Both the position numbers and the translations under genes were made by a program. 47,880 nt of DNA from Flavobacteriia bacterium (lineage in GTDB: Bacteria; Bacteroidota; Bacteroidia; Flavobacteriales_D; Crocinitomicaceae), in NCBI GenBank assembly GCA_947446925.1, contig CANFHU010000020.1, positions 1-47,880 of the forward strand. Direction: 5' to 3'. The first letter of the stretch is position 1; every line of letters starts with the position of its first letter. The notes under the pieces are model-generated. The model was not told the origin of the DNA and ran no database searches. It was given only the letters and a program-made list of their open reading frames with translations. Shown here in pieces: positions 1-47,880 of the stretch.

Positions 1-2193
1 ACTCACAAACATAATGTCGTATTTATTGACTAATGTTTTTTCAATCTCCCATTCACTTAATATTTGTAAATGATTTGGGAAATATTCTTGAATTTGGGAT
101 AGTCGTATACTTAATTCTTCATTCGACTTAATGAATCCATTGATATCTACGACAGTAACTAATGCTTCTGCATTCGTAATCATTTTTTGGAAATAATTCA
201 CTAATTGAACATCTGAAGCACTAAAGAAAGGAATGATTATATTGTTGATTTGAGTTATGTTTTTTTCAATGAAAATTCCTACAGGAACGTTCGTGTTTAA
301 AAGGATATCACGTGTTCTGTCGTCGAAATGGGATTTGTCAAATAATTTTTCTTTACCTGTTAATTGATTTTTTAGTCGTTCTGGGTTGATGATACGTGTT
401 GTAAAACCAAGTACTTTACCTAAAAAACTTCCTTCATACATGGATTGACCTATTCCAACTAATAATAAATCGTAGAATCCTTTATTTGCTTCTTCTGCAA
501 CATCGGTAGGTACATCATTAGAAGCACGGAATATGGTTGTAATACGTTGTTTTAATGACCAAGCCTCTTCTTTTATAGGTGTCATTGTCTCCACTTCCAA
601 ATCTTTAATATTGAATTGGTGAATTTCATTCGTTTGAGCTAAATGCATCACATCAATTTCTGCATTGTCATTTAATTTACGTACTAAACTGTTTGCTAAA
701 CGAAGTAATACTTTACCCCTTTCTGGATTACCAAAGGATATTAAAATACGATATTTATTCGATTCTATAGCATCTGTATTGCCCTCTTCTTTTGCGGATT
801 TACTAAAAATCCACTCGATGAAATCTAATGCTGGTCCAGTCATAAAAGTTGTGACTAAAGCCATTATAACCAGCATGGTAAATATTTCTTTGGAAAGAAT
901 ACCTAAATCATACCCAATATTTAGTACGATTAATTCCATTAGTCCGCGGGTATTCATTAATGCACCAATAATTAATGAATCTTTCCAACTTTGGCCAACA
1001 AATTTAGCTGCTAATGCACTTCCGAAAAATTTCCCAGTAACTGCGACAGTTATAATTATGCCTGTAACTAACCAAAGATGACCATCATTTAATAAGCCAA
1101 TTTCGGTACGTAATCCAGTAAATACAAAGAATAATGGGAGTAATAAAATAAGTGCAATATCTTCCACTTTTGTAATGAAAATATCTCTGAAACTAGTGCT
1201 TTCTGGCATGATAGCTCCAGCCATGAATGCGCCGAATAAAGCATGAATTCCAATACTTTCAGTCGCCCAAGCGGAGAAAAGTAAGATGATAAAGAATATG
1301 GCAACAATCTGTTTATTTAGATGTGTTTTTGAAGCATTTATTTCACCAATCCTACTTAAAAATGGACGAACAACTTTTAACATTGTCAATACATATAAAG
1401 CTGCTAAACAAATGGTATATAGTGCACTAACAAAAGTTCCTGCTTTTACGATTGCAATAACTGCTGCCAAAATACACCAAGCCGTGATATCATCCGCAGC
1501 GGCACATGTAATAATTACCGTACCTAATTTTGTTTTGTGCATACCACGTTCTTGCACGATTCGAGCTAAGACAGGGAAGGCGGTGATACTCATGGCAATA
1601 CCCATAAATAGTGCGAAAGACAAGAATTGAGTTCCTTCCGCTGCAAAAGCATCATAAACAAAATATGCCAATCCCATACCTAAGGCAAAAGGAATAATAA
1701 TGCTTGCATGACTAATTACTACAGCGTCATTCGCTTTGTTTTTGAGTACTTTGATGTCTAATTCCATACCCACCACAAACATGAAGAATATCAAACCAAT
1801 TTGACTTAAAAATTGAAGATTCCCCAAAGATTCTTTTGGGAATAATGCATGTGAAAATTCAGGGAAATACATACCCACTAGGGATGGTCCAAGAAGTATT
1901 CCAGCCAATATTTCTCCAATTACGGTAGGTTGACCAATTTTTTTGAATAACCAGCCGAATAATCTGGAAACTAAAACGATGATTAGTATCTGAGCTAGAA
2001 GAAGTGCCAAAGGATGTTCAAGGTTGTGAAGTAGAGTTGTCTTAAATTCTACCCAGTTAGAATTGTGTGAAATTGGCAATTTAATTTTCTTACCTAATTC
2101 TAATTTTTTTCCAAATTCAATAATCCAATATATAGCAACCGAAAACCCTACGATGGTTAAGATATAGAAGATTAGATTTTTAAATTTTTTCAT
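1..2193 (-). CDS. Kef-type cation/proton antiporter with UspA-like tail (partial)
   Basis: The minus-strand frame is open from an ATG at 2193 to the left edge: 731 codons without a stop, so the C-terminus is missing. The N-terminal ~450 residues hold about a dozen hydrophobic segments of the CPA2 sodium/proton exchanger family. Recognisable pieces are QPTVIGEILAGILLGPS, then VGMELD, the AFPVLARI segment, AAADDITAW with the paired acidic residues typical of CPA2 ion binding, and HALFGAFMAGAIMP. After the membrane part, from about residue 450, a soluble region resembling UspA nucleotide-binding domains follows (RILISFGNPERGK, LLLVGIGQS). It should exchange Na+ or K+ for H+ at the inner membrane; the ion cannot be read from sequence. 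It diverges from the toxin-antitoxin operon across a 150-base gap. Confidence 0.9.
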   Translation of the reverse strand, partial: MKKFKNLIFYILTIVGFSVAIYWIIEFGKKLELGKKIKLPISHNSNWVEFKTTLLHNLEHPLALLLAQILIIVLVSRLFGWLFKKIGQPTVIGEILAGILLGPSLVGMYFPEFSHALFPKESLGNLQFLSQIGLIFFMFVVGMELDIKVLKNKANDAVVISHASIIIPFALGMGLAYFVYDAFAAEGTQFLSFALFMGIAMSITAFPVLARIVQERGMHKTKLGTVIITCAAADDITAWCILAAVIAIVKAGTFVSALYTICLAALYVLTMLKVVRPFLSRIGEINASKTHLNKQIVAIFFIILLFSAWATESIGIHALFGAFMAGAIMPESTSFRDIFITKVEDIALILLLPLFFVFTGLRTEIGLLNDGHLWLVTGIIITVAVTGKFFGSALAAKFVGQSWKDSLIIGALMNTRGLMELIVLNIGYDLGILSKEIFTMLVIMALVTTFMTGPALDFIEWIFSKSAKEEGNTDAIESNKYRILISFGNPERGKVLLRLANSLVRKLNDNAEIDVMHLAQTNEIHQFNIKDLEVETMTPIKEEAWSLKQRITTIFRASNDVPTDVAEEANKGFYDLLLVGIGQSMYEGSFLGKVLGFTTRIINPERLKNQLTGKEKLFDKSHFDDRTRDILLNTNVPVGIFIEKNITQINNIIIPFFSASDVQLVNYFQKMITNAEALVTVVDINGFIKSNEELSIRLSQIQEYFPNHLQILSEWEIEKTLVNKYDIMFVS

Positions 2194-2302
2194 TGAGAAA
2201 TAAGCATAACTAGGTCATGTGTTTGACCGGTGCAAAGAAAATAAAAAAACAGATACTAATATCAAGTAAACAAAGGTATTTTAAGGTATAAATTAATTAT
2301 TT

Positions 2303-2334
2303 TTTGGAGTATATACTATTAGTATGTATCTTTG
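2303..2334 (+). promoter_or_regulatory. Promoter of the mazE-like/mazF operon with embedded palindrome
   Basis: TTTG at 2303-2306 and TATCTTTG at 2327-2334 are separated by 20 bases, matching the Bacteroidota TTTG/TAnnTTTG promoter. The spacer contains the perfect palindrome AGTATATACT at 2308-2317 and a related AGTATGTAT just before the -7 element. This is a likely site for autorepression by the antitoxin (inference). Confidence 0.65.
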
Positions 2335-2347
2335 CTAAAAAAAGAAT

Positions 2348-2578
2348 ATGAAGACACTTTCTTTGAAATTAGACGATGCCATTTTTCAGGATACAGAAAT
2401 TTTGACTACAAAATTACATTTAGCAAGAAATCGATATATTAATGAAGCTTTAAAGCTTTATAATGAGTATAATAAACGTGCGTTATTAAAAAAGCAATTG
2501 TTAAAAGAATCGAAAGCTTCAAGAAGCGAATCTTTAGCTATTTTACATGAATTTGAGGATTTGATAGATGAAGATTAA
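2348..2578 (+). CDS. Ribbon-helix-helix antitoxin of a MazF-type pair
   Basis: A 76-residue protein directly upstream of a MazF/PemK toxin. The N-terminus (KTLSLKLDDAIF) is a short strand followed by two helices, the ribbon-helix-helix DNA-binding fold of CopG-type antitoxins; the charged C-terminal half (KASRSESLAILHEFEDLIDED) is the usual toxin-binding arm. It should neutralise the downstream toxin and repress the operon promoter through the palindrome at 2308-2317. Its 3' end overlaps the toxin start by 11 bases, so the two are probably translationally coupled. The family assignment rests on size, fold pattern and context. Confidence 0.8.
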   Translation: MKTLSLKLDDAIFQDTEILTTKLHLARNRYINEALKLYNEYNKRALLKKQLLKESKASRSESLAILHEFEDLIDED

Positions 2579-2903
2579 ACAATTTGAAATTTGGCTAGCG
2601 AATTTAAATCCAGCAAAAGGAACAGAACCTGGTAAAGTTCGTCCTGTAGTTATAGTTCAAACGGATTTATTAAATGAAAGTCACCCTTCTGTTATAGTCT
2701 GTCCTGTCACAACGAATGTTTTACCCGAAAGTGAATTATTAAGAGTGCATTTAGATAAAGGGCAGCTTGAAGTTGTAAGTGATATTTTAGTCGATCAAAT
2801 TAGAGCAATTGATAAAAAACGTCTTATTTCAAAACTAGGTGAATTAACACGTAATCAATCTGATAGGTTAGGAGAGAATATTAAAATAGTTTTAGATTTG
2901 TGA
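2568..2903 (+). CDS. mazF: MazF/PemK family mRNA interferase toxin
   Basis: A 111-residue protein of normal length for the MazF/PemK family. It shows the family's early FEIWLANLNPAKGTEPGKVRPVVIVQ block (residues 6-31), in which the G-KVRPVVI stretch carries the conserved arginine-proline, then VIVCPVTTN and LVDQIRAIDKKRL. Family members cleave mRNA at short sequences and arrest growth when the antitoxin is lost. The ATG overlaps the antitoxin gene by 11 bases. Nothing looks truncated, so the pair is probably functional. Confidence 0.9.
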   Translation: MKIKQFEIWLANLNPAKGTEPGKVRPVVIVQTDLLNESHPSVIVCPVTTNVLPESELLRVHLDKGQLEVVSDILVDQIRAIDKKRLISKLGELTRNQSDRLGENIKIVLDL

Positions 2904-2919
2904 CGAAAAAAAAGATTGG

Positions 2920-3399
2920 ATGAAGATTTTATGTGTAATACTATTTAGTTTAATTTCTGGTGTAACTATTAGTTTTTCTCAATTAAAAAAGAAAAAAACA
3001 GAGGAATCAAAAGTACAAATTCCTGATTTGAATAAGTCAGCTAATGGTAGTGATGAAGTTGGGCCTACTTTGTCACACGAAAAGGATAGCGTTATTTTTA
3101 TTACAGATGAAACTCCTGTTTTTCCAGGAGGACAAATAGCAATGAAAGACTGGATTGAAAAGAATCATGTGTATCCTCAAGACGCATTGGAGAAAGGTAT
3201 AGAAGGGAGAGTTTATGTTTCTTTTATTGTTGATATCGATGGTAGTATATCAATGGTTTCAATTTTGCGAGGTTTAAGTCCTTCATGTGATAAAGAAGCA
3301 ATTCGTTTAGTAAAGACAATGCCTAAATGGATTCCAACTAAAATAAATGGAAAAGCAATAAAAATGAAGCATTCTGTTCAGATCATTTTTAAGTTGTAA
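2920..3399 (+). CDS. Secreted TonB C-terminal domain protein
   Basis: 159 residues. Residues 1-20 form a signal peptide (MKILCVILFSLISGVTISFS). From about residue 70 comes the TonB_C fold: PVFPGGQIAMKDWIEKN, YPQDALEKGIEGRVYVSFIVD, DKEAIRLVKTMPKWIP and a final strand HSVQIIFKL. Unlike true TonB it lacks an N-terminal anchor and a proline-rich spacer, so it is probably one of the many short periplasmic TonB_C proteins of Bacteroidota rather than the main energy transducer. It begins 16 bases after mazF and may share that transcript, though the functions are unrelated. Confidence 0.8.
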   Translation: MKILCVILFSLISGVTISFSQLKKKKTEESKVQIPDLNKSANGSDEVGPTLSHEKDSVIFITDETPVFPGGQIAMKDWIEKNHVYPQDALEKGIEGRVYVSFIVDIDGSISMVSILRGLSPSCDKEAIRLVKTMPKWIPTKINGKAIKMKHSVQIIFKL

Positions 3400-3452
3400 A
3401 ATGAGGTTATTCAACTTTTATAATCGTTAAGCACTATCGAGACATAACAACC

Positions 3453-3667
3453 CGAAGCGAAATCCGTCGCATAGTAAAAGTAAAACCGGGTCCCATAGAA
3501 TTAGTAAACGCAAGAAAAAATAGTGTTTGAGACGTAACGTAAGTGGAGGCGAGTTTATTTTTTCTCGTTTACGTTTCGTAATGGGTGGTTGCTTTTACAG
3601 CGACAAAGGTCTTTTTGCTTACTTTTTTTACGCTGAGTCTGTCGAAGTGTGACCGGAAAAAAGTAAG
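3453..3667. repeat. Structured dispersed repeat, copy 1
   Basis: This fills the 303-base gap after the TonB-domain gene. The 152-base core (3453-3604) is about nine-tenths identical to 9339-9490, in the same orientation. It folds as nested stems: GTCGC (3466-3470) with GCGAC (3600-3604), TAAAAG (3475-3480) with CTTTTA (3592-3597), CCCAT with ATGGG, and GTAAACG plus AGAAAAAATA (3504-3522) with TATTTTTTCT plus CGTTTAC (3556-3572). A separate hairpin follows, CTTACTTTTTT (3618-3628) with AAAAAAGTAAG (3657-3667). No protein is encoded. It could be a MITE-like element or a structured RNA. Confidence 0.8.
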
Positions 3668-3702
3668 AGAAAACCCTATGTTTCGCACCACGAAACAACA
3701 CC

Positions 3703-4338
3703 TCAAATCTCCAAACTTTCTATAATTTTCAATCCTTCCTTGTCCTTCAACGCCAAGCGTATCATACTCCCCGCTAAATCGCTCACCAACGTCGGTGCAT
3801 ATTTCTTTAAAAAGGGTAATTTCCCTAAAATTCGCATAATCTGAATCGCTTTGTATTCCGCTGGTCGATTTTCCACACGATTCCCATCTAAAATAGATGG
3901 TCTAAAAATGATGAAATTCTGCGGGTTTAATTTTTTAATTGCATCTTCTAATTCTCCTTTCATGCGCAAGTAAAAATTCGAAGAACTTGCTTTTGCACCT
4001 ATCGATGACACAAGAATGATTTGTTGGGTGCCATTCTGAATCGCAGCATCGATACATTGATAAGGATAAGTGAAATCGATGACATATTGTTTTTCTTTGG
4101 AACCAGCGGTTTTTAACGTCGTCCCCATACAAGAAAACAAGGTGTATCCCACCAAATCTTGTTTCCAAGCAGAAAGGTTGTCAAAGTCAATTAAATGTTC
4201 TTCCAATTTAGGATTTGAAATTCCGAGCGAACGGCGAACAAATATTTTTACTTTTTCAAATTCGGTAGTATTTAAAAGTTGGTGAACCAATTCTGTTCCA
4301 ACTAATCCGGATGCACCTAGTACGATTGCTATTTTCAT
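3703..4338 (-). CDS. NAD(P)-binding short-chain reductase-like protein
   Basis: 211 residues. The N-terminal Rossmann glycine motif GASGLVGTELV (residues 8-18) binds NAD(P). The rest resembles atypical short-chain dehydrogenases of the TIP30/HTATIP2 and NAD(P)H-binding group: FSCMGTTLKTAG, ILVSSIGAKASSSNFYLRMKGELE (which keeps the YxxxK pair near residues 123-127) and IFRPSILDGNR. The substrate is not known. It stands alone between the repeat and the HD hydrolase. Length fits the family and the ATG at 4338 is clear. Confidence 0.75.
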   Translation of the reverse strand: MKIAIVLGASGLVGTELVHQLLNTTEFEKVKIFVRRSLGISNPKLEEHLIDFDNLSAWKQDLVGYTLFSCMGTTLKTAGSKEKQYVIDFTYPYQCIDAAIQNGTQQIILVSSIGAKASSSNFYLRMKGELEDAIKKLNPQNFIIFRPSILDGNRVENRPAEYKAIQIMRILGKLPFLKKYAPTLVSDLAGSMIRLALKDKEGLKIIESLEI

Positions 4339-4420
4339 TTGAGTTTATTTTTATTAAAGATCGCTTCGCTAAAAGAAAAAAGACATGTGATAGAATTAGT
4401 ACTAAAGTTGAGTCTTTGCT

Positions 4421-4460
4421 CTTTTGTCTTATAGTCTTTTGTCTTATAGTCTTTTGTCTA
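4421..4460. repeat. Short tandem repeat, 15-base unit x 2.7
   Basis: CTTTTGTCTTATAGT occurs at 4421-4435 and 4436-4450, followed by a partial third copy to 4460. The last copy supplies the stop codon (4458-4460) of the HD-domain gene, so repeat slippage could alter its C-terminus. Confidence 0.75.
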
Positions 4461-5696
4461 TATTGGATAACACAAACAATATTTATCTACAGGTTGTGAA
4501 AGTGCTGAAATATTCAAATTATCTGATGCCTGAGAAATGTCAATAATTTCTCCATTTTTCATCAAAATATTAATTTTTTGGTACTTCTTATTGTAGGCAT
4601 TATTGCTTCGTTTTTCACTGTAAACGAAATAAGAAAGTTCCTCATCATTCAAATCATATTTAGCTTTCACTATTTCACGTTCCAATTGAATACGTTCTAC
4701 ACTAAATGGTTCTTTGGATAATTCGATTTTAAATAATTCACGATTAATAAGTCTTTTACATAAAAAAGATAAAATTTTATCGGAATGTTTTTGCCATACT
4801 TTGACTGCTCCAAGGATGTCGTAATCATCCATTTGTGCAAATTGTTCTAGAACTTCCGGATTGTTTTGAAAGTCATCTTTCGTAATTGCATTTTTTAAGA
4901 AAAATTGAAATGCAGGACTAGCAAATAATTCCACGTTTTGTGTGCTTAATTCTTTGGCTCGTTGCATGATTTTGATCAACATCAATTCAGAAGCTGTAAC
5001 CGTTTTGTGCAGGTACACTTGCCAATACATCAAACGTCGCGCAACAATGAATTTCTCAATCGAATAAATCCCCTTTTCTTCTAGTACCAAATTTCCTTCA
5101 TGCACATTTAGCATTTCGATGATGCGGTCTGACCCAATTTTTCCCTCAGAAACTCCGGTGTAAAAACTATCGCGATTTAAATAATCTAATCGGTCCATGT
5201 CTAATTGACTTGAAACTAATTGGTATAAAAAGTTTTTGTGGTATTTGTTTTTGAATATCAATAAAGCCAAATCTAATTGTCCGTCAAATTCTTTGCTTAA
5301 ACGTTCGATGAAATAACTTGAAATATCTTCGTGACTAACTTTATTTACAATGTCATATTCCAAGGTATGACTGTATGGACCGTGACCTATGTCGTGTAAT
5401 AAGATGGCAATTAAAACCGCACGTTCCTCTTCCGGATTAATTTCGTGACCTTTACGTCGAATGGTGGAAATGGCAATCGTCATTAAATGCATTGCGCCCA
5501 ATACGTGATGAAATCGTGTATGTAATGCACCAGGATACACTAAATTGGTGAGACCTAATTGAGAAATTCTGCGTAAACGTTGAAAATAAGGGTGTTGAAT
5601 AATATCGAAAATTAAATCGTCTGGAATGGCAATAAAACCATACACTGGGTCGTTAACTAATTTCTTTTTGTTTTTTCGGTGGAGAATTGGTCTCAA
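4458..5696 (-). CDS. HD domain phosphohydrolase (dNTPase-like)
   Basis: 412 residues. The HD metal-binding motif is complete: RFHHVLGAMHL (residues 61-71), HDIGHGPYSH (101-110), and a later acidic DMDRLDYLNRD. This is the pattern of the HD superfamily containing YdhJ/SAMHD1-like enzymes, which hydrolyse nucleoside or other phosphates; the substrate here is unknown. The only plausible start is TTG at 5696, because an in-frame stop lies 7 codons upstream without an ATG between. It diverges from porX across 47 bases, and a good promoter (TAGTTTTG on the minus strand at 5729-5722) ends about 25 bases before the TTG, which supports that start. Confidence 0.85.
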   Translation of the reverse strand: MRPILHRKNKKKLVNDPVYGFIAIPDDLIFDIIQHPYFQRLRRISQLGLTNLVYPGALHTRFHHVLGAMHLMTIAISTIRRKGHEINPEEERAVLIAILLHDIGHGPYSHTLEYDIVNKVSHEDISSYFIERLSKEFDGQLDLALLIFKNKYHKNFLYQLVSSQLDMDRLDYLNRDSFYTGVSEGKIGSDRIIEMLNVHEGNLVLEEKGIYSIEKFIVARRLMYWQVYLHKTVTASELMLIKIMQRAKELSTQNVELFASPAFQFFLKNAITKDDFQNNPEVLEQFAQMDDYDILGAVKVWQKHSDKILSFLCKRLINRELFKIELSKEPFSVERIQLEREIVKAKYDLNDEELSYFVYSEKRSNNAYNKKYQKINILMKNGEIIDISQASDNLNISALSQPVDKYCLCYPI

Positions 5697-5721
5697 TTGA
5701 ATAAATTTAAAACGTTTTTAC

Positions 5722-5729
5722 CAAAACTA
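5722..5729 (-). promoter_or_regulatory. -7 promoter element of the HD hydrolase gene
   Basis: The minus strand reads TAGTTTTG, an exact TAnnTTTG match, placed so that transcription would begin shortly before the TTG start at 5696. The -33 region would fall at the start of porX. Confidence 0.5.
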
Positions 5730-5743
5730 TAAAATATTAGGAT

Positions 5744-7291
5744 ATGGCAGCGAAAATTCTTTGGGTAGATGATGAAATTGATTTATTAAAACCACATATT
5801 CTTTTTTTAGAAGCAAAAGGCTACGTTGTAGAGACCATCAACAATGGTTCTGATGCGATTGATTTAAGTATCGAGAATGAGTATGACATCATTTTCTTAG
5901 ATGAAAATATGCCCGGAATCTCTGGTTTAGATGCGTTGGTTCGCATCAAGGAGAAAAAGCCTTCTGTGCCGATTGTGATGATTACAAAAAGTGAAGAAGA
6001 ATCTATTATGGAAGAAGCGATTGGAGGTAAAATTGCAGATTATCTAATTAAGCCTGTACATCCAAATCAATTGTTACTTTGTCTGAAAAAGAATTTAGAA
6101 CAAGATAAAATAGTTTCGGATAAGGTGAATTCCAATTACCAGCAAGAATTTAGAAGTTTAGGACAAAAAATAGATGCTTGTGATACTATTCAAGAATGGA
6201 TCGAGTTATATCAAAAGATTGTTTACTGGGAATTAGAACTGGAGAAAATACAGGATTCCGGTATGTCTGAAATCTTACTTTCGCAAAAGAAAGAAGCAAA
6301 CGATTTGTTTTCACGTTTCATTGAGGATAATTATACGGATTGGTTGCAAGATAGCAAGTCGGCGCCTGAAATGTTACATACTTTAATTAAAAATAAAGTT
6401 GCACCACTTTTACTAACTGAAAAAATCTATTTTGTACTTATCGATAATTTGCGTTACGATCAATGGCAAGTATTGAAACCTATTGTTTCAAAATATTTTA
6501 CGGTAACAAAAGAGGAGGTAGTGTTGAGTATTTTACCTACTACCACCCATTATGCACGTAACGCGTTGTTTGCTGGATTAATGCCTTCTGAAATTCAAAA
6601 AATGTTTCCGAAATTTTGGGTAACAGAAGAAGAGGAGGGAGGAAGAAACATGTATGAGAAAGAATTGTTAGAAGCAAATCTGCAGCGATTGGGGAAATCG
6701 TGTAAAATATCCTACAATAAAATCACAAATTTAGAAGCCGGAAAGAAATTAGTAGATAATTTCAATCACTTGAAAAATAATGATTTAAATGTTATTGTAT
6801 ACAACTTCGTGGATATGCTATCTCACGCACGTACCGAAATGAATATCATCAAAGAATTAGCAGATGATGAAGCTGCTTATCGATCTTTAACTGCTTCTTG
6901 GTTCGAACATTCTCCCTTGCAAGACATCTTTAAGAAAATTGCAGATGCAGGAGGGAAGGTCATCATTACAACCGATCATGGAAGTGTGAAAGTGACGAAC
7001 CCGATTAAGTTAGCAGGAGAAAAAGAAACGAATCCGAACTTACGTTATAAGTCAGGGCGCAACATGACTTACAAAGAAAAAGAGGCGTTTTCTATCCGCG
7101 ATCCAAAACTAGCTTTCTTACCAAAATCGAACCTTTCAAGCGAATACGTTTTCGCCCGCGAAACGGATTACTTCGTTTACCCAAACAACTACAACCATTT
7201 TGTAAATTACTACATGAATACCTTCCAACATGGCGGAATATCCTTAGAAGAATTAATGATACCGTATGTGGAATTGGTTTCGAAGAAATAG
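5744..7291 (+). CDS. porX: PorX: response regulator fused to a PglZ phosphatase-like domain
   Basis: 515 residues in two parts. Residues 1-120 are a CheY-like receiver with D9-D10, phosphoacceptor D53 (FLDENMPG), T81 and K103 (LIKPV). From about residue 220 comes a PglZ/alkaline-phosphatase-superfamily domain with candidate metal ligands and nucleophile: D234 in LIDNLRYDQ, the TTT at 266-268, D357 and H361 in FVDMLSHARTE, D411-H412 in TTDHGS, and H496. In Porphyromonas gingivalis, PorX with sensor PorY controls type IX secretion genes. No DNA-binding domain is present, as in known PorX. No sensor kinase adjoins it; the 18-bp hairpin after the stop may be its terminator. Confidence 0.93.
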   Translation: MAAKILWVDDEIDLLKPHILFLEAKGYVVETINNGSDAIDLSIENEYDIIFLDENMPGISGLDALVRIKEKKPSVPIVMITKSEEESIMEEAIGGKIADYLIKPVHPNQLLLCLKKNLEQDKIVSDKVNSNYQQEFRSLGQKIDACDTIQEWIELYQKIVYWELELEKIQDSGMSEILLSQKKEANDLFSRFIEDNYTDWLQDSKSAPEMLHTLIKNKVAPLLLTEKIYFVLIDNLRYDQWQVLKPIVSKYFTVTKEEVVLSILPTTTHYARNALFAGLMPSEIQKMFPKFWVTEEEEGGRNMYEKELLEANLQRLGKSCKISYNKITNLEAGKKLVDNFNHLKNNDLNVIVYNFVDMLSHARTEMNIIKELADDEAAYRSLTASWFEHSPLQDIFKKIADAGGKVIITTDHGSVKVTNPIKLAGEKETNPNLRYKSGRNMTYKEKEAFSIRDPKLAFLPKSNLSSEYVFARETDYFVYPNNYNHFVNYYMNTFQHGGISLEELMIPYVELVSKK

Positions 7292-7294
7292 TTT

Positions 7295-7334
7295 TTTTCA
7301 GTAGAGACACAACGCATTGTGTCTCTACTGAAAA
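7295..7334. terminator. Perfect 18-bp stem-loop after porX
   Basis: TTTTCAGTAGAGACACAA (7295-7312) and its exact complement (7317-7334) enclose the loop CGCA. It starts 3 bases after the porX stop and has a T-tract at its 5' side but not a strong one at its 3' side. Stems with a core like GAGACACAA-TTGTGTCTC recur in Bacteroidota genomes, so this may be a dispersed palindrome reused as a transcript end. Confidence 0.7.
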
Positions 7335-7367
7335 TCTTGTTGTATTTTTATCCCTCAAATCACCACC

Positions 7368-7790
7368 ATGGACTTTCACATCACCACCCTCCACGACCTA
7401 AAATCCCCAGCAATCTACCTTGCAGACCTCCTCAATGATCATAAAATCGTCGCTCTTGAAGGACAAATGGGAGCAGGGAAAACTACGTTTGTGCAAACCG
7501 TATTGAAGTCAATTGGGGTCGAAGAGTTAGAAGGTTCACCTACCTATTCTTTGATAAATGAATATCATTCTAGTCTATTAGGAAAAGTGTATCATCTTGA
7601 TTTATATCGATTAAACTCGATCGATGAGGTGTATGATATTGGAATCGAAGAATTATTATACCAAAATGTAGTGTGTTTCATTGAATGGCCAGAAAAGATG
7701 CAAGAAATGTTGCCAGATAACACAATTTGGGTGTATCTTCGCGTGGAAGAAGATTTAAGTAGAATCATAACGATAAAACATGAAGACTAA
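7368..7790 (+). CDS. tsaE: TsaE, tRNA threonylcarbamoyladenosine biosynthesis ATPase
   Basis: 140 residues, the normal TsaE length. The P-loop GQMGAGKTTF spans residues 32-41, followed by EGSPTYSLINEY (55-66), YHLDLYRL, and CFIEWPEKM, all hallmark TsaE segments. With TsaB, TsaC and TsaD it makes the t6A37 modification on tRNAs reading ANN codons; ATP hydrolysis by TsaE resets the TsaBD complex. The last 11 bases overlap the alanine dehydrogenase start, so the pair is probably one transcript. The other tsa genes are not in the window. Confidence 0.95.
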   Translation: MDFHITTLHDLKSPAIYLADLLNDHKIVALEGQMGAGKTTFVQTVLKSIGVEELEGSPTYSLINEYHSSLLGKVYHLDLYRLNSIDEVYDIGIEELLYQNVVCFIEWPEKMQEMLPDNTIWVYLRVEEDLSRIITIKHED

Positions 7791-9000
7791 TCCCGATTTA
7801 TTAAAAGCATTAATTAAAGAAAGTGGTTTGTTACCACAAGTAGAAATGCTTGAAATCAAAAAGAAAAAAGGAAGCTTACATATTGGAATTCCAAAAGAAA
7901 CTACGTTTCAAGAACGTCGTGTTTCACTTGCGCCAGAAGCAGTTTCTTTATTAGTATCTAATGGACATCGTGTGAAAATTGAAACAAAAAGTGGAGAAAA
8001 CTCTAATTTTACAGACAACGAATATTCAGAAGCGGGTGCAGAAATTTGCTACGATCCAGCAGAAATTTATAAATGTGATATCATCTTCAAAGTTGCACCA
8101 CCGAATGAGGAAGAAGTAGAAATGATGACTGGTGGTCAAACATTGATTTCTGCGTTGCAGTTATCGGTACAACCAAAAGAGATTCTTCAAAAATTAATGC
8201 AGAAAAAAATTACCGCAATTGCTTGGGATTACATTCAAGATGAGGACGGTTCTTATCCTGTCGTACGAACTATGGGCGAGATTGCTGGAACAACATCTAT
8301 TACAATTGCTGCCGAATTACTTTCCAATTTCGAAACTGGAAAAGGGGTAATGTTGGGCGGTATTGCTGGTGTTCAACCTGCAGAAGTAGTTATTTTAGGT
8401 GCTGGAATTGTAGGCGAATATGCGGTAAGAGCAGCAATGGGCTTAGGTGCTTCGGTACGTTTATTTGATAGTTCATTGTCACGTTTAAGAAGGTTGCAAA
8501 ATAACTTAGGACGACGCGTATTTACTTCGGTATTACAACCTAAAGTTCTTGCTAAATCCATTAAACGAGCAGATGTTGTAATTGGTGCAGTTCGTGCACC
8601 ACTTGGAAGAACTCCTTGTATCGTAACAGAAGAAATGATCGAAGAAATGAAACCAGGTTCCGTAATTATCGATGTAAGTATTGACCAAGGTGGTTGTGTA
8701 GAAACTTCCCGTGTTACAAACCATAAAAATCCAACTTTTGTAAAACATGGTGTAGTGCATTACTGTGTGCCAAATATTGCTTCCCGTGTTCCAAGAACAG
8801 CTTCTTTTGCATTGTCTAATATATTTGCACCAATTTTATTGGAAATGGGAAATAAAGGTGGGTGTAAAGAATTGATTAAAGACGACAAAGGATTCCGTTC
8901 TGGAGTTTATATGTATAAAGGAACATTGACAAGTGAAGTGCTTGGGAAAGTGTTTGACTTGAAATATAAATCGATCGAATTGTTGATGTTAGGAATGTGA
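7780..9000 (+). CDS. ald: Alanine dehydrogenase
   Basis: 406 residues. The N-terminal domain carries GIPKETTFQERRVSLAPEAV (residues 36-55) with the substrate-binding R and the later lysine (FKVAPP, about 104). The NAD-binding part has GAGIVGEYAVRAAMGLGA (207-224) and an acidic residue at 230. The family catalyses reversible oxidative deamination of alanine to pyruvate and ammonia with NAD+. It has about 35 extra N-terminal residues compared with the ~370-residue classical enzyme, a feature I believe common among Bacteroidota homologues. Co-location with tsaE and porX looks like inherited gene order rather than functional coupling. Confidence 0.92.
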   Translation: MKTNPDLLKALIKESGLLPQVEMLEIKKKKGSLHIGIPKETTFQERRVSLAPEAVSLLVSNGHRVKIETKSGENSNFTDNEYSEAGAEICYDPAEIYKCDIIFKVAPPNEEEVEMMTGGQTLISALQLSVQPKEILQKLMQKKITAIAWDYIQDEDGSYPVVRTMGEIAGTTSITIAAELLSNFETGKGVMLGGIAGVQPAEVVILGAGIVGEYAVRAAMGLGASVRLFDSSLSRLRRLQNNLGRRVFTSVLQPKVLAKSIKRADVVIGAVRAPLGRTPCIVTEEMIEEMKPGSVIIDVSIDQGGCVETSRVTNHKNPTFVKHGVVHYCVPNIASRVPRTASFALSNIFAPILLEMGNKGGCKELIKDDKGFRSGVYMYKGTLTSEVLGKVFDLKYKSIELLMLGM

Positions 9001-9063
9001 TTTCGAGAACCTCAATAACCAATTGAGTGACGAAGCAACGAGTTGCATAAAAGGATAATTAAT

Positions 9064-9095
9064 AAAAAAGCCAATCGGATAAGATTGGCTTTTTT
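9064..9095. terminator. Intrinsic terminator between ald and the small basic ORF
   Basis: AAAAAAGCCAATC (9064-9076) pairs perfectly with GATTGGCTTTTTT (9083-9095) around a 6-base loop. It is symmetric enough to stop transcription from both directions, serving ald on plus and the small minus-strand gene. Confidence 0.85.
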
Positions 9096-9098
9096 GTT

Positions 9099-9218
9099 TT
9101 ACAAGGAGGAATTTGAATTTTTCTCTTTCTTTTTTGCATCCTTGGCTGCACGTTTTTCTTTCAATGTTTTTTCTGCTACTTTTTTTCCTTTTTCTTTGGA
9201 ACCTTTTTCTCCAGCCAT
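9099..9218 (-). CDS. Small lysine-rich protein, 39 residues
   Basis: An ATG at 9218 opens a 39-codon frame ending at 9099, just before the bidirectional terminator. The product is strongly basic and helical: MAGEKGSKEKGKKVAEKT, then LKEKRAAKDAKKKEKN and SNSSL. No domain is recognised. A terminator placed right after its stop, and its position convergent to ald, suggest a real gene rather than noise. Short KEKR/AKK-rich proteins are frequent in Flavobacteriales. A nucleic-acid or ribosome contact is conceivable but unproven. Confidence 0.5.
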   Translation of the reverse strand: MAGEKGSKEKGKKVAEKTLKEKRAAKDAKKKEKNSNSSL

Positions 9219-9338
9219 CTTATTTGGTGTTAATTTCTAATGTGGTAAGGTACGTTTAATTACACCTTGAAAAACCACTACAAATAAAAGTTATACATTC
9301 CTAAAACTAAATCGAATAACCCAAGAAACACTCTATCT

Positions 9339-9530
9339 CGAAGCGAAATCGTCGCATTAGAAAAGTAAAGCCGGGACCCATAGAAATAAGTAAACGCTAG
9401 AAAAAATAGTGTCTGAGACGTAACGACAGTGGAGGCGAGTTTATTTTTTCTAGTTTACGTTTCGTAATGGGTGGTTGCTTTTCAAGCGACAAGTAGTTTT
9501 TGGTTACTTTTTGCTGCTCCAAAAAGTAAC
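9339..9530. repeat. Structured dispersed repeat, copy 2
   Basis: This occupies most of the gene-free stretch 9219-9615. The core 9339-9490 has exactly the same length (152 bases) as copy 1. Stems: GTCGC (9351-9355) with GCGAC (9486-9490), GAAAAG (9360-9365) with CTTTTC (9478-9483), CCCAT with ATGGG, and the TAGAAAAAATA/TATTTTTTCTA inner stem. The terminal hairpin is GTTACTTTTTG (9503-9513) with CAAAAAGTAAC (9520-9530). Several differences from copy 1 preserve pairing. The remaining 9219-9338 shows nothing I can name. Confidence 0.8.
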
Positions 9531-9585
9531 AACATTTTAAAGAAATCCCTTCCTTCCCTCAAAAAATCTCCTTAAATTCGCGTAG

Positions 9586-9593
9586 TAAATTTG
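9586..9593 (+). promoter_or_regulatory. -7 promoter element of the aconitase gene
   Basis: TAAATTTG is an exact TAnnTTTG match 22 bases before the aconitase ATG. No convincing TTTG was found at -33. Confidence 0.45.
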
Positions 9594-9615
9594 AAATAAA
9601 CAAAATAAGTATACC

Positions 9616-11880
9616 ATGGTTTTTGATTTAGACATGATCAAAAAGGTTTACGCGAAATTCCCAGAGCGTATCGACGCTGCAAGAAAAGTAGTAAACAAAC
9701 CTTTAACACTTTCAGAAAAAATTCTTTATGCTCACTTGTGGGATGGAAACGCTACAACTGCTTTCGAAAGAGGGAAGTCGTATGTAGATTTCGCACCAGA
9801 CAGAGTTGCTATGCAAGATGCTACTGCACAAATGGCGTTGTTGCAATTCATGCAAGCAGGTAAAAAACAAGTAGCCGTTCCTTCTACAGTGCACGCGGAT
9901 CACTTAATCCAAGCGAAAGTTGGAGCAACAAAAGATTTACAAGATTCTTTAAATCAAAACAACGAAGTATTTACATTCCTATCTTCTATTTCTAGTAAAT
10001 ACGGAATCGGTTTCTGGAAACCAGGAGCAGGTATCATTCACCAAGTAGTATTGGAAAATTATGCCTTCCCTGGAGGAATGATGATCGGTACCGATTCTCA
10101 TACTGTAAATGCTGGTGGACTAGGAATGGTTGCTATCGGTGTTGGTGGTGCGGATGCGGTAGACGTAATGGCTGGTATGGCTTGGGAATTGAAATTCCCT
10201 AAACTAATCGGTGTTAAATTAACTGGTAAATTAAACGGATGGACTTCTGCAAAAGACGTGATTTTACGTGTTGCGGATATCTTAACTGTAAAAGGTGGTA
10301 CTGGTGCTATCGTAGAATATTTCGGTGAAGGTGCTATTGCTCTTTCTTGTACTGGTAAAGGTACAATTTGTAACATGGGTGCAGAAATCGGAGCTACGAC
10401 TTCTACATTCGGATATGATGATTCAATGCGTCGTTACTTAGCGGCTACTGGTCGTCAAGAAGTGGTAGATGCTGCAGATAAAATTGCGGATTACTTAACT
10501 GGAGATAAAGAAGTGTATGATAACCCAGAAGCTTATTTTGATCAAGTTATTACAATCGATCTAAATACATTAGAGCCATACGTAAATGGTCCTTTTACGC
10601 CAGATAGAGGTACGCCAATTTCACAATTAAAAGCGGAAGCGGAAGCAAACGGATGGCCTTTAAAAGTAGAGTGGGGATTAATCGGTTCTTGTACAAACTC
10701 TTCCTATGAAGATATCGCGCGTGCTGCATCTATCGTAGATCAAGCTGTTGCTAACGGTTTAGTTTCTAAAGCGGAATTTGGAATCAATCCAGGATCTGAG
10801 CAAGTACGTTACACAATCGCGCGTGATGGTTTCATCGATACATTTGAAAAGTTAGGAACGAAAGTATTTACAAATGCTTGTGGTCCATGTATCGGTCAAT
10901 GGGATCGTACAGGTGCTGAAAAAGGAGAGAAAAATACAATTATTCACTCGTTCAACCGTAACTTCTCTAAAAGAGCAGATGGTAACCCAAATACACACGC
11001 ATTCGTAGCTTCTCCAGAAATGGTTGCTGCTTTAGCGATTGCTGGTGATTTAGGTTTTAATCCATTGATAGATACGTTAACAAACGATAAAGGAGAACAA
11101 GTAAAGTTAAACGCTCCAACTGGTGACGAGTTGCCAAAAAGAGGGTTTGCAGTAGAGGATGCAGGTTACCAAGCTCCAGCGGAAGATGGTTCTGCGATTG
11201 AAGTTGCGGTTGCTGCTGATTCTTCTCGTTTACAATTGTTAGAGAACTTCCCAATTTGGGATGAGAAAAACATAACTGGTGCTAAATTGTTAATCAAAGC
11301 ACAAGGTAAATGTACTACAGATCATATCTCAATGGCTGGTCCATGGTTAAAATACCGCGGTCACTTGGATAACATCTCTAACAACATGTTAATTGGTGCT
11401 GTAAATGCTTTCTCTGGTGAAGCAAACAAAGTGAAAAACCAATTGACTGGTGAGTTTGGTGAAGTTCCTGCGGTACAAAGAGCGTACAAAGCGGCTGATG
11501 TTCCTTCTATCGTTGTGGGTGACCATAACTATGGGGAAGGGTCTTCTAGAGAGCACGCTGCAATGGAACCACGTCATTTAGGTGTTCGTGCGGTGATCGT
11601 TAAATCATTCGCGCGTATCCACGAAACGAACTTGAAAAAACAAGGAATGTTAGGTTTGACGTTCGCTGACGAGGCGGATTACGACAAAATCCAACAAGAT
11701 GATACTTTCAACTTCGTAGATTTAGTGGATTTTGCTCCAGGAAAACCATTAACATTAGAAATCGTTCACGCGGATGGTTCTAAAGAAAATATCTCTTTAA
11801 ATCATACATACAACGATTCTCAAATTGAGTGGTTTAAAGCTGGTTCAGCATTAAACTTAATCAAATTACAAGAAGCGTAA
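9616..11880 (+). CDS. Aconitate hydratase
   Basis: 754 residues, the length of the mitochondrial-type/AcnA-like single-chain aconitases. Three cysteines for the 4Fe-4S cluster are visible: C359 ([10 protein letters not shown]) and C422/C425 (ACGPCIGQW). Substrate-site segments include [15 protein letters not shown] (156-170). The C-terminal swivel domain has [20 protein letters not shown] and [16 protein letters not shown]. It interconverts citrate and isocitrate in the TCA cycle in the cytoplasm. It is transcribed alone, followed by a terminator. The codon pattern (strong use of GGT, GCT and similar codons) looks like that of a highly expressed gene. Confidence 0.96.
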
Positions 11881-11900
11881 TTTTTGATATATTTTAGAGG

Positions 11901-11930
11901 AAGGTTCAGGCGAAAGTCTGGACCTTTTTT
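11901..11930 (+). terminator. Intrinsic terminator of the aconitase gene
   Basis: AAGGTTCAG pairs with CTGGACCTT (one G-T pair) and runs into TTTTTT, 21 bases after the aconitase stop. Confidence 0.8.
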
Positions 11931-11955
11931 GTTTTTTAGTAATCGATAATAGATT

Positions 11956-13101
11956 TCACTCAATCTTATCCCATCCCATTACTTTAACTCCTGTGCGCAG
12001 TTGATTTTCTGTTCCGCCATAGATTAAATGCGCGTTCGTATTTGTGTTTAATCCTTTGAAATAATTTAGTCCTTTAAAAAAATCTTGTTTAATTGTTGAA
12101 GAGGATTTTATTTCATAAATGTCAATCGATGGATGGTTTTCAATAAGTAAATCTATTTCGTTGTTTGCATGGTCTCTCCAAAAATAGTACGAAGGGTATT
12201 CTCCCTTGTTGAAACTATTTTTCAAAAACTCAGTAATAATTAAATTTTCAAAGATTCCTCCTTTTGCAAAATGCAATGAAATTTCTTGTTCATTTTTTAT
12301 ACCAAGTAAATACGACAATAAACCGGTATCGTAGAAATATATTTTGGGTGTTTTTATAATTCTTTTGTTGAAATTAGTGTGATAAGGGTAGAGTCGGTAA
12401 GCAATATATGATGTTTCTAATAGACTCATCCACGCACTGATTGTTTTGTTGTCGACACCAAGTTCGTTCCCTAAACTCGATTGATTGAATAATTGTCCTA
12501 CTCTTCCTGCAAGTAAATAAATAAATTTTTGAAAAAGATCTAAGTTGGTGATGTTTTTTAATAAACGCACATCACGTTCTACATACGTGCTTAAATAATT
12601 GGAATAATAATCACTCGAACGGATGTCAAAGGTTATTTTTCTTGGATAGGAACCATTTACAGCATAGTGCTCCCAGCTATTATAGTGATGTTCGGTGTTT
12701 TTTAATTCTTTATAGGAAAATGGTAATAGTGTAAACAATGCAACTCTTCCTGCTAATGACTGAGAGATTTGCTGCATCAGTAAAAAGTTTTGAGAACCTG
12801 TAATAATGTATTCACCAACCTGATTTCGCTCATCCGTAAATACCTGTAAATAGGAAAACAATTCTGGTACATATTGAATTTCATCAATTATTACTCCGTT
12901 TTTATAGGTGTTTAAAAATCCTTTTGGGTCATTTTTAGCAAATTCTCTATTGGTTATATCTTCCAAATTAACATAGGAATACTCCGGTTTTAATTGTTTA
13001 GAAAACGTAGTTTTCCCAGACTGTCTTGGACCGGTTATAGCAACAATTGGAAATTTATCTAGTAATTGTTGCGCTTTTGCGAATAAATGTCTTTGAATCA
13101 T
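11956..13101 (-). CDS. AAA_14/DUF4143 ATPase with nuclease-like tail
   Basis: 381 residues from the ATG at 13101; a TTG two codons upstream is possible but the family usually begins MIQR. Walker A is GPRQSGKTT (near residue 25) and Walker B GVIIDEIQ. TGSQNFLL and AGRVALFTLLPFSY are the typical AAA_14 segments. The C-terminal DUF4143 region has a winged-helix-like part (NKTISAWMSLLETSYI) and a PD-(D/E)XK-like core (FWRDHANNEIDLLI and YEIKSS). Function is unknown; such genes are common accessory genes. The promoter region carries two near-identical palindromes at 13112 and 13165. Confidence 0.88.
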   Translation of the reverse strand: MIQRHLFAKAQQLLDKFPIVAITGPRQSGKTTFSKQLKPEYSYVNLEDITNREFAKNDPKGFLNTYKNGVIIDEIQYVPELFSYLQVFTDERNQVGEYIITGSQNFLLMQQISQSLAGRVALFTLLPFSYKELKNTEHHYNSWEHYAVNGSYPRKITFDIRSSDYYSNYLSTYVERDVRLLKNITNLDLFQKFIYLLAGRVGQLFNQSSLGNELGVDNKTISAWMSLLETSYIAYRLYPYHTNFNKRIIKTPKIYFYDTGLLSYLLGIKNEQEISLHFAKGGIFENLIITEFLKNSFNKGEYPSYYFWRDHANNEIDLLIENHPSIDIYEIKSSSTIKQDFFKGLNYFKGLNTNTNAHLIYGGTENQLRTGVKVMGWDKIE

Positions 13102-13111
13102 ATTCAAAAAT

Positions 13112-13179
13112 AGGAATTCAATTCCTAAATATCTAAACTTTTACCAAATTTATTTATGATAATTAGGAACTGAATTCCT
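13112..13179. promoter_or_regulatory. Paired palindromes upstream of the AAA/DUF4143 gene
   Basis: AGGAATTCAATTCCT (13112-13126) is a perfect palindrome around one base. About 40 bases further comes AGGAACTGAATTCCT (near 13165-13179), 14 of 15 identical to the reverse complement of the first. Two equal sites over a start region look like operators, but a small inverted repeat element is also possible. Confidence 0.45.
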
Positions 13180-13319
13180 AGTTATCATGAATTTCACTTC
13201 TGAATAAACTAAAAATACAACTTAATAAATCTTCAATGATCCCTTAATTTCTAAACTTCTTACTAGTGAAAATGGTTTAATTCCCGAATTTCCCTAACTT
13301 TAGTTTCAAAATTGCAACC

Positions 13320-13829
13320 ATGGAAGAAATAAGAAACAAAGTACAAGAAAGTGGATTGATTTCAATGGATTTGGCAGATTTCAAGCCAGATGTAACCCTA
13401 ATTTTTTCGTTAGATATTGCAGATCAATTGTGGCAGGGACTAGTGCTAAAAGAAAAAGATTTTAGAGATTTTATTGCGACACACGATTGGTCACTTTATA
13501 AAAGTAAATATGTGTTTATACATTGTTCTGCGGATGCAATCGTGCCAACTTGGGCATATATGTTAGTCGCTTCGAAATTATTAGGTGTAGCTAAAATGGC
13601 ATTAGTAGGTTCTCGTGAAGATCTAGAAAAACAAATGATCGCATTAAATATTCTTTCATTGGATGTTACAAACTACATCGATGGTAGAATTATCATTAAA
13701 GGATGTTCGGATATTACCTCTCCAGAATTTGCTATGACGACCTTGATTCAAAAATTACAACCGATTGCAAAATCGATTATGTATGGCGAACCTTGTTCTA
13801 CTGTACCTGTGTTTAAGCGCAAAAATTAA
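13320..13829 (+). CDS. DUF2480 family protein
   Basis: 169 residues covering the whole DUF2480 family length. Features are MEEIRNKVQESGLISMDL at the start, DIADQLWQGLVLKEKDFRDF, HCSADAIVPTWAYMLV near the middle, and a cysteine-containing KGCSDI. No catalytic role is established for the family, which is largely restricted to Bacteroidota. Its 3' end overlaps the convergent deacetylase gene by 4 bases. The function cannot be inferred from its neighbours. Confidence 0.85.
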   Translation: MEEIRNKVQESGLISMDLADFKPDVTLIFSLDIADQLWQGLVLKEKDFRDFIATHDWSLYKSKYVFIHCSADAIVPTWAYMLVASKLLGVAKMALVGSREDLEKQMIALNILSLDVTNYIDGRIIIKGCSDITSPEFAMTTLIQKLQPIAKSIMYGEPCSTVPVFKRKN

Positions 13830-14440
13830 TTCGGTATACGTCCAAAGATTAATCCTTTTTTTCTAACAACATCTATTAATTTCGGTAGTAATTCTTTTTG
13901 ACGTACGGTGAATTTTGGATTGTCATGTACAACCAAAATGTCTCCACCAACTATTTGTTTTTCTGCTTTGGAGAGTATTTCTGATATACTAACTCGGTCA
14001 TCAAAATCATAGGATAACCAACTCCATACGATAATTTTATACTGTTTAGAAATCTTCCGGGCACGAAGGGAAGATAATCTTCCATACGGAGGACGAAATA
14101 ATTTAGAAGGTATATATGCAGCTGCTTCTTGTATACTCTTTTGATATTCTTGAAAGGAAGTTTTATGCGACTTCGTATGATACATCGTGTGGTTTCCTAC
14201 TTGGTGACCTTCATTAAGGATACGTTGAAAAATTTCAGGATATCGTTTTACATTTTCACCGACACAGAAAAAACACGCTTTAATATTTTGTGCTTTTAAA
14301 TAATCTAAGACCCATGGAGTGATGTCTGGATGAGGTCCATCATCAAACGTTAAATACACCTCATTGGTATTCAAAGAAAAACCCCAAATACGTTTGAAAA
14401 AGATTTTTCTTACGATACTTGGGGTTTTAAATATTCTCAT
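13826..14440 (-). CDS. Polysaccharide deacetylase (NodB fold, CE4)
   Basis: 204 residues. The NodB motif 1 TFDDGPHPD and motif 2 HQVGNHTMYH give the catalytic aspartate and zinc ligands; RPPYGR and the late VVHDNPKF complete the CE4 pattern. Such enzymes remove N- or O-acetyl groups from cell-wall or capsule sugars. No signal peptide or membrane segment is evident, which is unusual for a wall-acting enzyme. It lies between two palindromic elements (14445-14693) and the convergent DUF2480 gene, so it is probably a single-gene transcript. Confidence 0.88.
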   Translation of the reverse strand: MRIFKTPSIVRKIFFKRIWGFSLNTNEVYLTFDDGPHPDITPWVLDYLKAQNIKACFFCVGENVKRYPEIFQRILNEGHQVGNHTMYHTKSHKTSFQEYQKSIQEAAAYIPSKLFRPPYGRLSSLRARKISKQYKIIVWSWLSYDFDDRVSISEILSKAEKQIVGGDILVVHDNPKFTVRQKELLPKLIDVVRKKGLIFGRIPN

Positions 14441-14444
14441 TTAT

Positions 14445-14562
14445 GTGACTTCTAAAAGTTGCTTTTTTTTCGTTCAACTGCGACTTTTAAATCCTCATTT
14501 ACAGATGTAAACTGCGGTTTAAATTTCTTGTTTGCCTCAAAAAATCTAATTTTTAGAAGCAC
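14445..14562. repeat. Palindromic element A
   Basis: GTG-A-CTTCTAAAA (14445-14457) pairs with TTTTAGAAGCAC (14551-14562), with one bulged base. Inside are TTTAAAT boxes flanking TTTAC-agat-GTAAA. It lies just upstream of the deacetylase start on the minus strand. No protein is encoded. Confidence 0.55.
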
Positions 14563-14573
14563 TTATATTTAGT

Positions 14574-14693
14574 ATGTGTGCATTTAATTTGTTAGTTCGA
14601 GGCGATTGAAAAGTTGTTGAACGAGTTTACAAAAGTAAATGAGTGAAACGACTTTGAAAATCAACGATGAAATAGCGAATTAAATGCACACAT
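14574..14693. repeat. 120-bp element B with perfect 16-bp terminal inverted repeats
   Basis: ATGTGTGCATTTAATT (14574-14589) is the exact reverse complement of AATTAAATGCACACAT (14678-14693). A second, imperfect internal stem pairs GATTGAAAAGTTGTT with AACGACTTTGAAAATC. The element ends at the stop codon of the DUF2723 gene. It may serve as that gene's transcript end, or be a MITE. Confidence 0.7.
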
Positions 14694-17600
14694 TATTGTG
14701 CTTGCATCAATTGTTGAATCTGCTCCGGAGTCAACTGCTGCCCTCCTTGAGGTGCACCTTGAGGAGAAGCCATCTGAGGACGTGCTAAATAACCAAATTT
14801 AATTGCCACCGATTCTAAATGTGCTTTTAACTCACTTACTTCTGCACTTGCATACCCTTCATTACGTAAATCTGAACAAATACGAGGAATTACAACTTTG
14901 TATAATTTATTTATTCTGTTTTTTAAACGTTTTGAAATGATACTTTTTGCATTTCCAACTTCTGGATCTGCAGCAAAAGTGGCCAATACCATGTAGTTGT
15001 TTAATGCGGATACAAAGTCTTCTTTATTACTCATTGCGAAACGTGCTTCACTATATTCAAAGTAGTTTAAGATACTTTCAATTTGTGTTGCTACTTCTGT
15101 CGCTACTTGTTCACCTCGTTTCTTGTCTCCAGCACGGAATAATACACCTACATAATCATGTAAGGTTCCATCTGTATAAGCGGGATAACTCATACCAGGA
15201 CCAACTTCATAATTTTCACGACTTGGAGTTGGCTCTCCATAATCAATTACATTCGCAATAGGCATCACTTCCAAGGAACGGTTGATTAATTTAATTGCGA
15301 ATTTTTTGTTTTCGGCAATTTTCTTATCCGCTCCATTCAGAATTTCTTGTAACGAATCTGCTGATTGTTTACTGCCAGACTGACGTAACATTGAAATTTG
15401 TGCTGGATAAATCGATTTGTTTGTTTTTAGTTCTTCTGCTTCACGCAAAAATGCATCTGCTAAACGGGAGAAATGATCTCTATATTGTGAAGTATGTCTT
15501 CGTGTATAGTAATCCGATAAAACACCTTTTTTGTTCATCAAACCAAAATTGTAGACTTTCGTTAGATTTTCTAACATCTTTTCTTTGTCAATAGGTTCGT
15601 TGTCACGTAATGGTGTAAACTCATATGCGATACCATTTTGTTTTACAAAACCATTTGTATACAAGGCAATGGATACATCAGAACCACCAGGAGATGAGAA
15701 GTAAATTGGACGTTTCCAATCATTATTAGCGATTACATCTAACATCATTACTTGTTCACGCGTTAATGCTTGTTTGTCTATCGTAAAACGAATTTCGTTA
15801 GGTAAGTATTTGGCTTTGTCTTTACGTACGATGCCAGAAGCAACCACATTTTGTTTGTTTACTGGTACAATAAATCCTTTAGAAGGGAATACACGAAGTT
15901 TACTTCCTTGATTGCTTAATTGGTTATTATCGTCACGAACAAATTCCATGGCTACATCGATTGGTAAATAATCCCATCCTGTCTCCCAGGCTTTCAAACC
16001 TTCATTGAATTGTTGCATTTGTTCTTGTGGCGCTTGAATCATACCATTTGAATACGCCATCAATAATTCCAATGCAGAACCCATCATTTCTTCCACATTT
16101 TGGTACGTTGGTTTTGCTACAGGTGAATTAAATACTTTTTTGATTTCGTCAACACGCGCTTGTAAAGAAGGATCTTTTACTTGTACGCCATTCACAACTG
16201 TCGCATTGTTTGCTTGGAATTGTTGGAATGCTTGCTCAAATGCTGCTTTATTGTATTTAATTTTCGTAGAATAGATTTTAGAAAGGGTTTCTTTTGAAAT
16301 TCCCATATTCATCATGTCTAACATAGACAAGAAATATACTTGATCCGTATTTCCTGCGTACATTAAAATCTGATCTTCTCTAAATTTAATTGGAAGTGGA
16401 TCAGAATCGTATGCTTTCATTTTCATTTGGTCTGTATACCAGTCTGTTTGCATTAGAGATAAGTTACACACACGAACATCCGTACGTTTTTCTTCAACTT
16501 CTTGTAAGTACCATAATGGGAAAGTGTCATTATCTCCATTGGTAAATAAAATGGCATTTTTTCCACACGATTCCAAATAGTTATATGCTAAATCGCGCGC
16601 AGATGTTTTGTCACTTCTATCGTGGTCATCCCATCCTTGAACTGCCATGATTAAAGGTGCACCGATTGTTAACAAGATTGCTACAACTGCACCCTGCACT
16701 TCATTCTTCGATTTTTTACCGAGAACATGTGCAATAAAGGCAAGTAATATAGCGATTACTGCAACATAGATCCAAGATAATTTTGCGGTGTGCGCTTCAT
16801 CACCCATATCAATCAACCCAAAGAATACTAATCCTCCAAGTACTATAAATCCAATTTTCTTATATAATTCTTTCGAAATTCCCTTGGAGAATTCATACAA
16901 TGCATAGACGGAAAGTCCTATCCACATAGAAAATGCATAAAAAGAACCTGCATACGCATAGTCACGCTCTCTTGGTTCAAATGGTTTTTGATTCAAGAAG
17001 ATAACAATTGCTAGACCTGTAAAAATGAACGTTAACAATACCACAAATGCATCTTTAGGCGCTTTGTAGAAATGGAAACACATTCCAATGACTGCTAGAA
17101 TTAAAGGGAAGAAGAAGAATTTGTTGTTAGACTCATTTCCAGATGTATATAACGGAGCATTTGCGCCATTTTCACCCACATGCATTTTGTCAATCGAACT
17201 AAATCCACTGATCCAGTTTCCGCGCATTGCATCTCCATTTCCTTGTATATCGTTTTGACGTCCAGCGAAATTCCACATGAAATACCTCCAATACATCCAA
17301 TTTACTTGGTATCGTGCAAAGAACGTTAAGTTTTCTCCAAAGGTTGGAAGTCGTAAACCATCGGCACCAATTTCTGCTCCATCTATATTTTCTTTAGCAT
17401 CATAACGCGACCAACTTTTGTATGCTTCAGACTTGGTTGCGTCTCCAGTCCAATACATACGAGGGAAGAAGGTGTTTTGTAAGTACGTAGGTTCTTGTTG
17501 TTTACGGTATTCTTCATTTGTCACGAAGTATTTCTCAATTACTTCGTAGCCAACACCTTGTTTTTTAGCGCATTGATCTGCATTTACTTTGTCTTTAAAT

Positions 17601-18769
17601 GCTTTCAAATCTTGGTCGCCACGCGTTACTACAAAGCGACGTGCATAGAATGCAGAGCGATCTTTCCAAGTCGTTCTATCTTCATTCATCACAGAGTTAT
17701 AGTATGGACCATAAAGTACTGGCCAACTACCATATTGCTCACGTTTCAAGTAGGAGTGAAGGGTAACTAAATTTTCCGGGTCGTTTTCATCCAATGGTGT
17801 GTTTGCACTTGAACGAATAACGATGGTAGCAAATGATCCGTATCCAATTAGAAATACAATAAATCCTAATGCAGCAGCATTTAAAATAGGTTTGTCATTT
17901 TTCTTAGACCAACGTACCAAGAAAATAGATCCAATAATTAACAATAAAAAGAAGAATAAACTTCCAATATAAAAAGGCATTCCCAAAGAATTTACAAATG
18001 CGATTTCAAATTTAGAAGCCAAAGAAATGGTACCTGGTATGATACCTTCTTGAATAAATCCTAAGGTAAATACCGCAATGATTCCTGTAATAAAGAAACC
18101 TTTTAAGGTTACATCTTTGGATTGGTTGAAATAAACCACATAGGCAATTGCTGGTATCACCAATAAACCAAGTAAGTGGACTCCGATTGCTAATCCGAAT
18201 AAGAAAAGGATTAAAATCATCCAACGTAATGGACTAGCAGCCATTTGTAACTCTCCATGTTTAATAGATTCTGTTTCTTCGTCCCATTTCAAGATTGCCC
18301 AGAAAATAATCGCTGTAAATAAAGAGGACATTGCATATACCTCACCTTCTACAGCGGAAAACCAAAATGAATCTGTAAATGTATAAGCCAAAGCCCCAAT
18401 AAAACCACTTCCCAATACGGCGATTTCTTCCCCACGGGATAAAGTACGTTTCGTTTTTAATGCCATCTTCTTTGCCAGCATGGTAATCGACCAAAACATA
18501 AAAAGGATGGTGAAGGAACTAGAAAGTCCAGACATACGGTTGATCCACATCGCTACATCTTCTTTTGCAGCGAAGAATGAAAATAATCTTCCTAATAACA
18601 TGAACAAAGGAGCACCTGGAGGGTGACCAACTTCTAGTTTGTATGCTGCAGTGATATATTCACCACAATCCCATAAACTTACCGTACTTTCAATCGTTGT
18701 GAAATAGACAATTGTTGCAATTAAAAATACAAACCAGCCTAAGTAAATGTTACTTTTTTTGTAATCCAT
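14693..18769 (-). CDS. Large DUF2723 membrane protein (PMT-like glycosyltransferase fold)
   Basis: 1358 residues from ATG at 18769 (MDYKKSNIYLGW); a TTG 19 codons upstream is less likely. The N-terminal ~750 residues hold a dozen or more membrane spans. After the first span comes STVSLWDCGEYITAAYKLEVGHPPGAP, placing an acidic pair on the outer loop as in PMT/GT-C glycosyltransferases, to which DUF2723 is related. The C-terminal half is soluble and probably periplasmic, ending in a Gln-rich tail (TPEQIQQLMQAQ). The family is widespread in Bacteroidota; a lipid-linked sugar donor is inferred only from the fold. It is transcribed alone. Confidence 0.88.
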   Translation of the reverse strand: MDYKKSNIYLGWFVFLIATIVYFTTIESTVSLWDCGEYITAAYKLEVGHPPGAPLFMLLGRLFSFFAAKEDVAMWINRMSGLSSSFTILFMFWSITMLAKKMALKTKRTLSRGEEIAVLGSGFIGALAYTFTDSFWFSAVEGEVYAMSSLFTAIIFWAILKWDEETESIKHGELQMAASPLRWMILILFLFGLAIGVHLLGLLVIPAIAYVVYFNQSKDVTLKGFFITGIIAVFTLGFIQEGIIPGTISLASKFEIAFVNSLGMPFYIGSLFFFLLLIIGSIFLVRWSKKNDKPILNAAALGFIVFLIGYGSFATIVIRSSANTPLDENDPENLVTLHSYLKREQYGSWPVLYGPYYNSVMNEDRTTWKDRSAFYARRFVVTRGDQDLKAFKDKVNADQCAKKQGVGYEVIEKYFVTNEEYRKQQEPTYLQNTFFPRMYWTGDATKSEAYKSWSRYDAKENIDGAEIGADGLRLPTFGENLTFFARYQVNWMYWRYFMWNFAGRQNDIQGNGDAMRGNWISGFSSIDKMHVGENGANAPLYTSGNESNNKFFFFPLILAVIGMCFHFYKAPKDAFVVLLTFIFTGLAIVIFLNQKPFEPRERDYAYAGSFYAFSMWIGLSVYALYEFSKGISKELYKKIGFIVLGGLVFFGLIDMGDEAHTAKLSWIYVAVIAILLAFIAHVLGKKSKNEVQGAVVAILLTIGAPLIMAVQGWDDHDRSDKTSARDLAYNYLESCGKNAILFTNGDNDTFPLWYLQEVEEKRTDVRVCNLSLMQTDWYTDQMKMKAYDSDPLPIKFREDQILMYAGNTDQVYFLSMLDMMNMGISKETLSKIYSTKIKYNKAAFEQAFQQFQANNATVVNGVQVKDPSLQARVDEIKKVFNSPVAKPTYQNVEEMMGSALELLMAYSNGMIQAPQEQMQQFNEGLKAWETGWDYLPIDVAMEFVRDDNNQLSNQGSKLRVFPSKGFIVPVNKQNVVASGIVRKDKAKYLPNEIRFTIDKQALTREQVMMLDVIANNDWKRPIYFSSPGGSDVSIALYTNGFVKQNGIAYEFTPLRDNEPIDKEKMLENLTKVYNFGLMNKKGVLSDYYTRRHTSQYRDHFSRLADAFLREAEELKTNKSIYPAQISMLRQSGSKQSADSLQEILNGADKKIAENKKFAIKLINRSLEVMPIANVIDYGEPTPSRENYEVGPGMSYPAYTDGTLHDYVGVLFRAGDKKRGEQVATEVATQIESILNYFEYSEARFAMSNKEDFVSALNNYMVLATFAADPEVGNAKSIISKRLKNRINKLYKVVIPRICSDLRNEGYASAEVSELKAHLESVAIKFGYLARPQMASPQGAPQGGQQLTPEQIQQLMQAQ

Positions 18770-18944
18770 TTTAAATTCTTTTGATATAAACTTTATTCTC
18801 TTTTTTGAGAACGACGAAATTAACAAAAATCTACTAGAAATTTCCGGAAATTTGGTAATAATCGTTAAAAATCAACCGACCTAGTCTGTTTATTTTTCCT
18901 TTGTTAAGGATTAATTAAATATTCATAAACAGGTACTTATCTAA

Positions 18945-18972
18945 AGTATATTTTTTTTAGTATATTTTTTTT
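18945..18972. repeat. Two tandem copies of a 14-base AT-rich unit
   Basis: AGTATATTTTTTTT occurs at 18945-18958 and 18959-18972, in the leader region upstream of tRNA-Gln. Its role is unknown; it may be an UP-element-like tract or slippage product. Confidence 0.6.
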
Positions 18973-19004
18973 AGAAATTTTCTTGTTGAAATAAATTTTC
19001 TATC

Positions 19005-19012
19005 TATATTTG
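19005..19012 (+). promoter_or_regulatory. -7 promoter element of tRNA-Gln
   Basis: TATATTTG is an exact TAnnTTTG match ending 11 bases before the tRNA. TTG at 18983-18985, 19 bases upstream, is a plausible -33 element. Confidence 0.65.
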
Positions 19013-19023
19013 CACTCAGTTAC

Positions 19024-19096
19024 TGGCCTATGGTGTAACTGGCAACACGTCGGTTTTTGGTTCCGAAGAGTCTAGGTTCGAGCCCTAGTAGGCCAA
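19024..19096 (+). tRNA. tRNA-Gln (anticodon TTG)
   Basis: The acceptor stem TGGCCTA (19024-19030) pairs perfectly with TAGGCCA (19089-19095), with discriminator A at 19096. The D-arm is GTGT/ACAC. The anticodon arm TCGG..CCGA holds the loop TTTTGGT with anticodon TTG; its innermost pair is T-T. The T-arm CTAGG/CCTAG has loop TTCGAGC. The weak U1-A72 pair is characteristic of glutamine tRNA. CCA is not encoded. Confidence 0.95.
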
Positions 19097-19097
19097 C

Positions 19098-19127
19098 AAA
19101 AGCTTCACAGAAATGTGAGGCTTTTTT
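19098..19127 (+). terminator. Intrinsic terminator of tRNA-Gln
   Basis: AAAAGCTTCACA (19098-19109) pairs with TGTGAGGCTTTT (one G-T pair) around GAAA and ends in TTTTTT. It begins 2 bases after the tRNA. Confidence 0.85.
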
Positions 19128-19262
19128 GTTTTATATCAGTTGGTTACGGAGGTTTTGTGTAAAACTGAATTATTAACGGGGTCCGGAATAGGGTCCAATT
19201 AATTTGTAATTTCAACATTCAAGGATAATAGTAAAATAGAAAATCTACTTGAAAACGAACTG

Positions 19263-19391
19263 ATGTTAACTGATTGGCAAAAATCCGAATTGGATAAAAG
19301 TTTGGCTGAAATTGAAAATGGTAAGTTACAATCCGAAGATTGGGAGGTTGTTAGAAAGCGATTGTTTGAGCAATATAAAATAAATCTCTAA
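19263..19391 (+). pseudogene. C-terminal remnant of an addiction-module (TIGR02574-type) antitoxin
   Basis: The frame from ATG 19263 gives 42 residues: LTDWQKSELDKSLAEIEN, GKLQSEDWEVVRKRLFEQ, YKINL. The pattern (L-T-x-x-Q-K-x-E-L-D-x-x-L, then a tryptophan-containing W-E-x-V-x-x-R-L) is that of the C-terminal half of small RelB-like addiction-module proteins. The usual N-terminal helices (about 30 residues) are absent. The frame stays open upstream to about 19205 but without an ATG or recognisable sequence. No toxin gene follows. It is probably debris of an element once inserted next to tRNA-Gln. Confidence 0.5.
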
Positions 19392-19726
19392 ATTTTATAA
19401 ACGAAGATGTTTTAATTCAACGTGTAGAGGTCGCTGTCATAGAATCCCATGTTGTACAAACTATTAAGTAACTGATTGTGTATCATATCTGATACTAGTA
19501 AGTGTGGTATTTACCTTTTTAGGCATCAATTTTATGCAGTTAGTTTGACATTTTCAAATGGGGTGATAGATATAAATAAAAATGGGCTATGAACACTCAT
19601 AACCCATTCTTTGATTTGTATAGGAATTAATCTTTATACAAAGTATTGAAAAATTTGTTTTAATTTAATTATATGATTTAAATTTAAATTCTTGAGGTTT
19701 TGGGGCTACCCCAAATAAGTGCTTTT
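19392..19726. other. Gene-poor stretch, with a hairpin at 19581-19608
   Basis: No coding frame is convincing. The hairpin GTATCA-tatc-TGATAC lies in the first half. AATGGG-c-TATGA (19581-19591) pairs with TCATA-a-CCCATT (19598-19608); read on the minus strand it is followed by TTTTTATTTATA, so it could terminate the gene at 19727-20266. Confidence 0.45.
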
Positions 19727-20266
19727 TTACATGCTTCCAGCAATTGTTCCTACTATCATTAACCAAGTACTCCAACCGATTAAATCATACCCAATCATCA
19801 TGGTTTTAGCTCTTCTTTTATAGCATAACAAATATTGAGGGTCGTTGAATAAATGCTTATTATTAGACAATAATAAGGTCTCTCTCCCTTTCTCAGGTTT
19901 AGGATTTGTTAACGCTGTACCAATCAAAGCAAATGGTCCAAATAAAAATCCTAATGTAAAATGTGCTGCTTTTTTACCATGGAAATTTTCAGCGTCTATA
20001 TGACCAGCAAGACAGTTGTTTGGGTTGTCTGTTTGTTTTAGATAATTTGTATATATATTGTTGTTAATATCTTCAAATCTAACGGAGTATATCTCACTTG
20101 CTGGTATATCAAAAGTTTCTCCAAAAGTTTCAAAACTTAAAGTACATTCTTTTACTTTTTTTACTTTTCCAATAAAGGTCATTTGATTGTTTAATACTAA
20201 TGTGTCGTTTGCATAACTTAAAGCAGAAAATAGAAATGCGATTAAGGATAGATTAATTTTTTTCAT
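19727..20266 (-). CDS. Hypothetical exported protein with two C-terminal membrane segments
   Basis: 179 residues, not recognised as a named family. Residues 1-19 form a signal peptide (MKKINLSLIAFLFSALSYA). A beta-rich region follows (TFIGKVKKVKECTLSFETFG, SEIYSVRFED) that resembles the short domain Bacteroidota use to report on promoter- or membrane-linked responses, then two hydrophobic stretches (FTLGFLFGPFALIGTAL and the final STWLMIVGTIAGSM). A -7 element (minus strand TATATTTG at 20298-20291) and an operator-like palindrome at 20308-20317 suggest regulation, perhaps by the divergent XRE protein. Confidence 0.6.
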   Translation of the reverse strand: MKKINLSLIAFLFSALSYANDTLVLNNQMTFIGKVKKVKECTLSFETFGETFDIPASEIYSVRFEDINNNIYTNYLKQTDNPNNCLAGHIDAENFHGKKAAHFTLGFLFGPFALIGTALTNPKPEKGRETLLLSNNKHLFNDPQYLLCYKRRAKTMMIGYDLIGWSTWLMIVGTIAGSM

Positions 20267-20290
20267 ACAATTTTATTTTTTAATATGTTG

Positions 20291-20317
20291 CAAATATATA
20301 AATAATTACCGTTCGGT
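20291..20317 (-). promoter_or_regulatory. Promoter with ACCGTTCGGT palindrome
   Basis: The minus-strand -7 element TATATTTG lies at 20298-20291. ACCGTTCGGT (20308-20317), an ACCG-nn-CGGT dyad, falls in the -7/-33 spacer, a position suited to repression. Confidence 0.5.
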
Positions 20318-20654
20318 CATTATTTGATTTAAATAATATTACATTGTATTACTTCAAATCCTCAATTTTAATGCTTTAAAGTATTGTTAAACACGTCTTT
20401 AGTAATTGTTAGATACTTACCGAATTTCTTGTTGCCATAGAATCTTCTTCACTTGCAATTAATTGCCTTCTTGGGTGAATGTGGATCATAATAATACTTA
20501 TTGCAAAGATTATTTCTTTGTCATGGATGCTATATTATACTTTATGTGATAAAGTATTTATGTTTTTTTCTTTCAATACTAGGAGGGTAATCTATATTTT
20601 GTTTTTTAAAATACTTTATCTACCTAGATTCTATTTACTGACCGATTGGTAATT
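20304..20654. other. Gene-free region bounded by 19-base imperfect inverted repeats
   Basis: The stretch at 20304-20322 (AATTACC-GT-TCGGTCATTA) and the reverse complement of 20636-20654 (AATTACC-AA-TCGGTCAGTA) agree at 16 of 19 positions. Inside lies the hairpin ATACTTTA-tgtga-TAAAGTAT (20537-20557) and no coding frame. Either two divergent operators or the ends of a small non-autonomous element; no clear target duplication was found. Confidence 0.4.
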
Positions 20655-20687
20655 GCATAAGGTGTGAATATTCGTGACTTTTCGGTC

Positions 20688-20891
20688 ATGATACATGATA
20701 AGGAAATTCTATTAAATCTTGCTGCGATAATAAAAGAATTACGCAAAAAAAAAGGAGTAACGCAAGAAGAGGTGTACAACGCTACTGGTGTACATATTGC
20801 ACGTGTAGAACAAGGTAAACGCGATGTTTCTTATACTACCTTACGGAAGTTATCCGCATATTTTCAGGTGAGTCTTGCTGTTTTTGATTGA
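20688..20891 (+). CDS. Small XRE-family helix-turn-helix regulator
   Basis: 67 residues from ATG at 20688; a GTG 8 codons upstream (20664) is the alternative. The whole protein is one HTH_3 domain: LAAIIKELRKKKGVTQEEVY, NATGVHIARVEQGKRDVSY (recognition helix), TLRKLSAYFQVSL. It is a DNA-binding repressor-type protein without an effector or dimerisation tail. TTCGGTCA at 20681-20688 overlaps the chosen start and also occurs in the sites at 20312 and (inverted, ATCGGTCA) 20639, so autoregulation is plausible. The MMPL gene ends convergently 7 bases downstream. Confidence 0.8.
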   Translation: MIHDKEILLNLAAIIKELRKKKGVTQEEVYNATGVHIARVEQGKRDVSYTTLRKLSAYFQVSLAVFD

Positions 20892-20897
20892 GAATAA

Positions 20898-23510
20898 TCA
20901 CTTCTCAATCTCCATCTTATGGTGATCAAAATCCACTTCCTCATCGTAGATATCAAAGAATGGTTCTTTAAAGGATTTGGTGGTTACTTTACGTTCAAGG
21001 GATAAAAGTAATGAAGGAAGTATAATTAAGTTGGTAATCATCCCTACTAAAATGGTGATCGAAACTAACAAACCTAAGCCTTTTGTCCCGCCAAATTGCG
21101 AGAAAACAAACATGATAAATCCGAAGAATAAAATCACAGAAGTATAGAAAATACCGAGTCCCGTTTCACGAACGGAGATTAAAATAGATTGTTTGATATC
21201 CCACGTATGTAACTTTAATTCTTGGCGGTATTTTGCTAGGAAAAGAATAGCATTGTCAACCGTAATTCCTAAGGCAATACCAAATACCAAGAGGGTAGAA
21301 GGCTTAAGCGGAATTTGGAAAAAGCCCATAATACCTGCTGTAAACAATAATGGAATGATATTCGGAATCATGGATATCAAAATGATTCTAAACGAACGGA
21401 ATAAAAACGCCATTAATAATGCAATCGATAGAATAGCGAAAATTAAACTTTGTACTAAATTGATGAATAAGTATTTTGTTCCTTCAGATACTACGACGGA
21501 TGTACCTGTAAATGTTAGGTCATAATATTCCTCGTCGATTGCCTGACGTAAAATGTTTTTAAAATTCTTCTTTGTTTTATAAGCATCAATTTTACTTGGG
21601 TCTAAATCAAAAGCTGTTTGTAAATCTTGGTTTCCTTTCGATAAGATTGCTGTTACATTATTGAAAATCCAAGGGTATTCATATAACAAGGTATCGATAA
21701 GATCTTTTCTGCCTTTAAATGCTTTTTTAAATCTTGCTTCCACTTGTGGTTTTTCAGGATTCAAAATATTATCCACCTTAATTTTCAAGGCATCTACTTT
21801 TTTAGAAACGACATAAGAGCCCAGATCTTTCATTTGTAAGCGAATGCGTAAAGAGGTGTTTGTAGTATCTACTAATTCCTTAATAGACATGCTTCCACTA
21901 TTTACATTATTGATGTCTGTTTCATCGAAGTATTTTTTAAGACGTAGTTTGTCGCGCGAAGAGATCAATGTGTAATGAGCGGAATCATTATCAAAATAAG
22001 CCATGTTAATGGACTTTATGAAATTTACAATCGATAAACTTTTAGAAAACAGCGTATCTTTTGCAAATTCTTGCTGGATATGATCTACTTTCTCCAAAGT
22101 TTCATTCGAAAATAATCTTCCTTTTTCTTTGTAGTTGATCAATATTTCAAAAGGAACTGCACCTCCAAAATTTTTCTCAATGAATTTTAAGTCTAATAAA
22201 ATTGGATCATCTTTTGGAAGATCACTCGTAATATTACCAGTAGCAACGATTTTGGTCATCCCATACAAACTAATTACAACTACAGCAATTGAAATGATAT
22301 ACACCAACTTTCTATATTTGGAAATGATAATTATAATATATTCGATAAATCCTTTAGAATATACTTTATATAAGTGTTTTAGGTGTCTTTCTTTCGGTGG
22401 TTTGGAATAAGAAGCCATGATTGGTAATATGCAGATGGATAATGCAAAAACAACCATAATGTTTAAACTGGAGATTACACCAAATTGTGCTAATTTATCC
22501 GAACTTGTAAAAGTGCAAAAACCTACGGCAGTAGTTAAATTAGTAAGAAAGGTTACAGATCCTATGCGTTTAATCATAGTGAATAATGCGCGCATTTTGT
22601 TTTGATGCAAGACATATTCTTGGTGGTAGCGGGTAACTAAAAACACACAATTTGGCACCCCAATCACAATCAATAATGGTGGAATTAATGCCATCATGAT
22701 CGATAATTGAAAATTAAACAAAGCAATGCTACCGAGCGCCCATATTACCGAAACGAAAACGACAATATTACACTGCATCACGATACGAAAAGATCGAAAG
22801 AAAATGTATAATAATAAGGAAGAGGCTAACACCGATAGACCAAGGAAAATATACATTTCATTCACGATTCGCTTACCAATAACGACACGCATGTGCGGTA
22901 ATCCTGCGAAGTGAGGTTTACCAAAGTATTTGGAGTAGGATTCTACTAATTCTTCAATTTCGAATACAACTTTTGACTTCTTTTTATCGGCTAAGTATTT
23001 TTCATCCATCCCAATGAGTAGGAGAGAAACCTTTGTTTTGTCGTTGTATAACAAACCATTATATAACGGATTTTGTTTTACCTCCTGACGAATGGAATCG
23101 ATGGATTTTTCGTGAAAGGTTGAATCCGAGAAAATCTTTTGAATTTCAAAGCGTTGCTCCGTTTTGTTATTGCAAATTTTATATAAAGTAGCTTCTGAAA
23201 TGACACTTTCAACACCTCCAATTTCTAATATTTTAAATGCAAGGTCTTGCCACTTTACAAAGTTTTGTTCGGTGTATAGCGAGTCGGAATGGATTGCAAT
23301 GGCTAATGTTGAACCATCTTCCCCAAATTGTTCTTTAAATTTTAAATAATCCGCTTGTGGCTGACTGTCTTTTGGGAGTGTATTTCCATATTTGTTATCT
23401 ACTTTTAAAGAGGTAACCGCGAAATATCCAAAAAACACGGTGAGTATAATTACAATCGCTATGATAAATAGTCGGTTACGTAAAATTATACTCGCTAATG
23501 AATTCCACAT
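20898..23510 (-). CDS. MMPL/RND-family transporter
   Basis: 870 residues from ATG at 23510 (MWNSLASIILRNRL); an ATG 25 codons upstream is possible but adds a polar leader foreign to the family. The layout is duplicated: one membrane span, a ~190-residue periplasmic domain, five spans (PPLLIVIGVPNCVFLVTRYHQE near residue 280), a second span and periplasmic domain, then five spans including FGIALGITVDNAILFLAKYRQE. This is the sterol-sensing/MMPL type of RND exporter, driven by protons and often moving lipids or hopanoids. No membrane-fusion partner is adjacent. The neighbour across the divergent gap is an esterase lipoprotein. Confidence 0.88.
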   Translation of the reverse strand: MWNSLASIILRNRLFIIAIVIILTVFFGYFAVTSLKVDNKYGNTLPKDSQPQADYLKFKEQFGEDGSTLAIAIHSDSLYTEQNFVKWQDLAFKILEIGGVESVISEATLYKICNNKTEQRFEIQKIFSDSTFHEKSIDSIRQEVKQNPLYNGLLYNDKTKVSLLLIGMDEKYLADKKKSKVVFEIEELVESYSKYFGKPHFAGLPHMRVVIGKRIVNEMYIFLGLSVLASSLLLYIFFRSFRIVMQCNIVVFVSVIWALGSIALFNFQLSIMMALIPPLLIVIGVPNCVFLVTRYHQEYVLHQNKMRALFTMIKRIGSVTFLTNLTTAVGFCTFTSSDKLAQFGVISSLNIMVVFALSICILPIMASYSKPPKERHLKHLYKVYSKGFIEYIIIIISKYRKLVYIISIAVVVISLYGMTKIVATGNITSDLPKDDPILLDLKFIEKNFGGAVPFEILINYKEKGRLFSNETLEKVDHIQQEFAKDTLFSKSLSIVNFIKSINMAYFDNDSAHYTLISSRDKLRLKKYFDETDINNVNSGSMSIKELVDTTNTSLRIRLQMKDLGSYVVSKKVDALKIKVDNILNPEKPQVEARFKKAFKGRKDLIDTLLYEYPWIFNNVTAILSKGNQDLQTAFDLDPSKIDAYKTKKNFKNILRQAIDEEYYDLTFTGTSVVVSEGTKYLFINLVQSLIFAILSIALLMAFLFRSFRIILISMIPNIIPLLFTAGIMGFFQIPLKPSTLLVFGIALGITVDNAILFLAKYRQELKLHTWDIKQSILISVRETGLGIFYTSVILFFGFIMFVFSQFGGTKGLGLLVSITILVGMITNLIILPSLLLSLERKVTTKSFKEPFFDIYDEEVDFDHHKMEIEK

Positions 23511-23638
23511 TTTATCTCTTTTTTTTAAAGTATCAGCACAATAATACCAATAATTTCTGACTTTATGGGTAGTTTTTTTGTACATTTCGCCTTTTTAGAA
23601 CGATTATTTAATCATTTATTAAACTCAATCTAACATAG

Positions 23639-24700
23639 ATGAAATCTTATTTTATTTTTCTTTTTAGCGCTTTTTTATTTTTTTCTTGTAACTCTTCTAA
23701 AAAAGATACTACCACATTTTATGGTGCTGAAAATAAATTGTTCAACTACGTTGGTCGTATGGACTTTTCAGATAAATATGCACCTCGTTTTTGGGCGCCT
23801 GGTGTATATATTCAAGCGAATTTTACGGGGTCTTTTTGCGAGGTAGTGCTCAATGACGAAGGGTTTTTAAAAGAAGCTACCGAACATAACTATGTAGAGG
23901 TGGTCATTGATTCATTACCTGTTCGACGTATTCATCTTACCGGAAAAACCAATAAAATAATCGTTGCTCGAAATTTAAAAAAGGGGAAGCATACGATTAC
24001 CATTTGTAAAACTACGGAAACTAAAATTGGGTATTTAGAATTCATAGGGATTCGTGTAGAGAAACTATTGCCATTTAAAAAGAAAAAACGGCGTATTGAA
24101 TTTATAGGAGATTCAATGACCTGCGGAAATGGCATGGAAAATGATTCTATTCAATGTGGAGAGCGTCATTGGTTTGATCAGCATTGTGCCTATATTAGTT
24201 ATGGTCCAAGTTTGGCAAGAAGATTAAATGCGGATTGGATGTTAACTTCCGTATCTGGATACGGTATGTCACGTAGTTGTTGTAATAACGACAAAACTAT
24301 TCCTGAAATATATGATTATACAGATTTATCGCAATGCAAGATTAAATGGGATAAAAGCAACTATAGACCGGATTTAATTTCAATTTGTTTAGGGCAAAAT
24401 GATGGAAAACAAAAAAAAGAAATATTTGTTTCTAGTTATTTAAAATTCTTGAAAAAAGTACGCAGAGAGAATCCCAAAACGATGATTTTAATCTTGGATA
24501 GTCCGATGGCAAAAGAAAGTTTTAAACCCTATTTAGATAGTATGCTAACTGAAGTTTTTAATAGGTTTAAGGATGACAATACCTACTTGTATTTTTACAA
24601 AAGGCGTTATGGTAATGGTTGTGTTGGACATCCAGACAAAGTGGAACATGAATTAATGACGGAAGAATTGTATGCGTTTTTAAACTCCAAGATAAAGTGA
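23639..24700 (+). CDS. SGNH-hydrolase lipoprotein, CE2-like acetyl esterase
   Basis: 353 residues. A lipoprotein signal ends at C17 (LFFSC), so it should sit on the outer membrane or periplasmic face. The N-terminal ~145 residues form a beta-rich accessory domain (VYIQANFTGSFCEVVLNDEG) and the rest the SGNH fold: S159 in EFIGDSMTCGNG, the LGQNDG block with the Asn, and H331 in GHPDKVEHE with D333 nearby. This two-domain order is that of carbohydrate esterase family 2, which removes acetyl groups from polysaccharides. Several cysteines in SRSCCNND are notable. No operon partner is evident. Confidence 0.82.
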   Translation: MKSYFIFLFSAFLFFSCNSSKKDTTTFYGAENKLFNYVGRMDFSDKYAPRFWAPGVYIQANFTGSFCEVVLNDEGFLKEATEHNYVEVVIDSLPVRRIHLTGKTNKIIVARNLKKGKHTITICKTTETKIGYLEFIGIRVEKLLPFKKKKRRIEFIGDSMTCGNGMENDSIQCGERHWFDQHCAYISYGPSLARRLNADWMLTSVSGYGMSRSCCNNDKTIPEIYDYTDLSQCKIKWDKSNYRPDLISICLGQNDGKQKKEIFVSSYLKFLKKVRRENPKTMILILDSPMAKESFKPYLDSMLTEVFNRFKDDNTYLYFYKRRYGNGCVGHPDKVEHELMTEELYAFLNSKIK

Positions 24701-24754
24701 TAAAAATCTGTGTAAAATACTTGTAATCATTATAATTATCAACTAAATTTCAAT

Positions 24755-26737
24755 ATGAACAAAATTAGATTAATTTGTCTATTCTCTATTTTATTCTTCT
24801 TAACAAATACTGTTTCGGCTACCGTAATTGATAGTTTGAAGCGTGAATTAAAAAAATCGAAAGAAGATACAAACAAGGTGAATTTATTAATAAATATTGC
24901 AGATAATTATTACAATTTAAATTTACAAACAGCTAGAAATTATGCTAAACAATCTTTAAAATTAGCGACCAGATTAAATTACACACATGGTAGAGTAAGT
25001 AGTTTAAATTTAATTGGTTCGACGTATGATGATCAAGGTGAATATAACTTAGCGTTGGAGAGTTTTAAAAAATCACTTAGTGTACCCAATAATACTAATA
25101 GTTTTGATTTAGCTCAATTATATGTAGGTTTAGGAAACATATATTTAACAAAAGCAGATTATTCCGAAGCAATAAACTATTATACTAAAGCAGTTCACTT
25201 ATTTGGAGATAAGTTCAATCAACATAATAAAGCAATTATTTTGATGAATATTGGATTGGTTTTTAAAAAGCAAGAGAATTATAAAAAAGCATTGTTTTAT
25301 AATGAAAAAGCATTAGCAATATTCCTGAAGCAAACTAATAGTGAATATGAAATTATTGATCTTGAAAATAATATAGCCGCAATCTATTTACTTCAAAAAA
25401 AGTATTCTAAACTTATTAATTTATGCATATCAATAATAAATAAAAGCGAAAAAATTCAATATAAATATGGAGTTGCAAATGCAAGTATTTATTTAGGCTT
25501 AGTTTATACAGAAAAATCCTTGTTTAATAAGGCAATTCATTATTTCACGAATTCTATAACCATCAATAAAGAGATAGATAATTCATTTGGACTTTCACAT
25601 GCATATAGTGGATTAAGTGATGTTTATGCAAAAACAAACCAAAACGAATTAGCTATAAGTTACTTAAAAAAAGCAATGTCTATTTTTAAAGAGAAAAACA
25701 TGCTTGAAGAACTTGAAGGCGCCAACCTAAAACTTTCAAAAATCTACAAAAAAAAGAAGCTGTTTCAGGATGCATTATATTACTATGAAATTTATTCGAA
25801 ATTAAAAGATTCAATCTACAATGAAGTAAATGCACAAAAAGTTAATGATGCACTTACTAAGTATGAATCAGAAAAAAAGGAGAAAGCTATTGTCTTACTT
25901 CAGACGAATATCCGAAATAAGAAAAAAGATCAAGAAATCTTAAATGCCAAAATTAAAAATAGAAATAATATCCTAATTGGTGTTTCTAGTGTATTTGTAT
26001 TATTGCTAATTACTCTGTATTTACTCAATACAAGAAGAAAATTGATTTTGAAAAATAAATACCAAGAAGAATTAAATCTACAACGAAACATTACAACTAA
26101 AGCAATAGTCCAAGCAGAAGAAAAAGAACAAACGCGTATTGCGAAAGATTTACACGATAGTATTGGTACATTTTTATCAACACTTAAAATTAATCTTCAA
26201 TTGTTTCACGAATTTATACCAACCCAAAAATTCGACATCTACAAAAATGCCCTAAGTTTAATCGATCAAATTACCTCAGAACTTAGAAATATTATGCGGA
26301 ATTTATCCAATGAAGTACTAAATAATCAAGGGATTAGTCAAGCAGTTAAGGAATTAGTAGATCAAACAAATGAATTAAAAGCAACAAAAATTGAGTTTCA
26401 TATTGTTGGTGAAATACAACGTTTAGATGAAAATACCGAACACAATCTATATAGAATAACCCAAGAATTATTTAATAATTGTCTAAAATATGCTAATTCT
26501 AATCGCGTTTCATTTCAACTTATAGAAGAAGAAAATTCTATTGTTCTTATGTATGAAGATGATGGGGTGGGATTTGATATTTCAAACTTAAATGATTTAA
26601 ACCCAAACCAAGGAATGGGTTTGAAAAATATATCCAATCGTGTTCACTTTTTAGATGGTACGATACATATTGAGTCAACACCAAATAGTGGTACAGTTTT
26701 TATTATCGAAGTTCCAAAAAGTATAAGTAAAATTTAG
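24755..26737 (+). CDS. TPR-containing membrane histidine kinase (HisKA_3 type)
   Basis: 660 residues. A signal peptide (1-22, ending VSA) precedes about six to seven tetratricopeptide repeats (roughly 35-350), a coiled coil, a single membrane span near 404-424 (ILIGVSSVFVLLLITLYLL), the HisKA_3 dimerisation helix with phosphoacceptor H467 (KDLHDSIG), and an HATPase_c domain (ELFNNCLKYANS, EDDGVGFD, GMGLKNISNR). The periplasmic TPRs would sense a protein or peptide. LuxR-type response regulators usually pair with such kinases, but none is in the window, so it is an orphan. Confidence 0.9.
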   Translation: MNKIRLICLFSILFFLTNTVSATVIDSLKRELKKSKEDTNKVNLLINIADNYYNLNLQTARNYAKQSLKLATRLNYTHGRVSSLNLIGSTYDDQGEYNLALESFKKSLSVPNNTNSFDLAQLYVGLGNIYLTKADYSEAINYYTKAVHLFGDKFNQHNKAIILMNIGLVFKKQENYKKALFYNEKALAIFLKQTNSEYEIIDLENNIAAIYLLQKKYSKLINLCISIINKSEKIQYKYGVANASIYLGLVYTEKSLFNKAIHYFTNSITINKEIDNSFGLSHAYSGLSDVYAKTNQNELAISYLKKAMSIFKEKNMLEELEGANLKLSKIYKKKKLFQDALYYYEIYSKLKDSIYNEVNAQKVNDALTKYESEKKEKAIVLLQTNIRNKKKDQEILNAKIKNRNNILIGVSSVFVLLLITLYLLNTRRKLILKNKYQEELNLQRNITTKAIVQAEEKEQTRIAKDLHDSIGTFLSTLKINLQLFHEFIPTQKFDIYKNALSLIDQITSELRNIMRNLSNEVLNNQGISQAVKELVDQTNELKATKIEFHIVGEIQRLDENTEHNLYRITQELFNNCLKYANSNRVSFQLIEEENSIVLMYEDDGVGFDISNLNDLNPNQGMGLKNISNRVHFLDGTIHIESTPNSGTVFIIEVPKSISKI

Positions 26738-26827
26738 GTCGTTGAATAATTAAACATTAGCACATAAAATTTAAAACGTTCTTCCAATCCATTTTAGTAT
26801 TTTTACTTTTTAAAAAATCCATCAACC

Positions 26828-27862
26828 ATGTCTGAAAAACGTACTGATATCAAAGATTTAGGTGAATTTGGCCTTATCGACACCTTAACAAAAAACTTCA
26901 CAACACACGTTTCAACCACATTAAAAGGTGTAGGAGATGATGCTGCAGTAATTTCTATTTCGGAAACAGAAGCAATGTTAGTGTCAACCGATATGTTGGT
27001 GGAAGGGATTCACTTCAATTTGATGTACACCCCTTTAATGCATTTGGGGTATAAATCGGTAGTGGTTAATTTATCCGATATCTACGCGATGAATGGTAAA
27101 CCAACGCAGATTACAGTGTCATTTGCAGTCTCTAGTCGTTTTCCATTGGAAGCTTTAGAAGAATTATATGCTGGCATCAAAAAAGCATGTGATTTTTATC
27201 AAGTAGACCTTGTCGGTGGAGATACAACTTCTTCTTTATCTGGATTAGTAATAAGTATTACAGCGTTAGGAACAGCAAACAAAAAAGACATTGTATACCG
27301 AGGTGGTGCCAAAGAATACGACTTAGTAGTTGTTTCTGGAGATCTTGGTGGAGCGTACATGGGACTACAATTGTTAGAGCGTGAACGTGAAGTGTTTAAA
27401 GCGAATCCAAATATTCAGCCAGATTTAGACGGTCACGATTATTTATTAGAACGTCAATTAAAACCGGAAGCACGTAAAGACGTGATTTCTTTCTTGAAAG
27501 AATTGGAAGTAGTTCCAACGTCGATGATAGATATTTCAGACGGTTTGGCTTCCGAGTTGTTTCATATTTGTAAAGCAAGTAATGTTGGATGTACGATTTA
27601 TGATGATCGCGTTCCGTTAGATGCAAAAACATCCATGGCAGCCATTGAATTTAACATTGATCCAATTACTGCTGCGTTGAATGGTGGTGAAGATTATGAA
27701 TTATTGTTTACCGTAAAACAAGAAGATTACGAAAAAGTAGCAGCGAATCCTCATTTCACCGTGATTGGACACATTACAGATCACGCAAGCGGATTGAATT
27801 TAGTGGATAAACATGGTGCTGTAGTTCCTATGCAGGCACAAGGTTGGAATCATTTTGAATAG
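26828..27862 (+). CDS. thiL: Thiamine-monophosphate kinase
   Basis: 344 residues. The N-terminal ATP-binding half has GVGDDAAVI, STDMLVEGIHFN and NLSDIYAMNGKP, and the AIR-synthase C-terminal half has DLVGGDTTSS, SGDLGGAYMG, ISDGLASELFHI and NGGEDYELLFTV; these are the ThiL hallmarks. It phosphorylates thiamine monophosphate to the diphosphate cofactor. A small basic gene begins 4 bases after its stop and is probably cotranscribed. No other thi genes are here. Confidence 0.95.
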   Translation: MSEKRTDIKDLGEFGLIDTLTKNFTTHVSTTLKGVGDDAAVISISETEAMLVSTDMLVEGIHFNLMYTPLMHLGYKSVVVNLSDIYAMNGKPTQITVSFAVSSRFPLEALEELYAGIKKACDFYQVDLVGGDTTSSLSGLVISITALGTANKKDIVYRGGAKEYDLVVVSGDLGGAYMGLQLLEREREVFKANPNIQPDLDGHDYLLERQLKPEARKDVISFLKELEVVPTSMIDISDGLASELFHICKASNVGCTIYDDRVPLDAKTSMAAIEFNIDPITAALNGGEDYELLFTVKQEDYEKVAANPHFTVIGHITDHASGLNLVDKHGAVVPMQAQGWNHFE

Positions 27863-27866
27863 TTAA

Positions 27867-28016
27867 ATGGCGAAGCAAAAAAATACCGAAAACAAAAAAC
27901 TCCATTCGAAGTTGTTGGAACAAAAAAAGAATAAGAAACAAAGTCAGAAAGAAGCAAACAAAGCACGCATTCGACTAATGAATCAGATGGCGAATAAAAA
28001 TAAAGAAACAGAGTAA
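27867..28016 (+). CDS. Small basic protein, 49 residues
   Basis: ATG at 27867 starts 4 bases after the thiL stop. The product (MAKQKNTENKKLHSKLLEQ, then KKNKKQSQKEANKARIRLMN, QMANKNKETE) is rich in Lys, Gln and Asn and should be one long helix. No domain is recognised. The tight spacing after thiL and the following terminator-bearing gap support expression. Like the 39-residue protein at 9099, it could bind nucleic acid, but this is only a charge argument. Confidence 0.55.
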   Translation: MAKQKNTENKKLHSKLLEQKKNKKQSQKEANKARIRLMNQMANKNKETE

Positions 28017-28044
28017 GTTTTATAACTAGTCCTCATATTTTGGG

Positions 28045-28076
28045 TATTAAAAAAGCCAGAATAAATATCCTGGCTT
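28045..28076 (-). terminator. Intrinsic terminator of the deoxynucleoside kinase gene
   Basis: On the minus strand AAGCCAG pairs with CTGGCTT (28076-28053) around a 10-base loop, followed by TTTT. It lies about 20 bases after the kinase stop at 28097. Confidence 0.75.
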
Positions 28077-28096
28077 ATCAACATAAGAATTTTTAT

Positions 28097-28711
28097 CTAA
28101 AATAATCCATTAATCTCTGCGTCAATCGCATTAATAATCTTTCCTAAATCCTCTTGGTTCTCAGGAAAACGGTTATTATCAATGTCGATGATCAATAATT
28201 TTCCTTTATCATACGTAGAAATCCATGCTTCGTAACGTTCATTTAAACGCTTCAAGTAATCAATACGGATACTTTCTTCGTAATCTCTTCCACGTAATTG
28301 AATTTGATGTACCAAGGTTGGAACACTCGCACGTAAATAAATTAATAAATCAGGAGCAGAAACAAACGATTCAATGAGGTTAAATAAAGAGAAATAATTT
28401 TCAAAATCACGTGTTGTCATTAAGCCCATGGAATGTAAGTTTGGCGCAAAAATGAACGCATCTTCGTAGATTGTTCGGTCTTGAATCACCATCGCATTTG
28501 TTTGCTTAATTTCTTGAATTTGCGTAAAACGACTATTTAAATAATATATCTGTAAGTTGAAGGACCAACGTTGCATATCTTCATAGAAATCATTCAAATA
28601 TGGATTTTGTTCTACATCTTCGAAATGTGTTTGCCACCCGTAATGTTTGGCTAACATCTGCGTCAAAGTCGTTTTACCTGCTCCAATATTTCCTGCTACT
28701 GCTATATGCAT
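28097..28711 (-). CDS. Deoxynucleoside kinase
   Basis: 204 residues, typical of bacterial dNK/dAK-dGK proteins. The P-loop GNIGAGKT spans residues 7-14. DRTIYEDAFIFA is the D-R-S/T-like catalytic motif, and RGRDYEESI with ERYEAW is the LID arginine region. It phosphorylates deoxynucleosides (salvage of dA/dG or dT; the exact preference cannot be read). A -7 element TATATTTG on the minus strand at 28749-28742 lies 31 bases upstream of the ATG. It is flanked by its own terminator, so it is a single-gene unit. Confidence 0.88.
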   Translation of the reverse strand: MHIAVAGNIGAGKTTLTQMLAKHYGWQTHFEDVEQNPYLNDFYEDMQRWSFNLQIYYLNSRFTQIQEIKQTNAMVIQDRTIYEDAFIFAPNLHSMGLMTTRDFENYFSLFNLIESFVSAPDLLIYLRASVPTLVHQIQLRGRDYEESIRIDYLKRLNERYEAWISTYDKGKLLIIDIDNNRFPENQEDLGKIINAIDAEINGLF

Positions 28712-28741
28712 TGTTTCCTGATTTTAAAATTCTACGAACTT

Positions 28742-28749
28742 CAAATATA
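28742..28749 (-). promoter_or_regulatory. -7 promoter element of the deoxynucleoside kinase gene
   Basis: The minus strand reads TATATTTG, an exact TAnnTTTG match, 31 bases before the ATG at 28711. Confidence 0.5.
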
Positions 28750-28770
28750 GGAAATCTAACGTGTTCTTTT

Positions 28771-29574
28771 TTATTTCTGAAAAGAAAATTTTGAAAGTTT
28801 ATTTTTTTCTAGAAAATAGAAAAATGCTCCTTGTTTTTTGAATTGTATAATGTCTCTATTAGGAAGTGAAAGGAATAGAGGAATAGGTTCTTTTTCGCTG
28901 TAAGCAAGGATTTTATCTCCGCACAAGACATATATAATGTTTTTTTCAATATGCATATATGTTCCTATTTGATTGGAGATAAAGTCAATTAAATTTCCGT
29001 AATTATCTAGTTTGTAAATTCCTTTTGTTTTATCATATAAATACAAAAAATTCCCTTCTTCTATCAATTGTGTCACTTCATTGTAGCCGAGTAAACTTTT
29101 TAAATTTTCTATCTTTACGCTTTGTTGGTTATTCGTAGAAAGTAATTCCAATGTTGAATTTTCCTGGTCGTACACCCAAAATTTATTATTTTGAAAGGAT
29201 GCAGAAAATGTTTGTACATAATTCAAACTAAAGGTACTTAAATCAAAATTTTCTCCTTGAAATGTTAGACTATTATCTAACACACCAACTAATTGCTGTT
29301 CTTCCGAAAAAAACAAAATTTTCATCGGGTTTCTTGCATCTAATTTTGAGATATTTCCAATGGTTTTAATACTCTGTGTAAATAATAAATTTCCTTTTGG
29401 ATCGTATTTTTTGAGTTGGTTTGCTTCAACAATAATTGTATTGCCAATTTCATCGATATCCCAAGCTGTGCTGAGAGTGATTAATGAAGATAAAGGGATG
29501 AAGTTGGAAGAATCCTGAGAAAAGCCAAAGAACGAAAAAAATGAGAGGAGTATAAGCATGTGAAATTTTCTCAT
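28771..29574 (-). CDS. Exported beta-propeller-like hypothetical protein
   Basis: 267 residues with a signal peptide (1-19, ending FGFSQ). The mature part consists of repeated short strands with the spacing of propeller blades (VEANQLKKYDPKGNLLF, WVYDQENSTLELLS, YLYDKTKGIYKLDNYGN, ILAYSEKEPIPLF). No catalytic residues stand out; a scaffold or sensor role is possible. Its ATG overlaps the stop of the GH3-like gene by 4 bases, indicating translational coupling, though one product is exported and the other is cytoplasmic. Confidence 0.65.
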   Translation of the reverse strand: MRKFHMLILLSFFSFFGFSQDSSNFIPLSSLITLSTAWDIDEIGNTIIVEANQLKKYDPKGNLLFTQSIKTIGNISKLDARNPMKILFFSEEQQLVGVLDNSLTFQGENFDLSTFSLNYVQTFSASFQNNKFWVYDQENSTLELLSTNNQQSVKIENLKSLLGYNEVTQLIEEGNFLYLYDKTKGIYKLDNYGNLIDFISNQIGTYMHIEKNIIYVLCGDKILAYSEKEPIPLFLSLPNRDIIQFKKQGAFFYFLEKNKLSKFSFQK

Positions 29575-31091
29575 GCTTGAGCATTTATTAAGGTTAAAAC
29601 TTCCTCCAGAATATTACGGTCATTACTCAGTCTTGGAACTTTATTTTGTCCACCTAACTTGCCTTTTCCTTGTAACCAACGATCAAAAGTTCCGTTAGGT
29701 AAAATTTGAATAATAGGTAATGCAAGTGCTAAATCTTTCATTCGTTTTGCGTCGTAATCGGAATTGATGTTGCGAAGTTCTTTATCTAAGGAAACCCTAA
29801 ACTGTTCAATATCATTTGGTTCTTGTGCAAATTCTATTAGCCATTCGTGTCCTCCTTTGGACGAATCTTCCATGAATTTTGGACCGACAGTGTATTCTTT
29901 TAAAGTCGCGTTTGTTTGTTTACATGCTAATGAAATTGCTTTTTCAGCATTGTCAACGATTACTTCTTCGCCAAAACAATTGATAAAACTTTGTGTTCGA
30001 CCTGTAATTTTGAATTTATAAGGCAGTAGGGAAGTGAATGAAATTGTGTCACCCAAAATATATCTCCATAAACCGCCATTTGTTGATATTACTAGCGCGT
30101 AATTTGTATTCACAGTTACATCTGCTAGTGATAAAACGTTTTTACTTTGAACTCCATCAAACGAATCCATCGGAATAAATTCGTAGAAAATCCCATAGTC
30201 TAACATCAACAATAAATCATCACTTTCAGGGTTGTCTTGAATGCCAAAAAATCCTTCAGAAGCATTATACGTTTCGATATAATGCATAGATGGGTCAGGT
30301 ATAAGACGTTCGAATTCTTTTTTATAGGGTTGAAAACTAACGCCACCATGCATGAATAATTCTAAATTAGGCCAAACTTCCTTCAGGTTTTGTTTTCCAG
30401 TAATCTCTAAGATGCGATTGCATAATACAAGTGTCCAACTTGGAACGCCAGCGATGATACATACATCTTCTTGGATAGTTTGTTTCGCCATCTTATCCAA
30501 TTTCTTTTCCCAGTCGTCCATCAACGCTATTTCACGGGAAGGAGTTCTTCGAATTTCTGCCCACCAAGGAAGGTTTTTTACGATGATTGCTGAAAGATCT
30601 CCTAAATAGGAATTGATACCAATTGGATTTATTTTAGCGCTTCCCCCTATAATGAGGTGTTTAGCATTATATAATTTTCGGTTTGGATAGTTCGTGTAAT
30701 AAAGTGCAAGTAAATCTTTTCCACCCTTGTAATGACAATCGAATAGCGAGTCTTTGGTTACAGGGATAAACTTACTTCGGTCGGATGTTGTACCGGAGGA
30801 TTTAGCAAACCAACTCGTTGTCCCAGGCCAAAGTAAATTTTTGTCGCCGGCGATTAGTTTTTCAACGTCTGTTTTTAATTCCTCGTAAGTTTGTAAAGGA
30901 ACAGTTTCTTTAAACGTCTTGTAGTTGTTGATTTGCTTAAATTGGTATGTTTTACCAAAAGATGTATTCGCTGCATTATGAAGCATGCGAAAAAAAAGTT
31001 CTTCCTGAACTTCAAGTGGAAATTTTCGAAATAAATCGATTTGATGTATCCTTTTTTTGATTACCCATGAGAATAAAGCATTAAAAGGCAT
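29571..31091 (-). CDS. GH3-superfamily acyl-adenylate enzyme
   Basis: 506 residues, the length of the GH3 family first known as auxin-responsive plant proteins. The nucleotide-binding motif SSGTTSDRSKFIPV occupies residues 98-111, followed by LIIGGSAKIN, YNASEGFFGIQ (the second AMP motif) and ITGRTQSFINCFGEEVI. Plant members adenylate and amidate small acids; bacterial roles are largely unknown. It sits between a 34-residue membrane microprotein (38-base gap) and the propeller gene, probably one operon from the promoter at 31258. Confidence 0.85.
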   Translation of the reverse strand: MPFNALFSWVIKKRIHQIDLFRKFPLEVQEELFFRMLHNAANTSFGKTYQFKQINNYKTFKETVPLQTYEELKTDVEKLIAGDKNLLWPGTTSWFAKSSGTTSDRSKFIPVTKDSLFDCHYKGGKDLLALYYTNYPNRKLYNAKHLIIGGSAKINPIGINSYLGDLSAIIVKNLPWWAEIRRTPSREIALMDDWEKKLDKMAKQTIQEDVCIIAGVPSWTLVLCNRILEITGKQNLKEVWPNLELFMHGGVSFQPYKKEFERLIPDPSMHYIETYNASEGFFGIQDNPESDDLLLMLDYGIFYEFIPMDSFDGVQSKNVLSLADVTVNTNYALVISTNGGLWRYILGDTISFTSLLPYKFKITGRTQSFINCFGEEVIVDNAEKAISLACKQTNATLKEYTVGPKFMEDSSKGGHEWLIEFAQEPNDIEQFRVSLDKELRNINSDYDAKRMKDLALALPIIQILPNGTFDRWLQGKGKLGGQNKVPRLSNDRNILEEVLTLINAQA

Positions 31092-31129
31092 ACATAAAGT
31101 ACGTTAAATAAATAAACGAAGAGCGAGAT

Positions 31130-31234
31130 TTACCCCCAAATAATGATAGATGCTAATACGCCGATTACAATAATCGTGTAAATGAATCCTACTCCTTGAG
31201 TTGCTTTATCGAAAAAATTATCTGGATTTGACAT
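31130..31234 (-). CDS. 34-residue single-span membrane microprotein
   Basis: The frame runs from ATG 31234 to TAA 31130. The sequence MSNPDNFFDKATQGVGF is polar, followed by one membrane span (IYTIIVIGVLASIIIWG) ending at the C-terminus. A promoter -7 element (minus-strand TATATTTG, 31258-31251) lies 17 bases upstream of the ATG. The organisation (short polar N-terminus, one span) is that of regulatory membrane peptides. It is probably the first gene of the operon with the GH3-like enzyme. No family name is known to me. Confidence 0.6.
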   Translation of the reverse strand: MSNPDNFFDKATQGVGFIYTIIVIGVLASIIIWG

Positions 31235-31250
31235 AACTTTATTTTTTTTA

Positions 31251-31258
31251 CAAATATA
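31251..31258 (-). promoter_or_regulatory. -7 promoter element of the microprotein/GH3 operon
   Basis: The minus strand reads TATATTTG (TAnnTTTG), 17 bases before the microprotein ATG at 31234. Confidence 0.5.
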
Positions 31259-31320
31259 ATAAAATGAGTTAAAATTATGAATTATGTGTTATAAAATATT
31301 AATGCATAATGCACAAACTT

Positions 31321-31836
31321 TTATCCTTTCAACTTCTTCACGATTCCAGTAGTCGAAAAACCTTCCTCTAAATCAATGACTGCTACATCACCTCCGTGAG
31401 CACGAACGATGTCTGATCCAACAATATATTTTTTTGAATTTTTATCTGTTTCATATGGATCATAATCAGCACCTTTTACAAGTACGTCTGGTGTCAGTTC
31501 TTTGATTAACTTCTCTGGCGTATCTCCTTCAAATAGTATAACAAGATCCACAAAAGTCAAAGATGCTAAAAGCGTTTGACGTGCATCCTCAGGGTTAATC
31601 GGCCTTTCAGCCCCTTTCCCTTGATTACGCACGGAAGTGTCTGAATTTATCCCTACTACTAAACGATTACCCAGGTCCGCAGCTTTAGCAAGGTAGGTAA
31701 CATGTCCTTTGTGTAGGATATCAAAACAACCATTTGTAAAAACGATGGTTTCACCTTTCATTTTCCAAATGCCAATTTTACGTTTAGCTTCTTCTAATGT
31801 AACGATACGAGATCTTAAAAAATCAATTTTTGACAT
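31321..31836 (-). CDS. rfaE2: D-glycero-beta-D-manno-heptose 1-phosphate adenylyltransferase
   Basis: 171 residues. The nucleotidyltransferase motif TNGCFDILHKGHVTYL includes HKGH (residues 42-45), followed by VVGINSDTSVR and a conserved RP-NPEDAR. The ISSTTGIV-like end (GFSTTGIVKKLKG) matches the RfaE C-terminal domain; the kinase domain is absent, so this is the single-domain RfaE2 form. It makes ADP-heptose for lipopolysaccharide inner core. Its start overlaps the flippase-like gene by 14 bases, continuing the panC-panD-flippase-rfaE2 gene line. Confidence 0.92.
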   Translation of the reverse strand: MSKIDFLRSRIVTLEEAKRKIGIWKMKGETIVFTNGCFDILHKGHVTYLAKAADLGNRLVVGINSDTSVRNQGKGAERPINPEDARQTLLASLTFVDLVILFEGDTPEKLIKELTPDVLVKGADYDPYETDKNSKKYIVGSDIVRAHGGDVAVIDLEEGFSTTGIVKKLKG

Positions 31837-32845
31837 CTTCTTTGGAGAAATTTTTAGGTAAAAAGATAAATGAAAGTAGACCTAATAATACTAACATCAA
31901 TGTTTGGGAAGCCCAAATAATCATACCTAATGCGTTTCCTATTGCAAGTGCATTTGGTAGTTTATCTTGTAATACGAGTTGAACAACCATTGCAATCAAT
32001 AAAGGAAAAACACCGAGTCCCCCATTAGTAAAAATAATACCTAACGAACCCGCTATAAATCCTAATAAAATCCCACTAAAAGGAAAGTCTTTGGTTTCTT
32101 CTAAAGCAAAAAATGCAATGCCAAAATACCCAATATAGGATACCCAAATAAATAGTGTGTGAAACAAATAGCCAGAAGGGTTTTTGGTCTTGAAAATAGA
32201 TAATAGTCCTTCAAAAATATCTTTGATAAAACCAATCACTTTTTGACGAAGTGCCGGTTTGTATTTCATGAAAACAAGTAAGCCAATTCCTCCAGCGACA
32301 ATTATACCGTAGATAACTAATTTCCAGGGGAAAGCATTTGGGTTATTGGTTTGTTTTCCTCCAAATTTTATTGATATTTCATGGAAAATTCTGAAAAAAT
32401 TATCCATGCCAAGAAGTGCAGTAAGTCCTGCTACAAGCAATAGCATAACGAAATCAACTGCGCGCTCAGCGATAATTGTTCCGAAAGATTTGGTGAAAGG
32501 TACACCTTCAGAACGGTAAAGCATTGCAGAACGAGAAGCTTCTCCCGCACGAGGAATGGTAAGGTTTATGATATAGCCAATCATCATGGAGTGATATCGA
32601 TTCCAAAAAGAGGTTTTGTATCCTAATGGTTCAAGCATATATTTCCAGCGATATGCACGTGATGCGAATGCTAATATAGAAAGGAGCATAGAAAGTATGA
32701 TCCATTTATAATCTGCTTTGTCTATCGCTTGATAAAAAATTTCTTTTTCTGTTTTACCCATTTTAGCAAAGATGCTATACATTACATAGCAACCGAAGGC
32801 AAGAGGTAGAACAGTTTTTAAGATTTTTATCAGAATCGTTTTCAT
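31823..32845 (-). CDS. Flippase-like integral membrane protein (UPF0104/LPG_synthase_TM)
   Basis: 340 residues with about eight membrane spans. The family signature is seen in SRAYRWKYMLEPLG, YIINLTIPRAGEASRSAMLYRSEGVPFTKSFGTIIAERAVD and GIIFTNGGLGVFPLLIA, that is, the conserved P-R-x-G-E and G-x-G patterns of lysylphosphatidylglycerol flippase-like domains. It may move a lipid-linked molecule across the inner membrane. It starts 5 bases after panD and overlaps rfaE2, so it is part of one operon with both. Confidence 0.87.
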   Translation of the reverse strand: MKTILIKILKTVLPLAFGCYVMYSIFAKMGKTEKEIFYQAIDKADYKWIILSMLLSILAFASRAYRWKYMLEPLGYKTSFWNRYHSMMIGYIINLTIPRAGEASRSAMLYRSEGVPFTKSFGTIIAERAVDFVMLLLVAGLTALLGMDNFFRIFHEISIKFGGKQTNNPNAFPWKLVIYGIIVAGGIGLLVFMKYKPALRQKVIGFIKDIFEGLLSIFKTKNPSGYLFHTLFIWVSYIGYFGIAFFALEETKDFPFSGILLGFIAGSLGIIFTNGGLGVFPLLIAMVVQLVLQDKLPNALAIGNALGMIIWASQTLMLVLLGLLSFIFLPKNFSKEDVKN

Positions 32846-32849
32846 GGGG

Positions 32850-33200
32850 TTAAACGATCAAGTTCGTTTGTTCGTTTGGGAAAACTAAGGATGGTTTGAA
32901 TTTTTTAGCTTCTTCAAAATCCATGTATCCATAACCGATGATAATGATAGGATCTCCAACAGCTACTCGTCTAGCAGCGGGTCCATTCAGACAGATCGTA
33001 CCACTATTTGCGTCTCCTTTTATAACATAAGTTTCAAAGCGTTCACCATTGTTGATGTTCACAATTTGAACTTTTTCACCTTCAATGATATTGGAGGCGT
33101 CCATTAATGCTTCGTCAATGGTAATACTTCCGATATAATTTAAATCCGCTTGGGTAACGCGTACTCGGTGTATTTTGGATTTTACAACTTCAATCAACAT
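32850..33200 (-). CDS. panD: Aspartate 1-decarboxylase
   Basis: 116 residues, the usual proenzyme length. The self-cleavage site is G24-S25 in [10 protein letters not shown]25 becomes the pyruvoyl cofactor. K9 and H11 at the start, and the GPAARR segment, fit the active site. It makes beta-alanine from aspartate for pantothenate. It lies downstream of panC on the same strand with a 61-base gap that carries its own -7 element (TAAATTTG, minus strand 33227-33220). Confidence 0.95.
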
Positions 33201-33219
33201 AATTTTTTCTATTGCGACG

Positions 33220-33227
33220 CAAATTTA
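33220..33227 (-). promoter_or_regulatory. -7 promoter element of the panD/flippase/rfaE2 operon
   Basis: The minus strand reads TAAATTTG, matching TAnnTTTG, 20 bases before the panD ATG at 33200. Confidence 0.45.
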
Positions 33228-33261
33228 CAATAAATACTAGGAGATAATCATAAAACGCAAA

Positions 33262-34104
33262 TTATTCTCGTATTTCCATATTGTCTATCAGTCTAACGTC
33301 ACCAGCGTATGCTACAATACACATGCGTGCATTAGCACACCATTCGTTGGTAAGGTTTTCAAGGTTTATTGGGTTTACAATCTCAACATATTCTAACCTT
33401 AATGCACTTTGTTGAATGTGTTTTTCTGCTATCGATTTAATTCGAGACGGATTGAATTTGTCACTGTTTAATTTTGCATCTGATAATGTTTGGAATAAAA
33501 CTAAAGCCTCTTTTTTTTGTTCTTCTGTTAGACGTAAATTTCTGCTGCTTAAAGCAAGTCCTTCCTTGTTTCTACTCGTCTCACACGGGATAATTTCTAT
33601 TGGTAACTGAAAGTTATTTACCATAAATTGAATGACAGATACTTGTTGAAAATCCTTCAATCCAAAATAGGCTTTATTGGGATTTGTCAATTGGAAAAGT
33701 CTATAAACAACTTGACAAACTCCTTGAAAGTGTCCAGGGCGTAATTCGCCTTCCATCGTTTGGTCTAAGAAACCAAGATCAATTCCAGGGAATAGATATT
33801 CGTTTGGGTAAATATCTTCTATTCGTGGAAAAAAAACTAAGTCGCAATCTAGTGTTTTTAATAGTTCTATGTCTTTTTCTTCCGTTTTAGGGTAATTGCT
33901 TAAATCGTCCGAATTATTGAATTGCGTTGGGTTAACGAAAACAGTCACGATTACAAAATCACTTGTTTGTTTGGCTTTTCTTACAAGGGATGCATGGCCT
34001 TCATGTAATGCCCCCATGGTTGGTACCAGGCCGATGATTTTTTCTGAACCTATTTGAATTTTTAATGCAGTTTGTAATTCTGCGAGTGAGTATGCTGTAA
34101 TCAC
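33262..34104 (-). CDS. panC: Pantoate-beta-alanine ligase
   Basis: 280 residues from GTG at 34104 (MITAYSLAEL), against ~283 in E. coli. The open frame reaches TTG 34134, but that codon lies inside the likely promoter (TAGTTTTG at 34139-34132), so it is probably untranscribed. Motifs are PTMGALHEGHASLV near the start, FVNPTQF, MEGELRPGHFQGV, FGLKDFQQ and LSSRNLRL. It joins pantoate and beta-alanine through a pantoyl-adenylate. Its neighbour panD supplies beta-alanine. No panB is present. Confidence 0.93.
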   Translation of the reverse strand: MITAYSLAELQTALKIQIGSEKIIGLVPTMGALHEGHASLVRKAKQTSDFVIVTVFVNPTQFNNSDDLSNYPKTEEKDIELLKTLDCDLVFFPRIEDIYPNEYLFPGIDLGFLDQTMEGELRPGHFQGVCQVVYRLFQLTNPNKAYFGLKDFQQVSVIQFMVNNFQLPIEIIPCETSRNKEGLALSSRNLRLTEEQKKEALVLFQTLSDAKLNSDKFNPSRIKSIAEKHIQQSALRLEYVEIVNPINLENLTNEWCANARMCIVAYAGDVRLIDNMEIRE

Positions 34105-34131
34105 AATGTGTTTGTTAGTGTTAATCAAGGA

Positions 34132-34179
34132 CAAAACTATTCTTTTTTAATAAGATTTGGTATTTTTTTTGTAATTTTG
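34132..34179. promoter_or_regulatory. Divergent promoters of panC and the GT5-like gene
   Basis: The minus strand carries TAGTTTTG (34139-34132) for panC; the plus strand carries TAATTTTG (34172-34179) for the glycogen-synthase-like gene. Both match TAnnTTTG. Confidence 0.5.
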
Positions 34180-34204
34180 CATACTATAAATATTTATACT
34201 TCCT

Positions 34205-35026
34205 ATGGAGAAAAAGAGAATACTTTTTGTATCACAAGAAATCACCCCGTTTTTACCAAAAACAGAATTATCTCACACAGCAAGAAAGTTACCGCAAGGT
34301 ATTCAAGATGCGGGTAAAGAAATCCGTGTTTTTACTCCGAAGTTTGGAGGTATAAATGAACGTAGACATCAATTACATGAAGTGATTCGTTTGTCAGGAA
34401 TGAATTTAATTATTGATGATAAAGATCATCCATTGATTATCAAAGTAGCTTCTATTCCAACAGCAAGAATGCAAGTGTATTTTATTGATAATGAAGAGTA
34501 TTTTAAAAGAAAAAACACTGTTACAGAAGAGGATGGAAGTATGTTTGCTGATAATGACGAACGTTCTATGTTTTTCTGTCGTGGAGTACTTGAGACAGTT
34601 AAGAAATTAGGCTGGCAACCAGATGTCATTCACTGTCATGGATGGATGGCTTCTTTAATGCCATTGTATATTAAAAAGAATTACAACAAAGACCCTCATT
34701 TTGCCGATACGAAGGTAGTAGTTAGTTTGTATGATAATGGATTTCAAACTCCATGGGATAGTCGTTTTGCTGAAAAGTTAGCTTTTGAAGGTTTTGACTC
34801 TGATGTAACTGAAGGTGTAAAAGACCCAAGTTATTTCAATGTAATGCAAACAGTATTGAAATATGCAGATGGAGTAACAGTAGGGAGTGAGGTTTTAGAT
34901 GAGAACTCTACTAAATTATTCGATGAAGCGAATTGCATTAAGTTGGCTTATTCTCCTGAAGAGCAGCAAGTGAAAGCATTGTCTGAATTTTTTGATCGTG
35001 TTATCGAGGATGAAGTACTAGCATAA
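34205..35026 (+). CDS. Glycogen/starch synthase N-terminal (GT5) domain protein
   Basis: 273 residues matching only the N-terminal Rossmann half of GT5 enzymes: ILFVSQEITPF, a helix-forming LPQGIQDAGKEIRVFTPKFGGI, VYFIDNEEYF, and DVIHCHGWMASLMPLY. The C-terminal GT1 half (nucleotide-sugar grip) is absent. The ADP-glucose loop, KxGG in true synthases, reads PKTELSHTARKLP here, so the two glycines are lost. Catalysis is unlikely; a regulatory or binding role is inferred. It precedes a DUF4270 lipoprotein and glmS, a common Bacteroidota gene order. Confidence 0.82.
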   Translation: MEKKRILFVSQEITPFLPKTELSHTARKLPQGIQDAGKEIRVFTPKFGGINERRHQLHEVIRLSGMNLIIDDKDHPLIIKVASIPTARMQVYFIDNEEYFKRKNTVTEEDGSMFADNDERSMFFCRGVLETVKKLGWQPDVIHCHGWMASLMPLYIKKNYNKDPHFADTKVVVSLYDNGFQTPWDSRFAEKLAFEGFDSDVTEGVKDPSYFNVMQTVLKYADGVTVGSEVLDENSTKLFDEANCIKLAYSPEEQQVKALSEFFDRVIEDEVLA

Positions 35027-35038
35027 ATTTTTTGTGAT

Positions 35039-36307
35039 TTGAAACGAATATTTTTACTGTTATTAGTAGGCTGTTTTTTGAATTCTTGTAAAAAAGAGAT
35101 TTCTAGTGCTGGACTTAATTTATTAAATAAAGAAAACGATGCTTTTGGCAGTGTAGATACTTTTGCGTTGAAAGTTGGTTCGATTTATGTAGATACCGTA
35201 ACGTCTTCCAATCCATCTTATTTGATGTTGGGTTCGTATATGGATCCAGTATTCGGTAAATACGACGCTGGATTTTATGCACAAGCAAGAATTTCCGCAT
35301 TAAAACCTGATTTTGGAGATGAAACTAAAATTGCAGTAGATTCTTTAGTGTTAGGAATGCGATTTTCCGATTATTACGGAAAGTTAGACGAGCAAACTTT
35401 TGAAGTGTATGAAATTACACAAGATTTGTCTGCAACAGGCGCGTACAATACCAAATCTTCGGTTTCAATAAAAGCAGAGAATTTGGTGTTACCTAATTCT
35501 TGTAAATTGACACCTAAACCTTTTGGATATAAATTTACTGAATTTGTGAATGACACTGTTCGAGATAATATTCGGTTACAATTAAATCCAAGTTTAGCAC
35601 AACGATTTATTTCAGATTCGAAAAATTCTCCTGTAAATTTTGCAACAATGGATGCTTTTCTAACCTATTTTAAAGGGTTGCATGTTAAAGTTTCTAATAG
35701 CAATCAACAAAGTGGAACAGGAGGTGTTATGTCTTTCGCGTATCCACCTGTGTTAACAATATATTATAAGTTAGCTGGAGTTGCTAAGAAATTTTATTTT
35801 GAATTAAATGCAAGCGGTGTTCGTTTTAACCATGTGGAATGTGATTATGCAGGGACAGAGGTAGAAAAGTTAGTAAATGCACAAATTACAGATCAAAAAG
35901 ACTTTTATGCACAAGCAAATCATGTTCGAGGAACGGTAAGTCTGCCTACCATTAAAGATATACCGAATAATTCAATCATCCATTTTGCTAAATTGATTTT
36001 ACCTATCAATTATTCAAACACAAATTTATATGGTTTAAGTAATGAGTTGTATGTATCCATCCCTAACTCCTCCACTGATCAAACATTGAGATATATTACA
36101 AGTGGGGTATTAGATACTACATATAATGGTTATGTAGTTGATGTAAGAGATCACATACAACAAGTAATTACTGGGAAAAGATTGAATCACCCTTTAGTAG
36201 TTTCGCCTAAATTTTTTAGTTTGAGTGCGGAAAGAATACATTTCATAGGTCCCAAAACACTTGGTTCGGATAAACCAAGATTGTTAATTAAATATTCAAC
36301 TTTTTAA
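35039..36307 (+). CDS. DUF4270 family lipoprotein
   Basis: 422 residues starting at TTG 35039; no ATG fits, and the lipoprotein signal MKRIFLLLLVGCFLNSC ends in a clear lipobox (C17). The mature part starts KKEISSAGLNLL and contains strand-rich segments (VDSLVLGMRFSDYYGKLDEQTFEVYE, DHIQQVITGKRLNHPLVV) typical of DUF4270. It is probably exposed at the outer membrane or periplasm; the function is unknown. It begins 12 bases after the GT5-like gene and ends 11 bases before glmS, which supports one operon. Confidence 0.85.
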   Translation: MKRIFLLLLVGCFLNSCKKEISSAGLNLLNKENDAFGSVDTFALKVGSIYVDTVTSSNPSYLMLGSYMDPVFGKYDAGFYAQARISALKPDFGDETKIAVDSLVLGMRFSDYYGKLDEQTFEVYEITQDLSATGAYNTKSSVSIKAENLVLPNSCKLTPKPFGYKFTEFVNDTVRDNIRLQLNPSLAQRFISDSKNSPVNFATMDAFLTYFKGLHVKVSNSNQQSGTGGVMSFAYPPVLTIYYKLAGVAKKFYFELNASGVRFNHVECDYAGTEVEKLVNAQITDQKDFYAQANHVRGTVSLPTIKDIPNNSIIHFAKLILPINYSNTNLYGLSNELYVSIPNSSTDQTLRYITSGVLDTTYNGYVVDVRDHIQQVITGKRLNHPLVVSPKFFSLSAERIHFIGPKTLGSDKPRLLIKYSTF

Positions 36308-36318
36308 ATTTCAAGAAT

Positions 36319-38163
36319 ATGTGTGGAATTGTAGCTTATATCGGAAAGAAAGAGGCTTATCCAGTGTTAATTAAAGGATTAACACGTTTGGAATACAGAG
36401 GTTATGACAGTGCAGGTATCGCTTTATTAGACGGAGAAGAGTTAAATTTATATAAAAAACAAGGTAAAGTTGCTAATCTTGTAGCTTTTGCTGAGGGGCA
36501 AAATATTCATGGTCATGTGGGTATTGGCCATACGCGTTGGGCTACACATGGTGAACCAAACGACATCAATTCACATCCACATTACTCGATGGATAAGCGT
36601 ATTGCAGTAATTCACAATGGGATAATTGAGAATTATGATACCTTAAAACAAGAGTTAATAAAAAGAGGTTATATTTTTAAAAGTGAAACGGATACAGAAG
36701 TGTTGGTTCATTTGATAGATGATATTCAAAAAACAGAACATACTACACTTGTTGAATCTGTTAGACAAGCCTTACAAAGTGTAGTCGGTGCGTATGCTTT
36801 AGTCGTTATTTCTGTAGATAATCCGACGCAACTTATTGCAGCTAGAAAAAGTAGTCCTTTAGTAGTTGGGATAGGTGAGGATAATGAATTTTTCTTGGCT
36901 TCAGATGCTACACCTATCGTTGAATATACGAATCAAGTTGTTTACTTGAATGATGAAGAAATTGCGGTTGTCGACATTCACGAAGGTTTACGAATTACAA
37001 ATATTAATAATCAAGAAAAGACTCCATACATACAAGAATTAGAACTTCATCTAGAAGCTTTGGAGAAAGGCGGGTATGAACACTTCATGATGAAAGAAAT
37101 TTTTGAACAACCTAGATCGATTCACGATTGTTTTAGAGGTCGTTTAAATGCAGCAGAAGGATTTGTTTCTCTTGGTGGATTTAAGGATTATGAGAATCGT
37201 ATTTTGAATGCAAAACGTATTGTTTTTGTTGCTTGTGGAACTTCTTGGCATGCATGTCAAGTTGGAGAATATTTGATTGAAGATCTAGCGAGAATTAACG
37301 TAGAAGTGGAGTATGCGAGTGAATTTAGGTATCGCAACCCAATTATCGGAGAAGGAGATGTAGTTATTGCTGTTTCTCAATCTGGAGAGACTGCAGATAC
37401 TTTAGCTGCATTGGAAATCGCAAAATCAAGAGGTGCAATTATTTTTGGTATTTGTAATGTGGTAGGTTCTTCTATTTCTCGTATTACGGACGCAGGATCC
37501 TATACGCATGCAGGACCTGAGATTGGTGTTGCATCCACAAAAGCATTTACTGCGCAAGTTACAGTTCTTACCTTATTAGCGTTGCGTTTAGCATCTAAGA
37601 AAGATTCTTTAAGTAGAATTCGTTTTAGAACCTTACTATCCGAACTGGAAGCGATACCAGAAAAAATTAAGCGTGTTTTAGAGAAAGATGCAATTATTAA
37701 AGATATTGCGGCACATTATAAAGATTCTGCTAATGCACTTTATTTAGGAAGAGGAAGTTCTTTTCCAGTTGCTTTAGAAGGTGCTTTGAAATTAAAAGAG
37801 ATTTCTTATATCCATGCGGAGGGATATCCTGCAGCTGAAATGAAACATGGACCAATCGCCTTAATTGATGCTGAGATGCCAGTTTTTGTTATCGCTACCA
37901 AAGGTACTTCCTATGAAAAAGTTGTAAGTAATATTCAAGAAGTTAAAGCCCGAAAAGGTAAAATTGTTGCAATAGTAACAGAAGGGGACGTACAAGTTAA
38001 AGCAATGGCAGATCACGTGATTGAAATACCAGACACGGATGAGCATTTAGTTCCTTTATTAGCAACTATTCCATTACAATTACTATCTTATCATATTGCA
38101 GTTATGCGTGGTTGTAATGTAGATCAACCAAGAAATTTAGCGAAATCGGTTACCGTTGAGTAA
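36319..38163 (+). CDS. glmS: Glutamine-fructose-6-phosphate aminotransferase (isomerizing)
   Basis: 614 residues. The N-terminal glutaminase domain starts MCGIVAYIG with nucleophile C2, and contains GHTRWATHGEP and HNGIIENY. Two SIS domains follow (VACGTSWHA, SQSGETADTL, then LGRGSSFPVALEGALKLKE) and the conserved end DQPRNLAKSVTVE. It makes glucosamine-6-phosphate for peptidoglycan and lipopolysaccharide. No riboswitch-ribozyme of the glmS type precedes it; the gene is 11 bases after DUF4270. A strong bidirectional terminator follows at 38184. Confidence 0.97.
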   Translation: MCGIVAYIGKKEAYPVLIKGLTRLEYRGYDSAGIALLDGEELNLYKKQGKVANLVAFAEGQNIHGHVGIGHTRWATHGEPNDINSHPHYSMDKRIAVIHNGIIENYDTLKQELIKRGYIFKSETDTEVLVHLIDDIQKTEHTTLVESVRQALQSVVGAYALVVISVDNPTQLIAARKSSPLVVGIGEDNEFFLASDATPIVEYTNQVVYLNDEEIAVVDIHEGLRITNINNQEKTPYIQELELHLEALEKGGYEHFMMKEIFEQPRSIHDCFRGRLNAAEGFVSLGGFKDYENRILNAKRIVFVACGTSWHACQVGEYLIEDLARINVEVEYASEFRYRNPIIGEGDVVIAVSQSGETADTLAALEIAKSRGAIIFGICNVVGSSISRITDAGSYTHAGPEIGVASTKAFTAQVTVLTLLALRLASKKDSLSRIRFRTLLSELEAIPEKIKRVLEKDAIIKDIAAHYKDSANALYLGRGSSFPVALEGALKLKEISYIHAEGYPAAEMKHGPIALIDAEMPVFVIATKGTSYEKVVSNIQEVKARKGKIVAIVTEGDVQVKAMADHVIEIPDTDEHLVPLLATIPLQLLSYHIAVMRGCNVDQPRNLAKSVTVE

Positions 38164-38183
38164 TCGTCGAGATTTATATGTGA

Positions 38184-38220
38184 AAAAAGAGGCTAATCAT
38201 TAATTGATTAGCCTCTTTTT
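38184..38220. terminator. Bidirectional terminator between glmS and phaC
   Basis: AAAAAGAGGCTAATCA (38184-38199) pairs exactly with TGATTAGCCTCTTTTT (38205-38220) around a 5-base loop. The A/T tracts on both sides allow termination of glmS (plus) and phaC (minus). Confidence 0.9.
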
Positions 38221-38249
38221 GCTTTTTATAAGAAATTAAAGTATGTATT

Positions 38250-39305
38250 TCAATCTCTTTCTTTCAACCATGCGGTAACCGCTGGAGATAATTCTTTTTG
38301 TGATTTACCACCTACAAAAACACCAATGTGCCCTCCTTCAAACTTGTAAATACTTTTATCCTTAGATCCTACGTAATCATTTAAAGGAATCGTAGAAGAT
38401 GGAGGTACCAAATGATCATGCACAGCATAGATATTCATAAGTGGCATGGTCAAGTTTTTTAAATCTACTTTTTTATCCCCTACAACTAATTCTCCTTTAA
38501 TTAATTTATTTTGTTGGTATAAATCTTCCATAAATTGTAAGAAACAAGTACCTGCTTGATCTGGACTTTCAGCAATCCATTTTTCCATACGAAGAAAGTT
38601 CAATAATTTTGTTTTGTCTTCCATCGCATTTAATAAACCTGTTGATTTATGAACCTTCATCATCGGTTTAAGCATATCAAATCCATCATTTAAAAATGAA
38701 CCTGGTATTAAGCCGTCAAATCCATCTACCAAGCTTTTAAAATCCATGTCTTTACTCCATCGAAACAATAAACCGTCGTTTTGTTCAAAATCAATAGGAG
38801 TAACATGTGTCACTAGATTTTTAATTTTCTCAGGGTGTAATGCTGAATAAATGACACTGAATGTTCCTCCTTGACAAATACTTAATATATTGATTTTATC
38901 CACTTTGTTTTCTGTTCTCACAAAATCAACACAATTATCAATATATCCATTGATATAATCATCCATGGAAAGGTATTTATCCATTTTGGTAGGTTTTCCC
39001 CAATCAATTAGATATACATCTAAACCAGCATCAAGTAAATTTTTTATGTAACTTCTATCAGGTTGTAAGTCTAGCATTTGGTATGTGTTCACCAATGCAT
39101 AAACAATTAGAACAGGAGTTTTATAAGATGACTTGGTTGTTCTAGTATAACGATAAAGCGTTAATTTATCTTCTTTATAAACAACATCTTTTGGAGTAGA
39201 TGCAATATCCACTTCTTTTATCTCGGAAAGATTTTCAAATCCTTTTAAGATTTTAGATGTGTTGTCCGATAACTCGTGGAGTAAGTTTGCTTGATTTAAA
39301 TGCAT
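38250..39305 (-). CDS. phaC: PHA synthase, class III-like
   Basis: 351 residues, close to the class III PhaC length. An alpha/beta-hydrolase fold with the synthase triad: C144 in SICQGGTFS, D297 in VHDHLVPP, and H326 in EGGHIGVFVGG. IDWGKPTKMDKYLSMDDYI is another synthase block. The box differs from the usual GxCxG by a serine at the first glycine. It should polymerise (R)-3-hydroxyacyl-CoA into polyester on granules. Upstream on the same strand are a PhaE/phasin-like gene and phaB; an intrinsic terminator precedes phaC, so its transcript level should be lower than theirs. Confidence 0.9.
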   Translation of the reverse strand: MHLNQANLLHELSDNTSKILKGFENLSEIKEVDIASTPKDVVYKEDKLTLYRYTRTTKSSYKTPVLIVYALVNTYQMLDLQPDRSYIKNLLDAGLDVYLIDWGKPTKMDKYLSMDDYINGYIDNCVDFVRTENKVDKINILSICQGGTFSVIYSALHPEKIKNLVTHVTPIDFEQNDGLLFRWSKDMDFKSLVDGFDGLIPGSFLNDGFDMLKPMMKVHKSTGLLNAMEDKTKLLNFLRMEKWIAESPDQAGTCFLQFMEDLYQQNKLIKGELVVGDKKVDLKNLTMPLMNIYAVHDHLVPPSSTIPLNDYVGSKDKSIYKFEGGHIGVFVGGKSQKELSPAVTAWLKERD

Positions 39306-39323
39306 AACGTATTTTTTTTGGCT

Positions 39324-39353
39324 AAAAAAAAGGGAAACCTAAATTTCCCTTTT
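39324..39353 (-). terminator. Intrinsic terminator/attenuator between the PhaE-like gene and phaC
   Basis: On the minus strand AAAAGGGAAA (39353-39344) pairs with TTTCCCTTTT (39337-39328) around a 6-base loop, followed by more T. It lies about 20 bases before the phaC start and after the stop of the granule-protein gene. Confidence 0.8.
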
Positions 39354-39373
39354 CATTGATTGTATAAAAAAAA

Positions 39374-40738
39374 TTAAACTGTAGTAACTTTTTTAGCGGT
39401 AGTTGTAGTTTTTTGAGCAACAACTTTCTCTGTAGTATTTACTTTGTTTTCTAAATTTTTAATTGTTTTCTTTAAATCATGAATCGTTTGGTATAACTCA
39501 TTTAATTCAGATTTAACAACTAATGGTAATGCTTCAATTTTGTTTTCGAATTGGAATTCAAGATTTTTTTTGATATCCAAAGACAAAGTTGTCAATTCAC
39601 CTTTTAATTTAGAAAATTCTTCCGTAGCAAATAATTTTGTGTAATGTTTTTCATTTAAACTAACCCACTCATTGAAAAATGGTTGGAAACTTGACGTGAA
39701 AGTTACATCTTTTGCTTTTTCAGTTACTAAGTTAGCTGCATCTTTCGCTACATTTTGTCCTGTAGTATAAAGCAAATATTGTAATTCAGCTAATTTCGTG
39801 CTGTATACAGAAGCTTTATCAATAGCTGTGATTGCTAATTCAATGTTTTCTTTCTCTTTAGTATTAGAAACTAATTTCAAAAGCGGAGCAAATAATTCAG
39901 AATAAGAATTGTTAACAGTACTGAAAGTGTTGTTAAATTTAGCGAAATCACCAGAAATTAAATGTGGGAATTTCTCTGTAAAAGTACTCCAGTATGTTTG
40001 AAATTCTTTATTTGTGTTTTTTTGAGTTTCAAAGAAATTTTGAACAAATTTCGTGTTATTCTCAAGTAATGAATTTAAGTTGTTGCTTGGGAAAAAGTTT
40101 TGAAACAATTCTTCTGTTATTTTTTTGTAATGCGTTGGTTCGAAAACTTGTTTGATACTGTCAACTGAAAAAGTATTTGTGTTGAAAGCATTAAACAAAG
40201 GTTGGTAAAATTCTTGCAACTTGTAGTACAGAGCATTTGTATTCAATGCATTTTTGAATAAATCTACATTGAAAGTATCTTTAGGTAAAGTTTTAGTTAA
40301 AGATTCAAAAGTAGAATTTAACGTTTTAGTCCAAGATTCAAACAAAGTATTCCATGTAGTATTAGCATGTAATAAATGTTCATTTGTTTCCGTAGTTGTT
40401 TTTCCAAAACTTGAAAGAGAATTATACAAATTCAAATTGAAGTCAGTTGCTTTTTTTATTGCATCTAATTGGTTTGTATAGATGTTTTTGTAAAAATCTT
40501 CTGCTTTTTCAGTAGTGAAATTCGTATTGAAAGGCACGTCTAATTTACTGTCTGTAGATAAGTTTTTGAAAATAGACATTTGAGATTCCCACCAGTTTTT
40601 ATAAATTTCAGTAGATTTTTCAAAAGCGTTATCTGATTTCAAAGCCTCTTGAAATTTATTCGCTGTTTCAACAAAGGAGTTAATCGCTTTAGTTTGTGTC
40701 TCAACAACTGTATCTAATATTTGTTTTGTGTTATTCAT
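39374..40738 (-). CDS. PhaE/phasin-like granule protein
   Basis: 454 residues, mostly amphipathic helix, with no membrane span or signal. The N-terminus has IYKNWWESQMSIFKNL, like the start of PhaE and phasin proteins. The middle repeats helical units rich in Asn, Thr, Phe and Tyr, including LAELQYLLYTTGQNVA. The C-terminus has a short coiled coil (YQTIHDLKKTIKNLENKV) as in PhaE, then a Lys/Thr/Ala tail. A class III synthase needs a PhaE subunit, so its place beside phaC fits. Length exceeds usual PhaE (~350), so it could instead be a long phasin. Confidence 0.7.
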   Translation of the reverse strand: MNNTKQILDTVVETQTKAINSFVETANKFQEALKSDNAFEKSTEIYKNWWESQMSIFKNLSTDSKLDVPFNTNFTTEKAEDFYKNIYTNQLDAIKKATDFNLNLYNSLSSFGKTTTETNEHLLHANTTWNTLFESWTKTLNSTFESLTKTLPKDTFNVDLFKNALNTNALYYKLQEFYQPLFNAFNTNTFSVDSIKQVFEPTHYKKITEELFQNFFPSNNLNSLLENNTKFVQNFFETQKNTNKEFQTYWSTFTEKFPHLISGDFAKFNNTFSTVNNSYSELFAPLLKLVSNTKEKENIELAITAIDKASVYSTKLAELQYLLYTTGQNVAKDAANLVTEKAKDVTFTSSFQPFFNEWVSLNEKHYTKLFATEEFSKLKGELTTLSLDIKKNLEFQFENKIEALPLVVKSELNELYQTIHDLKKTIKNLENKVNTTEKVVAQKTTTTAKKVTTV

Positions 40739-40771
40739 ATTATTTTTTCTTTATTTTTAAAGTTATCTGTA

Positions 40772-40803
40772 CAAATTTCAACCATTTAAATGGAATAACC
40801 AAA
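40772..40803 (-). promoter_or_regulatory. Promoter of the PhaE-like gene
   Basis: On the minus strand TTTG (40803-40800) and GAAATTTG (40779-40772) are separated by 20 bases, close to TTTG/TAnnTTTG. The ATG follows about 34 bases on. The -7 element has one mismatch. Confidence 0.4.
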
Positions 40804-40842
40804 AAAAGTTAGTATAATTTTTTAGATTGTTTGTAATTTTAT

Positions 40843-41586
40843 TTACATATAAAGTCCACCATTGATATTCAAGCATTGACCTGTAACATATGGAGCGTCA
40901 ATTAAAAAGGCTACTCCTTTAGCAATATCAGAAGGACTACCTAGGGATGCTGCAGGAATTTTAGAAACAATAGATGCCAAAACTTCACTTGGCATAGCAG
41001 CAACCATTTCTGTTTTGATGAAACCAGGGCATATGCAGTTGACTGTTATTCCGTACTTTGCAGTTTCAAGAGCGAGTGATTTAGAGAATCCAATTAGCCC
41101 CGCTTTTGCTGCAGCATAATTGGTTTGACCAAATCCTCCAGATTGTCCAATCACAGAACTTATATTGATAATTCTGCCGTATTTTTGTTCAATCATTTTA
41201 TGAATTGCTAACTGAGAAGTGTTATATGCACTTGAAAGATTGGTGTTAATTACTTCGTCCCATTCTGTTTTTTGCATTTTACGGAACGACTTATCACGTG
41301 TTATCCCCGCATTATTTACAAGGATATCCACTTGTCCGTAAGCAGATTCTATTTCTTTAAATAGACGTTCGCTTTCTTCCGCTAAGGCTATGTTCGCTTG
41401 AATTGCTATTGCATTACCACCTTGTTTTTTAATTTGTGTTACAATGGCATTTGCTTCATCGACTTTTGTATTATAGTTTACAATTATGTTGAATTCTTTT
41501 TTGCCAAGTTCTAATGAAATAGCAGCGCCGATTCCTCTAGAACCACCTGTAACTAAAACTGTTTTAGTTGTATTATTAAGATCCAT
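40843..41586 (-). CDS. phaB: Acetoacetyl-CoA reductase / 3-oxoacyl reductase (SDR)
   Basis: 247 residues of the FabG/PhaB group: TGGSRGIG at 13-20, VNNAG in the middle, and the active-site NISSVIGQSGGFGQTNYAAAKAG with Ser-Tyr-Lys. PhaB reduces acetoacetyl-CoA with NADPH to (R)-3-hydroxybutyryl-CoA, the phaC substrate. FabG cannot be excluded on sequence alone; the name rests on the neighbours. It lies upstream of the PhaE-like gene with a 104-base gap containing that gene's promoter, and diverges from the PhaJ-like gene. Confidence 0.85.
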   Translation of the reverse strand: MDLNNTTKTVLVTGGSRGIGAAISLELGKKEFNIIVNYNTKVDEANAIVTQIKKQGGNAIAIQANIALAEESERLFKEIESAYGQVDILVNNAGITRDKSFRKMQKTEWDEVINTNLSSAYNTSQLAIHKMIEQKYGRIINISSVIGQSGGFGQTNYAAAKAGLIGFSKSLALETAKYGITVNCICPGFIKTEMVAAMPSEVLASIVSKIPAASLGSPSDIAKGVAFLIDAPYVTGQCLNINGGLYM

Positions 41587-41715
41587 AACTCAAAGTTTTA
41601 TATGGTGAAACATTTTGTTTTTAGTTTTTAAAAGTTACATATAAATATTCATTTTTATCTATATCATTCTTTCTTTTTTATTTGTAACTTTCCAATTCGT
41701 ATTAAATACTGAATT

Positions 41716-42129
41716 ATGAGTGAAAAGTTACATTTAAATCAAACATTTTCAACTGATTTCTCATTTAGTCAACAAGACGTTGCCGATTTTGCACGCGTAA
41801 CAGGAGATAATAATCCTGTGCATTTGGATGAGGATTTTGCAGCCAAAACGATTTTTAAAACTAGAATTATGCATGGTATGTTGGGTGCTTGTGTATTTTC
41901 GAAGGTTTTTGGAACTATGTTTCCTGGAGAGGGGACAATCTATTTAAGTCAGTCTGTTAATTTTTTGAAGCCGATGTATGTGGATACAAAGTATAATGCT
42001 GATTTTGAGGTGTTGGAGATATTAGAGAAAAATCGTGCACGTATCTCGACTTCGATTCTTTCCCAAGAAGGAAAAAAAGTAGTTGTCGGAGAGGCTGTTG
42101 TTATGAATCTTGAAAAAATAGGTGAGTGA
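41716..42129 (+). CDS. phaJ: MaoC-family (R)-enoyl-CoA hydratase, PhaJ-like
   Basis: 137 residues, a single hot-dog fold. The hydratase-2 motif runs VTGDNNPVHLDEDFA, with D31 and H36 at the same numbering as in Aeromonas caviae PhaJ, followed by RIMHGMLGACVFSK and LKPMYV. PhaJ hydrates trans-2-enoyl-CoA from beta-oxidation to (R)-3-hydroxyacyl-CoA for the synthase. It heads the plus-strand gene group; the following hydrolase gene overlaps it by 4 bases (GTGA), so the two are translationally coupled. Confidence 0.85.
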   Translation: MSEKLHLNQTFSTDFSFSQQDVADFARVTGDNNPVHLDEDFAAKTIFKTRIMHGMLGACVFSKVFGTMFPGEGTIYLSQSVNFLKPMYVDTKYNADFEVLEILEKNRARISTSILSQEGKKVVVGEAVVMNLEKIGE

Positions 42130-42923
42130 TTTGTAAGTCAGAGGATGCTAAATCGATTTATTTTGAAGAAGTTGGAAATCTAACTTCGGATAAGTCGCTT
42201 GTTTTTTTGAATGGACTTTCACAATCAACGATTGCTTGGGGTTTTATGTTGCCATATTTTGAGCAATCATATCGAATAATACTATTAGATTTTATTTTTC
42301 AAGGTCAATCCGAAAAATCTGGAGATGTTCGTGATTTTGATCAACATGCGAGAGATGTGATAGCAGTTTTGGATACATTGTCTATTGAAAGAGCGACTTT
42401 TATAGGCTTATCCTACGGAAGTTTGGTGGCGCAACATCTAGGTGTAAATCATTCGCAAAGAGTAGATAAATTATGTCTGATGTCTACATTTGCAAATAAA
42501 ACACCTTATTATGAAGCGATTGAATTATCTTGGAGAAGAGCTTTAGATTTTGGAGGTTATGGTTTAATGTTGGATGTCATGTTACCATTTGTTCTTGGAA
42601 CATCCTATTTTTCTCATCCCTTAATACCTATCGATATGTTAAAAGCAGCGCGTAAAGATCTAGTAGATGCAACTGCTCTTGGTAAATTGATGGATGCTAC
42701 CCATGCACGCAAGGATTATCGTTCCAGTTTAACTAAAATAGTAGCACCTACGATTGTGATACATGGAAGACAAGATGCTTTGTTTTCGGTGGAATTAGGT
42801 AAATCGGTGGCGGATCATATAGTGAACAGTCAATTTGTAGTGATTGAAGGTGCGGGACACACATTAAATTTGGAAGAAGTAAAATTAGTTTCAGAAACAA
42901 TACTAAAATTTTTAAACAAGTAA
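42126..42923 (+). CDS. Alpha/beta hydrolase in the PHB gene group
   Basis: 265 residues from GTG 42126, whose TG overlaps the preceding stop. Triad candidates are S96 (FIGLSYGSLVAQ), D217 (HGRQDALFS) and H245 (GAGHTLN). The layout is that of small esterases, lactonases and lid-bearing hydrolases; the substrate is unknown. From context it may act on PHB oligomers or hydroxybutyryl-CoA, but typical intracellular depolymerases (PhaZ1 type) are larger and differ. It is followed 1 base later by the hydroxybutyrate dehydrogenase gene, so the genes form one operon. Confidence 0.75.
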   Translation: MICKSEDAKSIYFEEVGNLTSDKSLVFLNGLSQSTIAWGFMLPYFEQSYRIILLDFIFQGQSEKSGDVRDFDQHARDVIAVLDTLSIERATFIGLSYGSLVAQHLGVNHSQRVDKLCLMSTFANKTPYYEAIELSWRRALDFGGYGLMLDVMLPFVLGTSYFSHPLIPIDMLKAARKDLVDATALGKLMDATHARKDYRSSLTKIVAPTIVIHGRQDALFSVELGKSVADHIVNSQFVVIEGAGHTLNLEEVKLVSETILKFLNK

Positions 42924-42924
42924 G

Positions 42925-43692
42925 ATGAAAGTTGCTTTAATTACAGGAAGTACTAGCGGTATAGGACTTGGTATCGCAAAAGAATTTGCTAAATCTGGAT
43001 ACGCTATTGCTTTCAATGGGTTAGAAGAAAATGGTGCCGAAATAGCACAAGAAGTTGGGGAAATCTTTGGTGTAAAAACGCATTTTTATGGTGCGGATTT
43101 ACGTAAATCAGAACAAATTTATCAAATGATTCAAGATGTTGAATCCAATTTTGGTCATATAGATGTATTGGTAAATAATGCTGGGATACAATTTGTCTCT
43201 CCTATAGAAGATTTTCCAGTTGAAAAATGGAATGCTATTATTGATATCAATATGAATTCTGTTTTTCATGCATCAAAAGGTGTATGGAAGGGGATGAAGA
43301 AAAGAGGTTTTGGTAGAATAATTAATATAGCATCTGCTCATGGATTGGTTGCCTCTCCATTTAAATCAGCTTATGTGACGGCAAAACATGGTGTTGTAGG
43401 TATGACGAAGACACTTGGATTGGAAGGAGCACCATTTGGTATAACCGTAAATGCTATTTGTCCTGGGTATGTAAAAACACCATTGGTAGAGAAACAAATT
43501 AAAGAACAAGCACTAGCACATGGAATTCCAGAAGAAGAAGTAGTTTCAAAAATAATGTTGGAGAAACATGCTGTAAAAGAATTTGTTACTGTAGAAGATT
43601 TAGGAATGTTAGCTGTCTTTTTAGCGTCTGAATCTGGAAAATTAATTACTGGTACCGCAATGCCAGTTGATGGTGGTTGGACCGCACAATAG
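42925..43692 (+). CDS. bdhA: 3-hydroxybutyrate dehydrogenase
   Basis: 255 residues, the usual length of short-chain D-3-hydroxybutyrate dehydrogenases. TGSTSGIG (7-14) binds NAD. VNNAGIQ, NIASAHGLVASPFKSAYVTAKHG (Ser-Tyr-Lys site), ICPGYVKTPLVEKQI and the HGIPEEEVVSKIML insert identify the family. The enzyme oxidises (R)-3-hydroxybutyrate, the product of PHB breakdown, to acetoacetate. Together with the hydrolase and patatin it forms the mobilisation side of the cluster. Confidence 0.9.
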   Translation: MKVALITGSTSGIGLGIAKEFAKSGYAIAFNGLEENGAEIAQEVGEIFGVKTHFYGADLRKSEQIYQMIQDVESNFGHIDVLVNNAGIQFVSPIEDFPVEKWNAIIDINMNSVFHASKGVWKGMKKRGFGRIINIASAHGLVASPFKSAYVTAKHGVVGMTKTLGLEGAPFGITVNAICPGYVKTPLVEKQIKEQALAHGIPEEEVVSKIMLEKHAVKEFVTVEDLGMLAVFLASESGKLITGTAMPVDGGWTAQ

Positions 43693-43698
43693 AAAGTT

Positions 43699-44724
43699 AT
43701 GAAAGAGAAACATGTAGGAGTTGCATTACAAGGAGGCGGAGCGCATGGTGCGTTTACGTGGGGAGTATTGGATCGTTTGTTAGAGGTAGATGAAATCGTT
43801 GCAGATGGAATGGTCGGAACAAGTGCTGGAGCTATCAATGCTGTAGTTACTGCTTATGGTTTACATATTGGGGGAAAAGCAAAAGCGAAGGAGTTATTAG
43901 ATAGACTATGGAAAGATATTGCACTTTCTGGTAATGTTATGTTTAAACCTTCTTTTATGGATTCTATGTTTTCCAATGGAGATATGCATAATACACCTGG
44001 CTACATGATGTTTAATGCGATGACACAATTTTTGTCGCCTTATCAAATGAATCCGGCTAATATTAATCCTTTACGTGAAATTCTAAATAATCTTGTTGAT
44101 TTTGAAGAATTGAGACGTTATAATAAAAAGCGTTTATTTGTTTGTGCAACCAATGTAAAGACAAATAGAGCAAAAGTTTTTTCAAATGCTGAAATGACTG
44201 TAGATGCTGTTTTAGCTTCTGCTTGTTTACCTTATTTGTTCCAAGCGGTAGAAATTGATGGTGAATTTTATTGGGATGGAGGTTATATGGGGAATCCTCC
44301 GTTATTTCCATTAATTGAAAATACGGATATACACGATTTACTCTTAGTAAAAATTAATTCCATTAATATTAAAGATGTTCCTACATCTGCACGCGATATT
44401 GAAGATAGAATTACAGAAATTTGTTTCAATAGTAGTTTAATCAATGAAATGAAATTAATTCATTATCGTAATGAGTTGGTTCGTAAGGGAGTAGATTTAC
44501 AAGATGGAAAACATTCCAGAGAGATTTTTGTGCATTCGATTTCTGCGCATGAAGCGTTAGGGCATATGAAGCATTCAAGTAAAATGAATACTTCGTGGGA
44601 GTTCTTACTTGAATTGAAACAGAAAGGTCGGATATATGCTGAAAAATGGTTACAAGAAGAATATCATTTGGTAGGAGTTAAATCTACCTTTGATGTTGAA
44701 AAACATTTCTTTGATAAGTATTGA
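43699..44724 (+). CDS. Patatin-like phospholipase with DUF3734 tail
   Basis: 341 residues. The patatin oxyanion and catalytic sites are QGGGAHGAFTWG (11-22), GTSAG with S42, and DGGYMGN with D193, a complete Ser-Asp dyad. After residue ~225, RDIEDRITEICFN and HSISAHEALGHMKHSSKMNTSWEFL match DUF3734, the extension present in patatin proteins paired with hydroxybutyrate dehydrogenases in proteobacteria. It starts 7 bases after the dehydrogenase. A granule-surface esterase acting on PHB or on the granule lipid layer is inferred. Confidence 0.87.
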   Translation: MKEKHVGVALQGGGAHGAFTWGVLDRLLEVDEIVADGMVGTSAGAINAVVTAYGLHIGGKAKAKELLDRLWKDIALSGNVMFKPSFMDSMFSNGDMHNTPGYMMFNAMTQFLSPYQMNPANINPLREILNNLVDFEELRRYNKKRLFVCATNVKTNRAKVFSNAEMTVDAVLASACLPYLFQAVEIDGEFYWDGGYMGNPPLFPLIENTDIHDLLLVKINSINIKDVPTSARDIEDRITEICFNSSLINEMKLIHYRNELVRKGVDLQDGKHSREIFVHSISAHEALGHMKHSSKMNTSWEFLLELKQKGRIYAEKWLQEEYHLVGVKSTFDVEKHFFDKY

Positions 44725-44730
44725 TGTCGC

Positions 44731-45402
44731 ATGAAAAACGGTTTTCGAATCTTATTTACAGTTCTCGTTAGTGTTCTGTTTTTCATCGTTTTTTATTTAA
44801 GTATAGCTTTTATTTGTGCTCGTATTTCAGTTAATGATGTAGTTTCTAAGGAAGGAAATGTTACTGTGTATATTAAGTCTAATGGTGTACATACTGATTT
44901 AGTTCTTCCTGTAAAATCGAGAAAACTGGATTGGTCTAAAATTTTCCCGTATGCTAATACGAAAGGCAAAGACTCTACTTCTAAATTATTAGCCTTGGGG
45001 TGGGGGGATAAAGGTTTTTATTTAAATACTCCAACCTGGGGAGATTTAACCTTAAGTACTGCTTTTAAAGCCATGTTTGGTTTGAGTACTTCTGCTTTAC
45101 ATACAACCTATCTGGATACGATTCAAGTATCAGGTACATGTAAAAAGATTTTGATGACGCAGAATGAATACGATTTATTAGTTCGTTACATTAAGCGAAC
45201 AATTAGTACGAAAAGAGGTAAATCCATTTTCATACCAACCAATGCGGTGTACGGAACAAATGATGCATTTTATGAGGCAAGTGGAAGTTACCATCTCTTT
45301 AGTACATGCAACACATGGACTAATCGTGCATTAAAATATTCAAATAAAAAAGCATGTTTTTGGACCCCTTTTGACACGGGAATTTTAAATCAATATCCAT
45401 AA
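44731..45402 (+). CDS. DUF2459/TIGR02117 family membrane-anchored protein
   Basis: 223 residues. One N-terminal span (ILFTVLVSVLFFIVFYLSIAF) anchors a mostly extracytoplasmic domain: VYIKSNGVHTDLVLPV, LGWGDKGFYLNTPTWGDLT, TYLDTIQVSG and CNTWTNRALKYSN. These are the DUF2459 hallmarks (H, D, W, C, N in a papain-like arrangement is possible). No function is established. It begins 7 bases after the patatin gene, so it closes the operon. Confidence 0.8.
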   Translation: MKNGFRILFTVLVSVLFFIVFYLSIAFICARISVNDVVSKEGNVTVYIKSNGVHTDLVLPVKSRKLDWSKIFPYANTKGKDSTSKLLALGWGDKGFYLNTPTWGDLTLSTAFKAMFGLSTSALHTTYLDTIQVSGTCKKILMTQNEYDLLVRYIKRTISTKRGKSIFIPTNAVYGTNDAFYEASGSYHLFSTCNTWTNRALKYSNKKACFWTPFDTGILNQYP

Positions 45403-45476
45403 TCTATTTGGATATGATTTTTTTTTAATATTTTAGTTCCTTGTTCTTAAAATATACGATAAACTAGTTAGAAAAT

Positions 45477-46337
45477 ATGAAAGGAATCATTTTAGCCGGA
45501 GGTTCTGGTACAAGATTACATCCGTTAACATTGGCAATAAGTAAGCAGTTAATGCCAATTTATGATAAACCAATGATTTATTATCCCTTATCGGTATTGA
45601 TGGGAGCAGGTATAAAAGAAATTTTAATTATTTCTACACCACACGATTTACCACATTTTAAACGCTTGTTAGGTGATGGAAGTCGTTTGGGTTGCACTTT
45701 TGAATATGCTGAACAGCCTGAACCGAATGGTTTGGCACAAGCGTTTGTAATTGGGGAAGAGTTCATCGGTTCTGATAGTGTTGCATTAATATTAGGGGAT
45801 AATATTTTCTATGGTGCAGGTATGCATGAACTACTGAAAGAAAACTTAAATCCAGATGGCGGAATTGTATATGCATATCATGTAAGTGATCCAGAACGGT
45901 ATGGTGTGGTAGAATTTGATGCTGAAATGAATGCGCTTTCTATTGAAGAGAAACCACTTAAACCACGTTCCAATTACGCTGTTCCTGGACTATATTTTTA
46001 CGATAATTCGGTGATAGAAATAGCTAAAAATTTGGAACCTTCTGCGCGAGGGGAATATGAAATTACGGACGTTAATTCGGAATATTTGAGACGTAAAAAA
46101 CTTAAAGTTTCCATGTTAAGCCGTGGAACTGCTTGGTTAGATACTGGAACATTTCCTTCTTTAATGCAAGCAGGACAATTTGTTCAAGTGATAGAAGAGA
46201 GGCAAGCTTTGAAAATAGGATGTATTGAGGAAATTGCATTTAGAAATGGTTTTATTTCGAAAGAGCAATTGATCGATATTGCAAAACCTTTAGTTAAAAG
46301 TGGGTATGGTACCTATTTAATGTCGATACTATCTTAA
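45477..46337 (+). CDS. rfbA: Glucose-1-phosphate thymidylyltransferase
   Basis: 286 residues, the RmlA/RfbA length. The activation motif [17 protein letters not shown] is at the start, followed by [36 protein letters not shown] and [13 protein letters not shown], and WLDTGT near the end. It makes dTDP-glucose for rhamnose and other deoxysugars. No rfbB, C or D follow; its stop overlaps the polyprenyl synthase start (TAATG). Confidence 0.95.
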
Positions 46338-47305
46338 TGCAGCCTATAACTACTTACTCGCTTTATTTTGAAAAAGAAATAGGAGATTACTCTTTTCCAA
46401 TTTCACCTGAAAATCTGTATCAACCGTTAGATTATTTCTTGCAATTAGGTGGGAAGCGAATTCGACCATTGTTGACTTTGATGGCTGCTGAAATGTTTGG
46501 TTCACCTAAAGAAAATGCCATACATGCTTCTTTGGCAGTTGAATTATTTCATAATTTTTCATTGATTCATGATGATATTATGGATAAAGCACCGCTACGT
46601 CGTGGTAAACAAACCGTTCATTTAAAATGGAATGACGATATCGCCATTCTTTCTGGTGATGTATTACTAATTAAGGCATATCAAGCATTAGCAAAGCAAG
46701 AACCTAGACATATACCTGCCCTATTAGATATGTTTAATCGCACAGCAGTGGAAGTTTGTGAGGGCCAGCAAATGGATATGGATTTTGAGTCCCGTAAACA
46801 AGTAAACATCGACGAATATATTGAAATGATACGATTGAAAACATCTGTATTGTTAGGATGTGCTTTGGTGTTTGGTGCTATTGTTGCTGATGCATCAGAA
46901 AAGGATCGTACATTAATTTATACATTTGGTCAAAATTTAGGAATTGCGTTTCAAATTCAAGATGATATATTGGATTTATATGGCGATCCAGAAAAATTTG
47001 GAAAACAAATAGGTGGTGACATTATTTCAAATAAAAAAACTCTACTACTTTTAAAAGCATTAGAACTCTCCCAAAATAATTCAGAATCAAATGTGTTGGA
47101 AATGTTGCTGATAGAAGATCATGTATTGAAAATAGAGACTGCTAAATCTATGTTCGATACATTAGGTGTTTTAACTTATGCGCGAGAGCAAATGAATTTT
47201 TATCAGGACATGGCGTTGAGCGCACTTAAAGAGATATCTGTGTCCCCTGAAATGAAAAAAACACTTGTTGAATTATCTGAATATTTATTTCAACGCGAAG
47301 TATAA
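46337..47305 (+). CDS. Polyprenyl (farnesyl/geranylgeranyl-type) diphosphate synthase
   Basis: 322 residues. The two aspartate-rich regions are DDIMD (LIHDDIMDKAPLRRG) and DDILD (FQIQDDILDLYGD), with GGKRIRPLLTL in front and the KK-binding KTSVLL. The product chain length depends on residues just before the first motif (FHNFSLIHDD), which cannot be judged reliably here. It makes isoprenoid precursors for quinones, carotenoids or undecaprenyl phosphate. It is coupled to rfbA by a one-base TAATG overlap and followed by a MazG-like gene. Confidence 0.9.
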   Translation: MQPITTYSLYFEKEIGDYSFPISPENLYQPLDYFLQLGGKRIRPLLTLMAAEMFGSPKENAIHASLAVELFHNFSLIHDDIMDKAPLRRGKQTVHLKWNDDIAILSGDVLLIKAYQALAKQEPRHIPALLDMFNRTAVEVCEGQQMDMDFESRKQVNIDEYIEMIRLKTSVLLGCALVFGAIVADASEKDRTLIYTFGQNLGIAFQIQDDILDLYGDPEKFGKQIGGDIISNKKTLLLLKALELSQNNSESNVLEMLLIEDHVLKIETAKSMFDTLGVLTYAREQMNFYQDMALSALKEISVSPEMKKTLVELSEYLFQREV

Positions 47306-47318
47306 ATCTACCAAGAAT

Positions 47319-47705
47319 ATGAAAAAGATAATCAAACATGTCGAGGATTTCCACGATGCATTTGGGATCGTAAATAATTACGAACCAACCACAAAACTTT
47401 CTGAGGAGGAGATAATGTTGCGTTATAATTTGATGAAAGAAGAAAATGAAGAGTATTTGGAAGCAGCCAAAAACAATGATATTGTTGAAATAGCAGATGC
47501 ATTAGGCGATCAACTTTATATTCTTTGTGGAACTATTTTAAAACACGGATTACAACATAAGATCGAAGAAGTTTTTGAAGAAATTCAACGGTCTAATATG
47601 AGTAAATTGGACGGTAATGGCAACCCGATTTTTAGGGAAGACGGAAAGATATTGAAGTCCGATCGTTATTTTAAGCCAAATATCAAAACCGTTTTAGATA
47701 AATAG
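47319..47705 (+). CDS. MazG-like nucleoside triphosphate pyrophosphohydrolase
   Basis: 128 residues from ATG 47319, 13 bases after the synthase stop; the longer frame starts inside that gene. The MazG/all-alpha NTP-PPase motif is EENEEYLEAAKNNDIVEIADALGDQLYI, giving the EExxE and ExxD metal ligands, then GTILKHGL. The tail has NPIFREDGKILKSDRYF. It likely hydrolyses NTPs to NMP and pyrophosphate for pool cleaning. It is the last gene of the rfbA group, followed by a strong terminator. Confidence 0.85.
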   Translation: MKKIIKHVEDFHDAFGIVNNYEPTTKLSEEEIMLRYNLMKEENEEYLEAAKNNDIVEIADALGDQLYILCGTILKHGLQHKIEEVFEEIQRSNMSKLDGNGNPIFREDGKILKSDRYFKPNIKTVLDK

Positions 47706-47724
47706 AATTTTATTAAATACTATA

Positions 47725-47770
47725 AAAAAATAAGAGGCTGTCTCAAAACCAATTTGAGTAGCCTCTTTTT
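47725..47770. terminator. Terminator after the MazG-like gene
   Basis: AAGAGGCT (47732-47739) pairs with AGCCTCTT (47760-47767), and inside it CTCAAA (47742-47747) with TTTGAG (47753-47758), followed by TTTTT. The same bases include GAGGCTGTCTCAAAA, an IS-end-like string (see next entry). Confidence 0.75.
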
Positions 47771-47880
47771 TATTTTCTATAGATTTCCTTAAAAATTCAA
47801 TTTTCCATTTTCGGAAGATTCTCACGGAGTAAAAAAGTCTTTTAACGTCTAAAACAGCGCTTTTATGCTGCTTTTTTCCT
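47732..47880 (-). mobile_element. Possible end of an IS1182/IS5-like insertion sequence (partial)
   Basis: GAGGCTGTCTCAAAA at 47734-47748 resembles the terminal inverted repeats of some IS1182/IS5-like elements. On the minus strand the very edge of the window reads R-K-K-A-A-stop (stop at 47865-47863), the way many such transposases end. About 115 non-coding bases separate it from the repeat. Only the edge is visible, so this may instead be a plain terminator followed by an unrelated gene. Confidence 0.25.

Follow-up and report, generated by a model that had tools for sequence, protein, structure and literature searches.

How a bacterium mobilises stored polyhydroxybutyrate (PHB) when it encodes no classical PhaZ is an unsettled question, and it is raised directly by a locus in the 47,880-nucleotide window analysed here (the whole stretch of contig CANFHU010000020.1 from the Flavobacteriia bacterium assembly GCA_947446925.1). 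Between positions 38250 and 45402, eight open reading frames are arranged in two divergent arms, and all of them were verified at the coordinates and on the strands given in a preliminary description of this DNA. We consider it probable that the locus encodes a compact PHB cycle, in which a patatin-type depolymerase akin to the haloarchaeal PhaZh1 feeds the 3-hydroxybutyrate dehydrogenase BdhA, and in which an alpha/beta hydrolase (abh) acts as an undescribed second hydrolase of PHB or its oligomers.

The minus-strand arm carries the genes of synthesis. The 351-aa catalytic subunit of a class III PHA synthase, phaC (38250-39305), scores 452 bits against TIGR01836 (cut-off 365), and its Cys144, Asp297 and His326, which we take to be the catalytic triad, are conserved in all 52 aligned PhaC sequences. 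It adjoins phaE (39374-40738), a divergent second subunit of 454 aa that reaches 71 bits with PF09712 (cut-off 25.7) and 49 bits with TIGR01834, under the cut-off of 155. The pair thus resembles known class III PhaC-PhaE synthases in the adjacency of its genes and in the TIGR01836 and PF09712 scores, and differs from them in the divergence of PhaE and its TIGR01834 score. The third minus-strand gene (40843-41586) encodes a short-chain dehydrogenase/reductase (SDR) with 292 bits against TIGR01829, slightly under the cut-off of 302, 286 bits against the FabG-type model PRK12824 (cut-off 269), and 202 bits against the PhaB model NF042966 (cut-off 436). Because it falls just under TIGR01829 and exceeds the FabG-type model, we call it only PhaB/FabG type, a probable acetoacetyl-CoA reductase as judged from its sequence.

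Across a divergent spacer of 129 bp (41587-41715) with 18.6% GC, the plus-strand arm, which probably breaks PHB down again, opens with maoC (41716-42129). The 137-aa product scores 68 bits against PF01575 (cut-off 27) and bears, at residues 31-36, a D-x-N-P-x-H motif, presumably the signature of PhaJ-type (R)-enoyl-CoA hydratases. A maoC homologue also lies near phaC, within the fetched stretches, in 16 of 40 class III loci outside the genus, on the strand opposite to phaC in 15 of these 16. The following gene, abh (42126-42923), encodes an alpha/beta hydrolase with 78.5 bits against PF00561 (cut-off 25.8), whose triad Ser96, Asp217 and His245 is invariant across 27 aligned homologues; triad and genomic distribution make it a candidate PHB or 3-hydroxybutyrate (3HB)-oligomer hydrolase. 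Next come bdh (42925-43692), a 255-aa 3-hydroxybutyrate dehydrogenase (357 bits against TIGR01963, cut-off 307; SDR motif Y150xxxK), and, 6 bp after its end, pat (43699-44724), a 341-aa patatin-type hydrolase and candidate PhaZh1-type PHA depolymerase. The latter scores 90 bits against PF01734 (cut-off 27.7), and its motifs GGGAHG, GTSAG and DGG follow the GGGxH, GxSxG and DG pattern. Its earlier labelling as a patatin-DUF3734 protein had to be withdrawn, as PF12536 gave no match at E values up to 10; no DUF3734 was found elsewhere in the genome, in a search for which the control genomes gave no match either. The other identities held: phaC, phaE, maoC, abh, bdh, the patatin and the DUF2459 protein discussed below all exceed their model cut-offs, and the reductase is PhaB-like at a score slightly below the TIGR01829 cut-off.

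The order phaC-phaE-phaB, followed divergently by maoC-abh-bdh-pat, is intact in nine of eleven fetched congener loci, the remaining two being cut by contig ends; the placement of synthesis beside breakdown genes claimed for this locus is borne out. The two arms may be co-regulated. An alignment of 11 spacers (that of the window and those of 10 of the 11 fetched loci) revealed no nameable promoter block conserved across the genus. The GC content from phaC to pat is 32.4% and not outstanding against the 33.8% of the whole window.

The preliminary description had also stated that the breakdown arm contains no recognisable classical PhaZ, and this extends to the whole assembly. There, the sole match to TIGR01849 was phaC itself (19.1 bits, cut-off 300.75) and PF10503 gave no match, with Caulobacter as a positive control in both cases; NF050089, the model of intracellular short-chain PHA depolymerases, gave nothing above its cut-off of 300 in the assembly or in any control genome, and therefore stands without a positive control. 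A member of the CoA-transferase subunit A family was found in the genome.

The co-occurrence of the breakdown genes with phaC in relatives, which had been proposed as a check, was counted in 396 Bacteroidia genomes. Of these, 66 encode a PHA synthase: 41 are class III enzymes above the TIGR01836 cut-off, and 25 others were accepted at E <= 2.1e-25, a line drawn after viewing the list, in which the next genome follows at 2.0e-8; two of these 25 are fragments, and "class I-like" denotes, for the other 23, frames of mostly ~600 aa. Limits had been fixed ahead of the searches, at E <= 1e-30 for pat and E <= 1e-40 for abh; with the weakest of the hits listed at 2.3e-100 and 3.1e-50, respectively, none came close to them. 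All 36 genomes with pat and all 39 with abh contain a synthase (p = 3e-33 and 2e-36, both uncorrected for kinship), and neither gene occurs in any of the 330 synthase-free genomes. Counted by family (73 families), the association comprises eight of eight families for pat and nine of nine for abh (p ~1e-5 and ~2e-6). For bdh (E <= 1e-80, with 44 of 45 exceeding the curated cut-off), 43 of the 45 genomes contain a synthase. Their confinement to synthase-bearing genomes of the sample recommends both hydrolases as good candidates for the breakdown enzymes that had been missing. Neither is universal, pat being missing from 30 and abh from 27 of the 66 synthase genomes. The genomes are also clumped in the phylogeny, one family (f41) supplying 17 of the 36 that carry pat; in this family pat and abh co-occur with the synthase, yet neither lies within the fetched stretches around phaC. 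As to the statement that PHA production is uncommon in Bacteroidota, a synthase gene is found in 66 of the 396 Bacteroidia genomes, but it is absent from all 14 genomes that represent other genera of this family and from all three that represent the remainder of the order. In the PhaC tree, the genus forms one clade (100/100) beside f41 (90/86). Horizontal transfer and repeated loss fit the distribution of the synthase alike.

The last gene of the plus arm behaves differently. The DUF2459 protein (44731-45402; 187 bits against PF09601, cut-off 27) starts 6 bp past pat and had been listed among the candidate parts of the pathway. Its association with the synthase is absent among the 396 genomes, where 16 of 81 DUF2459 genomes contain one (p = 0.41); it is present in 10 of the 14 synthase-free genomes of the same family and missing behind pat in two of eight informative congener loci. 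For lack of this association we dropped it from the pathway, and it is probably a neighbouring passenger and no PHA gene. Its predicted model (pLDDT 91.6) had no PDB match at E <= 0.001; DUF2459 is classed as papain-like in PMC10318531, where its genomic context elsewhere is taken as a hint of a urease-related pathway.

The proposed cycle would run as follows. The PhaB-type reductase would produce (R)-3-hydroxybutyryl-CoA, of which the PhaJ-type hydratase may draw an extra supply out of beta-oxidation, and the PhaC-PhaE synthase would polymerise it on granules. The patatin, as an intracellular PhaZh1-type depolymerase, would bind native granules and release 3-hydroxybutyrate, while abh might act on the polymer or on oligomers. 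Bdh would then oxidise 3-hydroxybutyrate to acetoacetate, which the CoA-transferase encoded elsewhere in the genome could return to acetoacetyl-CoA. Two observations count against this scheme: knockouts of comparable patatins were mild, as set out below, and abh resembles models of enol-lactonases in sequence more closely than it does any model of a PHA depolymerase.

The roles of the two hydrolases might instead be exchanged, with abh as the main granule depolymerase, similar to PhaZ of Bacillus thuringiensis, and the patatin as a minor or accessory granule-surface lipase hydrolysing phospholipids or oligomers. We regard this as unlikely, although several observations favour it. For instance, abh occurs without pat in five synthase genomes, in two of which (family f21) it stands in the order phaC-phaB-abh-bdh with a class I-like phaC. 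Furthermore, the B. thuringiensis enzyme (PDB 8ynv/8ynw) is the second-best PDB sequence match of the abh profile and shares the alpha/beta hydrolase fold at a TM-score of ~0.8, and knockouts of patatins proposed as depolymerases had little effect: according to the relevant part of PMC4823750, loss of phaZh1 in Haloferax mediterranei did not significantly affect PHA mobilisation in vivo, and the corresponding account in PMC7203880 gives merely minor growth differences for slr0060 of Synechocystis PCC 6803. However, abh scores 68.4 bits against NF050089 (cut-off 300), a comparison of folds places the Bacillus enzyme 44th among chains, behind ordinary esterases and lactonases, and pat occurs without abh in two genomes. 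The fold itself is a general esterase/lactonase fold and leaves the substrate undecided.

It is more improbable still that neither hydrolase is a depolymerase and that the plus arm is an operon for the assimilation of 3HB or short esters, which accompanies PHA producers since both use 3HB. Many patatins are phospholipases, Bdh and CoA-transferase serve the use of external 3HB as well, and bdh is found in two genomes without a synthase. Against this stand the absence of pat and abh from all synthase-free genomes, their persistence with the synthase in f41 away from the phaC surroundings, and the lack of any classical PhaZ found in the genome that could do the depolymerase's job. Finally, a chance neighbourhood of ordinary lipid-metabolism genes, which is the reading that already fits DUF2459, lying just as near with no synthase association, is scarcely credible for the locus as a whole, for although the SDR, MaoC and alpha/beta hydrolase families are all large, the gene order is conserved through the genus and the co-occurrence spans eight to nine families.

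Returning to the compact PHB cycle, its significance lies in the second enzyme. The mild patatin knockouts in a haloarchaeon and a cyanobacterium hint at a second route of mobilisation, for which abh, restricted to synthase genomes in the sample and encoded beside patatin and BdhA, is a concrete candidate; what had been a vague question thereby becomes a hypothesis of two enzymes that can be put to the test. More widely, and with slightly more doubt than confidence, we propose that abh represents a new hydrolase family, intracellular and active on PHB or 3HB oligomers, in several Bacteroidota families, forming with the PhaZh1-type patatin and BdhA a mobilisation module distinct from every classical PhaZ, whose patatin-BdhA half would be common to haloarchaea and Proteobacteria. 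The locus genes also provide markers by which Bacteroidota that cycle PHB could be recognised in metagenomes.

Hydrolase and patatin had both been put forward as undescribed parts of the pathway; their co-occurrence with the synthase supports a place in the pathway for both, but the patatin is undescribed only in part, PhaZh1 being its nearest functional precedent. Reviews describe PhaZh1 of H. mediterranei as a granule-bound depolymerase paired with BdhA (Liu et al. 2015), and patatin and bdhA appear together, as far as the sources consulted extend, in reviews on Haloferax or halophiles and in work on haloarchaeal denitrification (PMC11218638). A search at the level of titles and abstract beginnings, covering few subscription papers, found no patatin depolymerase from Bacteroidota. 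Elsewhere in Bacteroidota, and in Proteobacteria too, pat and bdh are again paired, though not in every case: the two lie on the same strand within 1.5 kb in 24 of 80 pat loci of named genomes, the other 56 including four with bdh on the opposite strand and one missed through an over-long frame, and four of seven plasmid pat loci have no dehydrogenase of the bdh kind alongside. Among Bacteroidota families, pat adjoins bdh in one f9 genome and in three of four pat-bearing f28 genomes, and lies within 2 kb of it in five of six class III f37 genomes. Linkage of abh extends to loci with a class I-like phaC, in the order phaC-phaB-abh-bdh in two f21 genomes and phaC-phaB-abh in one f9 genome; we count these arrangements, too, in favour of the PHB cycle.

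Likened by description, two further proteins are reminiscent of pat. Slr0060 is a patatin-domain protein proposed as an intracellular PHB depolymerase, and a proteome study placed it in one group with PhaP, PhaE and PhaC, as presented in PMC7203880. MEXAM1_RS07150 of Methylorubrum extorquens, a PhaZh1 homologue with 30% identity, is named in the pertinent section of PMC6520949, which makes no mention of a bdhA partner, as a possible player in PHB mobilisation in a proteobacterium. The closest parallel is PhaZh1-BdhA itself. The H. mediterranei patatin that we compared, which we infer to be PhaZh1 from the organism, the bdhA-like gene upstream and its GTSGG box rather than from an accession match, shares 35% identity with pat over 325 aligned columns (E 2e-45). 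As here, it lies immediately downstream of a 3HB dehydrogenase-like SDR (222 bits against TIGR01963, under the cut-off of 307), its oxyanion, Ser and Asp motifs are conserved, and its host possesses a class III synthase. The two systems differ in sequence (35% identity for the patatin, 33% for the dehydrogenase) and in arrangement: the haloarchaeal pair, according to reviews, forms a cluster apart from the pha cluster, whereas here patatin and dehydrogenase share one locus with phaC and are joined by an additional alpha/beta hydrolase.

The PHB cycle locus is real and conserved. ORF and profile searches resolve eight genes in two divergent arms at 38250-45402, between a gene at 36319-38163 that we take to be glmS-like and a presumably rfbA-like gene at 45477, and they bear out most of the gene identities of the preliminary description, with synthesis and breakdown side by side. 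The minus arm, encoding PhaC (TIGR01836, 452 bits against a cut-off of 365), PhaE (PF09712) and a PhaB/FabG-type reductase, is an ordinary class III synthesis arm, and Cys144-Asp297-His326 of PhaC is kept in 52 of 52 aligned sequences. The plus arm encodes a MaoC/PhaJ-type hydratase (maoC), an alpha/beta hydrolase (abh), a 3-hydroxybutyrate (3HB) dehydrogenase (bdh; TIGR01963, 357 bits against 307), a patatin (pat) and a DUF2459 protein, with neighbours overlapping by 4 bases or spaced by 1 to 6 bases, as in an operon. Ser96, Asp217 and His245 of the hydrolase are invariant across 27 aligned sequences, and the patatin motifs GGG, GTSAG and DGG are all intact; the DUF3734 domain once assigned to the patatin was not found by domain searches of the protein or the genome. 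Just upstream of glmS and the locus lie a lipoprotein-like ORF and a presumably glycogen-synthase-like gene (together 34205-36307, the latter at 34205-35026), so that genes for two storage polymers, glycogen-type and PHB, may be near neighbours in the window.

Within the genus, class III phaC occurs in 12 of 13 genomes, the window's own counted, the one without a match (G007) being a 74% complete assembly. The order phaC-phaE-phaB / maoC-abh-bdh-pat, which the preliminary description had proposed to seek in relatives, recurs in nine of the 11 further genus loci fetched; the other two (L047, L052) are cut by contig ends. The glmS-like gene adjoins phaC in 10 of the 11. At the exception, L052, which retains phaC and phaE, the 15 kb searched beyond phaC show no glmS-like gene, and the left border of the locus is thus variable within the genus. 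In the PhaC tree (L043-L093) the genus forms a single clade beside family f41, and the synthase is absent from 14 other genomes of the same family as the genus, a pattern reflecting either transfer or repeated loss.

When phaC, pat, bdh, abh and DUF2459 were each searched in the same 396 Bacteroidia genomes, a PHA synthase was found in 66 (41 class III over the cut-off, 25 other). The suggested co-occurrence of patatin and hydrolase with phaC held: all 36 pat and all 39 abh genomes contain a synthase (Fisher p = 3e-33 and 2e-36, both ignoring kinship), as do 43 of the 45 with bdh. By family, 8/8 for pat and 9/9 for abh fall among the 20 synthase families (p ~1e-5 and ~2e-6, taking as total 73 families, the highest family number observed). 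Neither gene occurs in 25 of the 66 synthase genomes, among them all nine class III genomes of family f13. Family f41 supplies 17 of the 36 pat genomes, and its fetched stretches around phaC hold neither pat nor abh; since both lie outside these stretches, their co-occurrence with the synthase there is independent of linkage. In one f41 genome (G290), bdh lies ~3.4 kb from phaC. A second patatin copy (~50% identity) is present in 12 of the 17 pat-bearing f41 genomes, with a stop flagged in the matched stretch in G051, G119, G148, G218, G273 and G389, the others being G196, G239, G257, G324, G358 and G374. DUF2459, counted as a negative control, occurs in 81 of the 396 genomes, 16 of them with a synthase (p = 0.41); its proposed part in the pathway thus falls away, and it is most likely a passenger, following pat in six of the eight genus loci with enough sequence past pat (not L050, L053). 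The DUF2459 protein (44731-45402) has a confident predicted model (pLDDT 91.6) that gave no PDB fold match at E <= 0.001 in Foldseek, despite the family's earlier classing as papain-like.

Outside the genus, pat is an immediate neighbour of bdh in G018 (f9) and in three of the four pat-bearing f28 genomes (G038, G078, G210), and the two genes lie within 2 kb of each other in five of six class III f37 genomes, with abh within 2 kb of pat in five of the same six. Two f21 genomes (G106, G333) combine the order phaC-phaB-abh-bdh with a class I-like synthase, a label resting on frames mostly ~600 aa, and G018 has phaC-phaB-abh with bdh-pat nearby. For the 40 class III loci from outside the genus, the fetched sequence includes a maoC homologue in 16 cases, in 15 of which it is on the strand opposite phaC. 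Named genomes hold at least 580 pat-like stretches, and of the 80 best matches 24 have a same-strand bdh of >=40% identity within 1.5 kb; inspection by eye adds four of the 80 with bdh on the opposite strand (L157, L160, L183, L189) and one (L173) overlooked by this rule owing to an over-extended pat frame, and only L191 among the 80 has a bdh of >=40% identity further off. Of seven plasmid pat loci, three (L125, L128, L130) carry a 3HB-dehydrogenase-like gene directly upstream and four (L126, L127, L129, L131) do not. Contig L132 (CALPRR020000067.1, 1-11428), labelled as part of a Candidatus Kuenenia stuttgartiensis MAG, carries maoC-abh-bdh-pat ~61-80% identical to the window's; its title or binning looks wrong.

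PHA production had been called uncommon in Bacteroidota. In the literature, one paper counts 13 class III, 12 class I and one class II genomes among the Bacteroidetes (PMC8312272), and another notes that in most seaweed-degrading members of the phylum PHA synthase genes are missing or scarce (PMC9676036), so that PhaC there was already known, if sparse; the present sample, of different make-up, has a synthase in 66 of 396 genomes.

Profile searches of the whole assembly found no classical PhaZ, which the preliminary description had missed only in the breakdown arm. The genome does contain a member of the 3-oxoacid CoA-transferase subunit A family (271 bits against a cut-off of 128.5). In the proposed cycle, the patatin would depolymerise PHB, the abh product would hydrolyse polymer or oligomers, and Bdh with the CoA-transferase would convert 3HB to acetoacetyl-CoA. 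The abh product is an undescribed candidate PHA-linked hydrolase, for which the case is purely genetic. Among NCBIfam models it scores highest with an enol-lactonase (113 bits, under cut-off); in the PDB profile search the metagenomic alpha/beta hydrolase MGS-M2 ranks first and B. thuringiensis PhaZ second; and its predicted fold (pLDDT 94.4) is similar to many esterases.

The patatin, for its part, has precedents. Excerpts of two reviews (PMC11205408, PMC7137286) place Haloferax mediterranei phaZh1, encoding a granule-associated patatin-like depolymerase with a Gly-Thr-Ser-Gly-Gly box, beside or downstream of bdhA. In the plasmid record NZ_CP039140 of that species there is a single match to the patatin, with 35% identity to the window's protein and with this box, directly downstream of an SDR gene whose best models are 3HB dehydrogenases (222 bits, under the 307 cut-off); we infer that this homologue is PhaZh1. 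As far as the excerpted study goes, phaZh1 knockout did not significantly affect PHA mobilisation and PhaJ had a major role (PMC4823750), which suggests that the plus-arm hydratase may also serve breakdown. Furthermore, in the sections available, a Methylorubrum PhaZh1 homologue (PMC6520949) and the patatin-domain protein Slr0060 of Synechocystis (PMC7203880) were already proposed as PHB-mobilising enzymes. Judging from predicted functions, the breakdown arm would pair BdhA with a patatin of the PhaZh1 type in a phylum new for this combination, reminiscent of the PhaZh1-BdhA pair of H. mediterranei in that the patatin gene lies directly downstream of a 3HB-dehydrogenase-type gene in both.
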